From positions 1 to 64,000 of the forward strand of contig CACHVY010000001.1 of NCBI GenBank assembly GCA_902583455.1: a stretch of DNA of 64,000 bases, read 5' to 3'. The notes under the pieces are model-generated. The model worked only from the letters and a program-made list of their open reading frames with translations. It was not told where the DNA came from and searched no databases. A program made the translations under genes and the position numbers. The stretch comes from an uncultured Pelagibacteraceae bacterium (GTDB lineage: Bacteria; Pseudomonadota; Alphaproteobacteria; Pelagibacterales; Pelagibacteraceae). Shown here piece after piece: positions 1 through 64,000 of the stretch (position 1 is the first letter of the stretch; every line of letters starts with the position of its first letter).

Positions 1-543
1 GACTCGTTTGAGATAAACAAAATCATAGCTTCAATACTACTCGTAGCACTATTAATAATTGGTATTAGTAAAATTTCAAACATCATATTTAAAGTTGATA
101 AATTAGATAGTTCTGCCTATAAAGTAGATCTTCCTGATGATGGTACCAAACAAATAAGTGGGGAGAACACCATTAAAACTGATGAAAAAGTCGATATCTC
201 GGCTCTTATGGCGTTAGGTGATATCGCGCATGGCGAAAAGGTTTTTAAAAAATGTTCAGCTTGTCATTCAATTGAGGCCGGTGGAGGCAATAAAATCGGA
301 CCAGCATTATATAATGTGGTAGGTAGAAAAATTGCAGCTGTAGAAGATTATAAATATTCGAAAGCATTAGTCGAATACGAAAAAAATTGGTCTTTTGAAG
401 AGCTTAATGGTTTTTTAATAAAACCCCAAAAATGGATCAAAGGCACAAAAATGGCTTACGCAGGATTAAGGAAAGAAAAAGATAGGGCCTCAGTTATTTT
501 ATATCTCAATAAATATTCAGATAATCCACTACCTCTACCTTAA
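1..543 (+). CDS. membrane-anchored c-type cytochrome (CycM/cytochrome c552-like), 5' truncated by window edge
   Basis: Frame is open from base 1 (DSFEINKIIASILLVALLIIG... TM segment) into the listed ORF; CSACH heme motif, KMAYAG distal Met motif. Confidence 0.88.
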   Translation, partial: DSFEINKIIASILLVALLIIGISKISNIIFKVDKLDSSAYKVDLPDDGTKQISGENTIKTDEKVDISALMALGDIAHGEKVFKKCSACHSIEAGGGNKIGPALYNVVGRKIAAVEDYKYSKALVEYEKNWSFEELNGFLIKPQKWIKGTKMAYAGLRKEKDRASVILYLNKYSDNPLPLP

Positions 544-1479
544 TTTTCCAAAACAGTATAATAATATACTTTTTTGAACGTGAACTCTATTCGAAGCTTG
601 TTGCCAAACGCAAGATCTATTACCTAAAAAAATTTCATCTGTAACTTCATTACCACGAGGTAAGCAATGTAAAAAAATACAATCTCTTTTTGCATAGCTA
701 AATAATTTCTTGTCAATTTTAAATTTTCTAAATTTTTTTAATTTGTTTTTTTTGTTAACTTTATCATTAAGAGATATAACCTTATCAGTAAATATTACAT
801 CAGCATTTAAGGCTGCTTTTTTAGGATCTTCATAAATATAAATTTTTTTCTTATTTTTTTTAACCCAATTTAAAACATCTAAATTTGGTTTAAACTTTTT
901 AGGACAGCCTATTCGCAACTTAAATGAAAATTTTACAGAGGCTGCAATTAAACTATTTAAAACATTATTTGAATCTCCAATCCAGCAGATATCTAAATTT
1001 GAAATAGATTTTTTTTTAATTTCTTCAACCGTGAAGATATCTGATAGTACTTGTGTTGGATGAGACGATGGGCTTAAACCATTAATTACTGGTATTGATA
1101 AATATTTTTTAAAATTTTCCACTTTTTTATCATCATCAGTTCTAAGCATAAATCCATCACCATAGGTAGACAAAATTTTAGCTGTATCTGCTATACTTTC
1201 TCCCCCTTGTCCAAGATGTAGTTCGTTTGATCTTAAAGTAATTGTGCCACCACCCAATTGTTTTATTGCTAAATAAAAACTTAGTCGAGTTCTTAAACTC
1301 GGTTTTTCAAACATCTGTACTAATATTTTACCTTTGAGAGGAGATCCTTTGTCGACTTCCAATGTATTTAATGACTTTCTTAAATTTTTTCTTTTTTTAG
1401 CGTCCAAGATAATTTTTCTAAGATCTTTGGTTTTGATATCTTTTAAATTTATAAAATGATTCATCTTACTTAAGATCAT
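535..1479 (-). CDS. argF: ornithine carbamoyltransferase
   Basis: EKPSLRTRLSF carbamoyl-phosphate site, HCLPRG motif; adjacent to argD. Confidence 0.95.
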   Translation of the reverse strand: MILSKMNHFINLKDIKTKDLRKIILDAKKRKNLRKSLNTLEVDKGSPLKGKILVQMFEKPSLRTRLSFYLAIKQLGGGTITLRSNELHLGQGGESIADTAKILSTYGDGFMLRTDDDKKVENFKKYLSIPVINGLSPSSHPTQVLSDIFTVEEIKKKSISNLDICWIGDSNNVLNSLIAASVKFSFKLRIGCPKKFKPNLDVLNWVKKNKKKIYIYEDPKKAALNADVIFTDKVISLNDKVNKKNKLKKFRKFKIDKKLFSYAKRDCIFLHCLPRGNEVTDEIFLGNRSCVWQQASNRVHVQKSILLYCFGKLR

Positions 1480-2632
1480 TACAAACTTTGGAGATGATTT
1501 TTACTGCAACGTCTATTTCTTTTTTTTTGACATTTAAAGGGGGTAATATTCGAATAACATTCTCAGCAGCACGAATAGTTAATAATCTATAGTCCATTAG
1601 TTTTTTTATAAATAAATTTGGGTTATTATGAAGTTGAATACCAATCAATAGTCCTCTTCCTCTTATTTCTTTTATAATATCTGGGTGTTTAGATTTAATT
1701 TTATTTAATTTTTCTAAAAAATATTTAGACAATTTTTTTATGTTATTTAAAAAACTTTTTTTTGAAACTATATCCATAACTGTATTGCCAACAGTCATAG
1801 CCAAAGGATTTCCTCCGAAGGTTGAGCCATGAGAACCAGCCGTCATGCCTGATGCAACTTTTTTGTTCATTAAAACTGCTCCAATTGGAAATCCTCCTCC
1901 AATTCCTTTAGCAATTGGAACAATATCTGGTTTCACCTTGGATTTTTCAAACGCAAAAAAATCTCCAGATCTTGCAATGCCGCATTGTACTTCGTCTAAA
2001 ATCAACAATATATTTTTTTTGTTACACAAATGTCTTAGTTCTTTCAAACACCAATCAGGTATTACTTTAATCCCGCCTTCCCCCATGATTGTTTCAACCA
2101 TGATTGCAGCGGTGTTTTTATTTATCTTTTTTTTTAAAGAGTCATGATTTCCAAAATTAAAATGGTCAAATCCTGGTATTTTGGGGCCAAATCCTTCTGT
2201 CATTTTTTTTGATCCACTAGCAAAAATTGCAGCCAGTGTTCTTCCATGAAATGAATTCTTAACACACAAAATTCTGTTTTTATTTGGTTTTCCTATTGAA
2301 TAAAAGTATCTTCTCGCAACTTTAACCGCAGCCTCTGTTGCCTCAGTTCCGCTATTTTGAAACATAACAAAATCAGCAAAAGTTTTATTACATAGTTTTT
2401 TTGCGAGTTTTTCACCCTCTGGAATTTGAAATGCATTAGAAACATGCCATAGTTTTCGGGATTGATTTTTTATGGTTTTTACAAGTTTTGGATGTGAATG
2501 ACCCAAAGAATTTACTGCAATACCTTGGACAAAGTCTAGATACTTTTTGTTTTCAGAAGAAAATAAGTAACTTCCCTTTCCAAATTTAAAAGAAATTTTT
2601 TTTCTATTATAGTTTTTTGCCAAATAGCTCAT
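1466..2632 (-). CDS. argD: acetylornithine aminotransferase
   Basis: Class III PLP aminotransferase; LILDEVQCGIARSG, PIAKGIGGGFPIGA. Confidence 0.95.
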   Translation of the reverse strand: MSYLAKNYNRKKISFKFGKGSYLFSSENKKYLDFVQGIAVNSLGHSHPKLVKTIKNQSRKLWHVSNAFQIPEGEKLAKKLCNKTFADFVMFQNSGTEATEAAVKVARRYFYSIGKPNKNRILCVKNSFHGRTLAAIFASGSKKMTEGFGPKIPGFDHFNFGNHDSLKKKINKNTAAIMVETIMGEGGIKVIPDWCLKELRHLCNKKNILLILDEVQCGIARSGDFFAFEKSKVKPDIVPIAKGIGGGFPIGAVLMNKKVASGMTAGSHGSTFGGNPLAMTVGNTVMDIVSKKSFLNNIKKLSKYFLEKLNKIKSKHPDIIKEIRGRGLLIGIQLHNNPNLFIKKLMDYRLLTIRAAENVIRILPPLNVKKKEIDVAVKIISKVCNDLK

Positions 2633-3441
2633 GTCTTTATTTTATATCCTATTTTATACAAATAATAAGCAGTCCACCACAAAAGTAAATTTAGAATTAA
2701 TAAGTAAATTACCCCAAACGTTGTGGATCCATCACTTATACCAATCATCGAAAACCTCAAACCATCTATCATATGAAAAAAGGGATTATAAAAACTCATT
2801 TCTTTTAGTAATTCTGGAAGTCTATCAATTGAATAAAATGTTCCTGATAAAAAAGATAAAGGCACTATTACAAAATTAGTGACGGTGGCCATGTTGTCGT
2901 ATCTATCGGCCCATAAGCCAGCTATAAAACCCAAAGATCCCATAAAAAATGAAGAAAATAATAAGTAAATTATGAAATAGTAATAATTTAAAACTGTTAT
3001 ATCTACAAAAAGATTAAAACAAACAATTGATACAAAGCAAATTATAAAAGCTCTTGTAACTGAGGCAAAAATGATTGCTAAGGTAACTTCTCCTGCAGAC
3101 AATGGGCTTCCAATTAAATCAATTATATTTCCCATCATTTTACCTCCTAATATTGAGGATGATGAGTGGGAAAAAGATTGTTGAATTACTTGCATAGAGA
3201 TTAGTCCAGGAGCTAAAAACTCAATAAAAGGTAAACCTAAAACTTCGCCTCTAACTTCTCCTAAAGCAATCGATATTACAATCAAAAATAGAATTCCTGT
3301 TAACATTGGGCCTAATATTGTTTGCCCTGACACAATTAAAAATCGTAAAGTTTCTTTTTTATATAAAGAACAAAAACCTATCCAATTTATTAATCCAAAT
3401 CTTCTTTTTCCAATTTTGTATTTATTATTCAATTCAACCAT
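2629..3441 (-). CDS. ABC-2 type transporter permease
   Basis: Six-TM ABC-2 permease pattern; LSGTFYSIDRLPELL and YNPFFHMIDGLR typical. Confidence 0.85.
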   Translation of the reverse strand: MVELNNKYKIGKRRFGLINWIGFCSLYKKETLRFLIVSGQTILGPMLTGILFLIVISIALGEVRGEVLGLPFIEFLAPGLISMQVIQQSFSHSSSSILGGKMMGNIIDLIGSPLSAGEVTLAIIFASVTRAFIICFVSIVCFNLFVDITVLNYYYFIIYLLFSSFFMGSLGFIAGLWADRYDNMATVTNFVIVPLSFLSGTFYSIDRLPELLKEMSFYNPFFHMIDGLRFSMIGISDGSTTFGVIYLLILNLLLWWTAYYLYKIGYKIKT

Positions 3442-3493
3442 AAATATAATTCTTAATAATTTAAAAAAACTGTTAGGAAATAAAATAATCTGC

Positions 3494-3521
3494 TTGTTAA
3501 AAAATTAAATATATTTATGCT
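3494..3521 (+). promoter_or_regulatory. candidate sigma70-type promoter for gcrA
   Basis: TTGTTA - 16 nt - TATGCT about 40 nt upstream of the gcrA ATG; weak in an AT-rich background. Confidence 0.3.
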
Positions 3522-3563
3522 ATATATTGTATTTAATAAAAATTAAATAACAAAATATAGTTT

Positions 3564-4052
3564 ATGAGTTGGACAGATGAAAAAGTCGCTAAATTAAAGG
3601 AGCTTTGGGGCAAGGGCAACACCGCAAGCCAAATAGCTGAAATATTAGGTGGAGTAAGTAGAAATGCTGTAATTGGAAAAGCTCATAGACTGAATCTGTC
3701 TGGTAAAATTATTGCAAAAAAAGGATCTCACAAACAAATAATAGATAAGTCAAAAAATTTAAATGTTAGAAAAGCACGTAAAGGAAGGTTTAAATCTTTA
3801 ATAATTGAAAAGGATTTTGAACCAGAAAACCCAAAACAACTTGAGGAGCTTGATGACAATACGTGTAAATGGCCAATTGGCCACCCAAATGAAAAAGGTT
3901 TTTATTTTTGTGGCAGAACCTCATTAAAAGATTTTTCATATTGCCGCCTTCATTTACTCTACGCGTTTCAGCCGAAAAATAAAAAAGAAGAAGTTGTCGA
4001 TAAAGATAGCGAAGTTCCAAAATTTATACAAAAGAAAATCAAGTCAGCTTAA
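3564..4052 (+). CDS. gcrA: GcrA cell cycle regulator
   Basis: N-term WTDEKVAKLKELWGKGNTASQIAEILGGVSRNAVIGKAHRLNL; C-term CKWPIGHP...FYFCGR...YCRLH. Confidence 0.93.
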   Translation: MSWTDEKVAKLKELWGKGNTASQIAEILGGVSRNAVIGKAHRLNLSGKIIAKKGSHKQIIDKSKNLNVRKARKGRFKSLIIEKDFEPENPKQLEELDDNTCKWPIGHPNEKGFYFCGRTSLKDFSYCRLHLLYAFQPKNKKEEVVDKDSEVPKFIQKKIKSA

Positions 4053-4286
4053 CAGTTTTTTTTTAGCAGCAATAAATTCTTTTTTAGTGATCGATCCATC
4101 TTCATAAAGACTTTTTAATTTTCTTAATTCACTAGAAATATTTTTTGAAAATCTAGATTTATTTTTAAGTTTTTCTTTGTTATTAATTTTTTTTGCTTCC
4201 ACTCCCCTGTTAATTCCTAATACAGCTAAATATAAAACAAAAAATAATATCAGTCCAACAACAATGTAAATAATCCAAGCTATCAT
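4044..4286 (-). CDS. small membrane protein with C-terminal SHOCT domain
   Basis: N-terminal TM helix plus LRKLKSLYEDGSITKKEFIAAKKKLL. Confidence 0.75.
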   Translation of the reverse strand: MIAWIIYIVVGLILFFVLYLAVLGINRGVEAKKINNKEKLKNKSRFSKNISSELRKLKSLYEDGSITKKEFIAAKKKLLS

Positions 4287-4298
4287 AATTTAAATTTT

Positions 4299-5246
4299 CT
4301 ATTTTTTTTTTGCATACTCTCCAGTTTCTTTCCACATATAACAATATTTTTCTACTTCATTTTCAAAATCTAGTTCAAATTTTTTGCCGATATCTAAGTT
4401 TGTTTTATACTGTCCTGAGGGAATATTATCATAATAGAGTAGTTTTATTTGGTCTTTAGTTATTAGAGGTTTTGGTAAAATTTGAAAAAAAGATGCCATA
4501 ACATTTGCGACAAATATAGGAATTGGAATAAAAAATCTTTTTTTTTCAATTAATTTAAGTAACTTTTGTATTATTTCTTTGAAAGTTAATTCTTCAGGTC
4601 CAATACATTCTATTGTTTGATTGCTTATATCATTTTCAATTATATCTATAATCAAATTACAAATATCAGCACAATGCAGAGGCATAAATTTAGTTTTACC
4701 CTCGTAATATAATGGGAAAATTGGAGACAAGTTAAGTAATCCCATAAGCATCGTTGTAAAATTATCATCTACAGAGTAAATAATAGATGGCTTTAAAATT
4801 ATTGTATTTTTAAAGTTTTTACGAACTTCAATTTCTCCCTTTAATTTACTAATTGCGTACTTTGAATCTTTCGCATTTTCGATACCTAGTGCGGAAAGAT
4901 GGATAAATTTACTTATTTTATGCTTATCACAAAGATTTGAAATAATGCTAGGGAATCTTTCATGTATATTGATAAAATTATTTGGTCCTTTTTCAAATAA
5001 AATTCCAACTAGATTTATACAAACATCGGTTTTTTTTATTAATTCTTCAATTTTTTTAACATTAAATAAATTAGTTTCCACTATTTCTAGATATCCTGGA
5101 TTTGCTTGAGTTTTCAGTATATACCCCTTTTGATGAAGATTTCTTGTAACTGCGGTCACCTTTAAATTTTTTTGTGTTAATCCTCTTATTAAGTTCCGGC
5201 CAATTTGACCACTAGCGCCAAAAATTAGACAATTTTTTGGTTTCAT
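4299..5246 (-). CDS. NAD(P)-binding SDR, complex I NDUFA9-subunit-like
   Basis: N-term FGASGQIGRNLIRGL Rossmann motif; atypical SDR of the NDUFA9-like group. Confidence 0.8.
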   Translation of the reverse strand: MKPKNCLIFGASGQIGRNLIRGLTQKNLKVTAVTRNLHQKGYILKTQANPGYLEIVETNLFNVKKIEELIKKTDVCINLVGILFEKGPNNFINIHERFPSIISNLCDKHKISKFIHLSALGIENAKDSKYAISKLKGEIEVRKNFKNTIILKPSIIYSVDDNFTTMLMGLLNLSPIFPLYYEGKTKFMPLHCADICNLIIDIIENDISNQTIECIGPEELTFKEIIQKLLKLIEKKRFFIPIPIFVANVMASFFQILPKPLITKDQIKLLYYDNIPSGQYKTNLDIGKKFELDFENEVEKYCYMWKETGEYAKKK

Positions 5247-5271
5247 ATATATATTATTATTTAAAAATTTT

Positions 5272-5877
5272 ATGGATATTAAGCTTCACAAAAACGATTT
5301 ACCAAAAGATTTAGATTTTGGCAATAAGATTGCGATAGATTGTGAGTTTATGGGATTAAACTTTTTAAGAGACAAACTATGTCTAGTCCAAATTTCTGCT
5401 GGTAATTCTGATGCTCATATTGTTCAACTTGATAGAACTAAATACGAAGCGCCAAATTTAAAAAAAATTTTATCAAATCAATCAATAATTAAAATATTCC
5501 ATTATGCTAGAGCAGATTTAGTTTTTATTAAAAAATACCTAAACATTGATGTAGATAATATTGAAGATACAAAGTTGCAGTCAAAATTAATAAGAAAATA
5601 TACTGACAAACATGGTCTCAAAGATCTTGTTAAAGAGTTCGTTGGAATAGATATAAGTAAACAATATCAATCGTCTGATTTTGGAGGTGAACTTTCCTCA
5701 GCTCAGTTAAAATATTGTGCTAACGATGTTGTATTTTTACATAAAATTAACGATTCATTAAATAAGATGTTAAAACGAGAAAATCGTATGAATCTTTATA
5801 AAGATTGTTTGCGATATTTAAACACTAGAGTAAAATTGGATTTAGAAGGTTTCCAGGATGATATTTGGTCACACTAA
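5272..5877 (+). CDS. rnd: ribonuclease D / 3'-5' exonuclease
   Basis: DEDD motifs IDCEFMGL, FHYARADL, KYCANDVVFLHKI. Confidence 0.85.
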   Translation: MDIKLHKNDLPKDLDFGNKIAIDCEFMGLNFLRDKLCLVQISAGNSDAHIVQLDRTKYEAPNLKKILSNQSIIKIFHYARADLVFIKKYLNIDVDNIEDTKLQSKLIRKYTDKHGLKDLVKEFVGIDISKQYQSSDFGGELSSAQLKYCANDVVFLHKINDSLNKMLKRENRMNLYKDCLRYLNTRVKLDLEGFQDDIWSH

Positions 5878-6857
5878 TGAGTAGTAAAAAATTTAATAAG
5901 ATAGCTCAAGATGTTATTTTATCTGAAATAAAATCTTTAAAAAAATTAAGGTCTTCTATTGATAAAAACTTTAATAAAGTAATTGAAACTATTACTAGTT
6001 GTAAAAAGGGTAAAATAATATTATCTGGTGTTGGAAAATCCGGTATTATTGCGAGAAAAATTTCTTCTACTCTTTCATCCGTAGGGACACCATCTTTTTT
6101 TGTAGATGCTAGTTCATGCTCTCATGGTGATTTAGGTCAAATAACATCTAATGATGTTCTTATACTAATCAGCAATAGCGGTGAGTCAGCTGAACTAAAA
6201 AATATAATACAGTACGCTAATAGAAATAAAAATATAATTTTAATAGGTATAGTATCAAAGAAAAATTCACTACTTTATAAAAATTCTGACTTGAAAATTT
6301 TATTACCTGAGGTTAAAGAGGCTGGGCCAGGAAATATTGTGCCAACATCATCAACTATAATGCAGCTTGCTATTGGAGACGCAATAGCTATATCAACAAT
6401 GAAGCATAAAAACTTTGGTGAAAAAGATTTCAAAAAATTTCACCCATCTGGAAGTATTGGCGCTAAACTAAAAACAGTTGAAGATTTAATGTTAAAAGGT
6501 AAAAAAATTCCTTTTATAAATGAAAATGTTGCAATGAATGCAGCTTTAAAAATTATTACCAAAAAAAAACTTGGTGTTTTAATTGTTCAGAATAATTTCA
6601 AAAAAACAAATGGGATAATAACTGACGGTCAAATTAGAAGAATTAATGAAAAAAAAGGAAATTTAGATAATCTTAAAGTTAAAGATGTAATGACAAAAAA
6701 TCCTATATCTGTAAATAAAGAAGTTTTAGCTGTTAAGGCTCTAGCATTAATGAATTCAAAAAGAATAACATCTTTATGTGTTCATAAAAGTATCTCAAGA
6801 AGTAAAACTATTGGTATAATTCATATCCATAATATTTTGGAGAATAATATTCAATAA
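5877..6857 (+). CDS. kdsD: arabinose-5-phosphate isomerase, KpsF/GutQ family (SIS + CBS)
   Basis: SGVGKSGIIARKISSTLSS; two CBS domains; ATG at 5877 preferred over the listed TTG at 5865. Confidence 0.9.
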   Translation: MSSKKFNKIAQDVILSEIKSLKKLRSSIDKNFNKVIETITSCKKGKIILSGVGKSGIIARKISSTLSSVGTPSFFVDASSCSHGDLGQITSNDVLILISNSGESAELKNIIQYANRNKNIILIGIVSKKNSLLYKNSDLKILLPEVKEAGPGNIVPTSSTIMQLAIGDAIAISTMKHKNFGEKDFKKFHPSGSIGAKLKTVEDLMLKGKKIPFINENVAMNAALKIITKKKLGVLIVQNNFKKTNGIITDGQIRRINEKKGNLDNLKVKDVMTKNPISVNKEVLAVKALALMNSKRITSLCVHKSISRSKTIGIIHIHNILENNIQ

Positions 6858-7454
6858 ATGGATAAAAAAACATACATTCAAATTTCTATAGTCTTTGTAA
6901 TTTTGATTATCATAACAATCGTTTATCTGGATTATTTTAAAAATGTAGATGTTAAACAATTGAATAATTCAGAAAATGTAAATATTGAAATTAAAAAAGG
7001 ATCTGACGATTTAATTTCAGAAATGTTCTATTTTTCAGAAGATAATAAAGGTAACAGGTATGAAATTAAATCTGAATATGGTGTTATAAATCCTGATAAA
7101 TCTAATTTAATATTAATGGATAAAGTGACTGCAATTATATTTTTGTTGAACGGGGAGAAAATTTTTATCAGTTCTAACAAAGCTGAATATGATGACAATA
7201 ACAATGATACAACTTTTAGTGGCTCAGTGAAAATGGTCTATAGTGATCATAAAATAAATTCTGAGTACATGGACCTATCTTTTAAAGACCAAACAGCAAC
7301 TTTGTATGATAAAGTAAGTTATAAAAGTAGTTTAACTAAACTAAGTGCAGATAAAATATTTATAGATTTTGTGAATAAAACCACAAAAATTCAAATGGAA
7401 GATGAAAATAAAAATATTCTTGTTCGGAGTAAATTAAAAAATGTCAGTAATTAA
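6858..7454 (+). CDS. lptC: LPS export protein LptC-like
   Basis: N-terminal TM plus beta-jellyroll-like region; between kdsD and lptB. Confidence 0.75.
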   Translation: MDKKTYIQISIVFVILIIITIVYLDYFKNVDVKQLNNSENVNIEIKKGSDDLISEMFYFSEDNKGNRYEIKSEYGVINPDKSNLILMDKVTAIIFLLNGEKIFISSNKAEYDDNNNDTTFSGSVKMVYSDHKINSEYMDLSFKDQTATLYDKVSYKSSLTKLSADKIFIDFVNKTTKIQMEDENKNILVRSKLKNVSN

Positions 7455-8217
7455 AAAGTTTCGAATAATAAAATTTAAGCAAAAAAAACCTCTTTTGAAA
7501 TTAGAAAATATTAATATAGCATTTGCAAATAGACCGATATTGCAAAATATTAACTTGGAAATAAATCATGGCGAAATACTTGGTATGCTTGGACCAAACG
7601 GTGTGGGAAAGTCAACTATATTTAATTTGATTACTGGTCTTATAAAACCCGACAAAGGTGAAATTATCATAAAAGACGAAAAAGTTAATGAATATCCAAT
7701 ATTTGTAAGAACATCTAGATTTAAATTGAACATTTGTCCGCAAATTGGTGGTTATTTTTTTGATTTAACTTTGCAAGAAAATCTGAAAGCAGTGGCAGAA
7801 ATACAGGTTAAAGAAGCTAGAACTAGAGAGGAAAAAATTAATTATCTAATCTCAAAATTTGATTTGGAAAATATAAGAGATATAAAAGCACGTCATCTAT
7901 CAGGGGGACAAAAAAAACGTTTAATTCTTGCAATGGCTCTATTAGGTGATCCAGAATTGCTTCTTCTGGATGAGCCCTTTAGTGCACTAGATATAAAATC
8001 AATAAAAACATTACAAGATATAATTATAAACTTACAATCAGAAAGAAAAATAAGTATTTGTATTACAGATCATCAAGCTGCTGATTTACTTAGAGTTTGT
8101 GACTCTGCAATTGTTCTAGCTGATGGAAAAGTTGTAGCAAAAGGAACGCCCTCAGAGTTAGTAAAAAATGAGAATGCAATAAATGCATACTTTGGTGACT
8201 CTTTCAAATTTAATTAA
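7441..8217 (+). CDS. lptB: LPS export ABC transporter ATP-binding protein
   Basis: GPNGVGKST Walker A, LSGGQKKRL signature, LLLDEPFSALD Walker B. Confidence 0.93.
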   Translation: MSVIKKFRIIKFKQKKPLLKLENINIAFANRPILQNINLEINHGEILGMLGPNGVGKSTIFNLITGLIKPDKGEIIIKDEKVNEYPIFVRTSRFKLNICPQIGGYFFDLTLQENLKAVAEIQVKEARTREEKINYLISKFDLENIRDIKARHLSGGQKKRLILAMALLGDPELLLLDEPFSALDIKSIKTLQDIIINLQSERKISICITDHQAADLLRVCDSAIVLADGKVVAKGTPSELVKNENAINAYFGDSFKFN

Positions 8218-8221
8218 TTTA

Positions 8222-9547
8222 ATGGTTAAAATAGTCATTCAAAAGAAAATAAAAGATTTTAATAAAGTAATTAATGTAGATGGTGACAAAAGCTTATCTA
8301 TAAGATCATTGTTAATCGGTTCACAATCATATGGAATATGTAAAATAGAAAATTTACCAAAGTCTGAGGATGTATTAAGTACAATAAATGGACTTAGAAA
8401 ATTAGGTATAAAAATAATTTTTAGAAATAAAAATTGTTATCTTTATGGTAATGGATTGAATGGATTTAATTATAAAAAAAATATTATTATAAATGCGGGA
8501 AACTCAGGTACATTTGCTAGACTTTTGCTTGGGCTTTTAGTTAAGTCACCTTTTTCGATAAAAGTCATTGGTGATAAGAGTCTATCAAGGCGAGATTTTC
8601 AAAGAATCATATATCCACTAGAGCAATTTGGAGCAAAATTTTTTTCAAATCACAAAAAAAATCTTCCTTTAAAAATTATTGGTTCAGATTATTTAAGGCC
8701 AATATATTATTATGAAAAAAAAGGTTCTGCTCAATGTAAAAGTTCTGTTATTTTGGCCGCAATGAACACACCTGGTAAAACAATTATTAATGCAAAAAAA
8801 TCAAGAGATCATACTGAGTTATTTTTAAAATACTTAAACTTGCCAATAAAAATATCCCAAACAAAAAAATTTGATAGAATAGAATTAACCGGTGAAAAGC
8901 AGTTTAAATCATTTCATTACATAATTCCTGGAGATATCAGTTCAAGTGCTTTTTTTATAGTTTTAACTCTTCTCTTAAAAAATTCTGAATTAAAAATCAA
9001 AGATGTGAACATTAACCCCTCTAGAATAGGATTTATCAAGATAATAAATAAAATGGGAGCAAAAGTGAAATTTTTAAATAAAAGAAAAATTTATGGAGAA
9101 CAAATTGCAGATATTTATGTAAAAAGCCGAAAAAATTTTAAACCTATAAATTGCCCTGTTGAGCTAAATAGTAACGCAATAGATGAATTTTTGATAATTT
9201 TTCTGCTTGCATCAAAAGCTTCTGGTGTATCAAGTTTTAAAAATCTTGAGGAATTAGATAAGAAAGAAAGTCCTAGACTAAAATTAGCATCTCAAATATT
9301 AAAAAAAATTGGTGTAAAAATAAAGTTAGGTAAAGGATCAATTAAAATTTTTGGCAATCCAAATTTAACCCTAAATAAAAATATTTTGATAAAAGACTAC
9401 TACAAAGATCATAGAATATTTATGACATCTGTAATTGCTGCATTATCGTTAGGTGGGAAGTGGACTATTGAAGATATGGAGTCGCACAAAAGCTCTTTTC
9501 CCTCTTTTATTAGTATTTTAAAAAAAATAGGATACAAATTTCAATAA
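8222..9547 (+). CDS. aroA: 3-phosphoshikimate 1-carboxyvinyltransferase
   Basis: INAGNSGTFARLLLGLL, GDKSLSRRDFQRI; ATG at 8222 preferred to the listed 8183 start inside lptB. Confidence 0.93.
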   Translation: MVKIVIQKKIKDFNKVINVDGDKSLSIRSLLIGSQSYGICKIENLPKSEDVLSTINGLRKLGIKIIFRNKNCYLYGNGLNGFNYKKNIIINAGNSGTFARLLLGLLVKSPFSIKVIGDKSLSRRDFQRIIYPLEQFGAKFFSNHKKNLPLKIIGSDYLRPIYYYEKKGSAQCKSSVILAAMNTPGKTIINAKKSRDHTELFLKYLNLPIKISQTKKFDRIELTGEKQFKSFHYIIPGDISSSAFFIVLTLLLKNSELKIKDVNINPSRIGFIKIINKMGAKVKFLNKRKIYGEQIADIYVKSRKNFKPINCPVELNSNAIDEFLIIFLLASKASGVSSFKNLEELDKKESPRLKLASQILKKIGVKIKLGKGSIKIFGNPNLTLNKNILIKDYYKDHRIFMTSVIAALSLGGKWTIEDMESHKSSFPSFISILKKIGYKFQ

Positions 9548-9663
9548 TTCTTTAAATAATAATTAATTACCTTAAAAATTGTTGAATTTTATGGTTATTT
9601 AAATTTGTTTTGTTTCTTGATTAATTTAAAAAATTTCTCTAAAAGCTCATCTTTAAATAATTA

Positions 9664-11391
9664 ATGGAAATATATAAAGAAACAAATACAGACGCATCTA
9701 AAGAATTTGAAAAACTTCTCAATAATCAAATTTCTAAAACAAAAAACCTTACTGAGGGTAAAATTATTGAAGGTACTGTAACAAAAGTTGGTGAAAAATA
9801 TGTATTTTTATTTATTGAGGGTCTTAAATCTGAACCTTTGGTTGACATAAACGAGCTAAAAACTCTAGGTCAAGAAGGTAAATTAAAAATTGGTGAGAAG
9901 ATACAAGTATTGCTTGAAAGGATTGAAGACAAAAATGGTGAAGTAGTAGTTTCAGCAAGCAAAGCTCAAAAAATAAAGGGCTGGGATACATTGGTTAAGG
10001 CTTACGAAAATAACGAACCTATTATAGGTAAAATTACAAGCAAATGTAAAGGTGGGGTAATTGTTGAACATATAGACACTGGCTCTCTAATGTTCTGTCC
10101 AGGTTCACAAATATCAGATGTTCCAATAAAAGATATCTCGCACCTTATTAATGAACCGCAAAAATTTGCATTAATTAAAATGGACAAGATTAGAGGTAAT
10201 GCATGTGTGTCTAGGAGACAAATAATTTCTTCTGGTAAAAAAGAAGATAAAGCAAAAATTATAGAAAAGTATAAAGAAGGCGATATTATTAAAAACGCTG
10301 TGGTAAAAGGATACAGTTCATTTGGTTGCTTTTTTAACGTTAATAATGAATTAGATTGTCTTGTGCATTTGCAAGAAATTAGCTATTCAAGAGTCAATCA
10401 TCCAGAGGAAGTATTTAATATTGGTGATAAACATGACCTATTGGTAATTTCTGTTGATAAAGAAAAATTGCAAATTGGTTGTAGTATTAAGCAACTATCT
10501 CCTGATCCTTTTGATAAAATTTCAAATTATGAATTAAATAAAGGGTATGAAGTTAAGGTAATTAAAATAATGGACTTTGGTGTATTCGCAGAATTGGAGC
10601 CTGGATTGACAACTTTATTGCATTCAAGTGAAATAAGTTGGTCTAGAAAAAATGTTTCTCCAAAAAAATTTTTTAAAGTTGGAGATAAAATTAATTGCGT
10701 TATAACTGAAATTGATAAAGACAAAAGAAGAATAGCTATTTCTTACAGATTAACTAAAGAAAATCCTTTTGATCAAATTCAAAAAAATAATCCTGTTGGA
10801 TCGGAGTTAAGTGGCACAATAAGTAGCATGAATGAATATGCAATTTATCTAAAATTAGATGATTATGAGATTGACGCGTTTCTTCATTTTAATGATTTAA
10901 GTTATGCTGGTGTTCCAGAGGAAGTTGCAAAAAATTTCAAATTAAAAGATAAAATGAGAGTTAAAGTTCTTGAAATCAAAAAAGAGTCTCAAAAAGTTCG
11001 GGTGGGCCTCAAGCAAACTCAAAAGGATCCTTTTGATTATTTTAAAGACAAAAAAATTAATGACACGATCACTGTAAAAGTCCTTTCCTCTGATAATAAA
11101 GGTCTGATGGTTCAACCAGAGGGTTGTAGTTTAAATTTATTAATAAAAAAGTCACAAATTGCCGTATCATCTTCCGACGCTAGACCTTCAAGATTTGTTG
11201 GGGGTGAAAGAATAGATGCTGCCATTTCAGAATTAAATATCGACAAAAGAAAAGTCTCACTTAGCATTAAACTTTTAGAAGAACTACAAAATAAGGAAGC
11301 CGTATCCAAATTTAGTTCACCATTGTCAGGAAAAAACTTACCTTTTTCAACTTTGTCTGATAAACTCATAAAAAAAAAAGAAAAAAAATAG
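9664..11391 (+). CDS. rpsA: 30S ribosomal protein S1
   Basis: Multiple S1 repeats (FGVFAELEPGLTTLLHSSEISW); downstream of aroA. Confidence 0.96.
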   Translation: MEIYKETNTDASKEFEKLLNNQISKTKNLTEGKIIEGTVTKVGEKYVFLFIEGLKSEPLVDINELKTLGQEGKLKIGEKIQVLLERIEDKNGEVVVSASKAQKIKGWDTLVKAYENNEPIIGKITSKCKGGVIVEHIDTGSLMFCPGSQISDVPIKDISHLINEPQKFALIKMDKIRGNACVSRRQIISSGKKEDKAKIIEKYKEGDIIKNAVVKGYSSFGCFFNVNNELDCLVHLQEISYSRVNHPEEVFNIGDKHDLLVISVDKEKLQIGCSIKQLSPDPFDKISNYELNKGYEVKVIKIMDFGVFAELEPGLTTLLHSSEISWSRKNVSPKKFFKVGDKINCVITEIDKDKRRIAISYRLTKENPFDQIQKNNPVGSELSGTISSMNEYAIYLKLDDYEIDAFLHFNDLSYAGVPEEVAKNFKLKDKMRVKVLEIKKESQKVRVGLKQTQKDPFDYFKDKKINDTITVKVLSSDNKGLMVQPEGCSLNLLIKKSQIAVSSSDARPSRFVGGERIDAAISELNIDKRKVSLSIKLLEELQNKEAVSKFSSPLSGKNLPFSTLSDKLIKKKEKK

Positions 11392-11406
11392 TATTTACAA
11401 AGTAAA

Positions 11407-11694
11407 TTGTCAGTATCAAAGTCAAATTTAATAAAACAATTAGTACAAATTTACCCAAATTTATTAAAAAAAGATCTTATAAAAATATTTGATATATTTC
11501 TAAATGAAATAAAAATAGCCTTAAAGAATGGTGAAAGAGTAGAATTAAGAGGATGGGGTATATTTTATCAAAAAATACAAAAAGGTAGAAATTCAAGAAA
11601 TCCTAGAACTGGAGAAACCGTTTATACTCCAGAAAAAAAAAATATAAACTTCAAAATGAGTAAAGAACTATTTAAAATAATTAATGAAATATAA
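11407..11694 (+). CDS. ihfB: integration host factor beta subunit (TTG start)
   Basis: HU/IHF fold, RGWGIFYQKIQKGRNSRNPRTGE; follows rpsA as is common. Confidence 0.9.
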   Translation: MSVSKSNLIKQLVQIYPNLLKKDLIKIFDIFLNEIKIALKNGERVELRGWGIFYQKIQKGRNSRNPRTGETVYTPEKKNINFKMSKELFKIINEI

Positions 11695-12352
11695 GATTTT
11701 TATAGCGATTGATACGAGAAGTCCTAATAAGGCAAAATCAATAGTGGAACAGAGCAATATAAAAAATTTTAAAATTGGTTTTAAATTTGGTTTAGAATTT
11801 CTTAATTCAAAAAATGGAAGAAATTTTATTTCAAAGTTAAAAGAAAAAATTATTTTCGTTGATTTAAAACTTCATGATATTCCAAATACAATGTCATCAG
11901 CTATAATAGCTTTGAAAGATTTGAAGATTGACTATCTTACAGTTCATATTTCTTCAGGATTAAAAGCTTTGAAAGAAGTCAAAAAAGTGTCTGGCAAAAC
12001 TAAAATAGTAGGAGTTACAACTTTAACTTCTTTAAATAATACAGATTTAAAAAGCATTGGTCATAAAAGATCTTTAAAAGATATTGTTACTTTTCAAGCA
12101 AAGCTGGCCACTAAAGCTAAACTTGATGCAATAGTTTGTAGCCCGCACGAAGTAAAATTTGTAAGAAAATTTTTTAAAAAAGAAATTATAACTCCAGGAA
12201 TAAGAATTTCTTCAAAGATAAATGACCAAAAAAGAGTTATGACTCCAAAATCAGCATTTAAACAAGGAAGTGACTGGCTAGTTATAGGCAGGGATTTAAC
12301 AAATGGAAATATTAAAAGTAACTTTAAAAAATTAAGTGATCATTTAAGTTAA
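11684..12352 (+). CDS. pyrF: orotidine 5'-phosphate decarboxylase
   Basis: FVDLKLHDIPNT active-site motif; TPGIR. Confidence 0.94.
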   Translation: MKYKIFIAIDTRSPNKAKSIVEQSNIKNFKIGFKFGLEFLNSKNGRNFISKLKEKIIFVDLKLHDIPNTMSSAIIALKDLKIDYLTVHISSGLKALKEVKKVSGKTKIVGVTTLTSLNNTDLKSIGHKRSLKDIVTFQAKLATKAKLDAIVCSPHEVKFVRKFFKKEIITPGIRISSKINDQKRVMTPKSAFKQGSDWLVIGRDLTNGNIKSNFKKLSDHLS

Positions 12353-12975
12353 TGAAACTTGAATGTAAAATCTGTGGAATATCTGATAGCAAAACATTAA
12401 ATTTTTTAATAAATTATAAATATCCTCCTGAATTAATTGGTTTTATATGTAATTATCCAAAATCTAAAAGATTTGTTGATACAAATTCTCTTCAGAAACT
12501 TCTCAAAGTTGACAATAAAAAATCTCAATTTGTATCTGTACTAGTTAAGCCCGATGAATTTATTTTAAACAAAATGCAAAATCTAAATTTTGATTATTAT
12601 CAAATTTACGATTGTACACCTGATGAAATAAAATCAATAAAAAAGAAATATAACAAAAAGATTATTTCTGCAATTACCGTAGAGACTAAAGAAGATATTA
12701 TCAAATATAAGAAATACGAGGATTGTTCTGATATAATATTATTTGACAGTAAGGGATATGAAAAATCATTAGAATTTGACCACACTTTGATGGAAAATGT
12801 GCCTGCCAATGTTAATAGGATGATAGCTGGAAACATTAAACACAACGATAATCTTGATAAGTTTATGAAAATTTGTAATTATATTGACATATCTGGGGGC
12901 GTAGAGACATCTGGATTAAAAGATATTTCTAAAGTAAAAATTTTCTTAGACAACGTTAAAAAATTAAATGATTAA
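12352..12975 (+). CDS. trpF: phosphoribosylanthranilate isomerase-like
   Basis: N-term KICGISD; C-term DISGGVETSGLKD; precedes trpB. Confidence 0.85.
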   Translation: MKLECKICGISDSKTLNFLINYKYPPELIGFICNYPKSKRFVDTNSLQKLLKVDNKKSQFVSVLVKPDEFILNKMQNLNFDYYQIYDCTPDEIKSIKKKYNKKIISAITVETKEDIIKYKKYEDCSDIILFDSKGYEKSLEFDHTLMENVPANVNRMIAGNIKHNDNLDKFMKICNYIDISGGVETSGLKDISKVKIFLDNVKKLND

Positions 12976-14182
12976 ATTAAAGAAAAAGACCCCTCTTATT
13001 GACCAGCACGATAAGTTTGGATTTTATGGAAATAAATTTGGTGGAAACTATTGTGCAGAAACAATGCGAAAACCAATTGAGGATTTATCTAAGCTTTTTG
13101 AAAAATTAAGAAAAGATAGAAAATTTCTTAAAAAAAGGGATCATTATTTTAAATATTATCTTGGTGGTGAAACACCCTTTTTTAAATTAGAAAATTTAAC
13201 TAGACACTTAGGTGGAGCTCAAATTTGGTGTAAAGACGTGTCTGCTATAAACGGTGATGCGCACAAGGCGTATCATGCAACTGTTAACGCATTAATTTGT
13301 AAAGAAAGTGGTAAACGTTACATAGCAGGAGATACTGGCGCTGGAATGTTTGGAAAAAATCTTGCAATGGCAGCAAAAAAAATGAATTTAAAGTGCAAAA
13401 TTTTTATGGGAACAAAAGATATTTCTAGACAAGCACCTAATGTAAAATTTATGCGTGACGCAGGTGCTGAAGTTGTGCCTGTCGATTCAGGTTCAAAGAC
13501 TTTGGTAGATGCTGTTTCTGAGTGTATGCGCCACTATGTTTCAAACTGTGATAATACACATCTCGCAGTAGGTTCAGCAATTGGCTGCAATATTTTTTTA
13601 AAAATATGTGCATGGTCAACCTCCCAAATTTCAAGAGAATTAAAAAAACAATTAATAAAGGAGTTTGGTGAAATACCTAAACTTAAATTAATCAATGTCA
13701 TAGGTGGAGGAAGTAGCGCGCTAGGATTTTGGAATGAGTTTATTGACTACGATAAAAAACATGTTGAACTAATTGGTGTTGAAGCAAAATATGCTGCGCC
13801 TTTATCTACAAACGCAAAAGTAGCTATTTTACATGGAGCTGCACAATATTGTTTGACTAACAAAGAAGGTCAAATCGCAGATACACATTCCATAAGTGCG
13901 GGTTTGGACTATCCTGGCTCAAGTCCACTACATGGATTTCTTAAAGACTCTGGGAGAGCGCGATACACGAATGCATCAGATAAAGAAGCATTAGCTGCTT
14001 TCAAGTTAATTACAAAATTAGAAGATATAAGACCAAGTTTAGAACCAGCACATGCATGGAGTGAATGTATTCGTTTAGCTCCAAAATTGAAAAAAGGGGA
14101 TGTGCTTGTGGTCAACAATTGTGGAAAAGGTTACAAGGATAAAAAAATCTATATTGAACAATTAGGATATTATCCAAAATGA
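12968..14182 (+). CDS. trpB: tryptophan synthase beta chain
   Basis: GDAHKAYHATVNA PLP lysine region; GGGSSALGFW. Confidence 0.96.
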   Translation: MIKLKKKTPLIDQHDKFGFYGNKFGGNYCAETMRKPIEDLSKLFEKLRKDRKFLKKRDHYFKYYLGGETPFFKLENLTRHLGGAQIWCKDVSAINGDAHKAYHATVNALICKESGKRYIAGDTGAGMFGKNLAMAAKKMNLKCKIFMGTKDISRQAPNVKFMRDAGAEVVPVDSGSKTLVDAVSECMRHYVSNCDNTHLAVGSAIGCNIFLKICAWSTSQISRELKKQLIKEFGEIPKLKLINVIGGGSSALGFWNEFIDYDKKHVELIGVEAKYAAPLSTNAKVAILHGAAQYCLTNKEGQIADTHSISAGLDYPGSSPLHGFLKDSGRARYTNASDKEALAAFKLITKLEDIRPSLEPAHAWSECIRLAPKLKKGDVLVVNNCGKGYKDKKIYIEQLGYYPK

Positions 14183-14979
14183 AAAATTCTATTAACAATG
14201 CCTTTAAAATTGCAAAAAAAGAAAATAGACCTGCATTAATATCCTATACAGTTTGCGGTGATAATACTAAGGAAAAATCCCTACAGATACTAAATTCAAT
14301 ATCAAAAGATTTGGATATTGTAGAATGGGGAATACCTCACAATTGTCCAACAGCTGATGGCAAAGATATTCAAAATAGCTCTTACAGAGCCTTGCAAAAT
14401 GGTATTCGATTAAATGATATTTTTAAACTTGTAAAAAGATTTAAGAAATTAAAACCATATAAACCAATGATATTGATGGGTTACTACCAAATGATATTTA
14501 ATTATGGAGATAAAAAATTCATTCAAAAATGTAAAGAGTCTGGTGTTGATGGGTTAATTGTTGTTGATTTATCGTTCCCTGATAATAAAAATTTTGCCAA
14601 ATTATGTAAGAAAAATTCTATTTGTTTCGTTCAATTGATAGCCCCTACTACAACTTTTAAAAGAATGAAAGAAATAGCAAAGAGTTCACATGAAATGATT
14701 TATATGATTTCAACTATATCAACTACAGGGTCTGCATTAAAATATAGTATAAAAAGAATTATTAAAAATTATAATGTTATAAAAAAAATCAAACCATCAA
14801 AAAATGTTGTTATAGGTTTTGGCATTACCCACAAAACTATTTCGAATCTGAGATCTGCTGACGGTCTAGTCGTTGGTAGCGCAATTTGTCGAGAAATAAC
14901 AAGGAGTTTAAAAGATAGACAAAATCCTGTCACAAATGTAGGTAGATTAGTAAGAAAATTAAAGAATAAAATTTTATGA
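14179..14979 (+). CDS. trpA: tryptophan synthase alpha chain
   Basis: TIM barrel; VEWGIPHNCPTADG, GVDGLIVVDLSFPD, GFGITH. Confidence 0.93.
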   Translation: MKNSINNAFKIAKKENRPALISYTVCGDNTKEKSLQILNSISKDLDIVEWGIPHNCPTADGKDIQNSSYRALQNGIRLNDIFKLVKRFKKLKPYKPMILMGYYQMIFNYGDKKFIQKCKESGVDGLIVVDLSFPDNKNFAKLCKKNSICFVQLIAPTTTFKRMKEIAKSSHEMIYMISTISTTGSALKYSIKRIIKNYNVIKKIKPSKNVVIGFGITHKTISNLRSADGLVVGSAICREITRSLKDRQNPVTNVGRLVRKLKNKIL

Positions 14980-15908
14980 ATTGGTTAAAAAAAACACTAG
15001 ATTTTGGACAAAAAATTAAAAGACTCCTAAAAAAAAGACCATCTCGTAAGGACATGGAGGAGAGTGATTGGACATCTTGTTGCAAAGGTCCAATTTTAAA
15101 AAAAGATTTAGAAGAAAATTTATGGGTATGCCCAGGTCCGTGTCACAAACATTTTAGGATTAATCCTAAACAAAGATTTGATTTATTGTTTGGTAGTGAG
15201 GGTTATGAAATTTTAAAAACACCTATGCCACCAGATGATCCCTTAAATTTTGCTGACACAAAGTCATATAAAGACAGATTAAAAAGTGCTAGAAAAAAAA
15301 CTGGTTTAAATTGCAGTATGGTAGTAGCGGATGGAACAATAAATAAAATAAGATTAACAGCAATCGCATCCGACTTTAATTATATGGGAGCTAGTATCGG
15401 TGCTGCTGAAGGTGAGGCTTTTTTATTTGCCGCTCAGCACTCAATAGAAAATAATCAACCATTGTTGGTAGTTGCAACAGGAGGTGGGATGAAAATGCAA
15501 GAGTCCATAATTTCGTTAAACCAGATGACAAGAACGACACTAGCTATAAATGAACTTAAAAAAAATAAAATTCCATATATAATATTATTTGCTGATCCTG
15601 TCGCAGGAGGTATCACTGCTTCATATGCGATGCTTGGTGATATTCAGATTGCTGAGCCAGGTGCTTTAATTGCTTTCGCAGGAAGACGGGTAATTGAGGG
15701 AACTGTTAAAGAAGAGTTGCCAGAAAATTTTCAAAAATCAGAGCACGTTCAAGCATGTGGTTTTGTAGATACAATAATTCAAAGAAAAGATTTACCAGAA
15801 AAAATTGGTATTTTGTTATCTATCTTGCTAAAGAAACAATCTGAGATAAAAATAGAAGATGGTGACAAAACTTCAGAAAATAATATCGAAAATAGAGAAG
15901 CGTCATAG
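14976..15908 (+). CDS. accD: acetyl-CoA carboxylase carboxyltransferase beta subunit
   Basis: CC-(x)n-CPGPCH zinc finger; MGASIGAAEGEAF; FAGRRVIEGTVKE. Confidence 0.95.
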   Translation: MNWLKKTLDFGQKIKRLLKKRPSRKDMEESDWTSCCKGPILKKDLEENLWVCPGPCHKHFRINPKQRFDLLFGSEGYEILKTPMPPDDPLNFADTKSYKDRLKSARKKTGLNCSMVVADGTINKIRLTAIASDFNYMGASIGAAEGEAFLFAAQHSIENNQPLLVVATGGGMKMQESIISLNQMTRTTLAINELKKNKIPYIILFADPVAGGITASYAMLGDIQIAEPGALIAFAGRRVIEGTVKEELPENFQKSEHVQACGFVDTIIQRKDLPEKIGILLSILLKKQSEIKIEDGDKTSENNIENREAS

Positions 15909-17124
15909 TAAAAAGATTGATCTTTCTCTAGACAGAACATTTAATTTATTAAATAAATTAGGTAATCCACAAAACAAAATAAAAAATGTTATAACTGTAG
16001 TTGGAACAAATTCTAAAGCTTCCATGGCTACCGCTTTAAGCACAATTTTGAAAGAAGCTGGATTTAAATATAACTTATATACCTCTCCTCATTTACAATC
16101 ATACACAGAAAGATTCGTTTTTAATAATGAAGAAATTGACGAAAACAATCTTGCCATTTTGTTAGAAGACATCGATACAATATTAGCACACGATAATGCA
16201 ACGGTTTTTGAGATATTAACATGTGCATTTATGAAATATGCTGAGAGTTTCAAAGATAATGTAAATATTATAGAAGCTGGTCTATTTCATAGATTTGATA
16301 GCACAAATGTATTCAAACAAAATTTGCTAACCCTTTTAGGAGTAATCCACTTAGATCATTTAAATTGGTTGGATAATAAAACAATTGATGGTGTAATTTA
16401 TGAAAAAACTAGTGCGTTACCAAGATCTAACATATTCATTAATAATCAAATGAATTCAGAGATAAAAATAAAAATTAAAAAATCTTTAATAGAAAACAAA
16501 TCTAAAAAATATTTTTTTGGTGATGACTTTAACGTGGCAAAAGCTGAAAACAGTTTTATTCATTATCAAGATGAATTAGGAGAAATAATGCTTCCTCAGC
16601 CTAATTTAATTGGTGATCACCAAATTTATAATATCAGTACTTCAATTGCAGCAGCCAGAAAAATATTCAATATATCTGATGCTAATATCAAAAATAGTAT
16701 GAAAAAAATGAGATTAAAAGGACGTTTAGAAGAAATAAAATCAGGTAAATTAAAAAATTTAATAGGCGAAAATAGACTAATAATAGACGGGGGACATAAC
16801 ATTAATTCGGCAATTTCAATTTCTAATTGGGTTAAACAACAAAACGAAAAAGTACATCTTATTTGTGGTATGATGAATGACAAACCTCATAAAGAGTTTG
16901 TTAATCAATTTGAAAATTCTGTAAATTCAATAACTCTTATAGACATTCCTAATCAAGAGGGTTCCATCTCTAAAGAAGAGTTTAAAAGGAAACTTAATAA
17001 CAAAAATATTCTTACTGCTGAGAGCATTAAAGAGTCTTTATTAATGAATAACAAAGATAAAAATTGCATTTTTTTATGTGCAGGAAGTCTTTATTTAGCT
17101 GGTGAAGTTTTAGATCTTAATTAA
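15859..17124 (+). CDS. folC: dihydrofolate synthase / folylpolyglutamate synthase
   Basis: VVGTNSKAS, YTSPHLQSYTERF, DGGHN; follows accD. Confidence 0.9.
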   Translation: MVTKLQKIISKIEKRHSKKIDLSLDRTFNLLNKLGNPQNKIKNVITVVGTNSKASMATALSTILKEAGFKYNLYTSPHLQSYTERFVFNNEEIDENNLAILLEDIDTILAHDNATVFEILTCAFMKYAESFKDNVNIIEAGLFHRFDSTNVFKQNLLTLLGVIHLDHLNWLDNKTIDGVIYEKTSALPRSNIFINNQMNSEIKIKIKKSLIENKSKKYFFGDDFNVAKAENSFIHYQDELGEIMLPQPNLIGDHQIYNISTSIAAARKIFNISDANIKNSMKKMRLKGRLEEIKSGKLKNLIGENRLIIDGGHNINSAISISNWVKQQNEKVHLICGMMNDKPHKEFVNQFENSVNSITLIDIPNQEGSISKEEFKRKLNNKNILTAESIKESLLMNNKDKNCIFLCAGSLYLAGEVLDLN

Positions 17125-17438
17125 ATATTTTCTTTAATCCAAGATACAATATTAGATTTTGTGGTTGCTCCAACTTTAGTTGCTTTAAGTTCGCCATCTG
17201 AAAATAGTAACATAGTAGGAATTCCTCTTACTCCATACTTAGTAGGGGTATTAGGTTCATTATCAATATTGTGTTTAGCAATTACCACTTCGGACATTTC
17301 GTTTGAAATTTCTTCTAATATGGGTCCGATTTGTTTACAAGGTCCACACCACTCTGCCCAAAAATCTACAACAACTGGTTTATCAGCCTTGATAACTTCT
17401 GACTCAAAATTTTCATCTGTAACATTTACTGTTGCCAT
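17121..17438 (-). CDS. trxA: thioredoxin
   Basis: VVDFWAEWCGPCKQIGP. Confidence 0.97.
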   Translation of the reverse strand: MATVNVTDENFESEVIKADKPVVVDFWAEWCGPCKQIGPILEEISNEMSEVVIAKHNIDNEPNTPTKYGVRGIPTMLLFSDGELKATKVGATTKSNIVSWIKENI

Positions 17439-17505
17439 ATATTTCTTATATAAAATTTCTTTTTATATTCAAGTTTTTCAAATAATTTAAATAGTTTTAT
17501 CCACA

Positions 17506-18936
17506 TCAAATATTTTTATATTTTTTCTCAATCGACATTACGTAATTATTTAATTTATCAAGAAACTTTAAATTTGGCTCATTGCCTTCATTAGTAAATT
17601 TATCTCTAAGATTGTCGCATTCATGGTAAAATTCTTTACAAGTCCACCATTTCTCTTTTTTTTCACTTAAAATTCTTTTAGCAATTTCCATCTTGATTTT
17701 TTTCAACATAGACTCTGGTAAGACATGAGGAGCTTCTTGAAATATGATTTTTTTTCCAAACCCTACCATTCTTTCATCTTCAAATTTATCTAATAACCTT
17801 AGCTTATCGTTCCATGGTGCCTCATGCCATTTTTGAAATAAATTAGTATCTTTGTTAGGCGTAAATTTTATATAAATACTCTCCTCTGGCTCTATATCTT
17901 CTTGAGATTTTGATTGCTCTTTTTCCTCGGCAATTTCTCTTAATGCAGTTAAGATATTCTCAGAAAATTTTTCATTAGTATTTACAAGTTCTGCTCTTTT
18001 ATTAATTAAAGAGACGTCCATAGCGCTATAAGGTTCGGCTTTCATGCCATACTCTTTACCTATTATTATTGGCGCTTTATTTGACCTAATAGTTCTTAAA
18101 AATTTTGGTGTTTTTTTCATCTCAGATTTTAGTTCATTGATAGACATTTTAAGGAGAGGTTCGACATCAACTCTCAGATCAACAGCCTGCCCCCATTGAT
18201 ATATTGGATGAATACAAAATTTTGGATGAAGGGGCGCACAAAGATAAAGTCTTGATTTTCCGTAAAAGTACTCATTAAGAGTAATAATCTTTTCTTTTTT
18301 TATTATTGTCTCTGTATCAAGTTTGTTAGAAGTCTTTAAAAAATTATCCCATGTATCTTGTTGTTTATTCTTTATTAGACCTAAAACTTTATGGGTAAGT
18401 TCAGCATCAAATAAGGCACTATGAGCTCCTTTAGTCTCAAAACCGTTCATCCTAGCTAAAGATTCTAATTTCATCACGGCGTTTCCTTTTTCATTAATCT
18501 CAGTTTTTAAAATTCTGTTATTTAAAGCAAACGCTCCTCGAGCAATATTTAAACCATCATGTCTTTTGTTGGGGGATGAATTTGTGATGTATGGATATCT
18601 TAATCCTTTGAAGAACTCTTTTCTTATCATTTCATCATCAAAACCTATATTGGACCAACCTAAGAATATAGCCGGGCTCCACTTTTTAAAAATCATCTCA
18701 ACTTGAGATAACATTTGATAATGACTTAGATTTGCTTTTGTTAACATGTTAACATCAGTTTTGTTAACAAGAAGAGCCATACATTGAGGAATTTCTCCTT
18801 CAGGAAGTCTACATCTTAAATTAAATCTTTCTTTTTCTACTAAGTTTTCATCTACTAAAATTCCACCTATTTCAATAATACTTCCAAAGTCTGTGCTAGA
18901 GCTTGAAGATTCTATATCCCAAATTACTATGTTCAT
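17506..18936 (-). CDS. sbcB: exodeoxyribonuclease I (SbcB-like)
   Basis: DEDD exonuclease IWDIESSSSSTDFGSIIEIG; ExoI-like C-terminal domain. Confidence 0.85.
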   Translation of the reverse strand: MNIVIWDIESSSSSTDFGSIIEIGGILVDENLVEKERFNLRCRLPEGEIPQCMALLVNKTDVNMLTKANLSHYQMLSQVEMIFKKWSPAIFLGWSNIGFDDEMIRKEFFKGLRYPYITNSSPNKRHDGLNIARGAFALNNRILKTEINEKGNAVMKLESLARMNGFETKGAHSALFDAELTHKVLGLIKNKQQDTWDNFLKTSNKLDTETIIKKEKIITLNEYFYGKSRLYLCAPLHPKFCIHPIYQWGQAVDLRVDVEPLLKMSINELKSEMKKTPKFLRTIRSNKAPIIIGKEYGMKAEPYSAMDVSLINKRAELVNTNEKFSENILTALREIAEEKEQSKSQEDIEPEESIYIKFTPNKDTNLFQKWHEAPWNDKLRLLDKFEDERMVGFGKKIIFQEAPHVLPESMLKKIKMEIAKRILSEKKEKWWTCKEFYHECDNLRDKFTNEGNEPNLKFLDKLNNYVMSIEKKYKNI

Positions 18937-19034
18937 AATTTATAAATTAATGCTAATTGTAAGGTGTGAAGGCTCGCATCTAAACAAGTAGCAAGTAAGT
19001 TTCTAATATATTAATTTTAAGTAAAATCAAATAA

Positions 19035-19721
19035 TTATTTGTTAATTAAGTGATAAAATTTTTCAACTCTCTCAAGAAATTTGTTTTGAAAATTTATTAG
19101 TTCATTGCCTTCAATTTTAAAATCCTGAAACAATCTATCTACAGTACATAGTAAAATTACGCCTTGGGTAATATTTGAATTATAAACAGTATTGTGAGCT
19201 AAAGAGTAAGCTCCGATTTGTAAAAAGTAATCCTCTATGTATTCCTCTTTTTTTGGTTTATTGCTCTGTTTAAAGTCTAAAATTGATTCTTTGCCCTCAT
19301 AAACTCCTATACAATCTGCAGTGCCTGCATATTTACCAGGATAATATATTGTAGCTTCAGACCCCCATATCTCTAGCAATTTATTTTTTAAACCATTATC
19401 AATAATCTCTTCTGCCATTTTTTTAGATTTGTTATTGTCCTCTAATAGTTCTTGATTTAATTTTCCGTATAAAAACTGTTCAATATAAGAATGCATAGAA
19501 CTTCCTCTGGCTGAGGCCTCTTTCTTAATTCTTTCTGCTTCCACACTCCCTACCCTTTGTTTCCAAGCAAGAATTGCAGCTTTGTCTTCTTCACTTTTAG
19601 TGGCTGACAAGATTGTTGTTACAGAGGGTAAACTTGATCCATCTAAAGAATAATGTCTTGAACCATTTATCAAAGATCTTGTTGATTTTGGATAGGCAAA
19701 TTTGGTGTTCCACTTCATCAA
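19035..19721 (-). CDS. PD-(D/E)XK exonuclease resembling mitochondrial MGME1
   Basis: PSVTTIL...WKQR; GTADCIGVYEGKESILDFKQSNKPK (D-x-K core); LQIGAYSLA (QxxxY). Confidence 0.75.
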   Translation of the reverse strand: MMKWNTKFAYPKSTRSLINGSRHYSLDGSSLPSVTTILSATKSEEDKAAILAWKQRVGSVEAERIKKEASARGSSMHSYIEQFLYGKLNQELLEDNNKSKKMAEEIIDNGLKNKLLEIWGSEATIYYPGKYAGTADCIGVYEGKESILDFKQSNKPKKEEYIEDYFLQIGAYSLAHNTVYNSNITQGVILLCTVDRLFQDFKIEGNELINFQNKFLERVEKFYHLINK

Positions 19722-19753
19722 ATCATTTATAGAGCTATTTAAAATAATTTAAA

Positions 19754-20818
19754 TTAATTTTTAGCTTGTTTTGAGGTTGGTATATTTAATTTTTCAACAT
19801 TCTCATTTTTTGATGCTATTTCAACTTGTTCGGGATCTTTAATATTTCCAAGTGTATTCATTATAGATCTTGCATCTCTTCCAAAACTATCAGTAGCTTG
19901 CATGGCTTGTTCTAATTTTTTTCTGAGTTCTTTTATACCATCGAAATGTTTTTCGAATCTTGAGCTTATATTTCTTAAATCACTATAAATTTGTGTAGCA
20001 TGTTGTTGAACTTTGAGTGTTTGAAATCCTAAATGATAGGATTGTAATAAAGCAGATAAAGTGTTAGGGCCGGAAATTGTAACTTTATATTTGGTTCTTA
20101 ACTCCTGTAAAAGTAGCTCTTTAGTTTTAGGGTCTCTATAGCTAGAGAGTTCTGAAAATAATCCCTCAGTTGGAACATAAACAATTGCAAAATCTGTACT
20201 TTTCGGCGGTGCTATATATTTTGCGTTAACAGTTTTAGCCTTTAACCTAAAAGCTGATGCTAAATCTTTCCTGGCCTCTGCTTGTGCATCTTTGTCATTA
20301 GCATTATATGCATCATCAATTGCTTTATATTTTTCAACAGGCCAGTGACTATCAATTGGCAACATCACATCTTGAAGTTTAATTGCAAACTCTACTGTTT
20401 CTGATGTGTCCTCTTTCATTTTAGCATTTGCGATATATTGAGATGATGGTAACAAATCTTTTAGGAGTGCACCTAATCCAAATTCCGCAAGAGTTCCATA
20501 TGATTTTACACCACTCAAAATTCTACTAAAATTATCTTGGCTTTTGTTTAACTCACTTACTTGTTGATTAAAAACTGATACTTTTTCATCAACTTTTGTA
20601 AGGGCACCTGTCATATCTTTTGCTATTTCTTTGCTCATCGACCCAAAAGATTGGCTAAATGTATTTTTTAATGAACTTAATTCGTCTTTAAAAATTTGTT
20701 CGTTGTTAACTGGCTCAGGTTGTTTACGCTTAATTAGAAAAACAATTGCTAAGAAATTACCAAGAAGCAAAATAATAATTAAAATTGTAAGTAACGATTC
20801 CATTCCCACACTATACAT
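19754..20818 (-). CDS. rmuC: DNA recombination protein RmuC
   Basis: N-terminal TM, coiled coil, VMLPIDSHWPVEKYK, IVYVPTEGLFSEL, GPNTLSALL. Confidence 0.9.
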   Translation of the reverse strand: MYSVGMESLLTILIIILLLGNFLAIVFLIKRKQPEPVNNEQIFKDELSSLKNTFSQSFGSMSKEIAKDMTGALTKVDEKVSVFNQQVSELNKSQDNFSRILSGVKSYGTLAEFGLGALLKDLLPSSQYIANAKMKEDTSETVEFAIKLQDVMLPIDSHWPVEKYKAIDDAYNANDKDAQAEARKDLASAFRLKAKTVNAKYIAPPKSTDFAIVYVPTEGLFSELSSYRDPKTKELLLQELRTKYKVTISGPNTLSALLQSYHLGFQTLKVQQHATQIYSDLRNISSRFEKHFDGIKELRKKLEQAMQATDSFGRDARSIMNTLGNIKDPEQVEIASKNENVEKLNIPTSKQAKN

Positions 20819-21494
20819 TTTTATTAAGTTTATTTATAATATTAAAAATACCTCTCTTTTTTTGGCTTTTTTGAGAAATCATTAAACACGCTTGAGATTT
20901 AAGAATTACTCCGTCTTTTAATACTCTTAAATTATTAGCTCTTAAAGTTTCCCCTGTTGAAGTGATATCTGTTATAATTTCTGACGAACCTGTGAATGGA
21001 TATATTTCTGTTGCACCAAGACTTTTTACAATTTTAAATTGTGTAACACCTCTTTCAAACATAAAATTTGTTGTTAAGTTTGGATACTTTGTTGCCACTC
21101 TTAATCTAGTTTTTTTTTTCTCTTTAAAATCAAATGCAATTTCCTCCAAATCAGCTATTGTTTGAACATCAATCCAATCATCAGGAATTGCGATTACTAG
21201 ATTAGCTTTACCGAAAGTATATTTTTTTTTCACTATTATTTTTTTTTGCACATTAATTACACTTTCTTTTAATAGATCAAACCCTGAAAAACCAATATCC
21301 AAAGTTCCGTCTCCTAATCTTTCAACGATTTCTCTAGCGTGTAAATAAGTAATATTTAAATTTTTATATCCTTTAACAGACCCTAATAGATCTCTCTCTC
21401 CTCTTTCAGATTTAAGTTGTAAATTATTTTTTGAAAAAATTTTTAATATATCTTTTCTTAATCTGCCTTTGCTGGGAATTCCAATATTAATCAT
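20811..21494 (-). CDS. hisG: ATP phosphoribosyltransferase catalytic subunit
   Basis: NIGIPSKGRL; LRVATKYPNLT; short form. Confidence 0.93.
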   Translation of the reverse strand: MINIGIPSKGRLRKDILKIFSKNNLQLKSERGERDLLGSVKGYKNLNITYLHAREIVERLGDGTLDIGFSGFDLLKESVINVQKKIIVKKKYTFGKANLVIAIPDDWIDVQTIADLEEIAFDFKEKKKTRLRVATKYPNLTTNFMFERGVTQFKIVKSLGATEIYPFTGSSEIITDITSTGETLRANNLRVLKDGVILKSQACLMISQKSQKKRGIFNIINKLNKNV

Positions 21495-22539
21495 TTAAAT
21501 TTATAGCTGCTCCAACTGCTGGTATTTTTTTATTTGATCCAAGATCGCCAATAAGATTATCGTATCTTCCACCATTAATAATGTTAATTTTATTAGATTT
21601 AATTTTAACATCAATTTTGAAGACTAGGCCTGTGTAATATTCTAATTGCCTTCCAAAAGATGCTGAATATTTTATATTTAATCTTGAAAATTTATTTTTA
21701 GAGATCGGAAAATAATTTTTTTCTACTCTTAAATTAATTTTATGTTTTTTAAAAAAAAAGTTTAATTTGTTAAATGCTTCGCTGATTGGACAATCAATTT
21801 TAAGAAATTCTTTTATTATTTTTGCAACATTTTTTCCTTTTTGAGGTCTTCTAGGATCATTTATCTTATTATTAAATCTGTTTAGAATCTCATCAAGTGA
21901 TCTACCAGCAATAATTTTTGATTGTTTTTGTTTAAGCATTGCTTCATATTTTTTTTTATCTATTTCTACAATAGTCGGATCTACATCAGAATTAGTCTCC
22001 AATCTTTTTAACAAATCATTAAAATATTTTTCTCTCCAAAAATGTCTTTGAAGTCTCAATCTCCATCTTTTAGGGATATCCAATTTAGTCAATAGGAGTT
22101 TAAATATTTCTATGTTTCCAATAGTCAAAACGCCAGATGAAAATTTTACTTTCGATAATGATTTAACAGCTGTATTAATAATTTTTTTATCGTCATCTTT
22201 TTCCTTGTTTGAGCCAATTATTTCAAAACCAATTTGATTTCTTATTATACTATCTGATATCTTTTGAGTTTTTCTAAAAGCTTGTCCACTGTAAAATACT
22301 TTTTTAGATGTTTTATTTTTCTCATTTAAATACTTTAGACATGATGCAATTGTTAAGTCTGGTCTAAGACAAATTTCATTACCCTTCTGATCATTAAAAG
22401 AAAAAATAAAACGCCTAAATGACTCACCAGATCTTTCAACAATATGTTTCGTTTCTATTACAGTATCTAAATTAATATACCTAAAGCCCTCTGATTTTAT
22501 TAACTTTAATATATTTTCAGATAATTTTTTTGATTTCAT
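21487..22539 (-). CDS. hisZ: ATP phosphoribosyltransferase regulatory subunit HisZ-like (HisRS paralogue)
   Basis: Class II aaRS-like (EICLRPDLTIASCLKYL, YYTGLVFKI, GGRYDNLIGDLG) between hisS and hisG; internal Met used as start. Confidence 0.85.
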   Translation of the reverse strand: MKSKKLSENILKLIKSEGFRYINLDTVIETKHIVERSGESFRRFIFSFNDQKGNEICLRPDLTIASCLKYLNEKNKTSKKVFYSGQAFRKTQKISDSIIRNQIGFEIIGSNKEKDDDKKIINTAVKSLSKVKFSSGVLTIGNIEIFKLLLTKLDIPKRWRLRLQRHFWREKYFNDLLKRLETNSDVDPTIVEIDKKKYEAMLKQKQSKIIAGRSLDEILNRFNNKINDPRRPQKGKNVAKIIKEFLKIDCPISEAFNKLNFFFKKHKINLRVEKNYFPISKNKFSRLNIKYSASFGRQLEYYTGLVFKIDVKIKSNKINIINGGRYDNLIGDLGSNKKIPAVGAAINLND

Positions 22540-23851
22540 TAACAATGTTCTCATCTTTAATATTAGTTTCTTTTCCGGTTCTTAGATCTTTTATTTTAAC
22601 TTCTGATTTTTTTATTTCTTCTTCGCCAACAAAAATTACACAAGGACAGCCAATTTTATTAGCATACTCCATTTGTTTTTTTATTTTTCCCTCACCAGGG
22701 TAAATCTCTGAATTAATATTTTCCGATCTAAGTTTCTTTAGTATTTCTATATATTTTTTCATATTGTTTTGATCAAAGACACTAATCATTACAGGGCGCG
22801 TAACTTTTAAATCAAATTCTTTTTTTTGCATTAGTGCAAACACAAGTCTATCTATACCTACTGATATGCCAGTTGCTGGATAATCAAGATTACCAAAATT
22901 GCTCACTAAATTGTCGTATCTACCTCCACCTCCTATTGATCCAAATTGAATAACTTGACCTTTTAAATTTTTTACATTGAAATTTAGATTAACTTCAAAT
23001 ATTGGGCCTGTGTAGTACTCTAAACCTCTTATTACCGAAGGATCGAACTTATAGTTGTCAAATTTATAATCTTTAAAGATTTTTATTATTTGTTTTAAAT
23101 CCTCGCTCTCAGGTGAGTTAACATTCAAAGAGCTTTCAATAACTTTAATTTGATCATTGTCTAATTCTGCTCCTTTAGTGTAATCTCCTGATTTATCTTT
23201 TCTACCTTCACCTAGTAATTTTTTAACTTCTGTCCACCCTAACCTATCTATTTTATCTAAAGCTCGAAGAATTATAGAAATTTTTTCCTGCGATTGAATT
23301 TCTAGTTTTTTGAATAATTCATCCGTAATTTTCCTAGATGATATTTTGATTGTGTAGTCATTTTTAGTTAAGCCACAATTTTCTAAAATTTCTGATATCA
23401 TTACACATAGTTCTGCATCTGCCTGTAAATTTTTTGTACCTACGTAATCAGCATCGAACTGAAGAAACTCTCTATATCTTCCCGGTCCAGGTTTTTCATT
23501 CCTCCACACTGTACCTAATTGATAGCGTTTAAAAGGTTTCGGTATTTCATTAAAATTTTTTGCAACATATCTCGCCAGGGGTGCTGTTAAATCATAACGT
23601 AAAGATAACCATCTATTTTCGTCTTTAAAAGAAAATACACCTTCTCCAGGCCTTTCTTTATCAGGTAAAAATTTACCTATACTTTCAGTATATTCAAAAC
23701 TTGGGGTTTCAAGATATTGAAAGCCATACTTAACCATTACCTCTTTAATCTTTGAAATTATGAAGTCTCTGATTAAAAGCTCTTTTTCTTTTCTATCTTC
23801 AAAACCTGAAGGTAATTCCTTTAGAGGTTTTATTTTTTTTTGTTTTTCCAT
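22517..23851 (-). CDS. hisS: histidyl-tRNA synthetase, alphaproteobacterial/eukaryote-like type
   Basis: LRYDLTAPLARYVA; FKRYQLGTVWRNEKPGPGRYREFLQFDADYVG; GLEYYTGPIFEV. Listed ORF runs through tRNA-His, so start placed at ATG 23851. Confidence 0.95.
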   Translation of the reverse strand: MEKQKKIKPLKELPSGFEDRKEKELLIRDFIISKIKEVMVKYGFQYLETPSFEYTESIGKFLPDKERPGEGVFSFKDENRWLSLRYDLTAPLARYVAKNFNEIPKPFKRYQLGTVWRNEKPGPGRYREFLQFDADYVGTKNLQADAELCVMISEILENCGLTKNDYTIKISSRKITDELFKKLEIQSQEKISIILRALDKIDRLGWTEVKKLLGEGRKDKSGDYTKGAELDNDQIKVIESSLNVNSPESEDLKQIIKIFKDYKFDNYKFDPSVIRGLEYYTGPIFEVNLNFNVKNLKGQVIQFGSIGGGGRYDNLVSNFGNLDYPATGISVGIDRLVFALMQKKEFDLKVTRPVMISVFDQNNMKKYIEILKKLRSENINSEIYPGEGKIKKQMEYANKIGCPCVIFVGEEEIKKSEVKIKDLRTGKETNIKDENIVNEIKKII

Positions 23852-23855
23852 TTTT

Positions 23856-23932
23856 TGGTACACGGGGACAGATTCGAACTGTCGACCTTCGGTTCCACAA
23901 ACCGCTGCTCTAACCAACTGAGCTACCCGTGC
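23856..23932 (-). tRNA. tRNA-His (anticodon GTG), CCA encoded
   Basis: gcacggg ta gctc agttggtta gagc ... gcggt TTGTGGA accga ... gacag TTCGAAT ctgtc cccgtgt A CCA; full cloverleaf. Confidence 0.93.
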
Positions 23933-23983
23933 TCCTATCTTTGTTTTATACTAATTGTGGATATTTTTAAATTTATATAATGA

Positions 23984-24058
23984 TTAAATAGCTAGCGTGC
24001 AGCCAGCATGAAAATGGTGTCTGTGAGATAATGTTAAACTTTTAATAATTTCAATCAT
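23984..24058 (-). CDS. candidate His-rich leader peptide, 24 aa: MIEIIKSLTLSHRHHFHAGCTLAI
   Basis: Read codon by codon from the reverse complement: cac aga cac cat ttt cat = H R H H F H; 51 nt upstream of tRNA-His-hisS-hisZ-hisG; not in the ORF track. Confidence 0.5.
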   Translation of the reverse strand: MIEIIKSLTLSHRHHFHAGCTLAI

Positions 24059-24078
24059 TGCGATTTAATTAACAGTTT

Positions 24079-24147
24079 AAAAAAAAAAATCAACAGTTGA
24101 TTGTATAGGAATAAAATCAGCTTTTGAGCTTGCTTATCCCTATACAA
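24079..24147 (-). terminator. cspA 3' structure: long hairpin then short hairpin with poly-T (minus strand)
   Basis: TTGTATAGGAATAA...TTATCCCTATACAA inverted repeat (24101-24147, one mismatch), then AATCAACTGTTGATT followed by a T-run on the minus strand. Confidence 0.7.
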
Positions 24148-24166
24148 TTATTTTGATGAATTAGAA

Positions 24167-24376
24167 TTAAGAGGTTTTTTGCAGTTTTACTGCGGCAGGA
24201 CCTTTTTCTCCGTCTTCAACTTCAAATGTAAGCTCGTCACCTTCGTTTAAGAATCTTAAACCTGCTTCTCTTACAGCTGAAGCATGTACGAATACATCTT
24301 TTTCTTTGTCTTCTCGCTCAATGAAACCATAACCTTTTTTTCCATTGAACCACTTTACTTTACCTTTTAGACTCAT
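24167..24376 (-). CDS. cold shock protein, CspA family
   Basis: [32 protein letters not shown]. Confidence 0.97.
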
Positions 24377-24402
24377 TTTACTCTTTCGTTAGTTATTATA
24401 CT

Positions 24403-24419
24403 TAAGCTTATTAAGCTTA
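24403..24419 (-). promoter_or_regulatory. hairpin in the cspA 5' region
   Basis: TAAGCTT-AAT-AAGCTTA perfect 7-bp stem, 26 nt upstream of the cspA start, no T-run after it. Confidence 0.45.
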
Positions 24420-24483
24420 GTGGGTTGTTATTAGATTTCTAAATTTAATGCAAGCAATTTAAATTGACTTAATGTCACTTTGG

Positions 24484-24558
24484 TGGTGGCCTTGGTAAGA
24501 ATCGCACTTACGACACATACCTTTTCAGGGTACTGCTCTACTACTGAGCTACAAGGCC
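24484..24558 (-). tRNA. tRNA-Phe (anticodon GAA), CCA encoded
   Basis: ggccttg ta gctc ... gtacc CTGAAAA ggtat ... gtaag TGCGATT cttac caaggcc A CCA. Confidence 0.93.
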
Positions 24559-24559
24559 A

Positions 24560-24775
24560 TTAAAATCTAAAAATGATACGCCCTTTTGTTAAATCGTAGG
24601 GAGTAACCTCAACTGTAACGTTATCTCCTTGCAAAACCCTAATTCTGTTTTTTCTTAGCTTTCCTGCAGTGTGTGCAGTTACAATATGATTGTTTTCTAG
24701 CTTTACTCTAAACATTGCATTGGGTAAAAGATCTATAACTTTTCCTTTAAATTCTAAAGAGTCTTGCTTTGACAA
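24560..24775 (-). CDS. infA: translation initiation factor IF-1
   Basis: [58 protein letters not shown]. Confidence 0.96.
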
Positions 24776-24778
24776 ATT

Positions 24779-26059
24779 TTATTCTCCTATTCTTAATTTA
24801 ACTGATTTAGCGTGTCCATCTAAACCTTCATAAGTTGCAAGATTTATAACTTTTTCACCAATAGTTTCAATACCCTTTTTTGATAAATTTATGTAAGAAA
24901 TTCTTTTAAAAAAATCAAAAACAGACAGTCCGCTGAAAAATTTTGCAGAAGAGTGCGTTGGCAAAGTGTGATTACTGCCCGCACAATAATCGGTTACGGC
25001 CATTGCTGAATATTTTCCCGTACATATTGATCCCGCGTTTTTTACATTTTTTAAAATAGATTTATATTTGTCTACACTAAGCTCTAAATGCTCCGGTGCT
25101 ATAATGTTTATAATATTAGAAATTTTTTTGTCTGAATTTGCAAAAATTAATAAACCATTTTTTTTTAAGCTACCTAATGCAATTTTTCTACGTGGTAAAC
25201 TTTGTAACTGAATTTTTAATTCTTTTTGAACTTTATCAATTAATTCTTTATTTTTTGAGATAAGGATGCACTGAGCATTAATATCGTGTTCTGCTTGACC
25301 AATTAAGTCAGCCGCAACCCATCTTACATTTGAACTTTTGTCTGCAACTACTGTTATCTCTGATGGGCCAGCAATCATATCAATACCAACTTCACCAAAA
25401 ACTATTTTTTTTGCTGCTGCAACGTAAATATTTCCTGGTCCAACTATTTTATCTACTTTTTTGATTGTTTTTGTTCCATAAGCAAGAGCAGCTATAGCTT
25501 GTGCTCCACCTACTCTATAAATTTCTTTTACACCACACTTTTTAGCAGCGTATAAAACAGCGGCACTTTGATCTTTACCTCTTACAGGATTAGCAATAAC
25601 AATTCTCTTGACACCTGCCAGCATAGCAGGAATTGCATTCATTAAAACTGTAGATGGAAAACTTGCATTGCCACCGGGTATATAAATCCCAACTGAATTT
25701 AGCGGTTTGTACTTGTAATCAATTTTGTTATTCAATTTATCTGAAAATTTGATATCTTTTGACTTTTGATTTTTATGAAACGATAGAATTCTTTGAAATG
25801 CGAAATCTATAGATTTTTTTACTTTTGGATTTAATTTTTTAATATTTTTAATTATATTGTCATAGTTTGTTTTAAGCTTATAATTTTTATTAAATTTTTT
25901 TTCGTATTTAAGTACCGCTTTATCCCCACTTTTTTTTACATCTAAAACAATTTTTTTTGCAATATTATAATCCTTTTCAGAAAAAACTGATCTTTTATTT
26001 ATTTTTTTTATTAGATCCTTTTGAAAATTTTTACTATTTGCATTTAATCTATAAGTCAT
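24779..26059 (-). CDS. hisD: histidinol dehydrogenase
   Basis: SVGIYIPGGNASFPSTVLMNAIPA; VDKIVGPGNIYVAAAKK; MIAGPSEI. Confidence 0.96.
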   Translation of the reverse strand: MTYRLNANSKNFQKDLIKKINKRSVFSEKDYNIAKKIVLDVKKSGDKAVLKYEKKFNKNYKLKTNYDNIIKNIKKLNPKVKKSIDFAFQRILSFHKNQKSKDIKFSDKLNNKIDYKYKPLNSVGIYIPGGNASFPSTVLMNAIPAMLAGVKRIVIANPVRGKDQSAAVLYAAKKCGVKEIYRVGGAQAIAALAYGTKTIKKVDKIVGPGNIYVAAAKKIVFGEVGIDMIAGPSEITVVADKSSNVRWVAADLIGQAEHDINAQCILISKNKELIDKVQKELKIQLQSLPRRKIALGSLKKNGLLIFANSDKKISNIINIIAPEHLELSVDKYKSILKNVKNAGSICTGKYSAMAVTDYCAGSNHTLPTHSSAKFFSGLSVFDFFKRISYINLSKKGIETIGEKVINLATYEGLDGHAKSVKLRIGE

Positions 26060-26453
26060 TTTTAATTTCCTTTAAATCTTCAAGTGTAACTTCTATAATT
26101 TCTGAGGATAATGTTATAAAGCCATTATTAGAAAATAACAAATTAAATTCGAAGCCCTTTTTAGTTTTAATAGTATCGATAGCAAGAAGTGACAAATTTT
26201 TTTTTGATGAACATTGATTTATATTTTTTGACCTAGCTTGGTCAATAAATTCAAACTTACATATGCTCAATACCTTTTTATTTTTATTTTTGGCTTTAAT
26301 TGAGTTTCTCAGTAAAGATAATAGAAAAATCTTATTTTTTTTTAGAAATTTAATATCTGATACTTTTAAAATTGATTTATGACAATATAAAGAAATTAGG
26401 TTTAATCCATTCAAATCCCTTGCTAAAATTTTAGCTAAATATTTTTTTGACAT
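26049..26453 (-). CDS. DUF2948-like conserved protein
   Basis: Small alphaproteobacterial protein in the characteristic murA-x-hisD position. Confidence 0.6.
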   Translation of the reverse strand: MSKKYLAKILARDLNGLNLISLYCHKSILKVSDIKFLKKNKIFLLSLLRNSIKAKNKNKKVLSICKFEFIDQARSKNINQCSSKKNLSLLAIDTIKTKKGFEFNLLFSNNGFITLSSEIIEVTLEDLKEIKNDL

Positions 26454-27721
26454 TATTTTTTTAGTTTAATTTTAATACCTAATTTTTTGAGCTTAATTTG
26501 TAAGTTTTCATAACCTCTTAAACCATGATAAATTCTGGATATTGTAGAAGATCCCTCAGACGATATTGCACCTAAAATTATTGAAAATGTAGTTCTTAAA
26601 TCTGATGAAATGCAATCTGCAGCATTTAATTTTTTTTGTCCAATAATAAATGCCTTATTTTTCTTTATTGATATTTTTGCACCCATTCTTTTTAACTCTG
26701 GGACTGCCATAAATCTATTTGAAAATATTGTTTCTTCAATTACACTTTTTCCAGAAACCTTTGTTAAAACTGCAAGAATAATTGGCATGTTATCGGTGGC
26801 AAATTGCGGCCAAGGACCAGTTTTAATTGATACAGGTTTTGTTTTTTTACCTGGTGAAATCATGATTGAATTGTCTTTAATTTCTATTTTGTATCCAATT
26901 TTTTTTAATATTCTTAATTCTGTATTTAAGTGTCTGGGATCAATTTTTTTTACTTTTACTCTTCCATTCGTTATCGCTGCAACACATAAGTAACTAAAAG
27001 CTTCAATTCTATCACCAATAATTGTATGATCGCCATTTACAAGTTCATTAACCCCTTGAATTATTATAGATCTTTTTCCGATAAACTTTATTTGTGCTCC
27101 AGAATTATTTAAAAATTTAATCAAATCTATAACTTCAGGTTCTATCGAAATATTTTTGATTATGTGTTCTCCTTTTATAAGCACTGATGCCATAATCAAA
27201 TTTGAACTTCCTGTAACAGTAACTTTTGGAAATTTAAAAATATTTCCTTTTAAACCGTTTTTTGAGTAAATGTTCACATAACCTCTGTTAAGAGTATTAT
27301 CTGCACCAAGACTTCTAAATCCTGAAAGATGCCAAGAAGTGTCTCTAATACCCAAAGCACAACCTCCACCTAAAGCAACTCTAATTTTACTTTTTGGGTA
27401 TCTGGCTAATAAAGGTCCCATTGTTAAAACGCCTGCTCTCATAGTAGAAACTAAATTGTATGGAACAGTTAATTTATGTTTTTTATTATTTATTATTTTA
27501 ATAATTTTTTTTTCTTTTTTGAGCTCAACTTTTGAGCCTAAAGATATAAGCAAATCTTTCATGGTCAAAACATCCTTTACAAAAGGTACGTTTCTCAAAA
27601 TAACCTTTTTCTTAAACAAAATTGAAGCTGCCATTAAAGGCAAACAAGAATTTTTAGCACCACTTACATTTATTTCACCCTTAACACCTTTATTAGGGCC
27701 ATTTATTAAAAATCTTTTCAT
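26453..27721 (-). CDS. murA: UDP-N-acetylglucosamine 1-carboxyvinyltransferase
   Basis: VSGAKNSCLPLMAASIL; EPSP-synthase-like fold; TDNMPIILAVL. Confidence 0.95.
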   Translation of the reverse strand: MKRFLINGPNKGVKGEINVSGAKNSCLPLMAASILFKKKVILRNVPFVKDVLTMKDLLISLGSKVELKKEKKIIKIINNKKHKLTVPYNLVSTMRAGVLTMGPLLARYPKSKIRVALGGGCALGIRDTSWHLSGFRSLGADNTLNRGYVNIYSKNGLKGNIFKFPKVTVTGSSNLIMASVLIKGEHIIKNISIEPEVIDLIKFLNNSGAQIKFIGKRSIIIQGVNELVNGDHTIIGDRIEAFSYLCVAAITNGRVKVKKIDPRHLNTELRILKKIGYKIEIKDNSIMISPGKKTKPVSIKTGPWPQFATDNMPIILAVLTKVSGKSVIEETIFSNRFMAVPELKRMGAKISIKKNKAFIIGQKKLNAADCISSDLRTTFSIILGAISSEGSSTISRIYHGLRGYENLQIKLKKLGIKIKLKK

Positions 27722-28273
27722 TTATTTTGATTTTGCTAGAGTAATTCCAACTTGGCCTTGATACTTACCTTTTCTATCTGAGTAAGAGACCTCCGGTTGA
27801 TCTCCTTTAAAAAATAATATCTGTGCAGCGCCACTATTGGCATAAAGTTTTATAGAATTACTTGTGTGATTAGAAAACTCTAAAACTAAATTTCCATGCC
27901 ACCCTGCTTCTAAAACTGTTGGAGGGGTACCTAATCCGCATCTTGCATAAGTAGATTTAGCTGTAACAAGACCTGTAACATTTCTCGGCATCTTAAAATA
28001 TTCTAAACTACTTGCTAGTGCAAATGAATTTGGAGGTATTAATATGAACTCTTCACCTTTTACTGTCACAAAATTATCCTCACTGAAATTTTTCGGGTCA
28101 GCTGTAGCACCTTTTATATTTGTAAATATTTTAAATTCTGAGCCACATCTTAAATCGTAGCCAAAAGAGTTAAGCCCGTGACTTATGCCTTTTGATATAC
28201 TTTCTGAGACGAAAGGTGTTATCATTTCTTCCTCTTCTGTTAACTTTTTTATTTGTTTATCATTTAGTATCAT
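27722..28273 (-). CDS. dcd: dCTP deaminase
   Basis: VTAKSTYARCGL; VLEAGWHGNLVLEFSN; GKYQGQVG. Confidence 0.95.
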   Translation of the reverse strand: MILNDKQIKKLTEEEEMITPFVSESISKGISHGLNSFGYDLRCGSEFKIFTNIKGATADPKNFSEDNFVTVKGEEFILIPPNSFALASSLEYFKMPRNVTGLVTAKSTYARCGLGTPPTVLEAGWHGNLVLEFSNHTSNSIKLYANSGAAQILFFKGDQPEVSYSDRKGKYQGQVGITLAKSK

Positions 28274-28289
28274 TTTTTTTTTTTGGTTT

Positions 28290-28370
28290 TTTAAAAATTT
28301 TTCTTTTTTTTAAGTTTTGACGTAAAGCCCTTTCAAGATCAAGCTTTGAGGGCTTTCTTTTATTATTCAT
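28290..28370 (-). CDS. small ORF, 26 aa (MNNKRKPSKLDLERALRQNLKKKKNF)
   Basis: Fits between the 69-aa ORF (5-nt gap) and dcd (16-nt gap), same strand; not in the ORF track. Confidence 0.5.
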
Positions 28371-28375
28371 TCTTG

Positions 28376-28585
28376 TTATTTTTTTTCAGGATTTGTTAAA
28401 TGTTCTAATGTGACTACTTGATCAATAGGAATTGTTTCTTCCCCTTTTTTATTTAAACCAGACTTAAGTTGTTTTTTTGCTCTTTTCTCAGCAAGCTTTT
28501 TTTCTCTTTTAGCTTGCTTCTCCATAGCCTTAGCGCCTCGAGTAGATTTATAATCGTAGTGAATTCCCATAAATTTTCTTAACAA
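28376..28585 (-). CDS. conserved hypothetical basic protein (start may be Met at 28570)
   Basis: Lys/Arg-rich ORF MGIHYDYKSTRGAKAMEKQAKREKKLAEKRAKKQ, operon-like position. Confidence 0.65.
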   Translation of the reverse strand: MLRKFMGIHYDYKSTRGAKAMEKQAKREKKLAEKRAKKQLKSGLNKKGEETIPIDQVVTLEHLTNPEKK

Positions 28586-28668
28586 AATTATACTTATATT
28601 AAAAAAAAAAAATAAGGCAATAATTTGAAAAAATTAATTTTATACAGTAGATTTATCATTTCTTAAAA

Positions 28669-28744
28669 GCCCCTTTAACTCAGGTAGTAGAGTATTTCCA
28701 TGGTAAGGAAAAAGTCGTCCGTGCAAGTCGGGCAAGGGGCACCA
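28669..28744 (+). tRNA. tRNA-Thr (anticodon GGT), CCA encoded
   Basis: gcccctt ta actc aggtagta gagt ... tttcc ATGGTAA ggaaa ... aaggggc A CCA. Confidence 0.88.
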
Positions 28745-28750
28745 ATTATT

Positions 28751-29467
28751 TTATTTATACAATTTCTTTTTTAAAAAAATGCTAATTATTACTATGAACA
28801 AGAAAGCTATAAGAGGTAAATATATATCTTTAGAAAAAATTATTTCAAAAAATGAGGGTGGAGTGGTATTAGCGTTAATAATTTTTTCAAGACCACTGCC
28901 AATTGAAACCATAATAAACAATTGAGGTATCATCCCAATTAAAGTTCCAAAAAAATAATTTTTTATTTTAATATTAAATATTACAGGAAGTGTATTGGCT
29001 ATAAAAAAAGGTATTCCTCCAATAAATCTATAAACCAAAAAATATAAAAATTCATTTTTATTAAATAACTCTTTTAAGAAAACCATTCGACTGCCAAGTT
29101 TTTGGTGAACCAAATCTTTAAAAAAAAAAATAGTAATTAAATATAGTAATAAAGAACCAATAGATAAAGATATAGCAATTAGGATTGTGCCCATCCATTT
29201 TCCAAATATGAAACCTGATGCTAGAGCGACTGGTGAACCAAATCCCAGTAGCAAAACCCAGATAACTACAAAGAAAAAAAAAGTTATGATTAATGTAAAG
29301 TAATTCTTATTTTTTAGATTTGAAAAGTAGTCAACATTGTTTTTTATAAACTCATAACTTGATACTTCTTGCAAAGAAAATTTGCTAAAAAAATAATATA
29401 AGAATGAGGATATCAAAATTATATAAGAAATACCTAAATAAATTTTTAATTTTTTTGTATTTTCCAT
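28751..29467 (-). CDS. TVP38/TMEM64 family membrane protein (VTT domain)
   Basis: GSPVALASGFIFGKWMGTIL; FLVYRFIGGIPFFIANTLPVIFNI. Confidence 0.85.
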   Translation of the reverse strand: MENTKKLKIYLGISYIILISSFLYYFFSKFSLQEVSSYEFIKNNVDYFSNLKNKNYFTLIITFFFFVVIWVLLLGFGSPVALASGFIFGKWMGTILIAISLSIGSLLLYLITIFFFKDLVHQKLGSRMVFLKELFNKNEFLYFLVYRFIGGIPFFIANTLPVIFNIKIKNYFFGTLIGMIPQLFIMVSIGSGLEKIINANTTPPSFFEIIFSKDIYLPLIAFLFIVIISIFLKKKLYK

Positions 29468-29552
29468 ATGTTGAAGTATTATAAAAATTTTCTGTACTTA
29501 TACATATATATTTTCTATAACTACCCGAAATTTTAATATTTAAACATTACCT

Positions 29553-29687
29553 ATGAAAAGAACATATCAACCAAGCAGACTTGTTAGAAAAAGGCGACAT
29601 GGCTTCAGATCTAAAATGAAAACAAAAGGTGGGAGAAAACTACTGTCAAGGAGAAGGAAAAAAGGTAGAAAAAAACTAACCGTATAA
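29553..29687 (+). CDS. rpmH: 50S ribosomal protein L34
   Basis: [44 protein letters not shown] read directly; below the ORF-track length cutoff. Confidence 0.97.
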
Positions 29688-30028
29688 TGGGTATTAAAAT
29701 TTTAAGTCTTTCTAAGAACGAAGATTTCAAAAAAATTTTGACTGGTAAGAAAATAAATAATTATTATTCTACAATTTTTTTTAAAAAATTAACAAATAAA
29801 AATAGTAATAGATTAAATTTAAGTATTATTACTAAAAGAAAACTTGGAAAAGCAGTTCAAAGAAATAAAATTAAAAGAAGATTGAAAAATATAATAAATT
29901 ATATTCTAAAAACTATCAAAATAAATTTAAAATATTCGTACTTAATTATTGCTAAAAAAAATGTTTTAGATAGTAAGTACAGTGATATTAAAGAAACAAT
30001 GCTTGTAAATTTTAAAAAAATTTTATGA
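29687..30028 (+). CDS. rnpA: ribonuclease P protein component
   Basis: KLGKAVQRNKIKRRLKNI; directly after rpmH. Confidence 0.92.
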   Translation: MGIKILSLSKNEDFKKILTGKKINNYYSTIFFKKLTNKNSNRLNLSIITKRKLGKAVQRNKIKRRLKNIINYILKTIKINLKYSYLIIAKKNVLDSKYSDIKETMLVNFKKIL

Positions 30029-30267
30029 TTAAGTTTATTAATATAATACTAATAAAAATTATTGGAATTTATCAATATTTAATTTCCCCATTGTTGGGTA
30101 ACCACTGTAGATATTTTCCATCTTGCTCGGATTACTTTATTGATTGTTTAAAAACCTACGGGCCTTTGAAAGGATCTATTAAAGGCTTTCTTAGACTAAT
30201 AACTTGTCATCCAATTAAATTTTTAGGTGGTGGAGAAGGTTACAGACCTTTAAAAAACAAAAAATAA
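30025..30267 (+). CDS. yidD: membrane protein insertion efficiency factor YidD
   Basis: YQYLISPLLGNHCRYFPSCSDY...GFLRLITCHP. Confidence 0.95.
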   Translation: MIKFINIILIKIIGIYQYLISPLLGNHCRYFPSCSDYFIDCLKTYGPLKGSIKGFLRLITCHPIKFLGGGEGYRPLKNKK

Positions 30268-30269
30268 TT

Positions 30270-31946
30270 ATGGATACAAAAAATATAATTGCTGCTATAT
30301 CGCTTAGTTTAGCTATCATAGTGATGTGGAGCTTATTTTTTCAACCATCACCGGAAGAAATAAAAAAAAGAAAAGAAAATGAAAAAATTGTTGAGAGTAG
30401 TGATGCTCCAAATATAGACACTACTGAAAAAATTACCAATCTCTCTAGAGAAGAAGCATTAAAATTGGATGACAGATTTTATTTCGAAAATGAGAGTATT
30501 AAGGGTTCAATTTCATTAAAGGGTGCAACTATAGATGATTTAATTTTCAAAAAATATAAAACCCAACTTGACTCTGATCAATTCGTAACTTTATTAAATC
30601 CAAAATCAACTTCAAAGGGCTATTATATTGAGTCTGGTTGGGTATCTAACAATAAAAACATAGATATTCCTAATAATAAAACAGTTTGGGAAATTAAAGG
30701 TAATTCAAAACTTACACCAAATGATGATGTGAGTCTTATCTGGAAAAATAATCAGGGATTAACTTTTGAGAAGACTATAAAAATTGATAATCAATATTTA
30801 TTTACCATAGAACAAAAAATTAGAAATAGTTCAGATAAGATTTATAGTTTTTACCCATATGCACAAATTATTAGAACTAAAATTCCAGACATTATAGACT
30901 TTTTTATTCTTCATGAGGGTCCTCTCGGAGTTTTAGATGATCAACTGATCGAAAAAGATTACAAAGATATCTTAGACAAAGAATATTCAAAAAATGCTAG
31001 TAATGGATTTTTAGGAATAACTGATAAATATTGGTTAACAAGTATAATTCCACAAAAAAATAAAAAATTCAGAGCCAACTTTGAATATAATGAAAAATTC
31101 AAAGTTAACTACATAGAAACAGAATCCTATGACTCTAAACCAAATGCCCAAATTAGTAATCTTGTTAATGTGGTTGTTGCAGCAAAAGAAGTAAATGTTA
31201 TTGATGGTTACAATGAAAGTTTAGGTCTTAAAAAGTTCGATCTTGTAATTGATTGGGGATGGTTTTATTGGATAGTAAAACCTCTATTTTTTTTAAATGA
31301 TTATTTCTTCAAACTCGCAGGTAATTATGGAATTGCAATAATACTAATAACTGTCTGTTTAAGATTAGCATTTTTTCCATTAAATAATTATGCTTTTAAA
31401 TCAATGAGCCGTATGAAGTTAGTTCAACCTGAGATGGCTCGTCTAAAAGAAATTCATAAAGAAGATAAAATGAAATTACAACAAGCAATGATGCAACTAT
31501 ATAAAAAAGAAGGCATTAACCCAGTATCAGGCTGTTTGCCAATTTTGATTTCTATACCCTTCTTCTTTGCAATTTACAAAATGTTATTTGTAACAATTGA
31601 AATGAGACATCAGCCATTTTTTGGATGGATAAAAGATTTGTCTGAAAAGGACCCAACTTCAATTTTTAATCTATTTGGTTTAATTCCGTGGGATCCACCA
31701 TCTTTCATGATTATTGGAGCTCTTCCTGTAATGATGGGTTTTACAATGTGGCTGCAGCAGAAACTAAATCCAGCCCCTCAGGATGAAATACAAAAAAAAA
31801 TTTTTATGTTCTTTCCATTATTTTTAACAATAATTTTAGCTCCTTTTCCATCAGGACTTGTGCTGTATTGGACCGCAAACAATATTCTTACTATGGCCCA
31901 ACAGTATGTAATTATGAAAAGAACTACTGTTAAAACCGCTTCTTAA
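30270..31946 (+). CDS. yidC: membrane protein insertase
   Basis: 60KD inner-membrane protein pattern; NYGIAIILITVCLRLAFFPL; YKKEGINPVSGCLPILISIPFFFAIYKML. Confidence 0.96.
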   Translation: MDTKNIIAAISLSLAIIVMWSLFFQPSPEEIKKRKENEKIVESSDAPNIDTTEKITNLSREEALKLDDRFYFENESIKGSISLKGATIDDLIFKKYKTQLDSDQFVTLLNPKSTSKGYYIESGWVSNNKNIDIPNNKTVWEIKGNSKLTPNDDVSLIWKNNQGLTFEKTIKIDNQYLFTIEQKIRNSSDKIYSFYPYAQIIRTKIPDIIDFFILHEGPLGVLDDQLIEKDYKDILDKEYSKNASNGFLGITDKYWLTSIIPQKNKKFRANFEYNEKFKVNYIETESYDSKPNAQISNLVNVVVAAKEVNVIDGYNESLGLKKFDLVIDWGWFYWIVKPLFFLNDYFFKLAGNYGIAIILITVCLRLAFFPLNNYAFKSMSRMKLVQPEMARLKEIHKEDKMKLQQAMMQLYKKEGINPVSGCLPILISIPFFFAIYKMLFVTIEMRHQPFFGWIKDLSEKDPTSIFNLFGLIPWDPPSFMIIGALPVMMGFTMWLQQKLNPAPQDEIQKKIFMFFPLFLTIILAPFPSGLVLYWTANNILTMAQQYVIMKRTTVKTAS

Positions 31947-32795
31947 ATGGAACTAGAGAAAATTTTACCTAAAGATGGTCCACCTATTGAGGAAGTTCAC
32001 AAATACGTTCAGAAATATAAAAATGAATTGATAGTAATAAAATATGGCGGCAACGTATTTATTGACAGAGAAATTTTTAATAATTTTATATCAGATTTAA
32101 AAATATTAAACGAGTTAGGGCTTTCTGTTATTGTGGTACATGGTGGAGGTCCTAGAATAAAAAGAGAATTAGAGAAATCAAACATCAAATCTAAGTTTAT
32201 AAGAGGTCTAAGAGTAACCGACAAGAAAATCATAAATACTGTAGAGAATGTTCTTATAGACTTTAATAATGATATTGTTAAATCATTAGAAGAAAAAGGG
32301 ACAAAAGGAGTTTCAATTAATACAAAAAATAATAATGTTATTCATGTTGATCCAGAGTCAAGTGAATTGGGCTTCGTGGGTGTGCCAAAAAAAATTGACG
32401 CTGATGTTATAAATAAAATATTAAATGAAAATCTTATTCCTGTTGTTTCTCCTTTAGGATTAGGAAAAGATCTGCAGACGTATAATATAAACGGAGACAC
32501 TGCTGCAGGAGCAATAGCTAAATCGCTCAAATCAAGAAGATTGCTTTTAATGACTAATGTAGAAGGGGTTTTAGACAAAAATAAAAGGCTAATACAAGAA
32601 GTTTCCTCTTCCAAAATTTTAGAGATGATCAAAGATGAAACAATAACTGAGGGAATGATACCAAAGATAAATACATGTTTAGATGCTATTAATAACGGAG
32701 TAACGGCTGTTGCAATAATTGATGGTAGAAAAAAACATTCAATATTATTTGAAATTTTTTCAGATAAAGGATCAGGAACTTTAATCAGAAAATGA
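31947..32795 (+). CDS. argB: acetylglutamate kinase
   Basis: VIKYGGN, VVHGGGPRI, NINGDTAAGAIA. Confidence 0.95.
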   Translation: MELEKILPKDGPPIEEVHKYVQKYKNELIVIKYGGNVFIDREIFNNFISDLKILNELGLSVIVVHGGGPRIKRELEKSNIKSKFIRGLRVTDKKIINTVENVLIDFNNDIVKSLEEKGTKGVSINTKNNNVIHVDPESSELGFVGVPKKIDADVINKILNENLIPVVSPLGLGKDLQTYNINGDTAAGAIAKSLKSRRLLLMTNVEGVLDKNKRLIQEVSSSKILEMIKDETITEGMIPKINTCLDAINNGVTAVAIIDGRKKHSILFEIFSDKGSGTLIRK

Positions 32796-33484
32796 AAAAT
32801 TTAAAAAAAATGAAATATCTATTATTAGATCTTGATGGTGTATGTTACGGTAAACATAACAATTATTCATTAGAAAAAGTATTTGGCCAAGTATCCAATC
32901 GTATGACACAATTTATTTCGGAAAGACTTAAAATAAATCGAGACGAAGCTAAAAAATTACAAACTGATTATTTTTATAAGTATAACACAAGTTTAAATGG
33001 GCTAATGATACATCATGACATACCGCCTCAAGAATTTTTGAAATATGTACACACAATCGATCTCTCTTTTATGAAAGAAGATAAAATTATGAGAGATGAA
33101 TTGATTAATTTAGATATGGAGAAGTTTATTTTCACTAACGGGAGTGCTGAACACGCTGAAAATATATTATCACACCTTGGAGTTTATGATCTTTTTGGAA
33201 GAGATAAAGTGTTCGATATTCAAGATGCTGGATATGTCCCAAAACCTGAGGCAAAGACTTTTGATCTAATGCTCAAAAAATTTAAGATAAATCCAAAAGA
33301 AACGATCTATATTGAAGATATTGCAAAAAATTTGGGTATTGGTCACGAAAGAGGATGCTATACAGTTTGGCTAATTAATGATGAGCATTTTGGCAAGATA
33401 GACTCTAATAAAGATTATATTTCTCATAAAATAGAAAATCTGTCTTTATTTCTTAAAGAAATAAGGATATTAAAAAACAAGTAA
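32792..33484 (+). CDS. HAD-family hydrolase (pyrimidine 5'-nucleotidase-like)
   Basis: LLLDLDGVCYG, FIFTNGSAEH, YIEDIAKNLGIGHERG. Confidence 0.85.
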   Translation: MKNLKKMKYLLLDLDGVCYGKHNNYSLEKVFGQVSNRMTQFISERLKINRDEAKKLQTDYFYKYNTSLNGLMIHHDIPPQEFLKYVHTIDLSFMKEDKIMRDELINLDMEKFIFTNGSAEHAENILSHLGVYDLFGRDKVFDIQDAGYVPKPEAKTFDLMLKKFKINPKETIYIEDIAKNLGIGHERGCYTVWLINDEHFGKIDSNKDYISHKIENLSLFLKEIRILKNK

Positions 33485-33487
33485 ATT

Positions 33488-34315
33488 ATGTCTTTAGAAA
33501 AAATTATTAATGATGCCTGGGAAATTAAGGATAAAATTAGCCCTAGCTCAGATCCAAAGCTTAAAGATGCAATTAATCAAATAATTGCGGACTTGGATAG
33601 CGGAAAAGTTAGAGCCGCTGAAAAAATAAATGGTCAATGGATTGCTCACCAACACATTAAGAAAGCAATAATGCTTAGTTTTAGAATATATCCAATGGAA
33701 AATTTAAATGGTCCTTATAGTAGTTGGTATGACAAAGCTCATTTGTTAAAAGGTAAAACTGCTGGTTGGTCTAAAGAGGATCATGAAAAAGCTGGCTTTA
33801 GAATGGTTCCTAATTCTCCAGTTAGAAAAGGATCTTTTGTCGGTAAAAATGCTGTGTTGATGCCCTGCTATGTAAACATAGGCGCATACATTGATGAGGG
33901 CACGATGATAGACACCTTCGCAAGAGCTGGCAGTTGTTGTCAAATTGGAAAAAATTGTCATATATCAGCAGGGTCTGGAGTTGGTGGAGTTTTGGAACCG
34001 GCTCAAGCATTGCCTACAATTATTGAAGATAACGTTTTTTTAGGTGCAATGTCCGAAGTAGTTGAAGGAGTGATCGTTGGTGAAGGATCAGTTTTGAGCA
34101 TGGGAATGTACATTGGTCAATCAACTAAAATTGTAGATCGGAAGTCAGGAAAAATATCTTATGGTAAAATACCTCCTTACTCAGTTGTTGTACCAGGAAC
34201 CTTACCAGATAAAAATAATTCATCAGCTGCATCGCTATACTGCGCAGTAATAATTAAACAAGTTGATGAAAAAACAAGATCTAAAACTTCGGTAAACGAT
34301 CTTTTAAGAGAATAA
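33488..34315 (+). CDS. dapD: 2,3,4,5-tetrahydropyridine-2,6-dicarboxylate N-succinyltransferase
   Basis: Hexapeptide-repeat protein; RKGSFVGKNAVLMPCYVNIGAYIDEGTMIDTFARAGSCCQIGKN. Confidence 0.95.
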   Translation: MSLEKIINDAWEIKDKISPSSDPKLKDAINQIIADLDSGKVRAAEKINGQWIAHQHIKKAIMLSFRIYPMENLNGPYSSWYDKAHLLKGKTAGWSKEDHEKAGFRMVPNSPVRKGSFVGKNAVLMPCYVNIGAYIDEGTMIDTFARAGSCCQIGKNCHISAGSGVGGVLEPAQALPTIIEDNVFLGAMSEVVEGVIVGEGSVLSMGMYIGQSTKIVDRKSGKISYGKIPPYSVVVPGTLPDKNNSSAASLYCAVIIKQVDEKTRSKTSVNDLLRE

Positions 34316-34317
34316 AA

Positions 34318-35475
34318 ATGCAAAAAATAAATGAGCTTGAGTTAGCTAAAGAGCTAATTAGATTTCCATCTATTACACCTATAGACGCAGGGGTGATGAG
34401 TTTTCTTGAAAAAAAATTAACAAAATTAGGTTTCAAAACTAAGATAATTACTTTTAAAGATAAAACACATAAACCCGTAAAAAATTTGTATGCAAGATTA
34501 GGAAATAAAGGTCCAAATTTTTGTTATGCTGGACATTTGGATGTTGTGCCTCCAGGTAATTTAAATGACTGGACTGTGAACCCGTTTAAACCAAAAGTTA
34601 AAAATGGTCATCTAATTGGCAGGGGCGCTAATGATATGAAAAGTTCAATTGCAGCTTTTGTATCTGCTGTAAGTATTTTTTTGACAAAAAGTAAAAATTT
34701 AAAAGGTTCAATAAGCTTTTTGATTACAGGGGATGAAGAAGGCGATGCGGTTAATGGAACAAAAAAGCTAGTAGATTATTTAAAAAATAAAAAAGAAAAA
34801 ATAAATTTTTGTTTAGTGGGAGAACCAACCAATCCTAATAAATTGGGTGAAATGGTTAAAATCGGTAGAAGGGGTAGTTTAACTGGAAAGTTAGTTATTA
34901 ATGGTGTTCAAGGGCATGTTGCATACCCACACCGAGCCAATAATCCATCTACAACTATAATAGAAATTTTAAAGAAATTAAAAGATATAAAATTTGATAG
35001 TGGTACAAAGAATTTTCAGCCAACTAATCTAGAAGTTACAAGTATAAATATAAATAACAATATAGATAATATTATTCCAGGTTCTGCGTGGGCCACTTTT
35101 AATATACGATTTAACAATAGACATACGTCAAAATCTTTAAAGAAAAAACTAAATACTATTTTTTCAAAGATATGTGGGAAGAAAAAATCTAGATATGAAA
35201 TTGAATATAAAGTATCTGGAGAGGCATTTTTATGTGAACCGAGTAGTTTTGTTTATAAAATTCAAAATATTATTAAAAATAATACAAAAATTAAACCGAA
35301 ACTATCAACATCGGGTGGTACATCTGATGCAAGATTTATAAGAAAGATATCGCCTTGCCTTGAGTTTGGTTTAGTTGGCAAAACTATGCATAAAATAGAT
35401 GAGGCAGTATCCTTAAAAGACTTAAAAAATTTAACTAAAATTTATGCAGAAATATTAGAAGAATACTTTAAGTGA
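34318..35475 (+). CDS. dapE: succinyl-diaminopimelate desuccinylase
   Basis: M20 peptidase; CYAGHLDVVPPG, GRGANDMKSSIAAFV, TGDEEGDAVNGT. Confidence 0.95.
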   Translation: MQKINELELAKELIRFPSITPIDAGVMSFLEKKLTKLGFKTKIITFKDKTHKPVKNLYARLGNKGPNFCYAGHLDVVPPGNLNDWTVNPFKPKVKNGHLIGRGANDMKSSIAAFVSAVSIFLTKSKNLKGSISFLITGDEEGDAVNGTKKLVDYLKNKKEKINFCLVGEPTNPNKLGEMVKIGRRGSLTGKLVINGVQGHVAYPHRANNPSTTIIEILKKLKDIKFDSGTKNFQPTNLEVTSININNNIDNIIPGSAWATFNIRFNNRHTSKSLKKKLNTIFSKICGKKKSRYEIEYKVSGEAFLCEPSSFVYKIQNIIKNNTKIKPKLSTSGGTSDARFIRKISPCLEFGLVGKTMHKIDEAVSLKDLKNLTKIYAEILEEYFK

Positions 35476-36395
35476 GTACTGCAATAGTAACATCCGATAC
35501 ATCAGAGGATCACATTACTGGTGATGGTCATCCAGAACAACCAAAAAGAGTTTCGGCAGTTGTTAGGAGATTAAAAAAGAGGAAAAATCTATTATGGGTT
35601 AAGTCAGAAAAGTTTGACCTAAAAATTTTAAAAAAAGTTCATGGGTCTGATTATGTTGATAGCATAGAAAATTCATTTCCGTCTAGCGGTTTAAAATTTT
35701 TAGATGGAGACACAATTATATCTCCCGGAAGTAAGAAGGCAACATACGATGCAGTAGGTTCTATAATTAAAGCAATAGATGGTGTAGAAAGCAAAAAATT
35801 TAATAATGTATTTTGTGCTGTAAGGCCTCCTGGGCATCACTGTGAAAAAAATAAAGCTATGGGTTTTTGTATTTTTAATAATGCAGCAATAGGGGCTCAA
35901 TATTTAATTGAAAAATATAATTACAATAAAGTATGTATCATAGATTTTGATGTTCATCATGGTAATGGCACCCAAGACATTTTTTACAATAATAAAAAAG
36001 TTTTATATATATCAACTCATCAGTACCCTTTTTATCCTGGAACCGGATCTGAGAATGAGAAGGGCAAGTTTAATAACATATTTAATATACCTTTGCCAGC
36101 TGGTACATCATCTGAAAATTATTTTGATGCATATAATCATGTGTTAAAAAAGTTAAATGAATTTAAACCTGAGTTTTTAATTTTTTCAGCAGGTTTCGAT
36201 GCACATCAGGATGATCCTCTTGCACAATTTAAACTAAAGTCGAAAGATTTTTATGAAATTACAAGAAGAACACTTCTTGCAACAAATAAATATAATAATA
36301 GAAAAGTAGTTTCGATCTTAGAAGGTGGTTACGATTTAAATGCTCTAGCAGAAAGTGCTGACGAGCATGTTAAAGCATTACAGCAAAATAAATAA
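35472..36395 (+). CDS. histone deacetylase / acetylpolyamine amidohydrolase family
   Basis: RPPGHHCEKNKAMGFCIFNN, DFDVHHGNGTQDIFY, FSAGFDAH. Confidence 0.92.
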   Translation: MSTAIVTSDTSEDHITGDGHPEQPKRVSAVVRRLKKRKNLLWVKSEKFDLKILKKVHGSDYVDSIENSFPSSGLKFLDGDTIISPGSKKATYDAVGSIIKAIDGVESKKFNNVFCAVRPPGHHCEKNKAMGFCIFNNAAIGAQYLIEKYNYNKVCIIDFDVHHGNGTQDIFYNNKKVLYISTHQYPFYPGTGSENEKGKFNNIFNIPLPAGTSSENYFDAYNHVLKKLNEFKPEFLIFSAGFDAHQDDPLAQFKLKSKDFYEITRRTLLATNKYNNRKVVSILEGGYDLNALAESADEHVKALQQNK

Positions 36396-36406
36396 AAAAT
36401 TTCATA

Positions 36407-36433
36407 TTGAAAATTTTAAAATAGTTACCATAT
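36407..36433 (+). promoter_or_regulatory. candidate heat-shock (sigma32-type) promoter
   Basis: TTGAAA - 15 nt - CCATAT upstream of hsp20. Confidence 0.5.
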
Positions 36434-36441
36434 AACTTTAA

Positions 36442-36489
36442 GTGTTGCCTAATGGGACACTAAATAACCTTGCTAACAAAGGAGGAAAA
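36442..36489 (+). promoter_or_regulatory. candidate ROSE-like RNA thermometer in the hsp20 5' UTR
   Basis: Hairpin GTGTTGCCTAATGGGACAC; then CCTTGCTAACAAAGGAGG in which CCTTG can pair with the SD and includes TTGCT. Confidence 0.4.
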
Positions 36490-36936
36490 ATGACAAGTAA
36501 GGATCTATCAATCTTTAATTCATTAAGACCATTTTCTGTTGGTTTTGATGATATGTTTGAGCAATTTGAAAACATGTTAGGAAATGGAAGTTTGACAACT
36601 CAATCAAATTATCCACCATATAACATTAGGAAAACTGGTAAAGACAGATACTCAATTGAGGTAGCTCTTGCGGGATTTAACAAAAAAGATGTTGAAGTAG
36701 AATATGAAGACAATCTTTTAACTGTAAGAACTAAGCAAGTTGAAAAATCTGATAATACTGTCGAAAATGGAGAGATTATACACAAAGGAATATCTCAAAG
36801 ACAATTTACTAGATCATTTAAAATTGCTGAAGACGTAAAAGTTGGTGAAGCTAATTTGAAAGACGGGCTATTAACTATTGAATGTGAAAAAATAGTTCCG
36901 GATTTTAAGAAAAAAAAATTAATTCAAATTAAATAA
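36490..36936 (+). CDS. Hsp20/alpha-crystallin small heat shock protein
   Basis: YPPYNIRKTGKDRYSIEVALAGFNKKDVEVEYEDNLLTV; AGGAGG SD before ATG 36490. Confidence 0.93.
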   Translation: MTSKDLSIFNSLRPFSVGFDDMFEQFENMLGNGSLTTQSNYPPYNIRKTGKDRYSIEVALAGFNKKDVEVEYEDNLLTVRTKQVEKSDNTVENGEIIHKGISQRQFTRSFKIAEDVKVGEANLKDGLLTIECEKIVPDFKKKKLIQIK

Positions 36937-36947
36937 CATAAACCTTG

Positions 36948-36970
36948 CTTGTGGGGTAAAGCCCCACAAG
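36948..36970. terminator. bidirectional intrinsic terminator between hsp20 and a lipoprotein gene
   Basis: CTTGTGGGG-TAAAG-CCCCACAAG perfect 9-bp stem between convergent genes. Confidence 0.8.
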
Positions 36971-37300
36971 TTAAAAACATCCTTTTGATGAATAACCTAC
37001 AATAAAATCACTTTCATCAATTTCAAAACTTCTTTGACATTTAATCCCGTATTTTTTTGAAATATATATAATTTTTCCTGAGCCAGGTGGTTCTCCATCA
37101 TTTGGCATAGTTAAATCTGGGTATCCAAATTCTGCAATCAACAAATCTTTTTTTTTATTTAGAAATTTCATTAAATACTTATCTTCTTTTTGAATAACTT
37201 CATCAGCTTTATTCTGTACCGTTTCGCAGGACGATAAAAGAATAAATAATAAGATCGAAAATATATTAATTATTTTTTTCATTAGATTGAATAATAGCAT
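36971..37300 (-). CDS. small lipoprotein, unknown function (start may be Met at 37282)
   Basis: Signal peptide with lipobox FILLSSC; GKIIYISKKYGIKCQRSFEID. Confidence 0.7.
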   Translation of the reverse strand: MLLFNLMKKIINIFSILLFILLSSCETVQNKADEVIQKEDKYLMKFLNKKKDLLIAEFGYPDLTMPNDGEPPGSGKIIYISKKYGIKCQRSFEIDESDFIVGYSSKGCF

Positions 37301-37406
37301 AGGAGAAATTATTAAAAATAAACTTATAGTTGAATATTGTGAATAAAGAATATTTTATTAAGGAATTATTTTATTAATCTGATAATTTTTTTTATCGGGA
37401 GGAATT

Positions 37407-38717
37407 ATGCTAGACAAATATTTCGAATATAAAAAACATAAAACAGATTTTAGAACTGAAGTTATTGCGGGTGTAACTACATTTCTAACAATGGCCTATA
37501 TAATGTTCTTAAACCCTTTTATTTTATCGGGGGAATTCGCTGGACCTGAAAAGGGTTTTTTTGACTTTGGTGCAGTATTTACAGCCACAATTTTAGCAAC
37601 CGCTCTTGCTTGTTTCATAATGGCTTTTTACGGAAAAACTTGGCCAATAGGGCTTGCTCCAGGCATGGGAATAAATGCTTTTGTAGCTTTTGGTGTAGTT
37701 GCGGGTATGGGTTACACTCCACAAGCTGCTTTAGGTGCAGTTTTAGTGGCTGGAGTATTATTTTTGATTATTTCTCTTACACCTTTAAGAGCATGGTTAA
37801 TAAACTCAATTCCAAAAAGTTTAAAATTAGGAATTGGAGCAGGTATAGGATTGTTTTTAGCCATAATAGGATTAGAAATTATGGGAGTTGTTGGAGATCA
37901 TCCGGTTACTTTAGTAACTCTCGGTGATTTAAAAAATCCTTTAGTGCTATTAGGGTGCTTGGCTTTTGTTGCTATGGTTGTTCTTGAAAAACTTAAAGTT
38001 AAAGGAAATATTATAATTGGAATAATTGCTTTTAGTATAATTGCATGGGTAACGGGCTTAGCAAAATTTAATGGAGTAGTAAGCTCACCTCCGCCAATGA
38101 CATATTTATTTGATTTTGATTTAAAAGCGGCGTTATCAGCAAGTATGTCAACTGTAGTCTTTACATTATTATTTATCGATTTTTTTGATACTGCAGGAAC
38201 ATTAACATCTGTAGCTAATGTTGCTGGAAAAGTAGATAGCAAAGGTAGAGTTACAGATATAAATAAAGCCATGATGTCTGACAGTGTCGCTACAGTTGCT
38301 GGTGCTATGATGGGCACAACAACTGTAACAAGTTATGTAGAGTCAGGTGCTGGTGTTAAAGCAGGTGGAAGAACAGGTATGACCTCTTTAGTAATTGGTA
38401 TCCTGTTTTTATCATGCTTATTCTTTTCTCCTCTTGCAACAAGTTTGCCTAAGGAAATTGACGGAGCTGCACTTCTATATGTTGCTGTTCTTTTTGTAAG
38501 AAACATTACAGATATTGAGTGGAATGATATAGCAGAATCTGCTCCCTCAATTGTAGCAATGATAACAATGCCACTTACTTATAGTATTAGTAATGGAATT
38601 GCTTTAGCTTTTATATCTTATGCTTTGATTAAAATATTTACGGGAAAAATATCTAATACTTCTCCTGCTATTTGGTTAATAGCAGTTTTGAGTGTAATAA
38701 GTTTTCTTGTAGCGTAA
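37407..38717 (+). CDS. NCS2-family purine (hypoxanthine/guanine/adenine-type) permease
   Basis: EVIAGVTTFLTMAYIMFLNPFIL; LAPGMGINAFVAF; FVDFFDTAGTL-like LFIDFFDTAGTL. Confidence 0.92.
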   Translation: MLDKYFEYKKHKTDFRTEVIAGVTTFLTMAYIMFLNPFILSGEFAGPEKGFFDFGAVFTATILATALACFIMAFYGKTWPIGLAPGMGINAFVAFGVVAGMGYTPQAALGAVLVAGVLFLIISLTPLRAWLINSIPKSLKLGIGAGIGLFLAIIGLEIMGVVGDHPVTLVTLGDLKNPLVLLGCLAFVAMVVLEKLKVKGNIIIGIIAFSIIAWVTGLAKFNGVVSSPPPMTYLFDFDLKAALSASMSTVVFTLLFIDFFDTAGTLTSVANVAGKVDSKGRVTDINKAMMSDSVATVAGAMMGTTTVTSYVESGAGVKAGGRTGMTSLVIGILFLSCLFFSPLATSLPKEIDGAALLYVAVLFVRNITDIEWNDIAESAPSIVAMITMPLTYSISNGIALAFISYALIKIFTGKISNTSPAIWLIAVLSVISFLVA

Positions 38718-38726
38718 AATTTACGA

Positions 38727-38750
38727 GGGGCTGGCCAATAAACTAGCCCC
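38727..38750. terminator. intrinsic terminator between convergent permease and PRTase genes
   Basis: GGGGCT-GGCCAATAAACT-AGCCCC followed by TTTACTT. Confidence 0.65.
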
Positions 38751-38751
38751 T

Positions 38752-39282
38752 TTACTTCAATTCTTTTTTTAAATCTTCTATAGAAATTAATTCTCTTAAT
38801 TCGTAAGGAAACACAATCCAAGGATTATCTTGTAAATTGTGAACTATATAATCTGATTTAAAATTAGATTTTTCTTTTTTATAGAGCACAGCTGATTTGA
38901 AGTTAATTTTTTTATCTTTGAAGTCTTTATAATTTTCTAGCCATTTTAAAGTTTTTTCTAGAGTTACACCTGTATCAATTAGGTCGTCAGTTACTAATAT
39001 ATTTTCTCCATAACTCCTTGAGGTAGTTGACAAATCTCTTGCAAAAGTCAATTCGTTTTGTTTATCAGCAATTTGATTATTTTTTTCTGCTGAATAACTT
39101 TCAACCCCTAAATATCCACATTTTACATTAAAGATTCTACTTAAAATATCACCTACTCTAAGACCGCCTCTTGCAATACATATTATAAAGCTAGGTTTGA
39201 AGCCGCTGTCACTAATTTGGACTGCAAGATTATCTATAGACTTATTGTATGTATCCCAATCAATAATAAGTTTTTTTGACAT
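38752..39282 (-). CDS. purine phosphoribosyltransferase (xanthine/guanine PRTase-like)
   Basis: ILVTDDLIDTGVTLEKTLKWL PRPP motif; IARGGLRVGDILSR. Confidence 0.8.
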   Translation of the reverse strand: MSKKLIIDWDTYNKSIDNLAVQISDSGFKPSFIICIARGGLRVGDILSRIFNVKCGYLGVESYSAEKNNQIADKQNELTFARDLSTTSRSYGENILVTDDLIDTGVTLEKTLKWLENYKDFKDKKINFKSAVLYKKEKSNFKSDYIVHNLQDNPWIVFPYELRELISIEDLKKELK

Positions 39283-39330
39283 TTAGAATTTTATTACATA
39301 AAAAAATTCAGAAAAAGTAAAGATATTTTT

Positions 39331-39957
39331 CTAATATTGTATTGGTTCATCATCTATTGATCTCCATAAATACCATGTAGCTACAGTACAATAGGGAGTA
39401 AATTTTTTATTTAGCTTATTTACAAAATTTTTTGGAGGATGATATTTTTTTTTATAGTTATTTGAAATAGCTCTTAAAAGGCCAATATCTTGTATTGGCC
39501 AAATGTTTGATCTATTTAAATTAAAAATTAATACCATTTCTGCAGACCATCTCCCAATTTGACGTAAATCAGAGAGATATTCAATTGCTTCTTCGTCACT
39601 CATATATTTAATTTTTTTTGCGTCAAAGGTTTTATTCTTAATTTTTTTTGCAAGTTCTTGAATACCTTTTATCTTTTGTTTACTTAAACCACATTTTTTA
39701 AGTTTTAATTTATTTAACACTACAACATTACCAGGCTTTATTTTGCCTTTACATGCTTTTGAAAATTTTTTAAAAACTGAGTTAGCGGCTGCGACACTTA
39801 TTTGTTGACCAATAATGCTTTTACACAAAGAATAAAACAAATCTTTACGGGTTGTTAAGGTTTTATCAGGATATTTTAGTATTAACCCTTTCATTATTTT
39901 ATCTTTTTTTGATAAAACTTTTATTGCTTTATTCCAATAATACGGTTTTTTAGTCAT
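39331..39957 (-). CDS. DNA-3-methyladenine glycosylase II (AlkA-like, HhH-GPD)
   Basis: SIIGQQISVAAANSVFKKF; LRQIGRWSAEMVLIF; IWPIQDIGL catalytic Asp region. Confidence 0.88.
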   Translation of the reverse strand: MTKKPYYWNKAIKVLSKKDKIMKGLILKYPDKTLTTRKDLFYSLCKSIIGQQISVAAANSVFKKFSKACKGKIKPGNVVVLNKLKLKKCGLSKQKIKGIQELAKKIKNKTFDAKKIKYMSDEEAIEYLSDLRQIGRWSAEMVLIFNLNRSNIWPIQDIGLLRAISNNYKKKYHPPKNFVNKLNKKFTPYCTVATWYLWRSIDDEPIQY

Positions 39958-40831
39958 GTCTTTGTATTGTGGGTTCTTTTTTAATTATTATTTCACGTCT
40001 AAAAATTATAATTGAAGATAAGATTACTAATAATCCGCCAATTAATGATTTTAAAGATGGAACTTCACCCCATATTAAATAACCAAAAAAAATGGCAAAT
40101 ACTAATCCTAAATATTTTAATGGAGTAACTAAAGATACCTCAGAAAATTTATAAGATTGGCTTAGCCAGAGGTTTGCAACACCACCAAACAAACCAACTA
40201 GAGACAAAACAAAAAAATCGAAAAAGGAAGGTATTTTCCAACCATAAGGTAAAGTACATAATCCAGCTATTGTGATTGCTATCGAAAAATTTAATGAAAT
40301 TAACCAAACTGGTTCAGTTGAAGAAAGCTGTCTTATTGCAATTGCAACATATGAAAGACCAATACAAAAAATTATTGGGAAGATATAATAAATATTTAAA
40401 CTTTCAAAACCTGGTTCTGTAATAATTAGAATTCCTACAAATCCAATTACTACAGCGAGCCATCTATAGATACCAACCCTCTCACTTAAAAAAAATATTG
40501 AGAAAATAGTTGTAAATATAGGTGCAGCAAATGATATACTAACTACTGTAGCTAAAGGTAAATTTCTTAGTGCAATAAATATTGCTACCATTGCTATAAG
40601 ACCCACAAAACACCTTAAAAAATGTAAAAATGCTCTTTTTGTTTGATAAAAATTATTTATTCTATTTTTAGGTATTACAAAAAAATAAAATACTATACCA
40701 AAAAAACCTCTAAAAAAAACAACTTGACCAAGTGGGTAATCTGCAGTCCATTTTATTATTAAATCCATTAGTGAGAAGGCGCACACTGATAGAAACATGT
40801 ACAAAAAACCTAATTGATTTTTACTGAGCAT
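39950..40831 (-). CDS. EamA/DMT-superfamily transporter
   Basis: Ten TM, two EamA repeats; VVFFRGFFGIVFYF, LPLATVVSISFAAPIFTTIFS. Confidence 0.88.
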   Translation of the reverse strand: MLSKNQLGFLYMFLSVCAFSLMDLIIKWTADYPLGQVVFFRGFFGIVFYFFVIPKNRINNFYQTKRAFLHFLRCFVGLIAMVAIFIALRNLPLATVVSISFAAPIFTTIFSIFFLSERVGIYRWLAVVIGFVGILIITEPGFESLNIYYIFPIIFCIGLSYVAIAIRQLSSTEPVWLISLNFSIAITIAGLCTLPYGWKIPSFFDFFVLSLVGLFGGVANLWLSQSYKFSEVSLVTPLKYLGLVFAIFFGYLIWGEVPSLKSLIGGLLVILSSIIIFRREIIIKKEPTIQRHD

Positions 40832-40875
40832 ATGATTTACTCAACATACTTTTAGATACTTTAATTTAATAATCA

Positions 40876-41322
40876 ATGGAAATAGCAATATTAGGTTTAG
40901 GATGTTTTTGGGGACCAGAAAGAAAATTTGGTGAAATAGACGGTGTAACTAATACTGAAGTAGGATACTGCGGTGGAAAAAATAAAGATACAAATTATCA
41001 AGAAGTTTGCACTGGTACTACTGGACATGCTGAAGTAGTAAAAATTGAGTTTGATGAAAATATCATTTCATACGAAAAAATAATAAATCTATTTTTTGAT
41101 TTTCATGATCCAACAACTCTTGACCGACAAGGTCCAGATATAGGAACTCAATATAGAAGTGAAATTTTCTATTTAAATGAAATCCAAAAAAAAGTAGCTG
41201 GAAAAATTTTAGATAAGAGAAATTTAGATTTTAAAGGCAGGATTGTTACAAAAATAACTGAGGTTTTAAATTATTGTAAGGCAGAGGAATATCATCAAAA
41301 ATATCTTATGAAAAACCTATGA
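40876..41322 (+). CDS. msrA: peptide-methionine (S)-S-oxide reductase
   Basis: GLGCFWGPERKF; GYCGGKNKDTNYQEVCTGTTGHAEVV. Confidence 0.95.
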   Translation: MEIAILGLGCFWGPERKFGEIDGVTNTEVGYCGGKNKDTNYQEVCTGTTGHAEVVKIEFDENIISYEKIINLFFDFHDPTTLDRQGPDIGTQYRSEIFYLNEIQKKVAGKILDKRNLDFKGRIVTKITEVLNYCKAEEYHQKYLMKNL

Positions 41323-42143
41323 GCCTAATATCAACAGACTTTGCAGAAAAAAATTTAAAAGAATTTAAAATAATTGATGCTTCATGGCATTTACCAACTG
41401 AAAATAGGGATCCTTATTTAGAATATCAGGAGAGTCATATTCCTAACTCCGTCTTTTTCGACCTAGACAATACATCTGAAAAAAATACTGATCTCCCCCA
41501 CATGTTGCCCTCAGAGGATCAATGGAGCAAAAGTATTTCTAAGTTGGGCATTTCTAATAATGATAAAATTCTTATATACGATAACTCAAGATTATATTCT
41601 GCTTGCAGATGTTGGTTTTCTTTATTGTATTTTGGGCATGACATTGGAAAATTGTATATTTTGAACGGAGGATTGAAAAAATGGAAACAAGAAAATAAAG
41701 CTTTAACTGATGAGAAAACCAATATCGTAACTTCAAATTACAAAGCAATTAAAAAAGAAAATTATGTTTTTAATATTAGCCAAATAAATGAAAATATTGA
41801 TACAAATAATTTTGCAGTTGTTGATGCAAGAAGTCTTAAAAGATTTAATGGAGAAATAGATGAGCCTAGAAAAGGATTAAGAAGAGGAAGTATCAAAAAT
41901 TCTTTATGTTTGCCTTATGGAGAATGTATAAATCAAATTACAAACGAATTAAAAACCAAGGACGAACTTAAGTTAATTTTTGAAAAAATAATAAAAACAA
42001 AGAACAACAATAAATTTGTTTTTACTTGTGGATCAGGAGTCACTGCTTCAGTGCTAGCATATGCTTATAAGATAGTAAATAAAGACTACCAGCCAATTAT
42101 TTATGATGGATCTTGGAGTGAATATGGTAAGTATTCACCATGA
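41319..42143 (+). CDS. sseA: 3-mercaptopyruvate/thiosulfate sulfurtransferase (tandem rhodanese)
   Basis: IIDASWHLP, HIPNSVFFDLD, VVDARSLKRFNG, FTCGSGVTASVLAYAY. Confidence 0.92.
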   Translation: MSLISTDFAEKNLKEFKIIDASWHLPTENRDPYLEYQESHIPNSVFFDLDNTSEKNTDLPHMLPSEDQWSKSISKLGISNNDKILIYDNSRLYSACRCWFSLLYFGHDIGKLYILNGGLKKWKQENKALTDEKTNIVTSNYKAIKKENYVFNISQINENIDTNNFAVVDARSLKRFNGEIDEPRKGLRRGSIKNSLCLPYGECINQITNELKTKDELKLIFEKIIKTKNNNKFVFTCGSGVTASVLAYAYKIVNKDYQPIIYDGSWSEYGKYSP

Positions 42144-43003
42144 TTAAATCGAAAAAAATTCAATTTTTTTTAATAGTTTTATTAATTATTATTATTTCAG
42201 TAATAGTTGGTAGGCATTTTGTTACTAAACACTTTGTAAAGAAATTTTCTAAGATGCCACCGCCAGGTGTAATAGTTAACGCCGTAAGTAAGTCCACATT
42301 TTATGAAAGTATAGAAACTTTTGGAACCGCATTATCTCTTAAAAATAAAAATTATAGAATTAAAAAAAGTGAAATATTAAACGAAAACATAATTATAGGT
42401 AAGGTTGTTGAAAAGGGAGAGGTTATTTTTGAAACTTCAGATAAAAAAATTATTGCACCTTTTAAAGGTATTTTAGGGAAAAGAGAAATAGCACAAGGAG
42501 TTTTGGGAACTGAGTCTTTTATATTAACTTTGGATGATACAACATCAATATTACTAAATATTAAAGTTCCTGAAATATATTTAAACATATTAAAACCTGG
42601 GCTTTCAGCTGAAGTAAAATCAGATTCGTTTGAAAAAAAATTTTACGGTACTATAGAGTCTGTCAGTTCAAGGGTAGACCCCAGTACAAGATCTGTACTT
42701 TCAAGTATAATTGTTGAAAATAAAGACTTAAAGTTAATTCCAGGTATGCTTTTAGATATAAAAATTATTTACGATAAAAAAGAACAATTAGGAATTCCTG
42801 AAAATTCACTTTTAATTCAAGGTGAAACTGCTTTTGTCTACAAAGTTCTAGAAGATAATACGGTCAATAAGATCAAAGTGAAAATTGGAAAGAGAAACTT
42901 TGGTAAAGTTTCGATAATTGATGGATTGTCTTTAGGAGACAAAATAGTTACCGAAGGAATTTCAAAAGTGAGAGACAAAATTAAAATAAAAATTTTAAAT
43001 TAA
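42140..43003 (+). CDS. RND efflux periplasmic adaptor (membrane fusion protein)
   Basis: N-terminal TM, IIAPFKGILGKREIAQG, VDPSTRSVLSSIIVEN; upstream of RND permease. Confidence 0.9.
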   Translation: MIKSKKIQFFLIVLLIIIISVIVGRHFVTKHFVKKFSKMPPPGVIVNAVSKSTFYESIETFGTALSLKNKNYRIKKSEILNENIIIGKVVEKGEVIFETSDKKIIAPFKGILGKREIAQGVLGTESFILTLDDTTSILLNIKVPEIYLNILKPGLSAEVKSDSFEKKFYGTIESVSSRVDPSTRSVLSSIIVENKDLKLIPGMLLDIKIIYDKKEQLGIPENSLLIQGETAFVYKVLEDNTVNKIKVKIGKRNFGKVSIIDGLSLGDKIVTEGISKVRDKIKIKILN

Positions 43004-43004
43004 A

Positions 43005-46000
43005 ATGTTTCTAACTGATTTATCTATTAAAAGACCTGTCATTGCCTCAGTGATGAGTTTGGTATTAGTAATATTTGGAAGTCTAGTTTTTTTTGATATC
43101 CCCACTAATGAAATTCCAGATATTGATAGGCCAGTAGTATCGATACAAACAGATTATAAAGGCGCGTCTGCAAATGTTGTTGATAAACAAATTACTCAAA
43201 AAATTGAGGACTTTGTTGGAGGTACTGCCGGGTTAGTCTCTATAGAGTCAATGAGTGAAGATGAAAGGTCAAGAATTGATCTAACATTCAAAGATAATCT
43301 TGATATTGATGATGTGGCAAATGACGTGAGAAGTTCGATTGCAAGAGTATTAGATAATTTACCTACTGAGTCGGATGCACCTGAAATATTCAAACAATCA
43401 GCTGGTTTTAGAACAACCATGTGGTTAAGTTTTAGTTCTGACTTTATGTCTGATCTTGAATTGACAGATTATGCGGATAGGTATTTAACCGACTATTTTT
43501 CAACAGTTGAAGGTGTTGGAAGAGTGAGGTTGGGTGGAGAGAGGGAACTTTCTCTAAGGGTCTGGTTAGATCCACTGTCATTAGCAGCTAGAGATCTTAC
43601 AACTCAAGATATAGAAAATGTCCTTAGGCAGGAGAATGTAGAATTTCCTGCTGGAAAAATAGAGTCTAAAGATATTGATTTAACAATTAAACTCGAAAAT
43701 GCATATGAATCGCTTGAATCTTTTAAAAAATTGCCATTAAAAAAATCGATAGACGGATCTATTACCAAACTTGAAGATGTTGCTAGAATCGAATTCGGTC
43801 CAGTGTCAACAAGAACATTATTTAAAGGAAATGGTAGACAAGTAGTGGGTATAGGTATTTATCAAAACTCAGATGCAAATACTATTTCTGTAGCAAATAG
43901 AATTAAAAAAAAAATAAAACAAATTGAACCCAGTCTACCAGATGGAACAAAATTAGAAGTTTCTTTTGATAGGAGTAATTACATTTCAAGTGCAATTAAA
44001 GAGGTTTATAAAACACTTTTTGTAGCCTTAATACTTGTATCATTTATAATTTATTCTTTTTTAGGTAATTTAAGGTCATTAATAGTACCTCTTGTTGCTT
44101 TGCCCGTTTCATTAATTTCTACGTTTCTAGCAATATATTTTTTCGATTTCTCAATAAATCTTTTCACATTAATGGCACTAGTACTTGCCATTGGAATTGT
44201 AGTAGACGACGCCATAGTAATGTTAGAGAATATTGTAAGAAGAGTTGAGCTTGGAGAGTCGCCGTTAGTTGCGGCTTACAAAGGATCGAAACAAGTTTCA
44301 TTTGCAATTATTGCAACAACTTTAGTTCTTGTGGCTGTTTTTATTCCTTTAATTTTTGTTAAGGGATTATCAAGTGTTCTTTATATGGAAACTGCCGTTA
44401 CCTTAAGCTTTGCAGTGATAATTTCTAGTTTTGTAGCTTTATCCCTTAGCCCTATGCTAGCAAGTAAGGTCCTAGGACAAAATGATAAAAAAAATAAATT
44501 AACTCACAGTTTCGAAAAAAAACTGAAAGATTTTAAAATATTTTATAAGAACTCGCTTTCATACTGGGTCGATAAGAAAAAGACAGTTATATTTTTTTTG
44601 TTTTCTGTATTAATATTAACGATAGCAGCATTTCTTTATGCTCCCAAACAACTAATTCCAAAAGAAGATAGAGGAGCTTTTTTTGTAATTGTAAAAGCAC
44701 CACAAAGTTCTGGCTTTGATTTTACATCAAACAAAGCACAAGAAATTGAAGGATTTCTCCTCCCTAAAATTGGCAAAGGTGAGTACAGAAGAGTGATATT
44801 AAGAGTACCTGGGTTTGGAAAAAGTAGTAAACAAGTAAACTCTGCATTCATAATCGCTTTACTAGAGAGTTGGGAAAAAAGAGACAGAAGTGGACAAAAA
44901 ATTATGATGGAGTCTTTTAAAGAGATTTCTAAAGTTCCTGGAGTTTTAGCTTTTCCAATAATGCCACAAGGAATTAGAACTGGTGGTGTAGAAAAACCTA
45001 TTCAATTTGTAATACAAGGAAATACTTATGAAGAATTAATAAGATGGAAAGAAATAATAAAATTGGAGGCAAGAAAAAATAAAAATCTTACTAATGTTGA
45101 GGATGATTTTGAACTAAATAAACCAATTTTAAATGTAAAAATTGATCAAAAAAAAACCTCTGACTTAGGTATCTCGACTGTAGAGATAGGAAAAACTATT
45201 GAAACAATTTTTGGTTCAAAAAATGTTACTAACTTTACTAAAGACGGAAAAGAATATTCTATAATATTGCAGGGTGATATATCTAATAGAAATGAGCCAT
45301 CTAGTTTAAATAAAGTTTATGTAAGATCAAAAAATACTAACAAGCTAATTTCTCTTTCTAATTTAGTTACAATTGACGAGGAAGGCACTGCTCCATTTTT
45401 ATCGAGATATAATAGACAAAAAGCTGTAACAATATCTGCGAATATTATTGGTGATTACACATTAGTATCAGCACTTAATTTTTTGGAAGATGTTGTAAAG
45501 AAGAATACCCCAGAAGCCAGGGTTGAATTCAAGGGTGAAAGTGAGCAAATAAAGGAAATTAGTTATCAAATTTATTTAATTTTTGTTTTAGCATTAATAA
45601 CTGCTTATTTAGTAATGGCTGCCCAATTTGAAAGTTTCAAACATCCGTTAACCATCATGTTAACAGTTCCACTTGCTATTTTAGGTGGTTTGGTCGGTTT
45701 GTTATTAGTAGGAAGTTCAATAAATGTTTATAGTCAAATAGCATTAATTATTCTTATAGGTTTAGCCACAAAAAATGGGATATTGATTGTTGAATTTGCA
45801 AATCAATTAAGAGCCGAAGGTAAGAATATTAAAACAGCTGTTATGGAGTCAGCTAGCATTAGATTAAGACCAATATTAATGACATCTTCCTCTACTATAT
45901 TTGGAGTTTTACCATTAATAATTAGCAGCGGTCCTGGCGAGGCAAGTAGATTAACTGTTGGTATAACGATATTTGCAGGTATGTTTTTTTCAACATTTTT

Positions 46001-46097
46001 TACCTTGTATGTAATACCAGTAATTTATTTGATAATTGGAAAAAATACTAAAAGTATTAATTATATTGAGGAAAAATTAAATAAAGAGTTAAATTAA
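43005..46097 (+). CDS. RND efflux transporter permease (AcrB/MexF-like)
   Basis: IKRPVIASVMSLVLVIFG; VLAIGIVVDDAIVMLENIVRR; 1030 aa. Confidence 0.96.
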   Translation: MFLTDLSIKRPVIASVMSLVLVIFGSLVFFDIPTNEIPDIDRPVVSIQTDYKGASANVVDKQITQKIEDFVGGTAGLVSIESMSEDERSRIDLTFKDNLDIDDVANDVRSSIARVLDNLPTESDAPEIFKQSAGFRTTMWLSFSSDFMSDLELTDYADRYLTDYFSTVEGVGRVRLGGERELSLRVWLDPLSLAARDLTTQDIENVLRQENVEFPAGKIESKDIDLTIKLENAYESLESFKKLPLKKSIDGSITKLEDVARIEFGPVSTRTLFKGNGRQVVGIGIYQNSDANTISVANRIKKKIKQIEPSLPDGTKLEVSFDRSNYISSAIKEVYKTLFVALILVSFIIYSFLGNLRSLIVPLVALPVSLISTFLAIYFFDFSINLFTLMALVLAIGIVVDDAIVMLENIVRRVELGESPLVAAYKGSKQVSFAIIATTLVLVAVFIPLIFVKGLSSVLYMETAVTLSFAVIISSFVALSLSPMLASKVLGQNDKKNKLTHSFEKKLKDFKIFYKNSLSYWVDKKKTVIFFLFSVLILTIAAFLYAPKQLIPKEDRGAFFVIVKAPQSSGFDFTSNKAQEIEGFLLPKIGKGEYRRVILRVPGFGKSSKQVNSAFIIALLESWEKRDRSGQKIMMESFKEISKVPGVLAFPIMPQGIRTGGVEKPIQFVIQGNTYEELIRWKEIIKLEARKNKNLTNVEDDFELNKPILNVKIDQKKTSDLGISTVEIGKTIETIFGSKNVTNFTKDGKEYSIILQGDISNRNEPSSLNKVYVRSKNTNKLISLSNLVTIDEEGTAPFLSRYNRQKAVTISANIIGDYTLVSALNFLEDVVKKNTPEARVEFKGESEQIKEISYQIYLIFVLALITAYLVMAAQFESFKHPLTIMLTVPLAILGGLVGLLLVGSSINVYSQIALIILIGLATKNGILIVEFANQLRAEGKNIKTAVMESASIRLRPILMTSSSTIFGVLPLIISSGPGEASRLTVGITIFAGMFFSTFFTLYVIPVIYLIIGKNTKSINYIEEKLNKELN

Positions 46098-46690
46098 TAA
46101 ATTATAAATTTCTTTCGACTTAATTTTTTTTTACACTTCGTTAATTGTTTTTTATATATTTCAGAATAACCTTTTACTTTTTTAGCTAAATTAATAACCT
46201 TTTTATTTCTTTTGTAGTGTTTATAATTGCCCCACCCTTCATGGTAAGCAATGTATTGTCTAAAAGGATCTTCTTTTGAAATTTTTAGTATTTTTGAGGA
46301 TTTGCTTGTATACCATCCTATAAAATCTACACTATCTTTGAACCTGTTTCTAATTGCTAGCGGATTGTTTGTTTCTTTTTTGTATTGTTTCCAGGTACCC
46401 TTGACTGCTTGAGAATACCCAAAAGAAGATGAAGGTCTTTTATAAGGAATTATTTTAAAAATCTTATTTCTCTCGGGTTTAGCAAGCCAATCGAAATCAG
46501 ACTCCATTTTAATTATTGCTAATTGTATATAAATTGGTGTGCCCCATTTTTGCTCTGTTTTTTTTGAATGCTTGTACCATAAATATCTTTCAGAGAATAT
46601 TGAACAGCCATCAGATGTATTTTTTGGTATCGATGAGCAACTTACTAAAAAAAAGAAAAAAATTATCCAAGTTTTTTTAAAATGAATCAC
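46094..46690 (-). CDS. lipoprotein with lytic transglycosylase (SLT)-like domain
   Basis: Lipobox LVSC; QLAIIKMESDFDW; SSSFGYSQAVKGTW. Confidence 0.78.
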   Translation of the reverse strand: MIHFKKTWIIFFFFLVSCSSIPKNTSDGCSIFSERYLWYKHSKKTEQKWGTPIYIQLAIIKMESDFDWLAKPERNKIFKIIPYKRPSSSFGYSQAVKGTWKQYKKETNNPLAIRNRFKDSVDFIGWYTSKSSKILKISKEDPFRQYIAYHEGWGNYKHYKRNKKVINLAKKVKGYSEIYKKQLTKCKKKLSRKKFIIY

Positions 46691-46704
46691 TTCAGAATTA
46701 TAAT

Positions 46705-47223
46705 TTATTTATTTTTTTTTCTCCATTCCCATGGTTTATCAAACTGACCTTTCCATAATCCCAATTTTTCTCTCTTAGCTTGTATTTCAGAACTAATGTA
46801 TTTTTTTGAATATTTGGTGTAATTTAATGCTAACCCATTTTTAACCATCCAATTGTTTAAATCTATTTTTTTTTTATAACAAATTGCAATTAATCTTTTA
46901 TAGCGATCATACTTTTCACCTTTACATTTTATTTTATTTTTTGAAATAATTTTATCTAATCTTTCTTTTGCTACTAAACCACATTTGTATTTTTTATTTA
47001 AAGTAATAAAATTAAATTGTATCCAGGGTTTTTTACAGTGTTGTTCAATTTCAGGTGCATCTATTCCTAATAATCGAATTTTTTTTTTATCTATAATTAT
47101 TGTGTCACCATCAATAACTTTTGCAAATCCCTCAACCTCTAATGAATGAATAGGTTTTGAAATTAAAAAAAAAAAAATAATTAAACTATAAAAAATCTTT
47201 TTTTGCAGTTTGCAGCAGTTCAT
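46705..47223 (-). CDS. secreted thermonuclease (SNase) family protein
   Basis: Signal peptide; VIDGDTIIIDKKKIRLLGIDAPEI. Confidence 0.9.
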   Translation of the reverse strand: MNCCKLQKKIFYSLIIFFFLISKPIHSLEVEGFAKVIDGDTIIIDKKKIRLLGIDAPEIEQHCKKPWIQFNFITLNKKYKCGLVAKERLDKIISKNKIKCKGEKYDRYKRLIAICYKKKIDLNNWMVKNGLALNYTKYSKKYISSEIQAKREKLGLWKGQFDKPWEWRKKNK

Positions 47224-47494
47224 TTAATTTTTCTCTAACATCATTTTCTGAAATATTTTTGTCTTTTAAATCTTGGTACAACTTTTTAATTATATCTTCA
47301 TCACCTGGTTCGCTAAAATCAGATTTTATTACTTCTAATATATATTGTTCTTTTTCTTGATCTTTTTTTCCCAAAATTTCTGCAGCCCATTCACCTAAGT
47401 ATTTGTTTCTTTTTGAATTTACTTTAAATTTAAGCTCTTCATCATGAGCAAACTTATTTTCAAAATTTTTTTTTCTATCTTCGAATGAACTCAT
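47186..47494 (-). CDS. DUF1476 protein (F1-ATPase inhibitor zeta subunit family)
   Basis: MSSFEDRKKNFENKFAHDEELKFKVNSKRNKYLGEWAAEILG. Confidence 0.9.
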   Translation of the reverse strand: MSSFEDRKKNFENKFAHDEELKFKVNSKRNKYLGEWAAEILGKKDQEKEQYILEVIKSDFSEPGDEDIIKKLYQDLKDKNISENDVREKLNELLQTAKKDFL

Positions 47495-47876
47495 AAAATT
47501 TCATTAATATATAAGAAATTATAACACCTGTTATGTTACCAATCAAATCCTCAAATTGAAAACTTCTATTTGGAATAACAATGTGTGCTAGTTCTAGGAT
47601 TATCGAAATAAAAAGTAAATATAAAAAAATGTAATTAAGTTTTTTTGAGTTATTTGAATAATTTAAAATAGCAATAAATGATAAAATTAAAAACGTATAG
47701 AGATGATTGGATGATAAAGATAAAAAATCTCCAGTTAATTGAGGCTGCGATTCTAAATTTCCATATAGTATCCATCCAAGAATACTACCTGGATATAAAT
47801 ACAGAATTATTATAGTAAAATTAGAAATTTTGAAAAATAAGTCTAAATATTTTCTAATATTTCTCATTATAAACAT
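47475..47876 (-). CDS. VanZ-like small membrane protein
   Basis: Four TM; ILELAHIVIPNRSFQFEDLIGNITG. Confidence 0.75.
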   Translation of the reverse strand: MFIMRNIRKYLDLFFKISNFTIIILYLYPGSILGWILYGNLESQPQLTGDFLSLSSNHLYTFLILSFIAILNYSNNSKKLNYIFLYLLFISIILELAHIVIPNRSFQFEDLIGNITGVIISYILMKFYEFIRR

Positions 47877-47914
47877 TTATTTAATTGTAATTTTAAGTTA
47901 CTAAACATGTATAA

Positions 47915-48637
47915 ATGGTGCACCTTGTATTAATAAGACATGGACAGAGCGAATGGAATAGTCAAAATAAGTTCACTGGATGGGTTGATATAGATTTATC
48001 TGATAAAGGTAAAAAAGAGGCAAAAACTGCTGGTGAATTAATTATTAATGAAAATCTTAAATTCGATTACTACTTTTCCTCATTTCAAAAAAGAGCTATC
48101 AATACATTAAAGTTAATCCAAGAAACTATGGGAATTAAAAATCTAAAGTTTGAAGAGGCTTGGCAACTGAATGAAAGACATTATGGAGCTTTAACTGGCT
48201 TAAATAAAGAGGAAATGAAAAAAAAACTTGGAGAAAAAAAAATACATGAATTTAGAAGATCATGGAGTTTAAAGCCTGAAAATTTAGATAAAAATAACGT
48301 TTATCATCCATTGAATATAGATAAATACAAAAACATTCCAAAAAGAAATATTCCTGATACTGAGTCTTTAGAGGACACATATAATCGAGTTATCCCATAT
48401 TTTGAAAGTAAAATATTAAAACTACTAAAATTGGAAAAAAGGATATTGGTTGCTGCACATGGAAATTCTATAAGAGCCTTATGTAAATATTTATTCAAAA
48501 TAAGCAATGAAAATATTTCAAATTTAGAAATACCTACTGGCAATCCACTGGTTATATATTTTGATAATAGTTTAAAGGTAATCAAAGCAAGATATCTTGA
48601 CGAGGCAAGGGCTAAAAAATTATTATTTAATAATTAA
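47915..48637 (+). CDS. gpmA: 2,3-bisphosphoglycerate-dependent phosphoglycerate mutase
   Basis: LVLIRHGQSEWNSQNKFTGWVDIDLSDKG; LNERHYGALTGLNK. Confidence 0.96.
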   Translation: MVHLVLIRHGQSEWNSQNKFTGWVDIDLSDKGKKEAKTAGELIINENLKFDYYFSSFQKRAINTLKLIQETMGIKNLKFEEAWQLNERHYGALTGLNKEEMKKKLGEKKIHEFRRSWSLKPENLDKNNVYHPLNIDKYKNIPKRNIPDTESLEDTYNRVIPYFESKILKLLKLEKRILVAAHGNSIRALCKYLFKISNENISNLEIPTGNPLVIYFDNSLKVIKARYLDEARAKKLLFNN

Positions 48638-49315
48638 TTTTTTATAAATTTTAATATCGGTTACGTGTTTAAAATTAATTTTACTTTCATAACCGTACAA
48701 ATTTTTATCCATTAACAATTTGTTCCAAATTAATGAAATAGGAAAAATTTTTTTTTTTATATTAATAAATAGATCTCTGTTGATTATTTGACAGCCTGTG
48801 AATATATATTCTTTTTTTGAACTATATGTAAGAATATTTTTTTTCATTGAAAAATCACCACTTAGTCTTTTATCAAAACTTCTTTTTTTTTTAACTACTA
48901 GGAGCATGTTTGACGCTTTTTTAGAAAAATATAAATTTTTCATTTTAATTATTTCGATTGAATGCTTTTTGGTCCAAATTGTATCTGGGTTTAAAACTAA
49001 GTAATTTTTATCATTTGAAGATTTTACAATATTTAAAATACCCCCTCCTGTGTTCAAAATTTTTCTTTTTTCCTCAAACACTTTAATTTTTTTCGATAAT
49101 TTCTTTTCTAAAATGTATCTTTTTATTTGTTGACTTAAATGATGAGAATTTAAGAAAATTTTATTTATATTTAATTTAAATAATAACTCTATTGTGTTTT
49201 CTAGAAGAGACTTATTATGTATTTTTAAGAGGGGTTTTGGCACTTTATTTGTTAGTGGCTTTAATCTTTTACCAAAACCTGCACACATAATTATAGCTGT
49301 GTTTAATTTTTTCAT
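48623..49315 (-). CDS. nucleotidyltransferase (MurU-like)
   Basis: MCAGFGKRLKPLTNKVPKPLLKI; NTGGGIL; LNPDTIW. Confidence 0.83.
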   Translation of the reverse strand: MKKLNTAIIMCAGFGKRLKPLTNKVPKPLLKIHNKSLLENTIELLFKLNINKIFLNSHHLSQQIKRYILEKKLSKKIKVFEEKRKILNTGGGILNIVKSSNDKNYLVLNPDTIWTKKHSIEIIKMKNLYFSKKASNMLLVVKKKRSFDKRLSGDFSMKKNILTYSSKKEYIFTGCQIINRDLFINIKKKIFPISLIWNKLLMDKNLYGYESKINFKHVTDIKIYKKLIIK

Positions 49316-49320
49316 CTTTT

Positions 49321-50226
49321 CTACTTTTCATTATTTAAGCAAGAAACTAACTCATCAAAAATGTTATTGCCACTTGTTCTAAGTTTAATTAATTTCCATG
49401 TATAGGGTATTAATTTCAGATAATTGTTTTTCTTGTCTCTTTTTGCAAGTCTAGTGAAAATTCCTAAAATTTTTAGATTTCTCAAAACAGAAAGTATTAA
49501 AAAGTCATTTTGAAAAGATTTTCTATCTATTTTTTTACTTTTTTTTAAAAAGTATGAATAAATATTTTTTTTAAATAGATTTGATGATTTATACCTTACG
49601 TCATCTATTAATGACGCCAAATCATATGCCGGGTTACCAATAACAGCATCCTGGCTATCTATCAAACATATCTTTTTATTTTTATACATCATATTAGAAA
49701 CATGAAAGTCTCTATGAACGAACGTGTTATTTGGTAATTTTATTTTTTTTATTAAGACATTTATAATTTTTCTAATTTTTTTTTTTTTATAAGGTTTGGC
49801 CAATTTTTTATTATAGTAAGGTGTGTACCATTTGTTGAATAAATCCGCCTCCTTATATAAATCTTTGTGATTATACTTTTTCATATAATATTGTTTTCCT
49901 TTTAAGTTTATGGTTTTTGTATTTTTTATTTTTTTAAACCTAATGAGTATATCAATTATTTTTTTATAGATTTTATATCTATTATTTTTTTTTAGAATAT
50001 TTTTTACACTTTGTTTTCCTAGATCAGTAATCTGTATAGAACCTTTGTCATAATTGTTTTTTATAAGTTTTGGAGCGTATATTTTATGATTGTTCAAAAT
50101 TTTATTAATGCAGTCATATACTAAAAGATTCTTATATTTATTTTTTTTTGAATAGACTAATATAGAGTTTCTTGACCTATAGAACTCTCTATCCGATGCA
50201 TCGCCCTTAATTTTTTTAAAATTCAT
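49321..50226 (-). CDS. aminoglycoside-phosphotransferase-fold kinase (AmgK-like)
   Basis: FVHRDFHVSNMMY, CLIDSQDAVIGNPAYDLASLIDD; start taken at [17 protein letters not shown]. Confidence 0.83.
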   Translation of the reverse strand: MNFKKIKGDASDREFYRSRNSILVYSKKNKYKNLLVYDCINKILNNHKIYAPKLIKNNYDKGSIQITDLGKQSVKNILKKNNRYKIYKKIIDILIRFKKIKNTKTINLKGKQYYMKKYNHKDLYKEADLFNKWYTPYYNKKLAKPYKKKKIRKIINVLIKKIKLPNNTFVHRDFHVSNMMYKNKKICLIDSQDAVIGNPAYDLASLIDDVRYKSSNLFKKNIYSYFLKKSKKIDRKSFQNDFLILSVLRNLKILGIFTRLAKRDKKNNYLKLIPYTWKLIKLRTSGNNIFDELVSCLNNEK

Positions 50227-50686
50227 AATTTTTACAATTTCCAAAAAGTTTAATTTTAATATTTCTATTTTCAAAGTTTTTCAAATATTTGAATTTCAAC
50301 TCGATACGATTTTTTGGTTTAAACTTTATTTTTTCTGGCCATTCTATTAAAGAAATTACTTCATTATCCTCAAATACACCAATATTATTCAATTCTTTGT
50401 AATTTTTTACTCTATAAAAATCATAGTGATGAATTAATTTTTGATTAGCCAGATATTCATACATTACAGTAAATGTAGGACTTGGCACTTCAGTAATTTT
50501 TGAATTTGTTTTTTTTTGTAAATGATTTATAAAAAATCTAGCAAATGTAGTTTTACCAACTCCAAGTTGACCGTATAATAAAATTGTTTCTCCTGACTTT
50601 ATTTTATTTGCAATCTTGCAAGCTAAATTTTTTAAAACTTTTAGATTTGAAACTTTTATCGAGCTACCGTTAGTAGCGATAGGCAT
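50216..50686 (-). CDS. tsaE: tRNA threonylcarbamoyladenosine biosynthesis ATPase
   Basis: [37 protein letters not shown]. Confidence 0.93.
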
Positions 50687-51956
50687 CTGGTTTATAAGGT
50701 CCTTCTTGTTTTACGCTAATATAATCTGCTTGTTCTTTAGACAACTTAGTCAACTTGGCTCCAACTTTTTCTAAATGAAGCATAGCAACTTTTTCGTCTA
50801 GATGTTTTGGTAAAACATAAACTTTTTTTTCATATTTATCAGAATTGTTCCATAATTCTATCTGAGCTGTAACTTGATTTGTAAATGATGCACTCATAAC
50901 AAAACTTGGGTGTCCGGTCGCGCATCCTAAATTTACTAATCTTCCCTCTGCAAGTAAAATTATTCTTTTTTTGCTAGGTAGTTCTATTTCATGCACCTGA
51001 GGTTTTATTTCATCCCACTTGTAATTTCTAAGCGCTTCAACCTGAATTTCATTATCAAAGTGGCCAATATTACAAAGTATTGCTCTGTCTTTCATGTCTC
51101 TCATGTGATCCGCTGTTATAATATCTTTATTCCCAGTTGCAGTCACAACTATGTCAGCATGCTTGATCATGTCATCCATTAAGACTACTTCATAACCTTC
51201 CATAGCTGCTTGTAATGCACAAATTGGATCTGTTTCGGTTATCATTACTCTCGCACCAGCTTGTCTTAATGATGCGGCACTACCTTTCCCTACATCCCCA
51301 AAACCAGCTACTATTGCTACTTTTCCTGACATCATTACATCTGTCGCTCTTTTGATACCATCTACTAAGCTTTCCCTACAACCATATAAATTGTCAAATT
51401 TTGATTTTGTAACAGAGTCATTAACGTTAATCGCTGGGACCAAAAGAGTTCCTTCGCTTTCCATTTTTTTTAAAGCTAAAACACCGGTTGTCGTCTCCTC
51501 TGACAATCCTTTAATATCTTTCATAAGATGTTTATAATCCTTATGCATTAAAGCTGTTAAGTCTCCTCCATCATCTAAGATCATGTTTGGTTTCCAATCT
51601 TTTTTTCCCTCAATAGTTTGTCTTACACACCACCAATATTCATCCTCGGTTTCACCTTTCCATGCAAAAACTGGAGTTCCAGATTTTGCGATAGCTGCGG
51701 CAGCGTGATCTTGAGTGGAAAATATATTACAAGAAGACCATCTGCACTCAGCACCAAGGTCAACTAAAGTTTCAATTAAGACTGCAGTTTGAATTGTCAT
51801 ATGCAAACATCCTAAAATCCTTGCACCCTTTAATGGACTCTTACCCTTATATTCTTTTCGTAATGCCATTAAACCTGGCATTTCAGTTTCTGCGAGAGAA
51901 ATTTCTTTCCTTCCAAAATCAGCTAAATTGATATCTTTTACTTTGTAATCAGTCAT
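50670..51956 (-). CDS. ahcY: adenosylhomocysteinase
   Basis: [33 protein letters not shown]-term PDAYRY. Confidence 0.97.
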
Positions 51957-51998
51957 TTTTTTTCTGCTTGTACATTAATTCAAAATTTATTCAACTAG

Positions 51999-53537
51999 TC
52001 AATTTATGGTTGGAAAATAAATATCAACCCTTGCTCCGTTTTTAGCCTTATTATTTGATGCATTAACACTCCCACCGTGTAAATCAACTAGATTTTTTAC
52101 TATATTTAAACCTAGTCCAGAATGTTCTCCAAATTTTTCAGGTCTATTACTGTAAAATCTTTTAAAAATTTTTTCAGTATTTTTTTCCTTAAAACCTCTT
52201 CCTTCATCAACTACTGAAAGTTGGATTTTATTATTTTTATTTTTTTTAAGTTCGACAATAATTTTCTTATTATCTTCGCTAAAAGAAATAGAATTTTCAA
52301 GAAGATTTGCTAGAACTTGCTCGATTCTATTTTCGATACCTTTAATAAAGTATCTTTCACCATTTTTTTGAATTTTAAAATTGATCTTAATTCCTCTTTT
52401 TGAAAAGTATATTCCATTAAAATCATCAACAACTGAATTGATAACTTCTTCTAAATCAATATTCTTCATTTGCTCTTGAGTTATAGCAACTTCATCTTTT
52501 AACATTTGCGAATAGTCTGTAATTAGTCTTTCAATTCTTTCAACATCATGTGATAAGATTTTTACTAATTTTTCTTTCTCACTATTACTACTTGTTTCAC
52601 TTAAAATTTCTGAAGCACTTTTTAATGATGCAAGCGGATTTCTAATCTCGTGTACTAAATCGGTAGAAAAGTTTTCTGCTGTATTTACTCTTTTTTGTAA
52701 TTCATTTGTCATATCACTTAATGAGTGTGACAACATTCCTAATTCATCATTTCTTTTAACTAGATTTGTTAAATCGACTCTTTTTTTACTTCTCTCTTTA
52801 ATGCTTTGTGTAAAATTAACCAAATTCTTGATTGGCTTTAAAAAATACCTATTTAAAACTAAGGAAAAAATAAAAATTACAATTCCTACAAATATAGCAG
52901 TTCGTATTATAAAAGTTTTTCTTTCATTAATCGCAGTTTTAATCTCATTTGCGTTTTCTGAAATTAATAAATAACCAGAAGGTGTATCATTTATTATTAA
53001 GTTTTTTACGGTAGATAATTTGAATTGCTGATAGCTTTCAGTTGTAAAAGTAAATGGTTTGCCAAAATTAGTTGAAGAGGCATAATTCGATATTTTTTCT
53101 TTGAGCTCTGTTTCTTTTTTTTGGTTTATTTTATCTTCTTGTGTAACTATTTCGTTATTATTTGTAGAAATATCAAATTCAACAATATCAATTCTCTGAC
53201 TAAATGACCTGGGATCTAAGTCTAAAGTATTAGTATCCGCTATTATATCATAATCTTCATCTAAAAATACTACCCTATCAACACTTTGAAATAGAAATCT
53301 TTTAGAAAATAAAAAATTTTTTATATCCTCTTTGTTAAATTTAACATTTAATCTATTTAGGTTTTGTATAGTATTATTTAAGATTTGAATGTGTATTGAA
53401 GTTTTTTTTTTAATTAAATTTGGTTGAACGTAACTTAAATAGATTATTGTTAGTGAACCTATAAACAAAAAGATAATTAGATTAATAAATAAGAATTTCT
53501 TTAAAATTGATAAATTTTTAATAATTGAGGAAAACAT
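51999..53537 (-). CDS. chvG: sensor histidine kinase ChvG-like
   Basis: HAMP; FSTDLVHEIRNPLASLKSASEIL H-box; GLGLNIVKNLV. Confidence 0.88.
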   Translation of the reverse strand: MFSSIIKNLSILKKFLFINLIIFLFIGSLTIIYLSYVQPNLIKKKTSIHIQILNNTIQNLNRLNVKFNKEDIKNFLFSKRFLFQSVDRVVFLDEDYDIIADTNTLDLDPRSFSQRIDIVEFDISTNNNEIVTQEDKINQKKETELKEKISNYASSTNFGKPFTFTTESYQQFKLSTVKNLIINDTPSGYLLISENANEIKTAINERKTFIIRTAIFVGIVIFIFSLVLNRYFLKPIKNLVNFTQSIKERSKKRVDLTNLVKRNDELGMLSHSLSDMTNELQKRVNTAENFSTDLVHEIRNPLASLKSASEILSETSSNSEKEKLVKILSHDVERIERLITDYSQMLKDEVAITQEQMKNIDLEEVINSVVDDFNGIYFSKRGIKINFKIQKNGERYFIKGIENRIEQVLANLLENSISFSEDNKKIIVELKKNKNNKIQLSVVDEGRGFKEKNTEKIFKRFYSNRPEKFGEHSGLGLNIVKNLVDLHGGSVNASNNKAKNGARVDIYFPTIN

Positions 53538-54235
53538 TAACTAACATTCCACCTATAGCCACTACCATATCTAGTTTCGATAGCTGAAAAATTTTCATCT
53601 ACTTTTTTAAATTTTTTCCTAATTCTTTTCACATGGCTATCAATTGTTCTATCCTCTATATCTGTATCCTCTCTATAAGCAATATCCATCAATTGGGCTC
53701 TTTCTTTTATTATTCCTGGTCTTTTTGCTAATTCTTGAACTATCAAAAATTCAGTAGTTGTTAATTTATCTGGTAATTGTTTGCCACCCCATTCGCATTC
53801 TAATTGGGATGGGTCAAGTTTTAGTTTGCCGTGATTAATAATATTTTTTGTGTCCTCAATATTAATATTCTTTTTTCTTAACTGAACACGAATTCTTTCA
53901 ATTAAAACTTTTATAGAAAAACCTCCAGATTTTTTAACGAAATCATCTGCACCAAGTTTTAGTCCTAATAGCTCGTCAACTTCCTCATCTTTGGAAGTTA
54001 AAAAAATTACTGGGAGAGACGTTTTTTTTCTTAATTTTTTGAGTAATTCTTCTCCATCCATTTTTGGCATTTTAATATCAATTATAGCTAAATCTGGTGG
54101 AGTTCTAGACAGACCAATTAGTGCGCTTTCTCCGTCCAAATATGTTTGAACTTTGAATCCCTCTTTTTCTAAAGCTATACTAATGCTTGTTAGAATATTT
54201 CTATCATCATCTACTAATGCAATTGTTTGAGTCAT
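53537..54235 (-). CDS. chvI: response regulator ChvI-like (OmpR family)
   Basis: [22 protein letters not shown]; winged-helix C-term; pairs with chvG. Confidence 0.9.
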
Positions 54236-54283
54236 GCAGTAATTAAAAATACTAAATTGTTATAATTTGGGCAACAGTTTATC

Positions 54284-57058
54284 TTATTGTAACAATCCCC
54301 AATTTTCACCAATATTTACATCTACAAGTATTGGAATTGAAAATGAATGCAAATCACTTTTTTGAACACTTTTCATTCCATTTTCTACTAATTTTTTTAT
54401 ATTTTCTATATTATCTTTCTTAACCTCAAAAATTAACTCATCATGAATTTGTAAAAGTAACTTGCAATCTTTTATTTTTTTAACTTTAATTTTTTCAAAA
54501 ATATTGATCATTGCCATTCTCATTAGCTCAGACGCTGATCCTTGGATTGGTGCATTTATAGCAGCTCTTTCTTGAAAATTTCTTACATTAAAATTTTTAT
54601 CATTAATTCCTGTAATATGAGTTCTTCTTCCAAAAATATTATTAACATATCCACTTTTTCTACAGAAATTTATTGTAGTTGACATGTAATCTTTGATCTC
54701 AGGGAATTTTTTAAAGTAAGATTTAAGAAATTCATCAGCTTCATTAGTTGTCACAGAGATTTGTTTTGCAAGACCATATTGAGAAATACCATAAATTATT
54801 CCAAAATTTATTGCTTTTGCTTTGCGCCTTAGCTCAGATGTAACATCTTTTATTTTTACATTAAAAACTTGGCTTGCTGTTAATGAATGTATGTCCTCTT
54901 TATTGTTGAAAGCTTTTTTTAGTTCTTTTACATCTGCTAGGTCAGCCAATATTCTCATCTCGATTTGGTTGTAATCTGCAGATAAAAGGTTGAATCCTTT
55001 ATCTGAAATAAATGCTTTTCTAATTTCTTTTCCATCATTAGATTTAATTGGAATATTCTGTAAATTGGGATCACTTGATGCTAATCTGCCTGTTGTTGTA
55101 GCGGCTAATAAAAAACTAGTATGCACTCTACTTGTGTTAGGATTTAAGAATTCTGGTAAAGAATCTGAATAAGTATTTTTTAATTTTGTTAGCTGTCTCC
55201 ATTCTAAAACAAGTTGTGGTAACTCATGGCCTTTGTAAGCGAGATCTTCTAATACACTAGCGCCAGTAGCAAAACTACCTTTCTTCGTTTTTTTTAGGGC
55301 AGATATTTTCAGGTCATTATATAATACCTCTCCAAGTTGCTTGGTTGATCCAATTTTAAATTCTTTTTTCGATATTTTAAAAATTTTTTTTTCTAGATCA
55401 GAGATTTTTTTTTGAAAATTTTCAGACAATTTATTTAAAAATTTTTTATCAAGTTTGATACCATCCATTTCCATATGAGCTAAAATTTTAATTAATGGTT
55501 TTTCAAAAGTCTCGTAGATATTCATTAATTTTTCATTTTTGAGATTAATTAAAAATTTCTTATAAAGTCTGAAAGTAATATCTGCATCTTCAGCAGCGTA
55601 GTCCTTTGCAACTTCAATTTTAACTTCACTAAAATTTATTTGTTTTTTTCCACTTCCTACAAGATCTTTGTATGAAATTGTTTTATGACCTAAATGAATT
55701 TCTGATAAAGTATCCATATTGTGCCTATTTTTTCCAGCATCTAACACATAAGACATTAACATTGTGTCTTCTAATGGTTCTAAATCAATACCTCTATGAT
55801 AAAGTATGATATAATCAAATTTGATATTTTGACCAATCTTTTTAATACTTTTGTCTTCTAGGATATTCTGCAATTTGTTTAATACATTTTTTTCCATTAA
55901 ATTCTTAAAATTTTTATGGTTTAAAGGTATGTAATAAGCCTCACCAATTTTTGGTGAAATAGATATACCAATTAGTTCTGCTCGGTGTGGATCAAGAGAG
56001 CTTGTCTCTGTATCAATAGATATTTCACTTTCTTGTTCAATTTTAGATATTAATTCACTGAGTTCATTTTCATTTTTTATTAATATATATTTTTTTTTAT
56101 CAATTTTACTTTCTGGCTTAGCTTGGAACAATTCTTTTCTGTTGTCTTTAAAATCAACTTCGCCATAAGTCGATATTGCTGAACTCAACAACCTATTAAA
56201 TTCCATGTCCCTTAAAAAATTATACAATTTTTTTTTATCAATCTGTTTTAGAACAAAATCACTGTACGGAACTTTGACGGGTACATCTTTTTTTAAAGTA
56301 ACTAGCTTTTTACTAATCATTGCTTTTTGTTTGTTTTCAATAAGTGTTTCTCTTCTTTTGTTTTGTTTAATGTTTTTAGAATTTGAAAGAAGATTTTCTA
56401 AGGTACCATACTCATTTATTAATTCTGCAGCAGTTTTAATTCCTATACCAGGTACACCAGGTACATTATCACTGCTATCTCCTGCTAAAGATTGAACATC
56501 TATTACTTTCTCTGCTTTTACACCAAATTTTTTTTGAATATCTTCTTCATTAATGAACTTATTTTTCATTGGGTCATAAATTCTTATATTTTTTTTGTAT
56601 AGCTGCATTAAATCTTTATCAGAAGAAACAATTGTAACATCTCCCCCCTTTTTTATTATTTGTTCACTGTAAGTTGCTATTAAGTCATCTGCTTCATAAT
56701 TAATGAGTTCTATAGATGGTAAATTAAAAGCCTCTACAGATTTTCTAATGTAGTCAAATTGTGGGATCAAATCATCAGGTGCATCTGATCTATTTGCTTT
56801 ATACTCAGAATAAATCTCATTTCTAAAATTTTTTCTAGCAGAATCAAATATGACAGCAAAATGAGTAGGTTTAGATTTATTATCAGAGGATTTTGCATCT
56901 TCTAATAATTTGAATAACATGTTGCAAAATCCAGCTACAGCCCCTGTTGGTAGCCCATCAGATTTTCTAGATAAAGGTGGTAATGCATAGTAAGCTCTGA
57001 AGATATATCCAGATCCATCGATTAAATAGTAATTTTCTTTTTTGGATGTTTTGTTCAT
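54284..57058 (-). CDS. polA: DNA polymerase I
   Basis: 5' nuclease, 3'-5' exonuclease (ISIDTETSSLDP), polymerase (SADYNQIEMRILADL). Confidence 0.97.
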   Translation of the reverse strand: MNKTSKKENYYLIDGSGYIFRAYYALPPLSRKSDGLPTGAVAGFCNMLFKLLEDAKSSDNKSKPTHFAVIFDSARKNFRNEIYSEYKANRSDAPDDLIPQFDYIRKSVEAFNLPSIELINYEADDLIATYSEQIIKKGGDVTIVSSDKDLMQLYKKNIRIYDPMKNKFINEEDIQKKFGVKAEKVIDVQSLAGDSSDNVPGVPGIGIKTAAELINEYGTLENLLSNSKNIKQNKRRETLIENKQKAMISKKLVTLKKDVPVKVPYSDFVLKQIDKKKLYNFLRDMEFNRLLSSAISTYGEVDFKDNRKELFQAKPESKIDKKKYILIKNENELSELISKIEQESEISIDTETSSLDPHRAELIGISISPKIGEAYYIPLNHKNFKNLMEKNVLNKLQNILEDKSIKKIGQNIKFDYIILYHRGIDLEPLEDTMLMSYVLDAGKNRHNMDTLSEIHLGHKTISYKDLVGSGKKQINFSEVKIEVAKDYAAEDADITFRLYKKFLINLKNEKLMNIYETFEKPLIKILAHMEMDGIKLDKKFLNKLSENFQKKISDLEKKIFKISKKEFKIGSTKQLGEVLYNDLKISALKKTKKGSFATGASVLEDLAYKGHELPQLVLEWRQLTKLKNTYSDSLPEFLNPNTSRVHTSFLLAATTTGRLASSDPNLQNIPIKSNDGKEIRKAFISDKGFNLLSADYNQIEMRILADLADVKELKKAFNNKEDIHSLTASQVFNVKIKDVTSELRRKAKAINFGIIYGISQYGLAKQISVTTNEADEFLKSYFKKFPEIKDYMSTTINFCRKSGYVNNIFGRRTHITGINDKNFNVRNFQERAAINAPIQGSASELMRMAMINIFEKIKVKKIKDCKLLLQIHDELIFEVKKDNIENIKKLVENGMKSVQKSDLHSFSIPILVDVNIGENWGLLQ

Positions 57059-57108
57059 TAATAAATTTTATTTTAATTTATCTTAATGTTATAAGTCTAT
57101 AAATCTAA

Positions 57109-58026
57109 ATGAATAATAAAATTGTACTTTCTGTTAAAAATCTAAACAAAACCTACAACAAAAAAATTCATGCTCTTAGAAATTTAAACTTAGAGGTGAA
57201 AGAAGGAGAAATTTTTGGCTTATTGGGTCCAAATGGTGCGGGGAAAAGTACTTTTATAAATATTCTTGCAGGACTAACTACTAAAACTTCTGGAGATGTG
57301 GATGTTTGGGGATTCAACATGGACAAAAACCCTAGACAAGTTAGAGCTTCACTAGGGATAGTCCCTCAAGAGATAAATGTTGATCCTTTTTTTACACCAA
57401 AAAAATTATTGGAACTTCAGGCTGGTCTTTATGGTGTAAAAAAAAAAGATAGAATTACTGATACTATATTAGATCTAGTCTCTCTTAATGAAAAAGCTAA
57501 TAGCTACACTAGAAATTTATCAGGTGGTATGCAGAGGAGGCTTTTAATTGCAAAAGCATTAGTGCATAAACCACCAATTGTAATTTTAGATGAACCTACT
57601 GCTGGAGTTGATGTAGAATTACGAAAGAAATTATTAGATAACGTAAAATCTTTAAGAGAAATAGGTGTAACAATTATACTTACTACTCATTATTTATCTG
57701 AAGCAGAAGAAATGTGTGACCGAATTGGTATTATTAATCGAGGAAATTTGATTGCACTGGAAACTACTGAAAACATGTTAAATAAAATACAAACAAAAAT
57801 AGTTAAATTCTCAGTAAATAAAAAAGTAGAATTAATTGATACCTTAAAAAAAAAATTAAAGATAATAAAAAATAATGAAAAAGAGCTAATTGTCTCCTAC
57901 GAAAAAAATATTATTAATATACAAGAAATAATTGATGTTATCAAAAGCCAAAAAATTGATATTTTCGATGTACAATCAAGGGATCCAGACCTTGAAGATG
58001 TATTTATAAAATTGATAAAAAACTAG
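57109..58026 (+). CDS. ABC transporter ATP-binding protein (ABC-2 type)
   Basis: GPNGAGKST; NLSGGMQRRLLIAKAL; ILDEPTAGVD; no adjacent permease. Confidence 0.92.
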   Translation: MNNKIVLSVKNLNKTYNKKIHALRNLNLEVKEGEIFGLLGPNGAGKSTFINILAGLTTKTSGDVDVWGFNMDKNPRQVRASLGIVPQEINVDPFFTPKKLLELQAGLYGVKKKDRITDTILDLVSLNEKANSYTRNLSGGMQRRLLIAKALVHKPPIVILDEPTAGVDVELRKKLLDNVKSLREIGVTIILTTHYLSEAEEMCDRIGIINRGNLIALETTENMLNKIQTKIVKFSVNKKVELIDTLKKKLKIIKNNEKELIVSYEKNIINIQEIIDVIKSQKIDIFDVQSRDPDLEDVFIKLIKN

Positions 58027-58058
58027 ATAAATCTTTAACAAAAATATATAATAATTGT

Positions 58059-58610
58059 ATGGACAGGGTACACTCAAATCAAAATCAAAAAATTTTAAAA
58101 AATTTTTTTATAATAATCTTGGGAAGTTTAATTTTAACAATATCTGCAAAAATAAAAATTCCTTTTTATCCTGTGCCAATGACGATGCAAACATTTGTAG
58201 TTTTGTTTTTAGGTATAGCATTTGGTTACAAAATTGGTTTATCAATAATAACCGTGTATTTATTTGAAGGAATTTTAGGATTGCCAGTTTTCTCTAATTC
58301 TCCTGAAAAAGGAGTTGGTTTAGTTTACTTTACAGGACCAACTATGGGTTACTTAATTGGATTTTTGAGTGCAGTTTTTTTGACAGGTTATTTTAACTTT
58401 GGAAAAAATATAATACAAAATTTTTTTAAAATTCTTATATCAGTTTCAACTATCTATATTTTAGGATTAATATGGTTAGGAAGTCTAATTGGATGGGATA
58501 AACCTATTTTTGAGCTTGGTGCAAAGCCTTTTCTATTAGCAGAATTATTCAAAATTTTGATTTTAACTTTTCTTGCTTCGAGACTTGTAAGGTTTAGAAA
58601 ATCTATCTAG
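58059..58610 (+). CDS. bioY: biotin transporter BioY
   Basis: PFYPVPMTMQTFVVLFLGIAFG; FSNSPEKGVGLVYFTGPTMGYLIGF. Confidence 0.93.
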   Translation: MDRVHSNQNQKILKNFFIIILGSLILTISAKIKIPFYPVPMTMQTFVVLFLGIAFGYKIGLSIITVYLFEGILGLPVFSNSPEKGVGLVYFTGPTMGYLIGFLSAVFLTGYFNFGKNIIQNFFKILISVSTIYILGLIWLGSLIGWDKPIFELGAKPFLLAELFKILILTFLASRLVRFRKSI

Positions 58611-59163
58611 GTGACCTTTTTGACAAAATTCTTTGAAGGGTCCTTCGATGCATTTTTAATCTTCTAGCTGTCTCAGAAACATTTCTATTGCAAAGTTCGA
58701 ATACTCTGTGGATATGTTCCCATTTTACTCGATCAGCTGACATTGGATTTTCAGGTGGTTCTGCTTTTTTATTTGGATTAGCTAAAAGTGCCTTTTCAAC
58801 ATCATCTGCATCAGCCGGTTTTGCCAAATAATCTATTGCACCTTGTTTGATTGCTGCAACAGCTGTAGGGATGTTTCCATACCCTGTTAACATTACTACT
58901 CTGCTGTTTGAATTTGAATTTTGTATTTCTTTTACAACCTCAAGACCGTTACCATCGCCCAGTCTTAAGTCTACGACAGCAAAAGCTGGCTTATTATTTT
59001 TTACAGAATCTAGACCTTTTTTTACACCTTCAGCTTGTGAAACCTTAAAGCCTTTCTTTTCCATAGCTCTTGCAAGTCTTTCTCTAAAAGGATTATCGTC
59101 ATCCACAATTAGAAGAGATTTGTCTTCAAATTCGTTTATATTTTTAAGCTTTTCTGACTCCAT
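58603..59163 (-). CDS. regA: redox response regulator, RegA/PrrA/ActR family
   Basis: LLIVDDDNPFRERLARAMEKKGF; C-term Fis-type HTH NVSETARRLKMHRRTLQRILSKRSPR. Confidence 0.93.
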   Translation of the reverse strand: MESEKLKNINEFEDKSLLIVDDDNPFRERLARAMEKKGFKVSQAEGVKKGLDSVKNNKPAFAVVDLRLGDGNGLEVVKEIQNSNSNSRVVMLTGYGNIPTAVAAIKQGAIDYLAKPADADDVEKALLANPNKKAEPPENPMSADRVKWEHIHRVFELCNRNVSETARRLKMHRRTLQRILSKRSPR

Positions 59164-59253
59164 TATAGTAACTATGTGGTCATTAATCTTAAAATTTCAA
59201 TAGTCTAAAAAAACCAAAAAACCTCATAATTTTTCTTTACATAGCTCACTATA

Positions 59254-59305
59254 TAAGTAAAAAACGACTTACGAAAATTGCATATAAGTTATGCAGTTTT
59301 TTTTT
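59254..59305 (+). promoter_or_regulatory. attenuator-like element upstream of ornithine decarboxylase
   Basis: AAAATTGCATA-TAAGT-TATGCAGTTTT stem followed by T-run; upstream ACTTA (59267-59271) complementary to TAAGT at 59254-59258 and at 59285-59289. Confidence 0.45.
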
Positions 59306-59331
59306 GTTAAATTTTTTTTAAGGAGCTAAAA

Positions 59332-60510
59332 ATGAAAAAATTTAAATCGGTTTATGAACTAATAACTGAGTTAAAACCATCTGATCCAGTGTACTGCATC
59401 AGAAAAAAATCAATAAAAAAAGCTTCAAAATACTTTATAACAAATTTCCCAGGTAAAATTTTATACGCAGTTAAAACCAATCCGAACAAAGAAGTTGTTA
59501 AAACATTAATTGAAAGTGGTATAAAAAACTTTGATGTGGCATCTATTAAAGAAATCCAAGGCATAAAAGAAATAGATAGTTCTTTGGATTGCTCATATAT
59601 GCATACCGTAAAAAGTAGAGAAGACATAAGGGATGCATATTTCAAATTTGGGGTTAAAGCATTCTCGCTGGATACTAAGGACGAATTAATCAAAATTCTA
59701 GAGACTACTAACCACGCAAATGATTTAGAATTATATGTAAGAATTGCAGTTTCAAATGAGCACGCAGAAATTGATTTGTCCAAAAAATTTGGTGTTAATA
59801 ATAACGAGGCCCCAGGCCTAATCAGACTTACCAATCAGTATACAAAGAAATTAGGTTTAAGTTTTCATGTTGGTTCTCAATGTATGCACCCGATTTCTTA
59901 TACAAAAGGAATAACTGAAATTGGAAATTTAATTAAGAAAACAAAAATTATACCAAAAGTAATTAATATAGGCGGAGGGTTTCCAACTATTTATCCCGAC
60001 TTAATTCCTCAGTCTTTGAATAGCTACTTTGAAGAAATAAAAAAATCATTAAATACTCTCAAATTAGATAAATTGCCAGAAATTATATGCGAGCCTGGTA
60101 GAGCACTGGTGGCAGAATCGGGTTCAACAATTGTAAGAGTAAATTTAAGAAAAAAACAAAAGCTTTATATTAATGATGGCACTTATGGAACTTTATTTGA
60201 TGGAGGTGTTCCAAATATAGTTTATCCATCAAGACTTATTACAAATGGTAGAATGATATCAAAAAAAATGACAGCATTTGATTTTTATGGTCCAACGTGT
60301 GATAGCATGGATTATATGAAAGGTCCTTTTATACTTCCAAACAATATAAAGGAAAATGATTACATAGAACTAGGACAACTTGGTGCTTATGGTCTTACAT
60401 TTAGAACACAGTTTAATGGGTTTTATTCCGACAAAATTTATGAAGTTGATGATGAACCTGTAATGACTATGTATAATAAAGATAAAAGCAAAAGTTATTT
60501 GGTTGCTTAA
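59332..60510 (+). CDS. ornithine (or ornithine/lysine) decarboxylase, fold-III PLP
   Basis: ILYAVKTNPNKEVV; ICEPGRALVAESG; GPTCDSMDYM catalytic Cys region. Confidence 0.9.
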   Translation: MKKFKSVYELITELKPSDPVYCIRKKSIKKASKYFITNFPGKILYAVKTNPNKEVVKTLIESGIKNFDVASIKEIQGIKEIDSSLDCSYMHTVKSREDIRDAYFKFGVKAFSLDTKDELIKILETTNHANDLELYVRIAVSNEHAEIDLSKKFGVNNNEAPGLIRLTNQYTKKLGLSFHVGSQCMHPISYTKGITEIGNLIKKTKIIPKVINIGGGFPTIYPDLIPQSLNSYFEEIKKSLNTLKLDKLPEIICEPGRALVAESGSTIVRVNLRKKQKLYINDGTYGTLFDGGVPNIVYPSRLITNGRMISKKMTAFDFYGPTCDSMDYMKGPFILPNNIKENDYIELGQLGAYGLTFRTQFNGFYSDKIYEVDDEPVMTMYNKDKSKSYLVA

Positions 60511-60516
60511 AATCCT

Positions 60517-61554
60517 GTGAAAAAAACCCTAGGTCATAACAGTAAAAAAGATTTTCTAAATAAACCTGTTGAACATATTGATATAACGAAGTTTGATGCA
60601 AGACCTATAATTTCCTCAATGGAAAAAATGTCTTTTGTGTCTCGAGAGACAGCTAATGCTGCAAAAATCTATAATGAAATGCTAAGTGAAAAAGATTGTA
60701 CCATTTTTTTGACATTAGCAGGTTCAACATCTGCAGCTGGATGTATGCATATTTATAGAGATTTAGTCAAATATAATATGGTCGATGCAATAGTCGCAAC
60801 TGGAGCATCAATTATTGACATGGATTTCTTTGAGGCCTTAGGTTTTAAGCATTATCAAGGCTCTCAGTTTCAAGATGACACTGAATTAAGAAAAAATTAT
60901 ATCGATAGAATATATGACACTTATATTGATGAAGAGGAACTACAACATTGTGATAAAGTAATTGGAGAAATTGCTGATACACTTGAGCCACGACCCTATA
61001 CATCAAGAGAATTTATCTCTGAGCTTGGCAAATATCTAAAAAAAAATGCAAAGAAAAAAGGTTCCTTAATTGAGATGTCATATGACTACCAAGTGCCCAT
61101 ATTCTGTCCCGCATTCACAGATTCTAGTGCCGGATTTGGGTTAGTAATGCACCAAGAAAAAAATCCAAAAAAGCATATAACTATCGATTCAATTAGAGAA
61201 TTTAGAGAATTAACTGAGATAAAGATAAAATCAAAAGGATCTGGTTTGTTAATGATTGGTGGGGGAGTTCCAAAAAATTTTATTCAGGATACGGTTATTT
61301 GTGCAGAGCTGTTGGGTAAAAATGTGGATATGCATAAATATGCAATTCAAATTACAGTCGCGGACACTAGAGATGGGGCATGCAGTAGTTCAACTTTAAA
61401 AGAGGCTAGTTCTTGGGGCAAAGTTGATACCACTAAAGAACAAATGGTGTTTGCTGAAGCAACTAGTGTAATACCTTTAATTGCAAGCGATGCATTCCAC
61501 AAAGGCGAGTGGAAAAAGAGGGATCGAAAGAATTTCTCTAAAATTTTTGAATAA
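60517..61554 (+). CDS. deoxyhypusine synthase-family protein, probable homospermidine-type synthase
   Basis: TLAGSTSAAGCMHIYRDLV; IVATGASIIDMDF; EASSWGKV carrying the DHS catalytic-Lys motif; in a polyamine cluster. Confidence 0.83.
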   Translation: MKKTLGHNSKKDFLNKPVEHIDITKFDARPIISSMEKMSFVSRETANAAKIYNEMLSEKDCTIFLTLAGSTSAAGCMHIYRDLVKYNMVDAIVATGASIIDMDFFEALGFKHYQGSQFQDDTELRKNYIDRIYDTYIDEEELQHCDKVIGEIADTLEPRPYTSREFISELGKYLKKNAKKKGSLIEMSYDYQVPIFCPAFTDSSAGFGLVMHQEKNPKKHITIDSIREFRELTEIKIKSKGSGLLMIGGGVPKNFIQDTVICAELLGKNVDMHKYAIQITVADTRDGACSSSTLKEASSWGKVDTTKEQMVFAEATSVIPLIASDAFHKGEWKKRDRKNFSKIFE

Positions 61555-62433
61555 GTGAAATATCTATCAAATAAAAATGGATTTTTGGGTATTGATAACA
61601 GGTTCAATATTAAACAAAAATCTGTTGTTATACCATTTGGTTTAGAAAAAACAGTCAGTTATGGTGGAGGTACAAAAAATGGGCCCAAAGAAATTATAAA
61701 AGCTTCACACCAAGTTGAGCTTTATGATGAAGAGCTTAATTGTGAACCTTTCAAATTTATAGGGGTAAAAACTATCAAACCATTTAAAATTAATAAAAAT
61801 ATAAATAAAGCCTTAAAACAAATTTCACTTTTAAACCAGAAATCAATTGAAAAAAACTTGTTTCCACTGACTTTAGGAGGTGAACATTCGATCACAGCAG
61901 GCTGTATTGAACCTTTTGTCAAAAGTTATAAAAATGTAACGATTTTACAATTTGATGCCCATGCAGATCTAAGAAATAACTATAATAATCAAAAATACTC
62001 ACACGCATCAGCCATGAGAAGGTGCTTGGACTTCAAAAATGTAGATTTAATTTCAATTGGCATAAGAAATATCTCAAAAGAAGAAATTCCTTTTTTAAAA
62101 AAAAATGATAGCAGGATCAAAATATTTTGGGCTAAAGATCAAAAAAAATGGAATTTAAAATATTTTAAAAGATTAATTAAAAATAAGAATGTATATTTAA
62201 CTTTTGACGTAGATGGTTTAGACTCTAGTATTATGCCTGCGACTGGAACTCCCGAACCAGGAGGCTTGTTTTGGTATGAAACGTTAAGTTTAATCAAAAC
62301 TACCTTTAAGAATGCGAATGTAATAGGAGCAGATATAAATGAATTAGCCCCAATTAAAGGATTTAATTCATATAATTTTTTAGTGGCAAAACTTGCTTAT
62401 AAGATACTGACGTATAAATTTTTTTTAAAATAA
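61555..62433 (+). CDS. agmatinase/arginase-family ureohydrolase (GTG start)
   Basis: LGGEHSITAG, QFDAHADLR, YSHASAMRR, TFDVDGLDSSIMPATGTPEPGG. Confidence 0.9.
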   Translation: MKYLSNKNGFLGIDNRFNIKQKSVVIPFGLEKTVSYGGGTKNGPKEIIKASHQVELYDEELNCEPFKFIGVKTIKPFKINKNINKALKQISLLNQKSIEKNLFPLTLGGEHSITAGCIEPFVKSYKNVTILQFDAHADLRNNYNNQKYSHASAMRRCLDFKNVDLISIGIRNISKEEIPFLKKNDSRIKIFWAKDQKKWNLKYFKRLIKNKNVYLTFDVDGLDSSIMPATGTPEPGGLFWYETLSLIKTTFKNANVIGADINELAPIKGFNSYNFLVAKLAYKILTYKFFLK

Positions 62434-62434
62434 T

Positions 62435-62983
62435 TTAGACTGGCTTAAATGTACCAAGTAATAATCTAAATGGTACAAGCATTATTAATGCTATAAATAT
62501 TTTTACACCTAAGTCACCAAGTGATAAAGTTATCCAAGGCACTCCAGTTCCATAAAATGAAATAGAAAAGAATAAAAACGTATCAACAGTTGAGCCTATT
62601 AGTGATGAAAATAAAGGAGCAACAAACCATGTTTTTCTTCTTAATCTATCAAAAACTTGAACATCTAACAATTGCGCAACTATAAATGCTGTTCCAGACC
62701 CAATTGCTATTCTAATTGAGATTAAATCAGAAAAATTTGTAGAAAATATAAGTGTAAATAATATTCCAATTGTGAAACCAAAATAAACAATCTTTCTAGC
62801 TACTATTTTACCAAAAGATCTATTGGCTAAATCAGTAATTAAAAAAGCTATTGGGTAACTAAAAGCTCCGTAGGTTAAAATATTTTCCAATCCGTAATAT
62901 TTGACAGGAAACTGGACTAGAAAATTTGAAATTAGTACTACAAACCCCATTAAAAGGGATAAGGTTAAAAACAACCTATTCAT
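62435..62983 (-). CDS. VUT-family / queuosine precursor transporter-like
   Basis: FSYPIAFLITDLANRSFGKIVARKIVYFGF; GSGTAFIVAQLLDVQVFDRLRRKTWF. Confidence 0.85.
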   Translation of the reverse strand: MNRLFLTLSLLMGFVVLISNFLVQFPVKYYGLENILTYGAFSYPIAFLITDLANRSFGKIVARKIVYFGFTIGILFTLIFSTNFSDLISIRIAIGSGTAFIVAQLLDVQVFDRLRRKTWFVAPLFSSLIGSTVDTFLFFSISFYGTGVPWITLSLGDLGVKIFIALIMLVPFRLLLGTFKPV

Positions 62984-63264
62984 TATGCTGATTTTTGGAT
63001 TATGCTTTTTTTAATTTTTTTTAATCTTATAGATAAATTTTTTGATTTCACAGTTTTCATAAATTGATCAAAGCTTCCTTTTTTATCTATAGATCTCATT
63101 GCTGCATTAGAGACAGTTATCTTTAGTTTTTTGTTTAATAATTCACTTTTAAAACTGACCTTTTTAACACTTGGTAAAAATCTTCTTTTAACTTTATTGT
63201 TCGCATGACTAACCTTGTGGCCTTTTAAAGGTCTTTTTCCAGTTAATTCGCACTTTTTTGGCAT
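62983..63264 (-). CDS. rpmB: 50S ribosomal protein L28
   Basis: KCELTGKRPLKGHKVSHANNKVKRRFLPSVKKV. Confidence 0.96.
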   Translation of the reverse strand: MPKKCELTGKRPLKGHKVSHANNKVKRRFLPSVKKVSFKSELLNKKLKITVSNAAMRSIDKKGSFDQFMKTVKSKNLSIRLKKIKKSIIQKSA

Positions 63265-63303
63265 GAGGAGAATGTATAATTGTACAATTTGATTCAGTCA
63301 AGT

Positions 63304-64000
63304 TTATAATTTACCAATAATATCGGAATAATTTTTTATATTTTTTTCCTTTAATATTTTTTTAAGTTCTTCATTAATTTTTATCGCAATTTTAGGTCCT
63401 CTAAAAACCATGCCTGTATAAAGTTGAACAAAATTAGCCCCACTCAAAAATTTTTTGTATGCCGTTTCTCCAGATTCCACACCCCCCACACCAATAATTT
63501 TTATTTGTCCATTTAAATTTTTAAAAAAATTATTTATCAATTTATTTGATATATCGTTCAAAGGTTTACCCGATAAACCGCCTTTCTGAAATTTTTGATG
63601 GTCTTTCAGGTTATCTCTATTTTGATCGGTAGTATTTGAAACAATTAACGCACTGACTTTATATTGTATTAATATTTTAGATATATCTTTAACAATATTA
63701 TTATCAATATCTGGTGAAACCTTTAAAGCAATTGGAATGTCGCTATTTAATTTTTTTTTTTCAGAAAAAATTTTATCTAATAAATCGCCTAATTCATCTA
63801 AATTATGAAAATCTCTTAAGTTTTCTGTATTAGGTGATGAAATATTAATTGTTATATAATCTGCTAATTTATAAAATTTATTAAATCCAATTAGATAGTC
63901 TCCTACTCTATCTTTGCTGTTCCAATTTGGCCCTATGTTTACACCAAGTATACCAATCGGTTTATTTTTTTTTATTCTATCACTTACAACATCACTGCCT
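63304..64000 (-). CDS. pyrD: dihydroorotate dehydrogenase, truncated by window end
   Basis: Minus frame stays open to base 64000: ITINISSPNTENLRDF, IALKVSPDI, VSNTT, GGLSGKPL, IIGVGGVESGETAYKK, VQLYTGMVFRGP. Confidence 0.95.
   Translation of the reverse strand, partial: GSDVVSDRIKKNKPIGILGVNIGPNWNSKDRVGDYLIGFNKFYKLADYITINISSPNTENLRDFHNLDELGDLLDKIFSEKKKLNSDIPIALKVSPDIDNNIVKDISKILIQYKVSALIVSNTTDQNRDNLKDHQKFQKGGLSGKPLNDISNKLINNFFKNLNGQIKIIGVGGVESGETAYKKFLSGANFVQLYTGMVFRGPKIAIKINEELKKILKEKNIKNYSDIIGKL

Follow-up and report, generated by a model that had tools for sequence, protein, structure and literature searches.

In E. coli, expression of the aminoacyl-tRNA synthetase operon pheST is governed by attenuation through the PheM leader peptide, and a synthetase operon is likewise the subject of the present work, though PheM concerns phenylalanine, relies on a classical terminator and involves no tRNA gene. 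SAR11 bacteria, in which the locus described here resides, rank among the ocean's most abundant cells and are believed to possess few transcriptional regulators. For histidine, the nearest published relatives that we found are the leader peptides predicted in Bacillus upstream of hisZ and a hisS paralog (Naville and Gautheret 2010, PMC2965389). These resemble the SAR11 locus in placing a His-rich short ORF upstream of hisS-family genes, whereas they belong to another phylum, were found via an intrinsic terminator and, in the passages considered, are described with no mention of a tRNA gene or a leaderless start; the authors describe the leaders of Firmicutes and Proteobacteria as being without similarity. 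An alphaproteobacterial precedent for a leaderless leader peptide is offered by trpL of S. meliloti (rnTrpL/peTrpL), where the leader RNA starts at the ATG (PMC7298713), though this leader serves tryptophan, controls trpE(G) and acts through alternative antiterminator and terminator structures. Our search of the open-access literature, with subscription journals outside its scope, found no description of a SAR11 histidine leader, and the main text of Meyer et al. 2009 on structured RNAs of Pelagibacter (PMC2704228) mentions neither a his leader nor a leader peptide.

Here we analyzed 64,000 nucleotides of DNA from an uncultured Pelagibacteraceae bacterium (the window). The sequence evidence makes it likely, in our judgment, that a translated, leaderless histidine leader peptide senses charged tRNA-His via ribosome stalling and controls tRNA-His-hisS-hisZ-hisG in SAR11. 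As in ribosome-mediated attenuators, a short ORF enriched in His codons, judged to be coding from its sequence, lies upstream of histidine genes, and a positioned structure, in the form of a covarying stem, directly follows the last His codon; from this arrangement we infer attenuation as the mechanism.

The leader reading frame and its conservation

The leader and the genes that follow it occupy these positions:

23984..24058, minus strand: hisS leader peptide ORF and proposed histidine sensor, MIEIIKSLTLSHRHHFHAGCTLAI followed by a stop codon; ATG, frame and His cluster conserved
24008..24025, minus strand: His cluster, codons 12-17, CAC AGA CAC CAT TTT CAT, encoding HRHHFH
23856..23932, minus strand: tRNA-His (GTG anticodon), the first gene past the leader
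22517..23851, minus strand: hisS, histidine--tRNA ligase (TIGR00442, above cut-off), with its ATG 4 nt past the tRNA CCA
21487..22539, minus strand: hisZ, ATP phosphoribosyltransferase regulatory subunit, overlapping hisS
20811..21494, minus strand: hisG, ATP phosphoribosyltransferase (TIGR00070, above cut-off), overlapping hisZ

The best match of hisZ among the NCBIfam models is NF008953, at 352 bits and under the curated cut-off of 384. A preliminary description of this DNA had proposed a His-rich, 24-codon ORF on the minus strand with four His in six codons, and translation reproduces it, with His at codons 12, 14, 15 and 17; the 51 nt that it gave between the ORF and tRNA-His are exact, and hisS, hisZ and hisG come next on the same strand, as it had stated. 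Among ATG-initiated ORFs of 15-45 aa, this is the only one in the window with four or more His within six codons, compared with a mean of 0.02 (1/60) in composition-matched, Markov-resampled windows. Upstream of the leader lies cspA, whose 3' end here is a long hairpin (approximately 24147-24100, ATTGTATAGG...CCTATACAAT); in this group the hairpin has no adjacent U-tract, and other SAR11 genomes carry a hairpin with a T-run at that place.

Evidence for coding comes from 149 unique hairpin-anchored sequences, every one of which contains an in-frame ATG and none of which is interrupted in frame along the 17 codons that precede the stem; the two other frames contain stops in 128 and 146 of these sequences. 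Length variants of the leader differ by whole codons, so that the frame is kept. The N-terminal part of the peptide is nearly free to vary (dN/dS ~0.77), while in unique 24-codon leaders His is found at position 15 in 100 of 100 and at position 17 in 98 of 100, and the codons themselves change, CAT:CAC standing at 81:15 for His 14 and TTT:TTC at 80:13 for Phe 16. Start, frame and sensing codons thus appear to matter and the remainder hardly at all, which is the pattern of a leader peptide, and we infer that the ORF is translated.

The DNA pattern formed by the hairpin and the last His codons occurs in 160 of 399 genomes of the same genus, once per matching genome, and in 29 of the 57 that are at least 90% complete; its reversed control has no match in the 399. 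All named genomes among the matches listed are Pelagibacteraceae or Pelagibacterales. Two forms of leader accompany this hairpin, one of 24 codons ending in HRHHFHAGC.LAI and a stop, with the hairpin inside the ORF, and one of approximately 33 codons ending in G.HAHFHAG, whose UAA lies in the loop of the hairpin. Same-genus genomes without the pattern were examined via hisS and display the same architecture with other stems, such as MIINITYRETSRSTHRICFHSL with AUAGCC-NNNN-GGCUAU, MIKKIITFRQTHRHFHHGCKAIY with AUGGCU/GGCCAU and MIYKFETSRSTHRLHIHAS with GCAAGC/GCUUGC. A HisS-anchored sampling of the order extended the leader to five more genera of this family (e.g., MKNIVLNHTHHHTHAKHGLGN, MIKIYRSTHRHHFHAEHLLGQ, MIIKKRITSTFRAHSHRMHARLLLSL and MLLQINISKTHSHSHRVHAKLLLS; stop codons follow all of these peptides), and conservation of the ATG, the frame and the His codons, the check that had been set beforehand, holds across all five, as does that of the adjacent hairpin. 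We also fetched 81 distinct same-family loci by HisS similarity alone and asked of each whether it has an ORF opened by ATG, a cluster of two or more His codons and a stem of 6-7 bp that abuts a His codon. The full set of features is present in 80 of the 81 loci and in 0 of 81 reversed upstream sequences; the exception (L275) keeps the ORF and the stem with one His. One common leader type, found among others in a complete genome (G419), is limited to two His codons, which speaks against the sensor reading. The preliminary description had allowed that the ORF might be fortuitous, and this architecture, shared by all but one of the HisS-anchored loci, speaks against that view; frame openness, the resampled windows and the reversed controls together rule out a chance ORF.

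Promoter, hairpin and transcript start

Upstream of the ATG and between leader and tRNA, the following elements were recognized:

24088..24093, minus strand: -35 element TTGATT of the leader promoter
24066..24071, minus strand: -10 element TAATTA, 16 nt past the -35 element and 7 nt before the ATG
23991..24007, minus strand: RNA hairpin GCUGGC-UGCAC-GCUAGC, immediately following the last His codon
23980..23988, minus strand: post-hairpin UUUAAUCAU, complementary to the leader start AUGAUUGAA (24058-24050)
23945..23950, minus strand: TATAAA box upstream of tRNA-His

Counted from the A of the leader ATG, a TTG starts at exactly -35 in 128 of the 186 unique upstream regions and at -34 or -36 in 47 more, so that 175 of 186 have the geometry of a leaderless promoter; T, A and A at -13, -12 and -11 each occur in about 0.72 of the sequences. 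Promoter geometry thus predicts a transcript that begins at the leader AUG or beside it. This placement of the start accounts for the missing Shine-Dalgarno sequence, the lack of which the preliminary description had correctly remarked upon. Its TATAAA-type box close to the tRNA is equally real, being present in all 92 unique loci and lying at -16 to -20 of tRNA-His in all but two of them, and in none of the 92 is it paired with a TTG -35 element. The box could serve as a second, weak promoter by which transcription bypasses the leader, or as a processing element. A report linking DnaA to attenuation of the E. coli his operon (PMC10989985) prompted us to read ATCCACA, upstream of the tRNA, as a DnaA box; this reading is not supported, as the window holds 28 matches with at most one mismatch against 21 expected, and it is further weakened by the lack of the motif in several clades.

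The hairpin proposed at the end of the ORF (24007..23991, GCTGGC-TGCAC-GCTAGC) is confirmed and covaries between clades. In nearly all sequences its stem directly follows the last His codon (offset 0), moving to -1 or -2 when the stem is extended; in a few genera one further His codon sits within the stem-loop. The stem score was passed by 130 of 131 unique sequence windows versus 8 shuffled ones. Counted on a gapless alignment of the 14 distinct stems, since MAFFT alignment with flanks misregistered two stem types, 100% of cells pair and all six stem pairs show double-sided changes between clades, although the few clade stem types make this covariation a handful of independent events that nonetheless affects every pair. 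Shuffled stems pair at a mean of 77%, and slid alignments lose the covariation signal. Depending on the clade, the stop codon falls after the stem, in its loop or before it.

The sequence that follows the stem is less uniform. Mean T content in the 8 nt past the stem is 4.5, 2.7, 6.0 and 3.2 in four groups, with no consistent U-tract. The preliminary description had seen no U-rich terminator between ORF and tRNA; for the window itself this did not stand, in that a consensus terminator scan rates the hairpin terminator-like, 5 of the 8 nt behind it being T, whereas for the family it stands in part, the T-rich tail varying between clades. Intrinsic termination is thus plausible in some groups and weak in others, as far as the sequences indicate. 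We did not find a classical antiterminator/terminator pair, the search turning up only the AT-rich pairing of UUUAAUCAU with AUGAUUGAA, which joins the start codon region to the post-hairpin segment. This pairing appears in a predicted fold that is no more stable than shuffles, has an own-versus-swapped advantage in 128 of 173 cases that are not independent, and is absent in one genus; it is only suggestive of a long-range stem that would close the start codon. An Rfam scan of 23700-24700, up to E=5, gave no His_leader and no T-box match, and a known RNA family was ruled out, as only tRNAs and low-scoring chance matches were returned.

Exchange of tRNA-His/hisS and a second family

In most relatives hisS starts 4 nt past the CCA of tRNA-His, in the arrangement CCA-AAAA-ATG (window 23849-23858), and the hisS mRNA would consequently be almost leaderless after tRNA processing. 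Within one genus, several dissimilar types of tRNA-His are found between leader and hisS (L001-L011, L061-L180), and HisS identity between the most distant types falls to 42-48%. HisS identity is uncoupled from that of hisZ, hisG and hisD at the same locus: L124 shows 42% for HisS, 77% for HisZ and 82% for HisG, and L106 shows 82%, 57% and 63%, respectively. Evidently, on these comparisons, the tRNA-His/hisS pair has been replaced in place several times with the leader retained. Such persistence is consistent with a sensor that reads His codons, whichever tRNA-His/HisRS pair serves. At eight loci (L278, L280, L282-L285, L287, L288) the gene between leader and hisS is tRNA-His-like (GCCTTGATGGTGAAATAGTATCACGTCGGTTTGTGGATCCGAAGTCGTAGG...), with a GTG anticodon context and an unusual sequence that ARAGORN does not recognize.

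In a second family of the order, tRNA-His is located elsewhere and the leader stands directly before hisS. Its peptides (MFKFKHHHYHI, MIKLLHHHYHI and MIVFTHHHIHI, each ending at a stop codon) precede a hairpin in which the two arms vary in concert (GUUCGCUGA/UCAGCGGGC, GUUUGCUGA/UCAGCGAAC). Past this leader hairpin and upstream of hisS, members of the second family (L012-L025, L181-L182) have a conserved ACCCC run and then a U-rich stretch; in some of them the run could pair with the GGGAG Shine-Dalgarno sequence of hisS, hinting at translational control there. The leader does not appear to be a general feature of alphaproteobacterial hisS genes, as 46 hisS loci of other alphaproteobacterial families yielded no leader save one weak chance match with non-ATG starts. 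When 800 kb of a complete SAR11 genome was scanned for further leaderless leaders of a single amino acid, by a method that misses types with two His codons, no convincing case emerged.

Proposed mechanism and relation to known systems

We propose that, when His-tRNA is plentiful, the ribosome would read through the leader and leave, allowing the hairpin to form, and the operon would be expressed less. Under a shortage of His-tRNA, the ribosome would wait at the last His codons; with the final one in its A site, its footprint would cover the 5' arm, no hairpin would form, and expression of tRNA-His-hisS-hisZ-hisG would rise. As the output we consider premature transcription termination, or a step of RNA processing or stability, most likely; with the tRNA sitting between, the leader is unlikely to be coupled to translation of hisS. 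Whereas the stop codon moves between clades, the family retains a His codon at the base of the stem, which suggests that the state of the stem is probably set by waiting at that codon. As a counterpoint, a ribosome stopped at the cluster's first His codon would, by footprint arithmetic, leave the hairpin uncovered. A Rho-dependent output was set aside, for although rho is present, a stalled ribosome would expose rather than protect the downstream RNA, making the logic unattractive.

Tentatively, the leader peptide could gate a hairpin that is no terminator but belongs to the leader of a tRNA gene, and act by RNA processing or by pausing of RNA polymerase, with no terminator/antiterminator switch. 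In a related reading, possible though on balance doubtful, the hairpin, again not a terminator, lies in the 5' leader of the tRNA-His precursor and serves as a processing or stability element gated by the ribosome, such that stalled ribosomes alter the survival of mature tRNA-His and hisS mRNA; this departs from our best explanation solely at the output step. It accords with the inconsistent U-tract, with the AU-rich leader and invariant TATAAA box before the tRNA, and with a tRNA that comes first downstream and is followed so closely by hisS that the mRNA would be released by tRNA processing or made by read-through. The second family, where a like leader precedes hisS with no tRNA between, makes tRNA processing an unlikely ancestral target, however, and the T-rich tail is terminator-like in two groups. 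We regard it as unlikely that the peptide itself acts, as a nascent-chain arrest in cis or in trans, instead of reporting on His-tRNA: RHHFHAG is strongly conserved within one group, and the leaderless S. meliloti trpL leader peptide works in trans (PMC7298713), but other clades share just His codons and a hairpin (SHSHRMHAK, THRICFHSL, HHHYHI) and no common peptide. That a DNA or RNA element (operator or hairpin) is the conserved unit and the His-rich ORF its by-product is very improbable, for although GCTGGC...GCTAGC is nearly invariant as DNA in one group and selection on the peptide N-terminus is weak, stops are confined to the other frames, the frame persists through length changes, conserved His and Phe codons undergo synonymous third-position changes, and compensatory changes replace the stem sequence while the His codons stay.

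If the ribosome-sensing leader that we favor is real, the supply of tRNA-His, the enzyme that charges it and the opening step of histidine synthesis would be tied to a ribosome waiting at the His codon at the base of a hairpin. A sensor before hisS in two families would show ribosome-sensed control of a tRNA, a synthetase and an amino-acid pathway. With no Shine-Dalgarno sequence, a His codon at the hairpin base and a tRNA first in line, it would make a clean test case for the function and evolution of leader peptides, and its retention through repeated exchange of tRNA-His/HisRS adds to that value. Measured against the enterobacterial HisL/his attenuator, the SAR11 leader differs in having no Rfam match, no consistent terminator U-run and no established antiterminator, in its leaderless start, in that tRNA-His and hisS would be controlled first, and in the hairpin abutting the last His codon; it is like that attenuator in its short ORF, its clustered His codons, its nearby hairpin and the histidine-metabolism genes that lie downstream.
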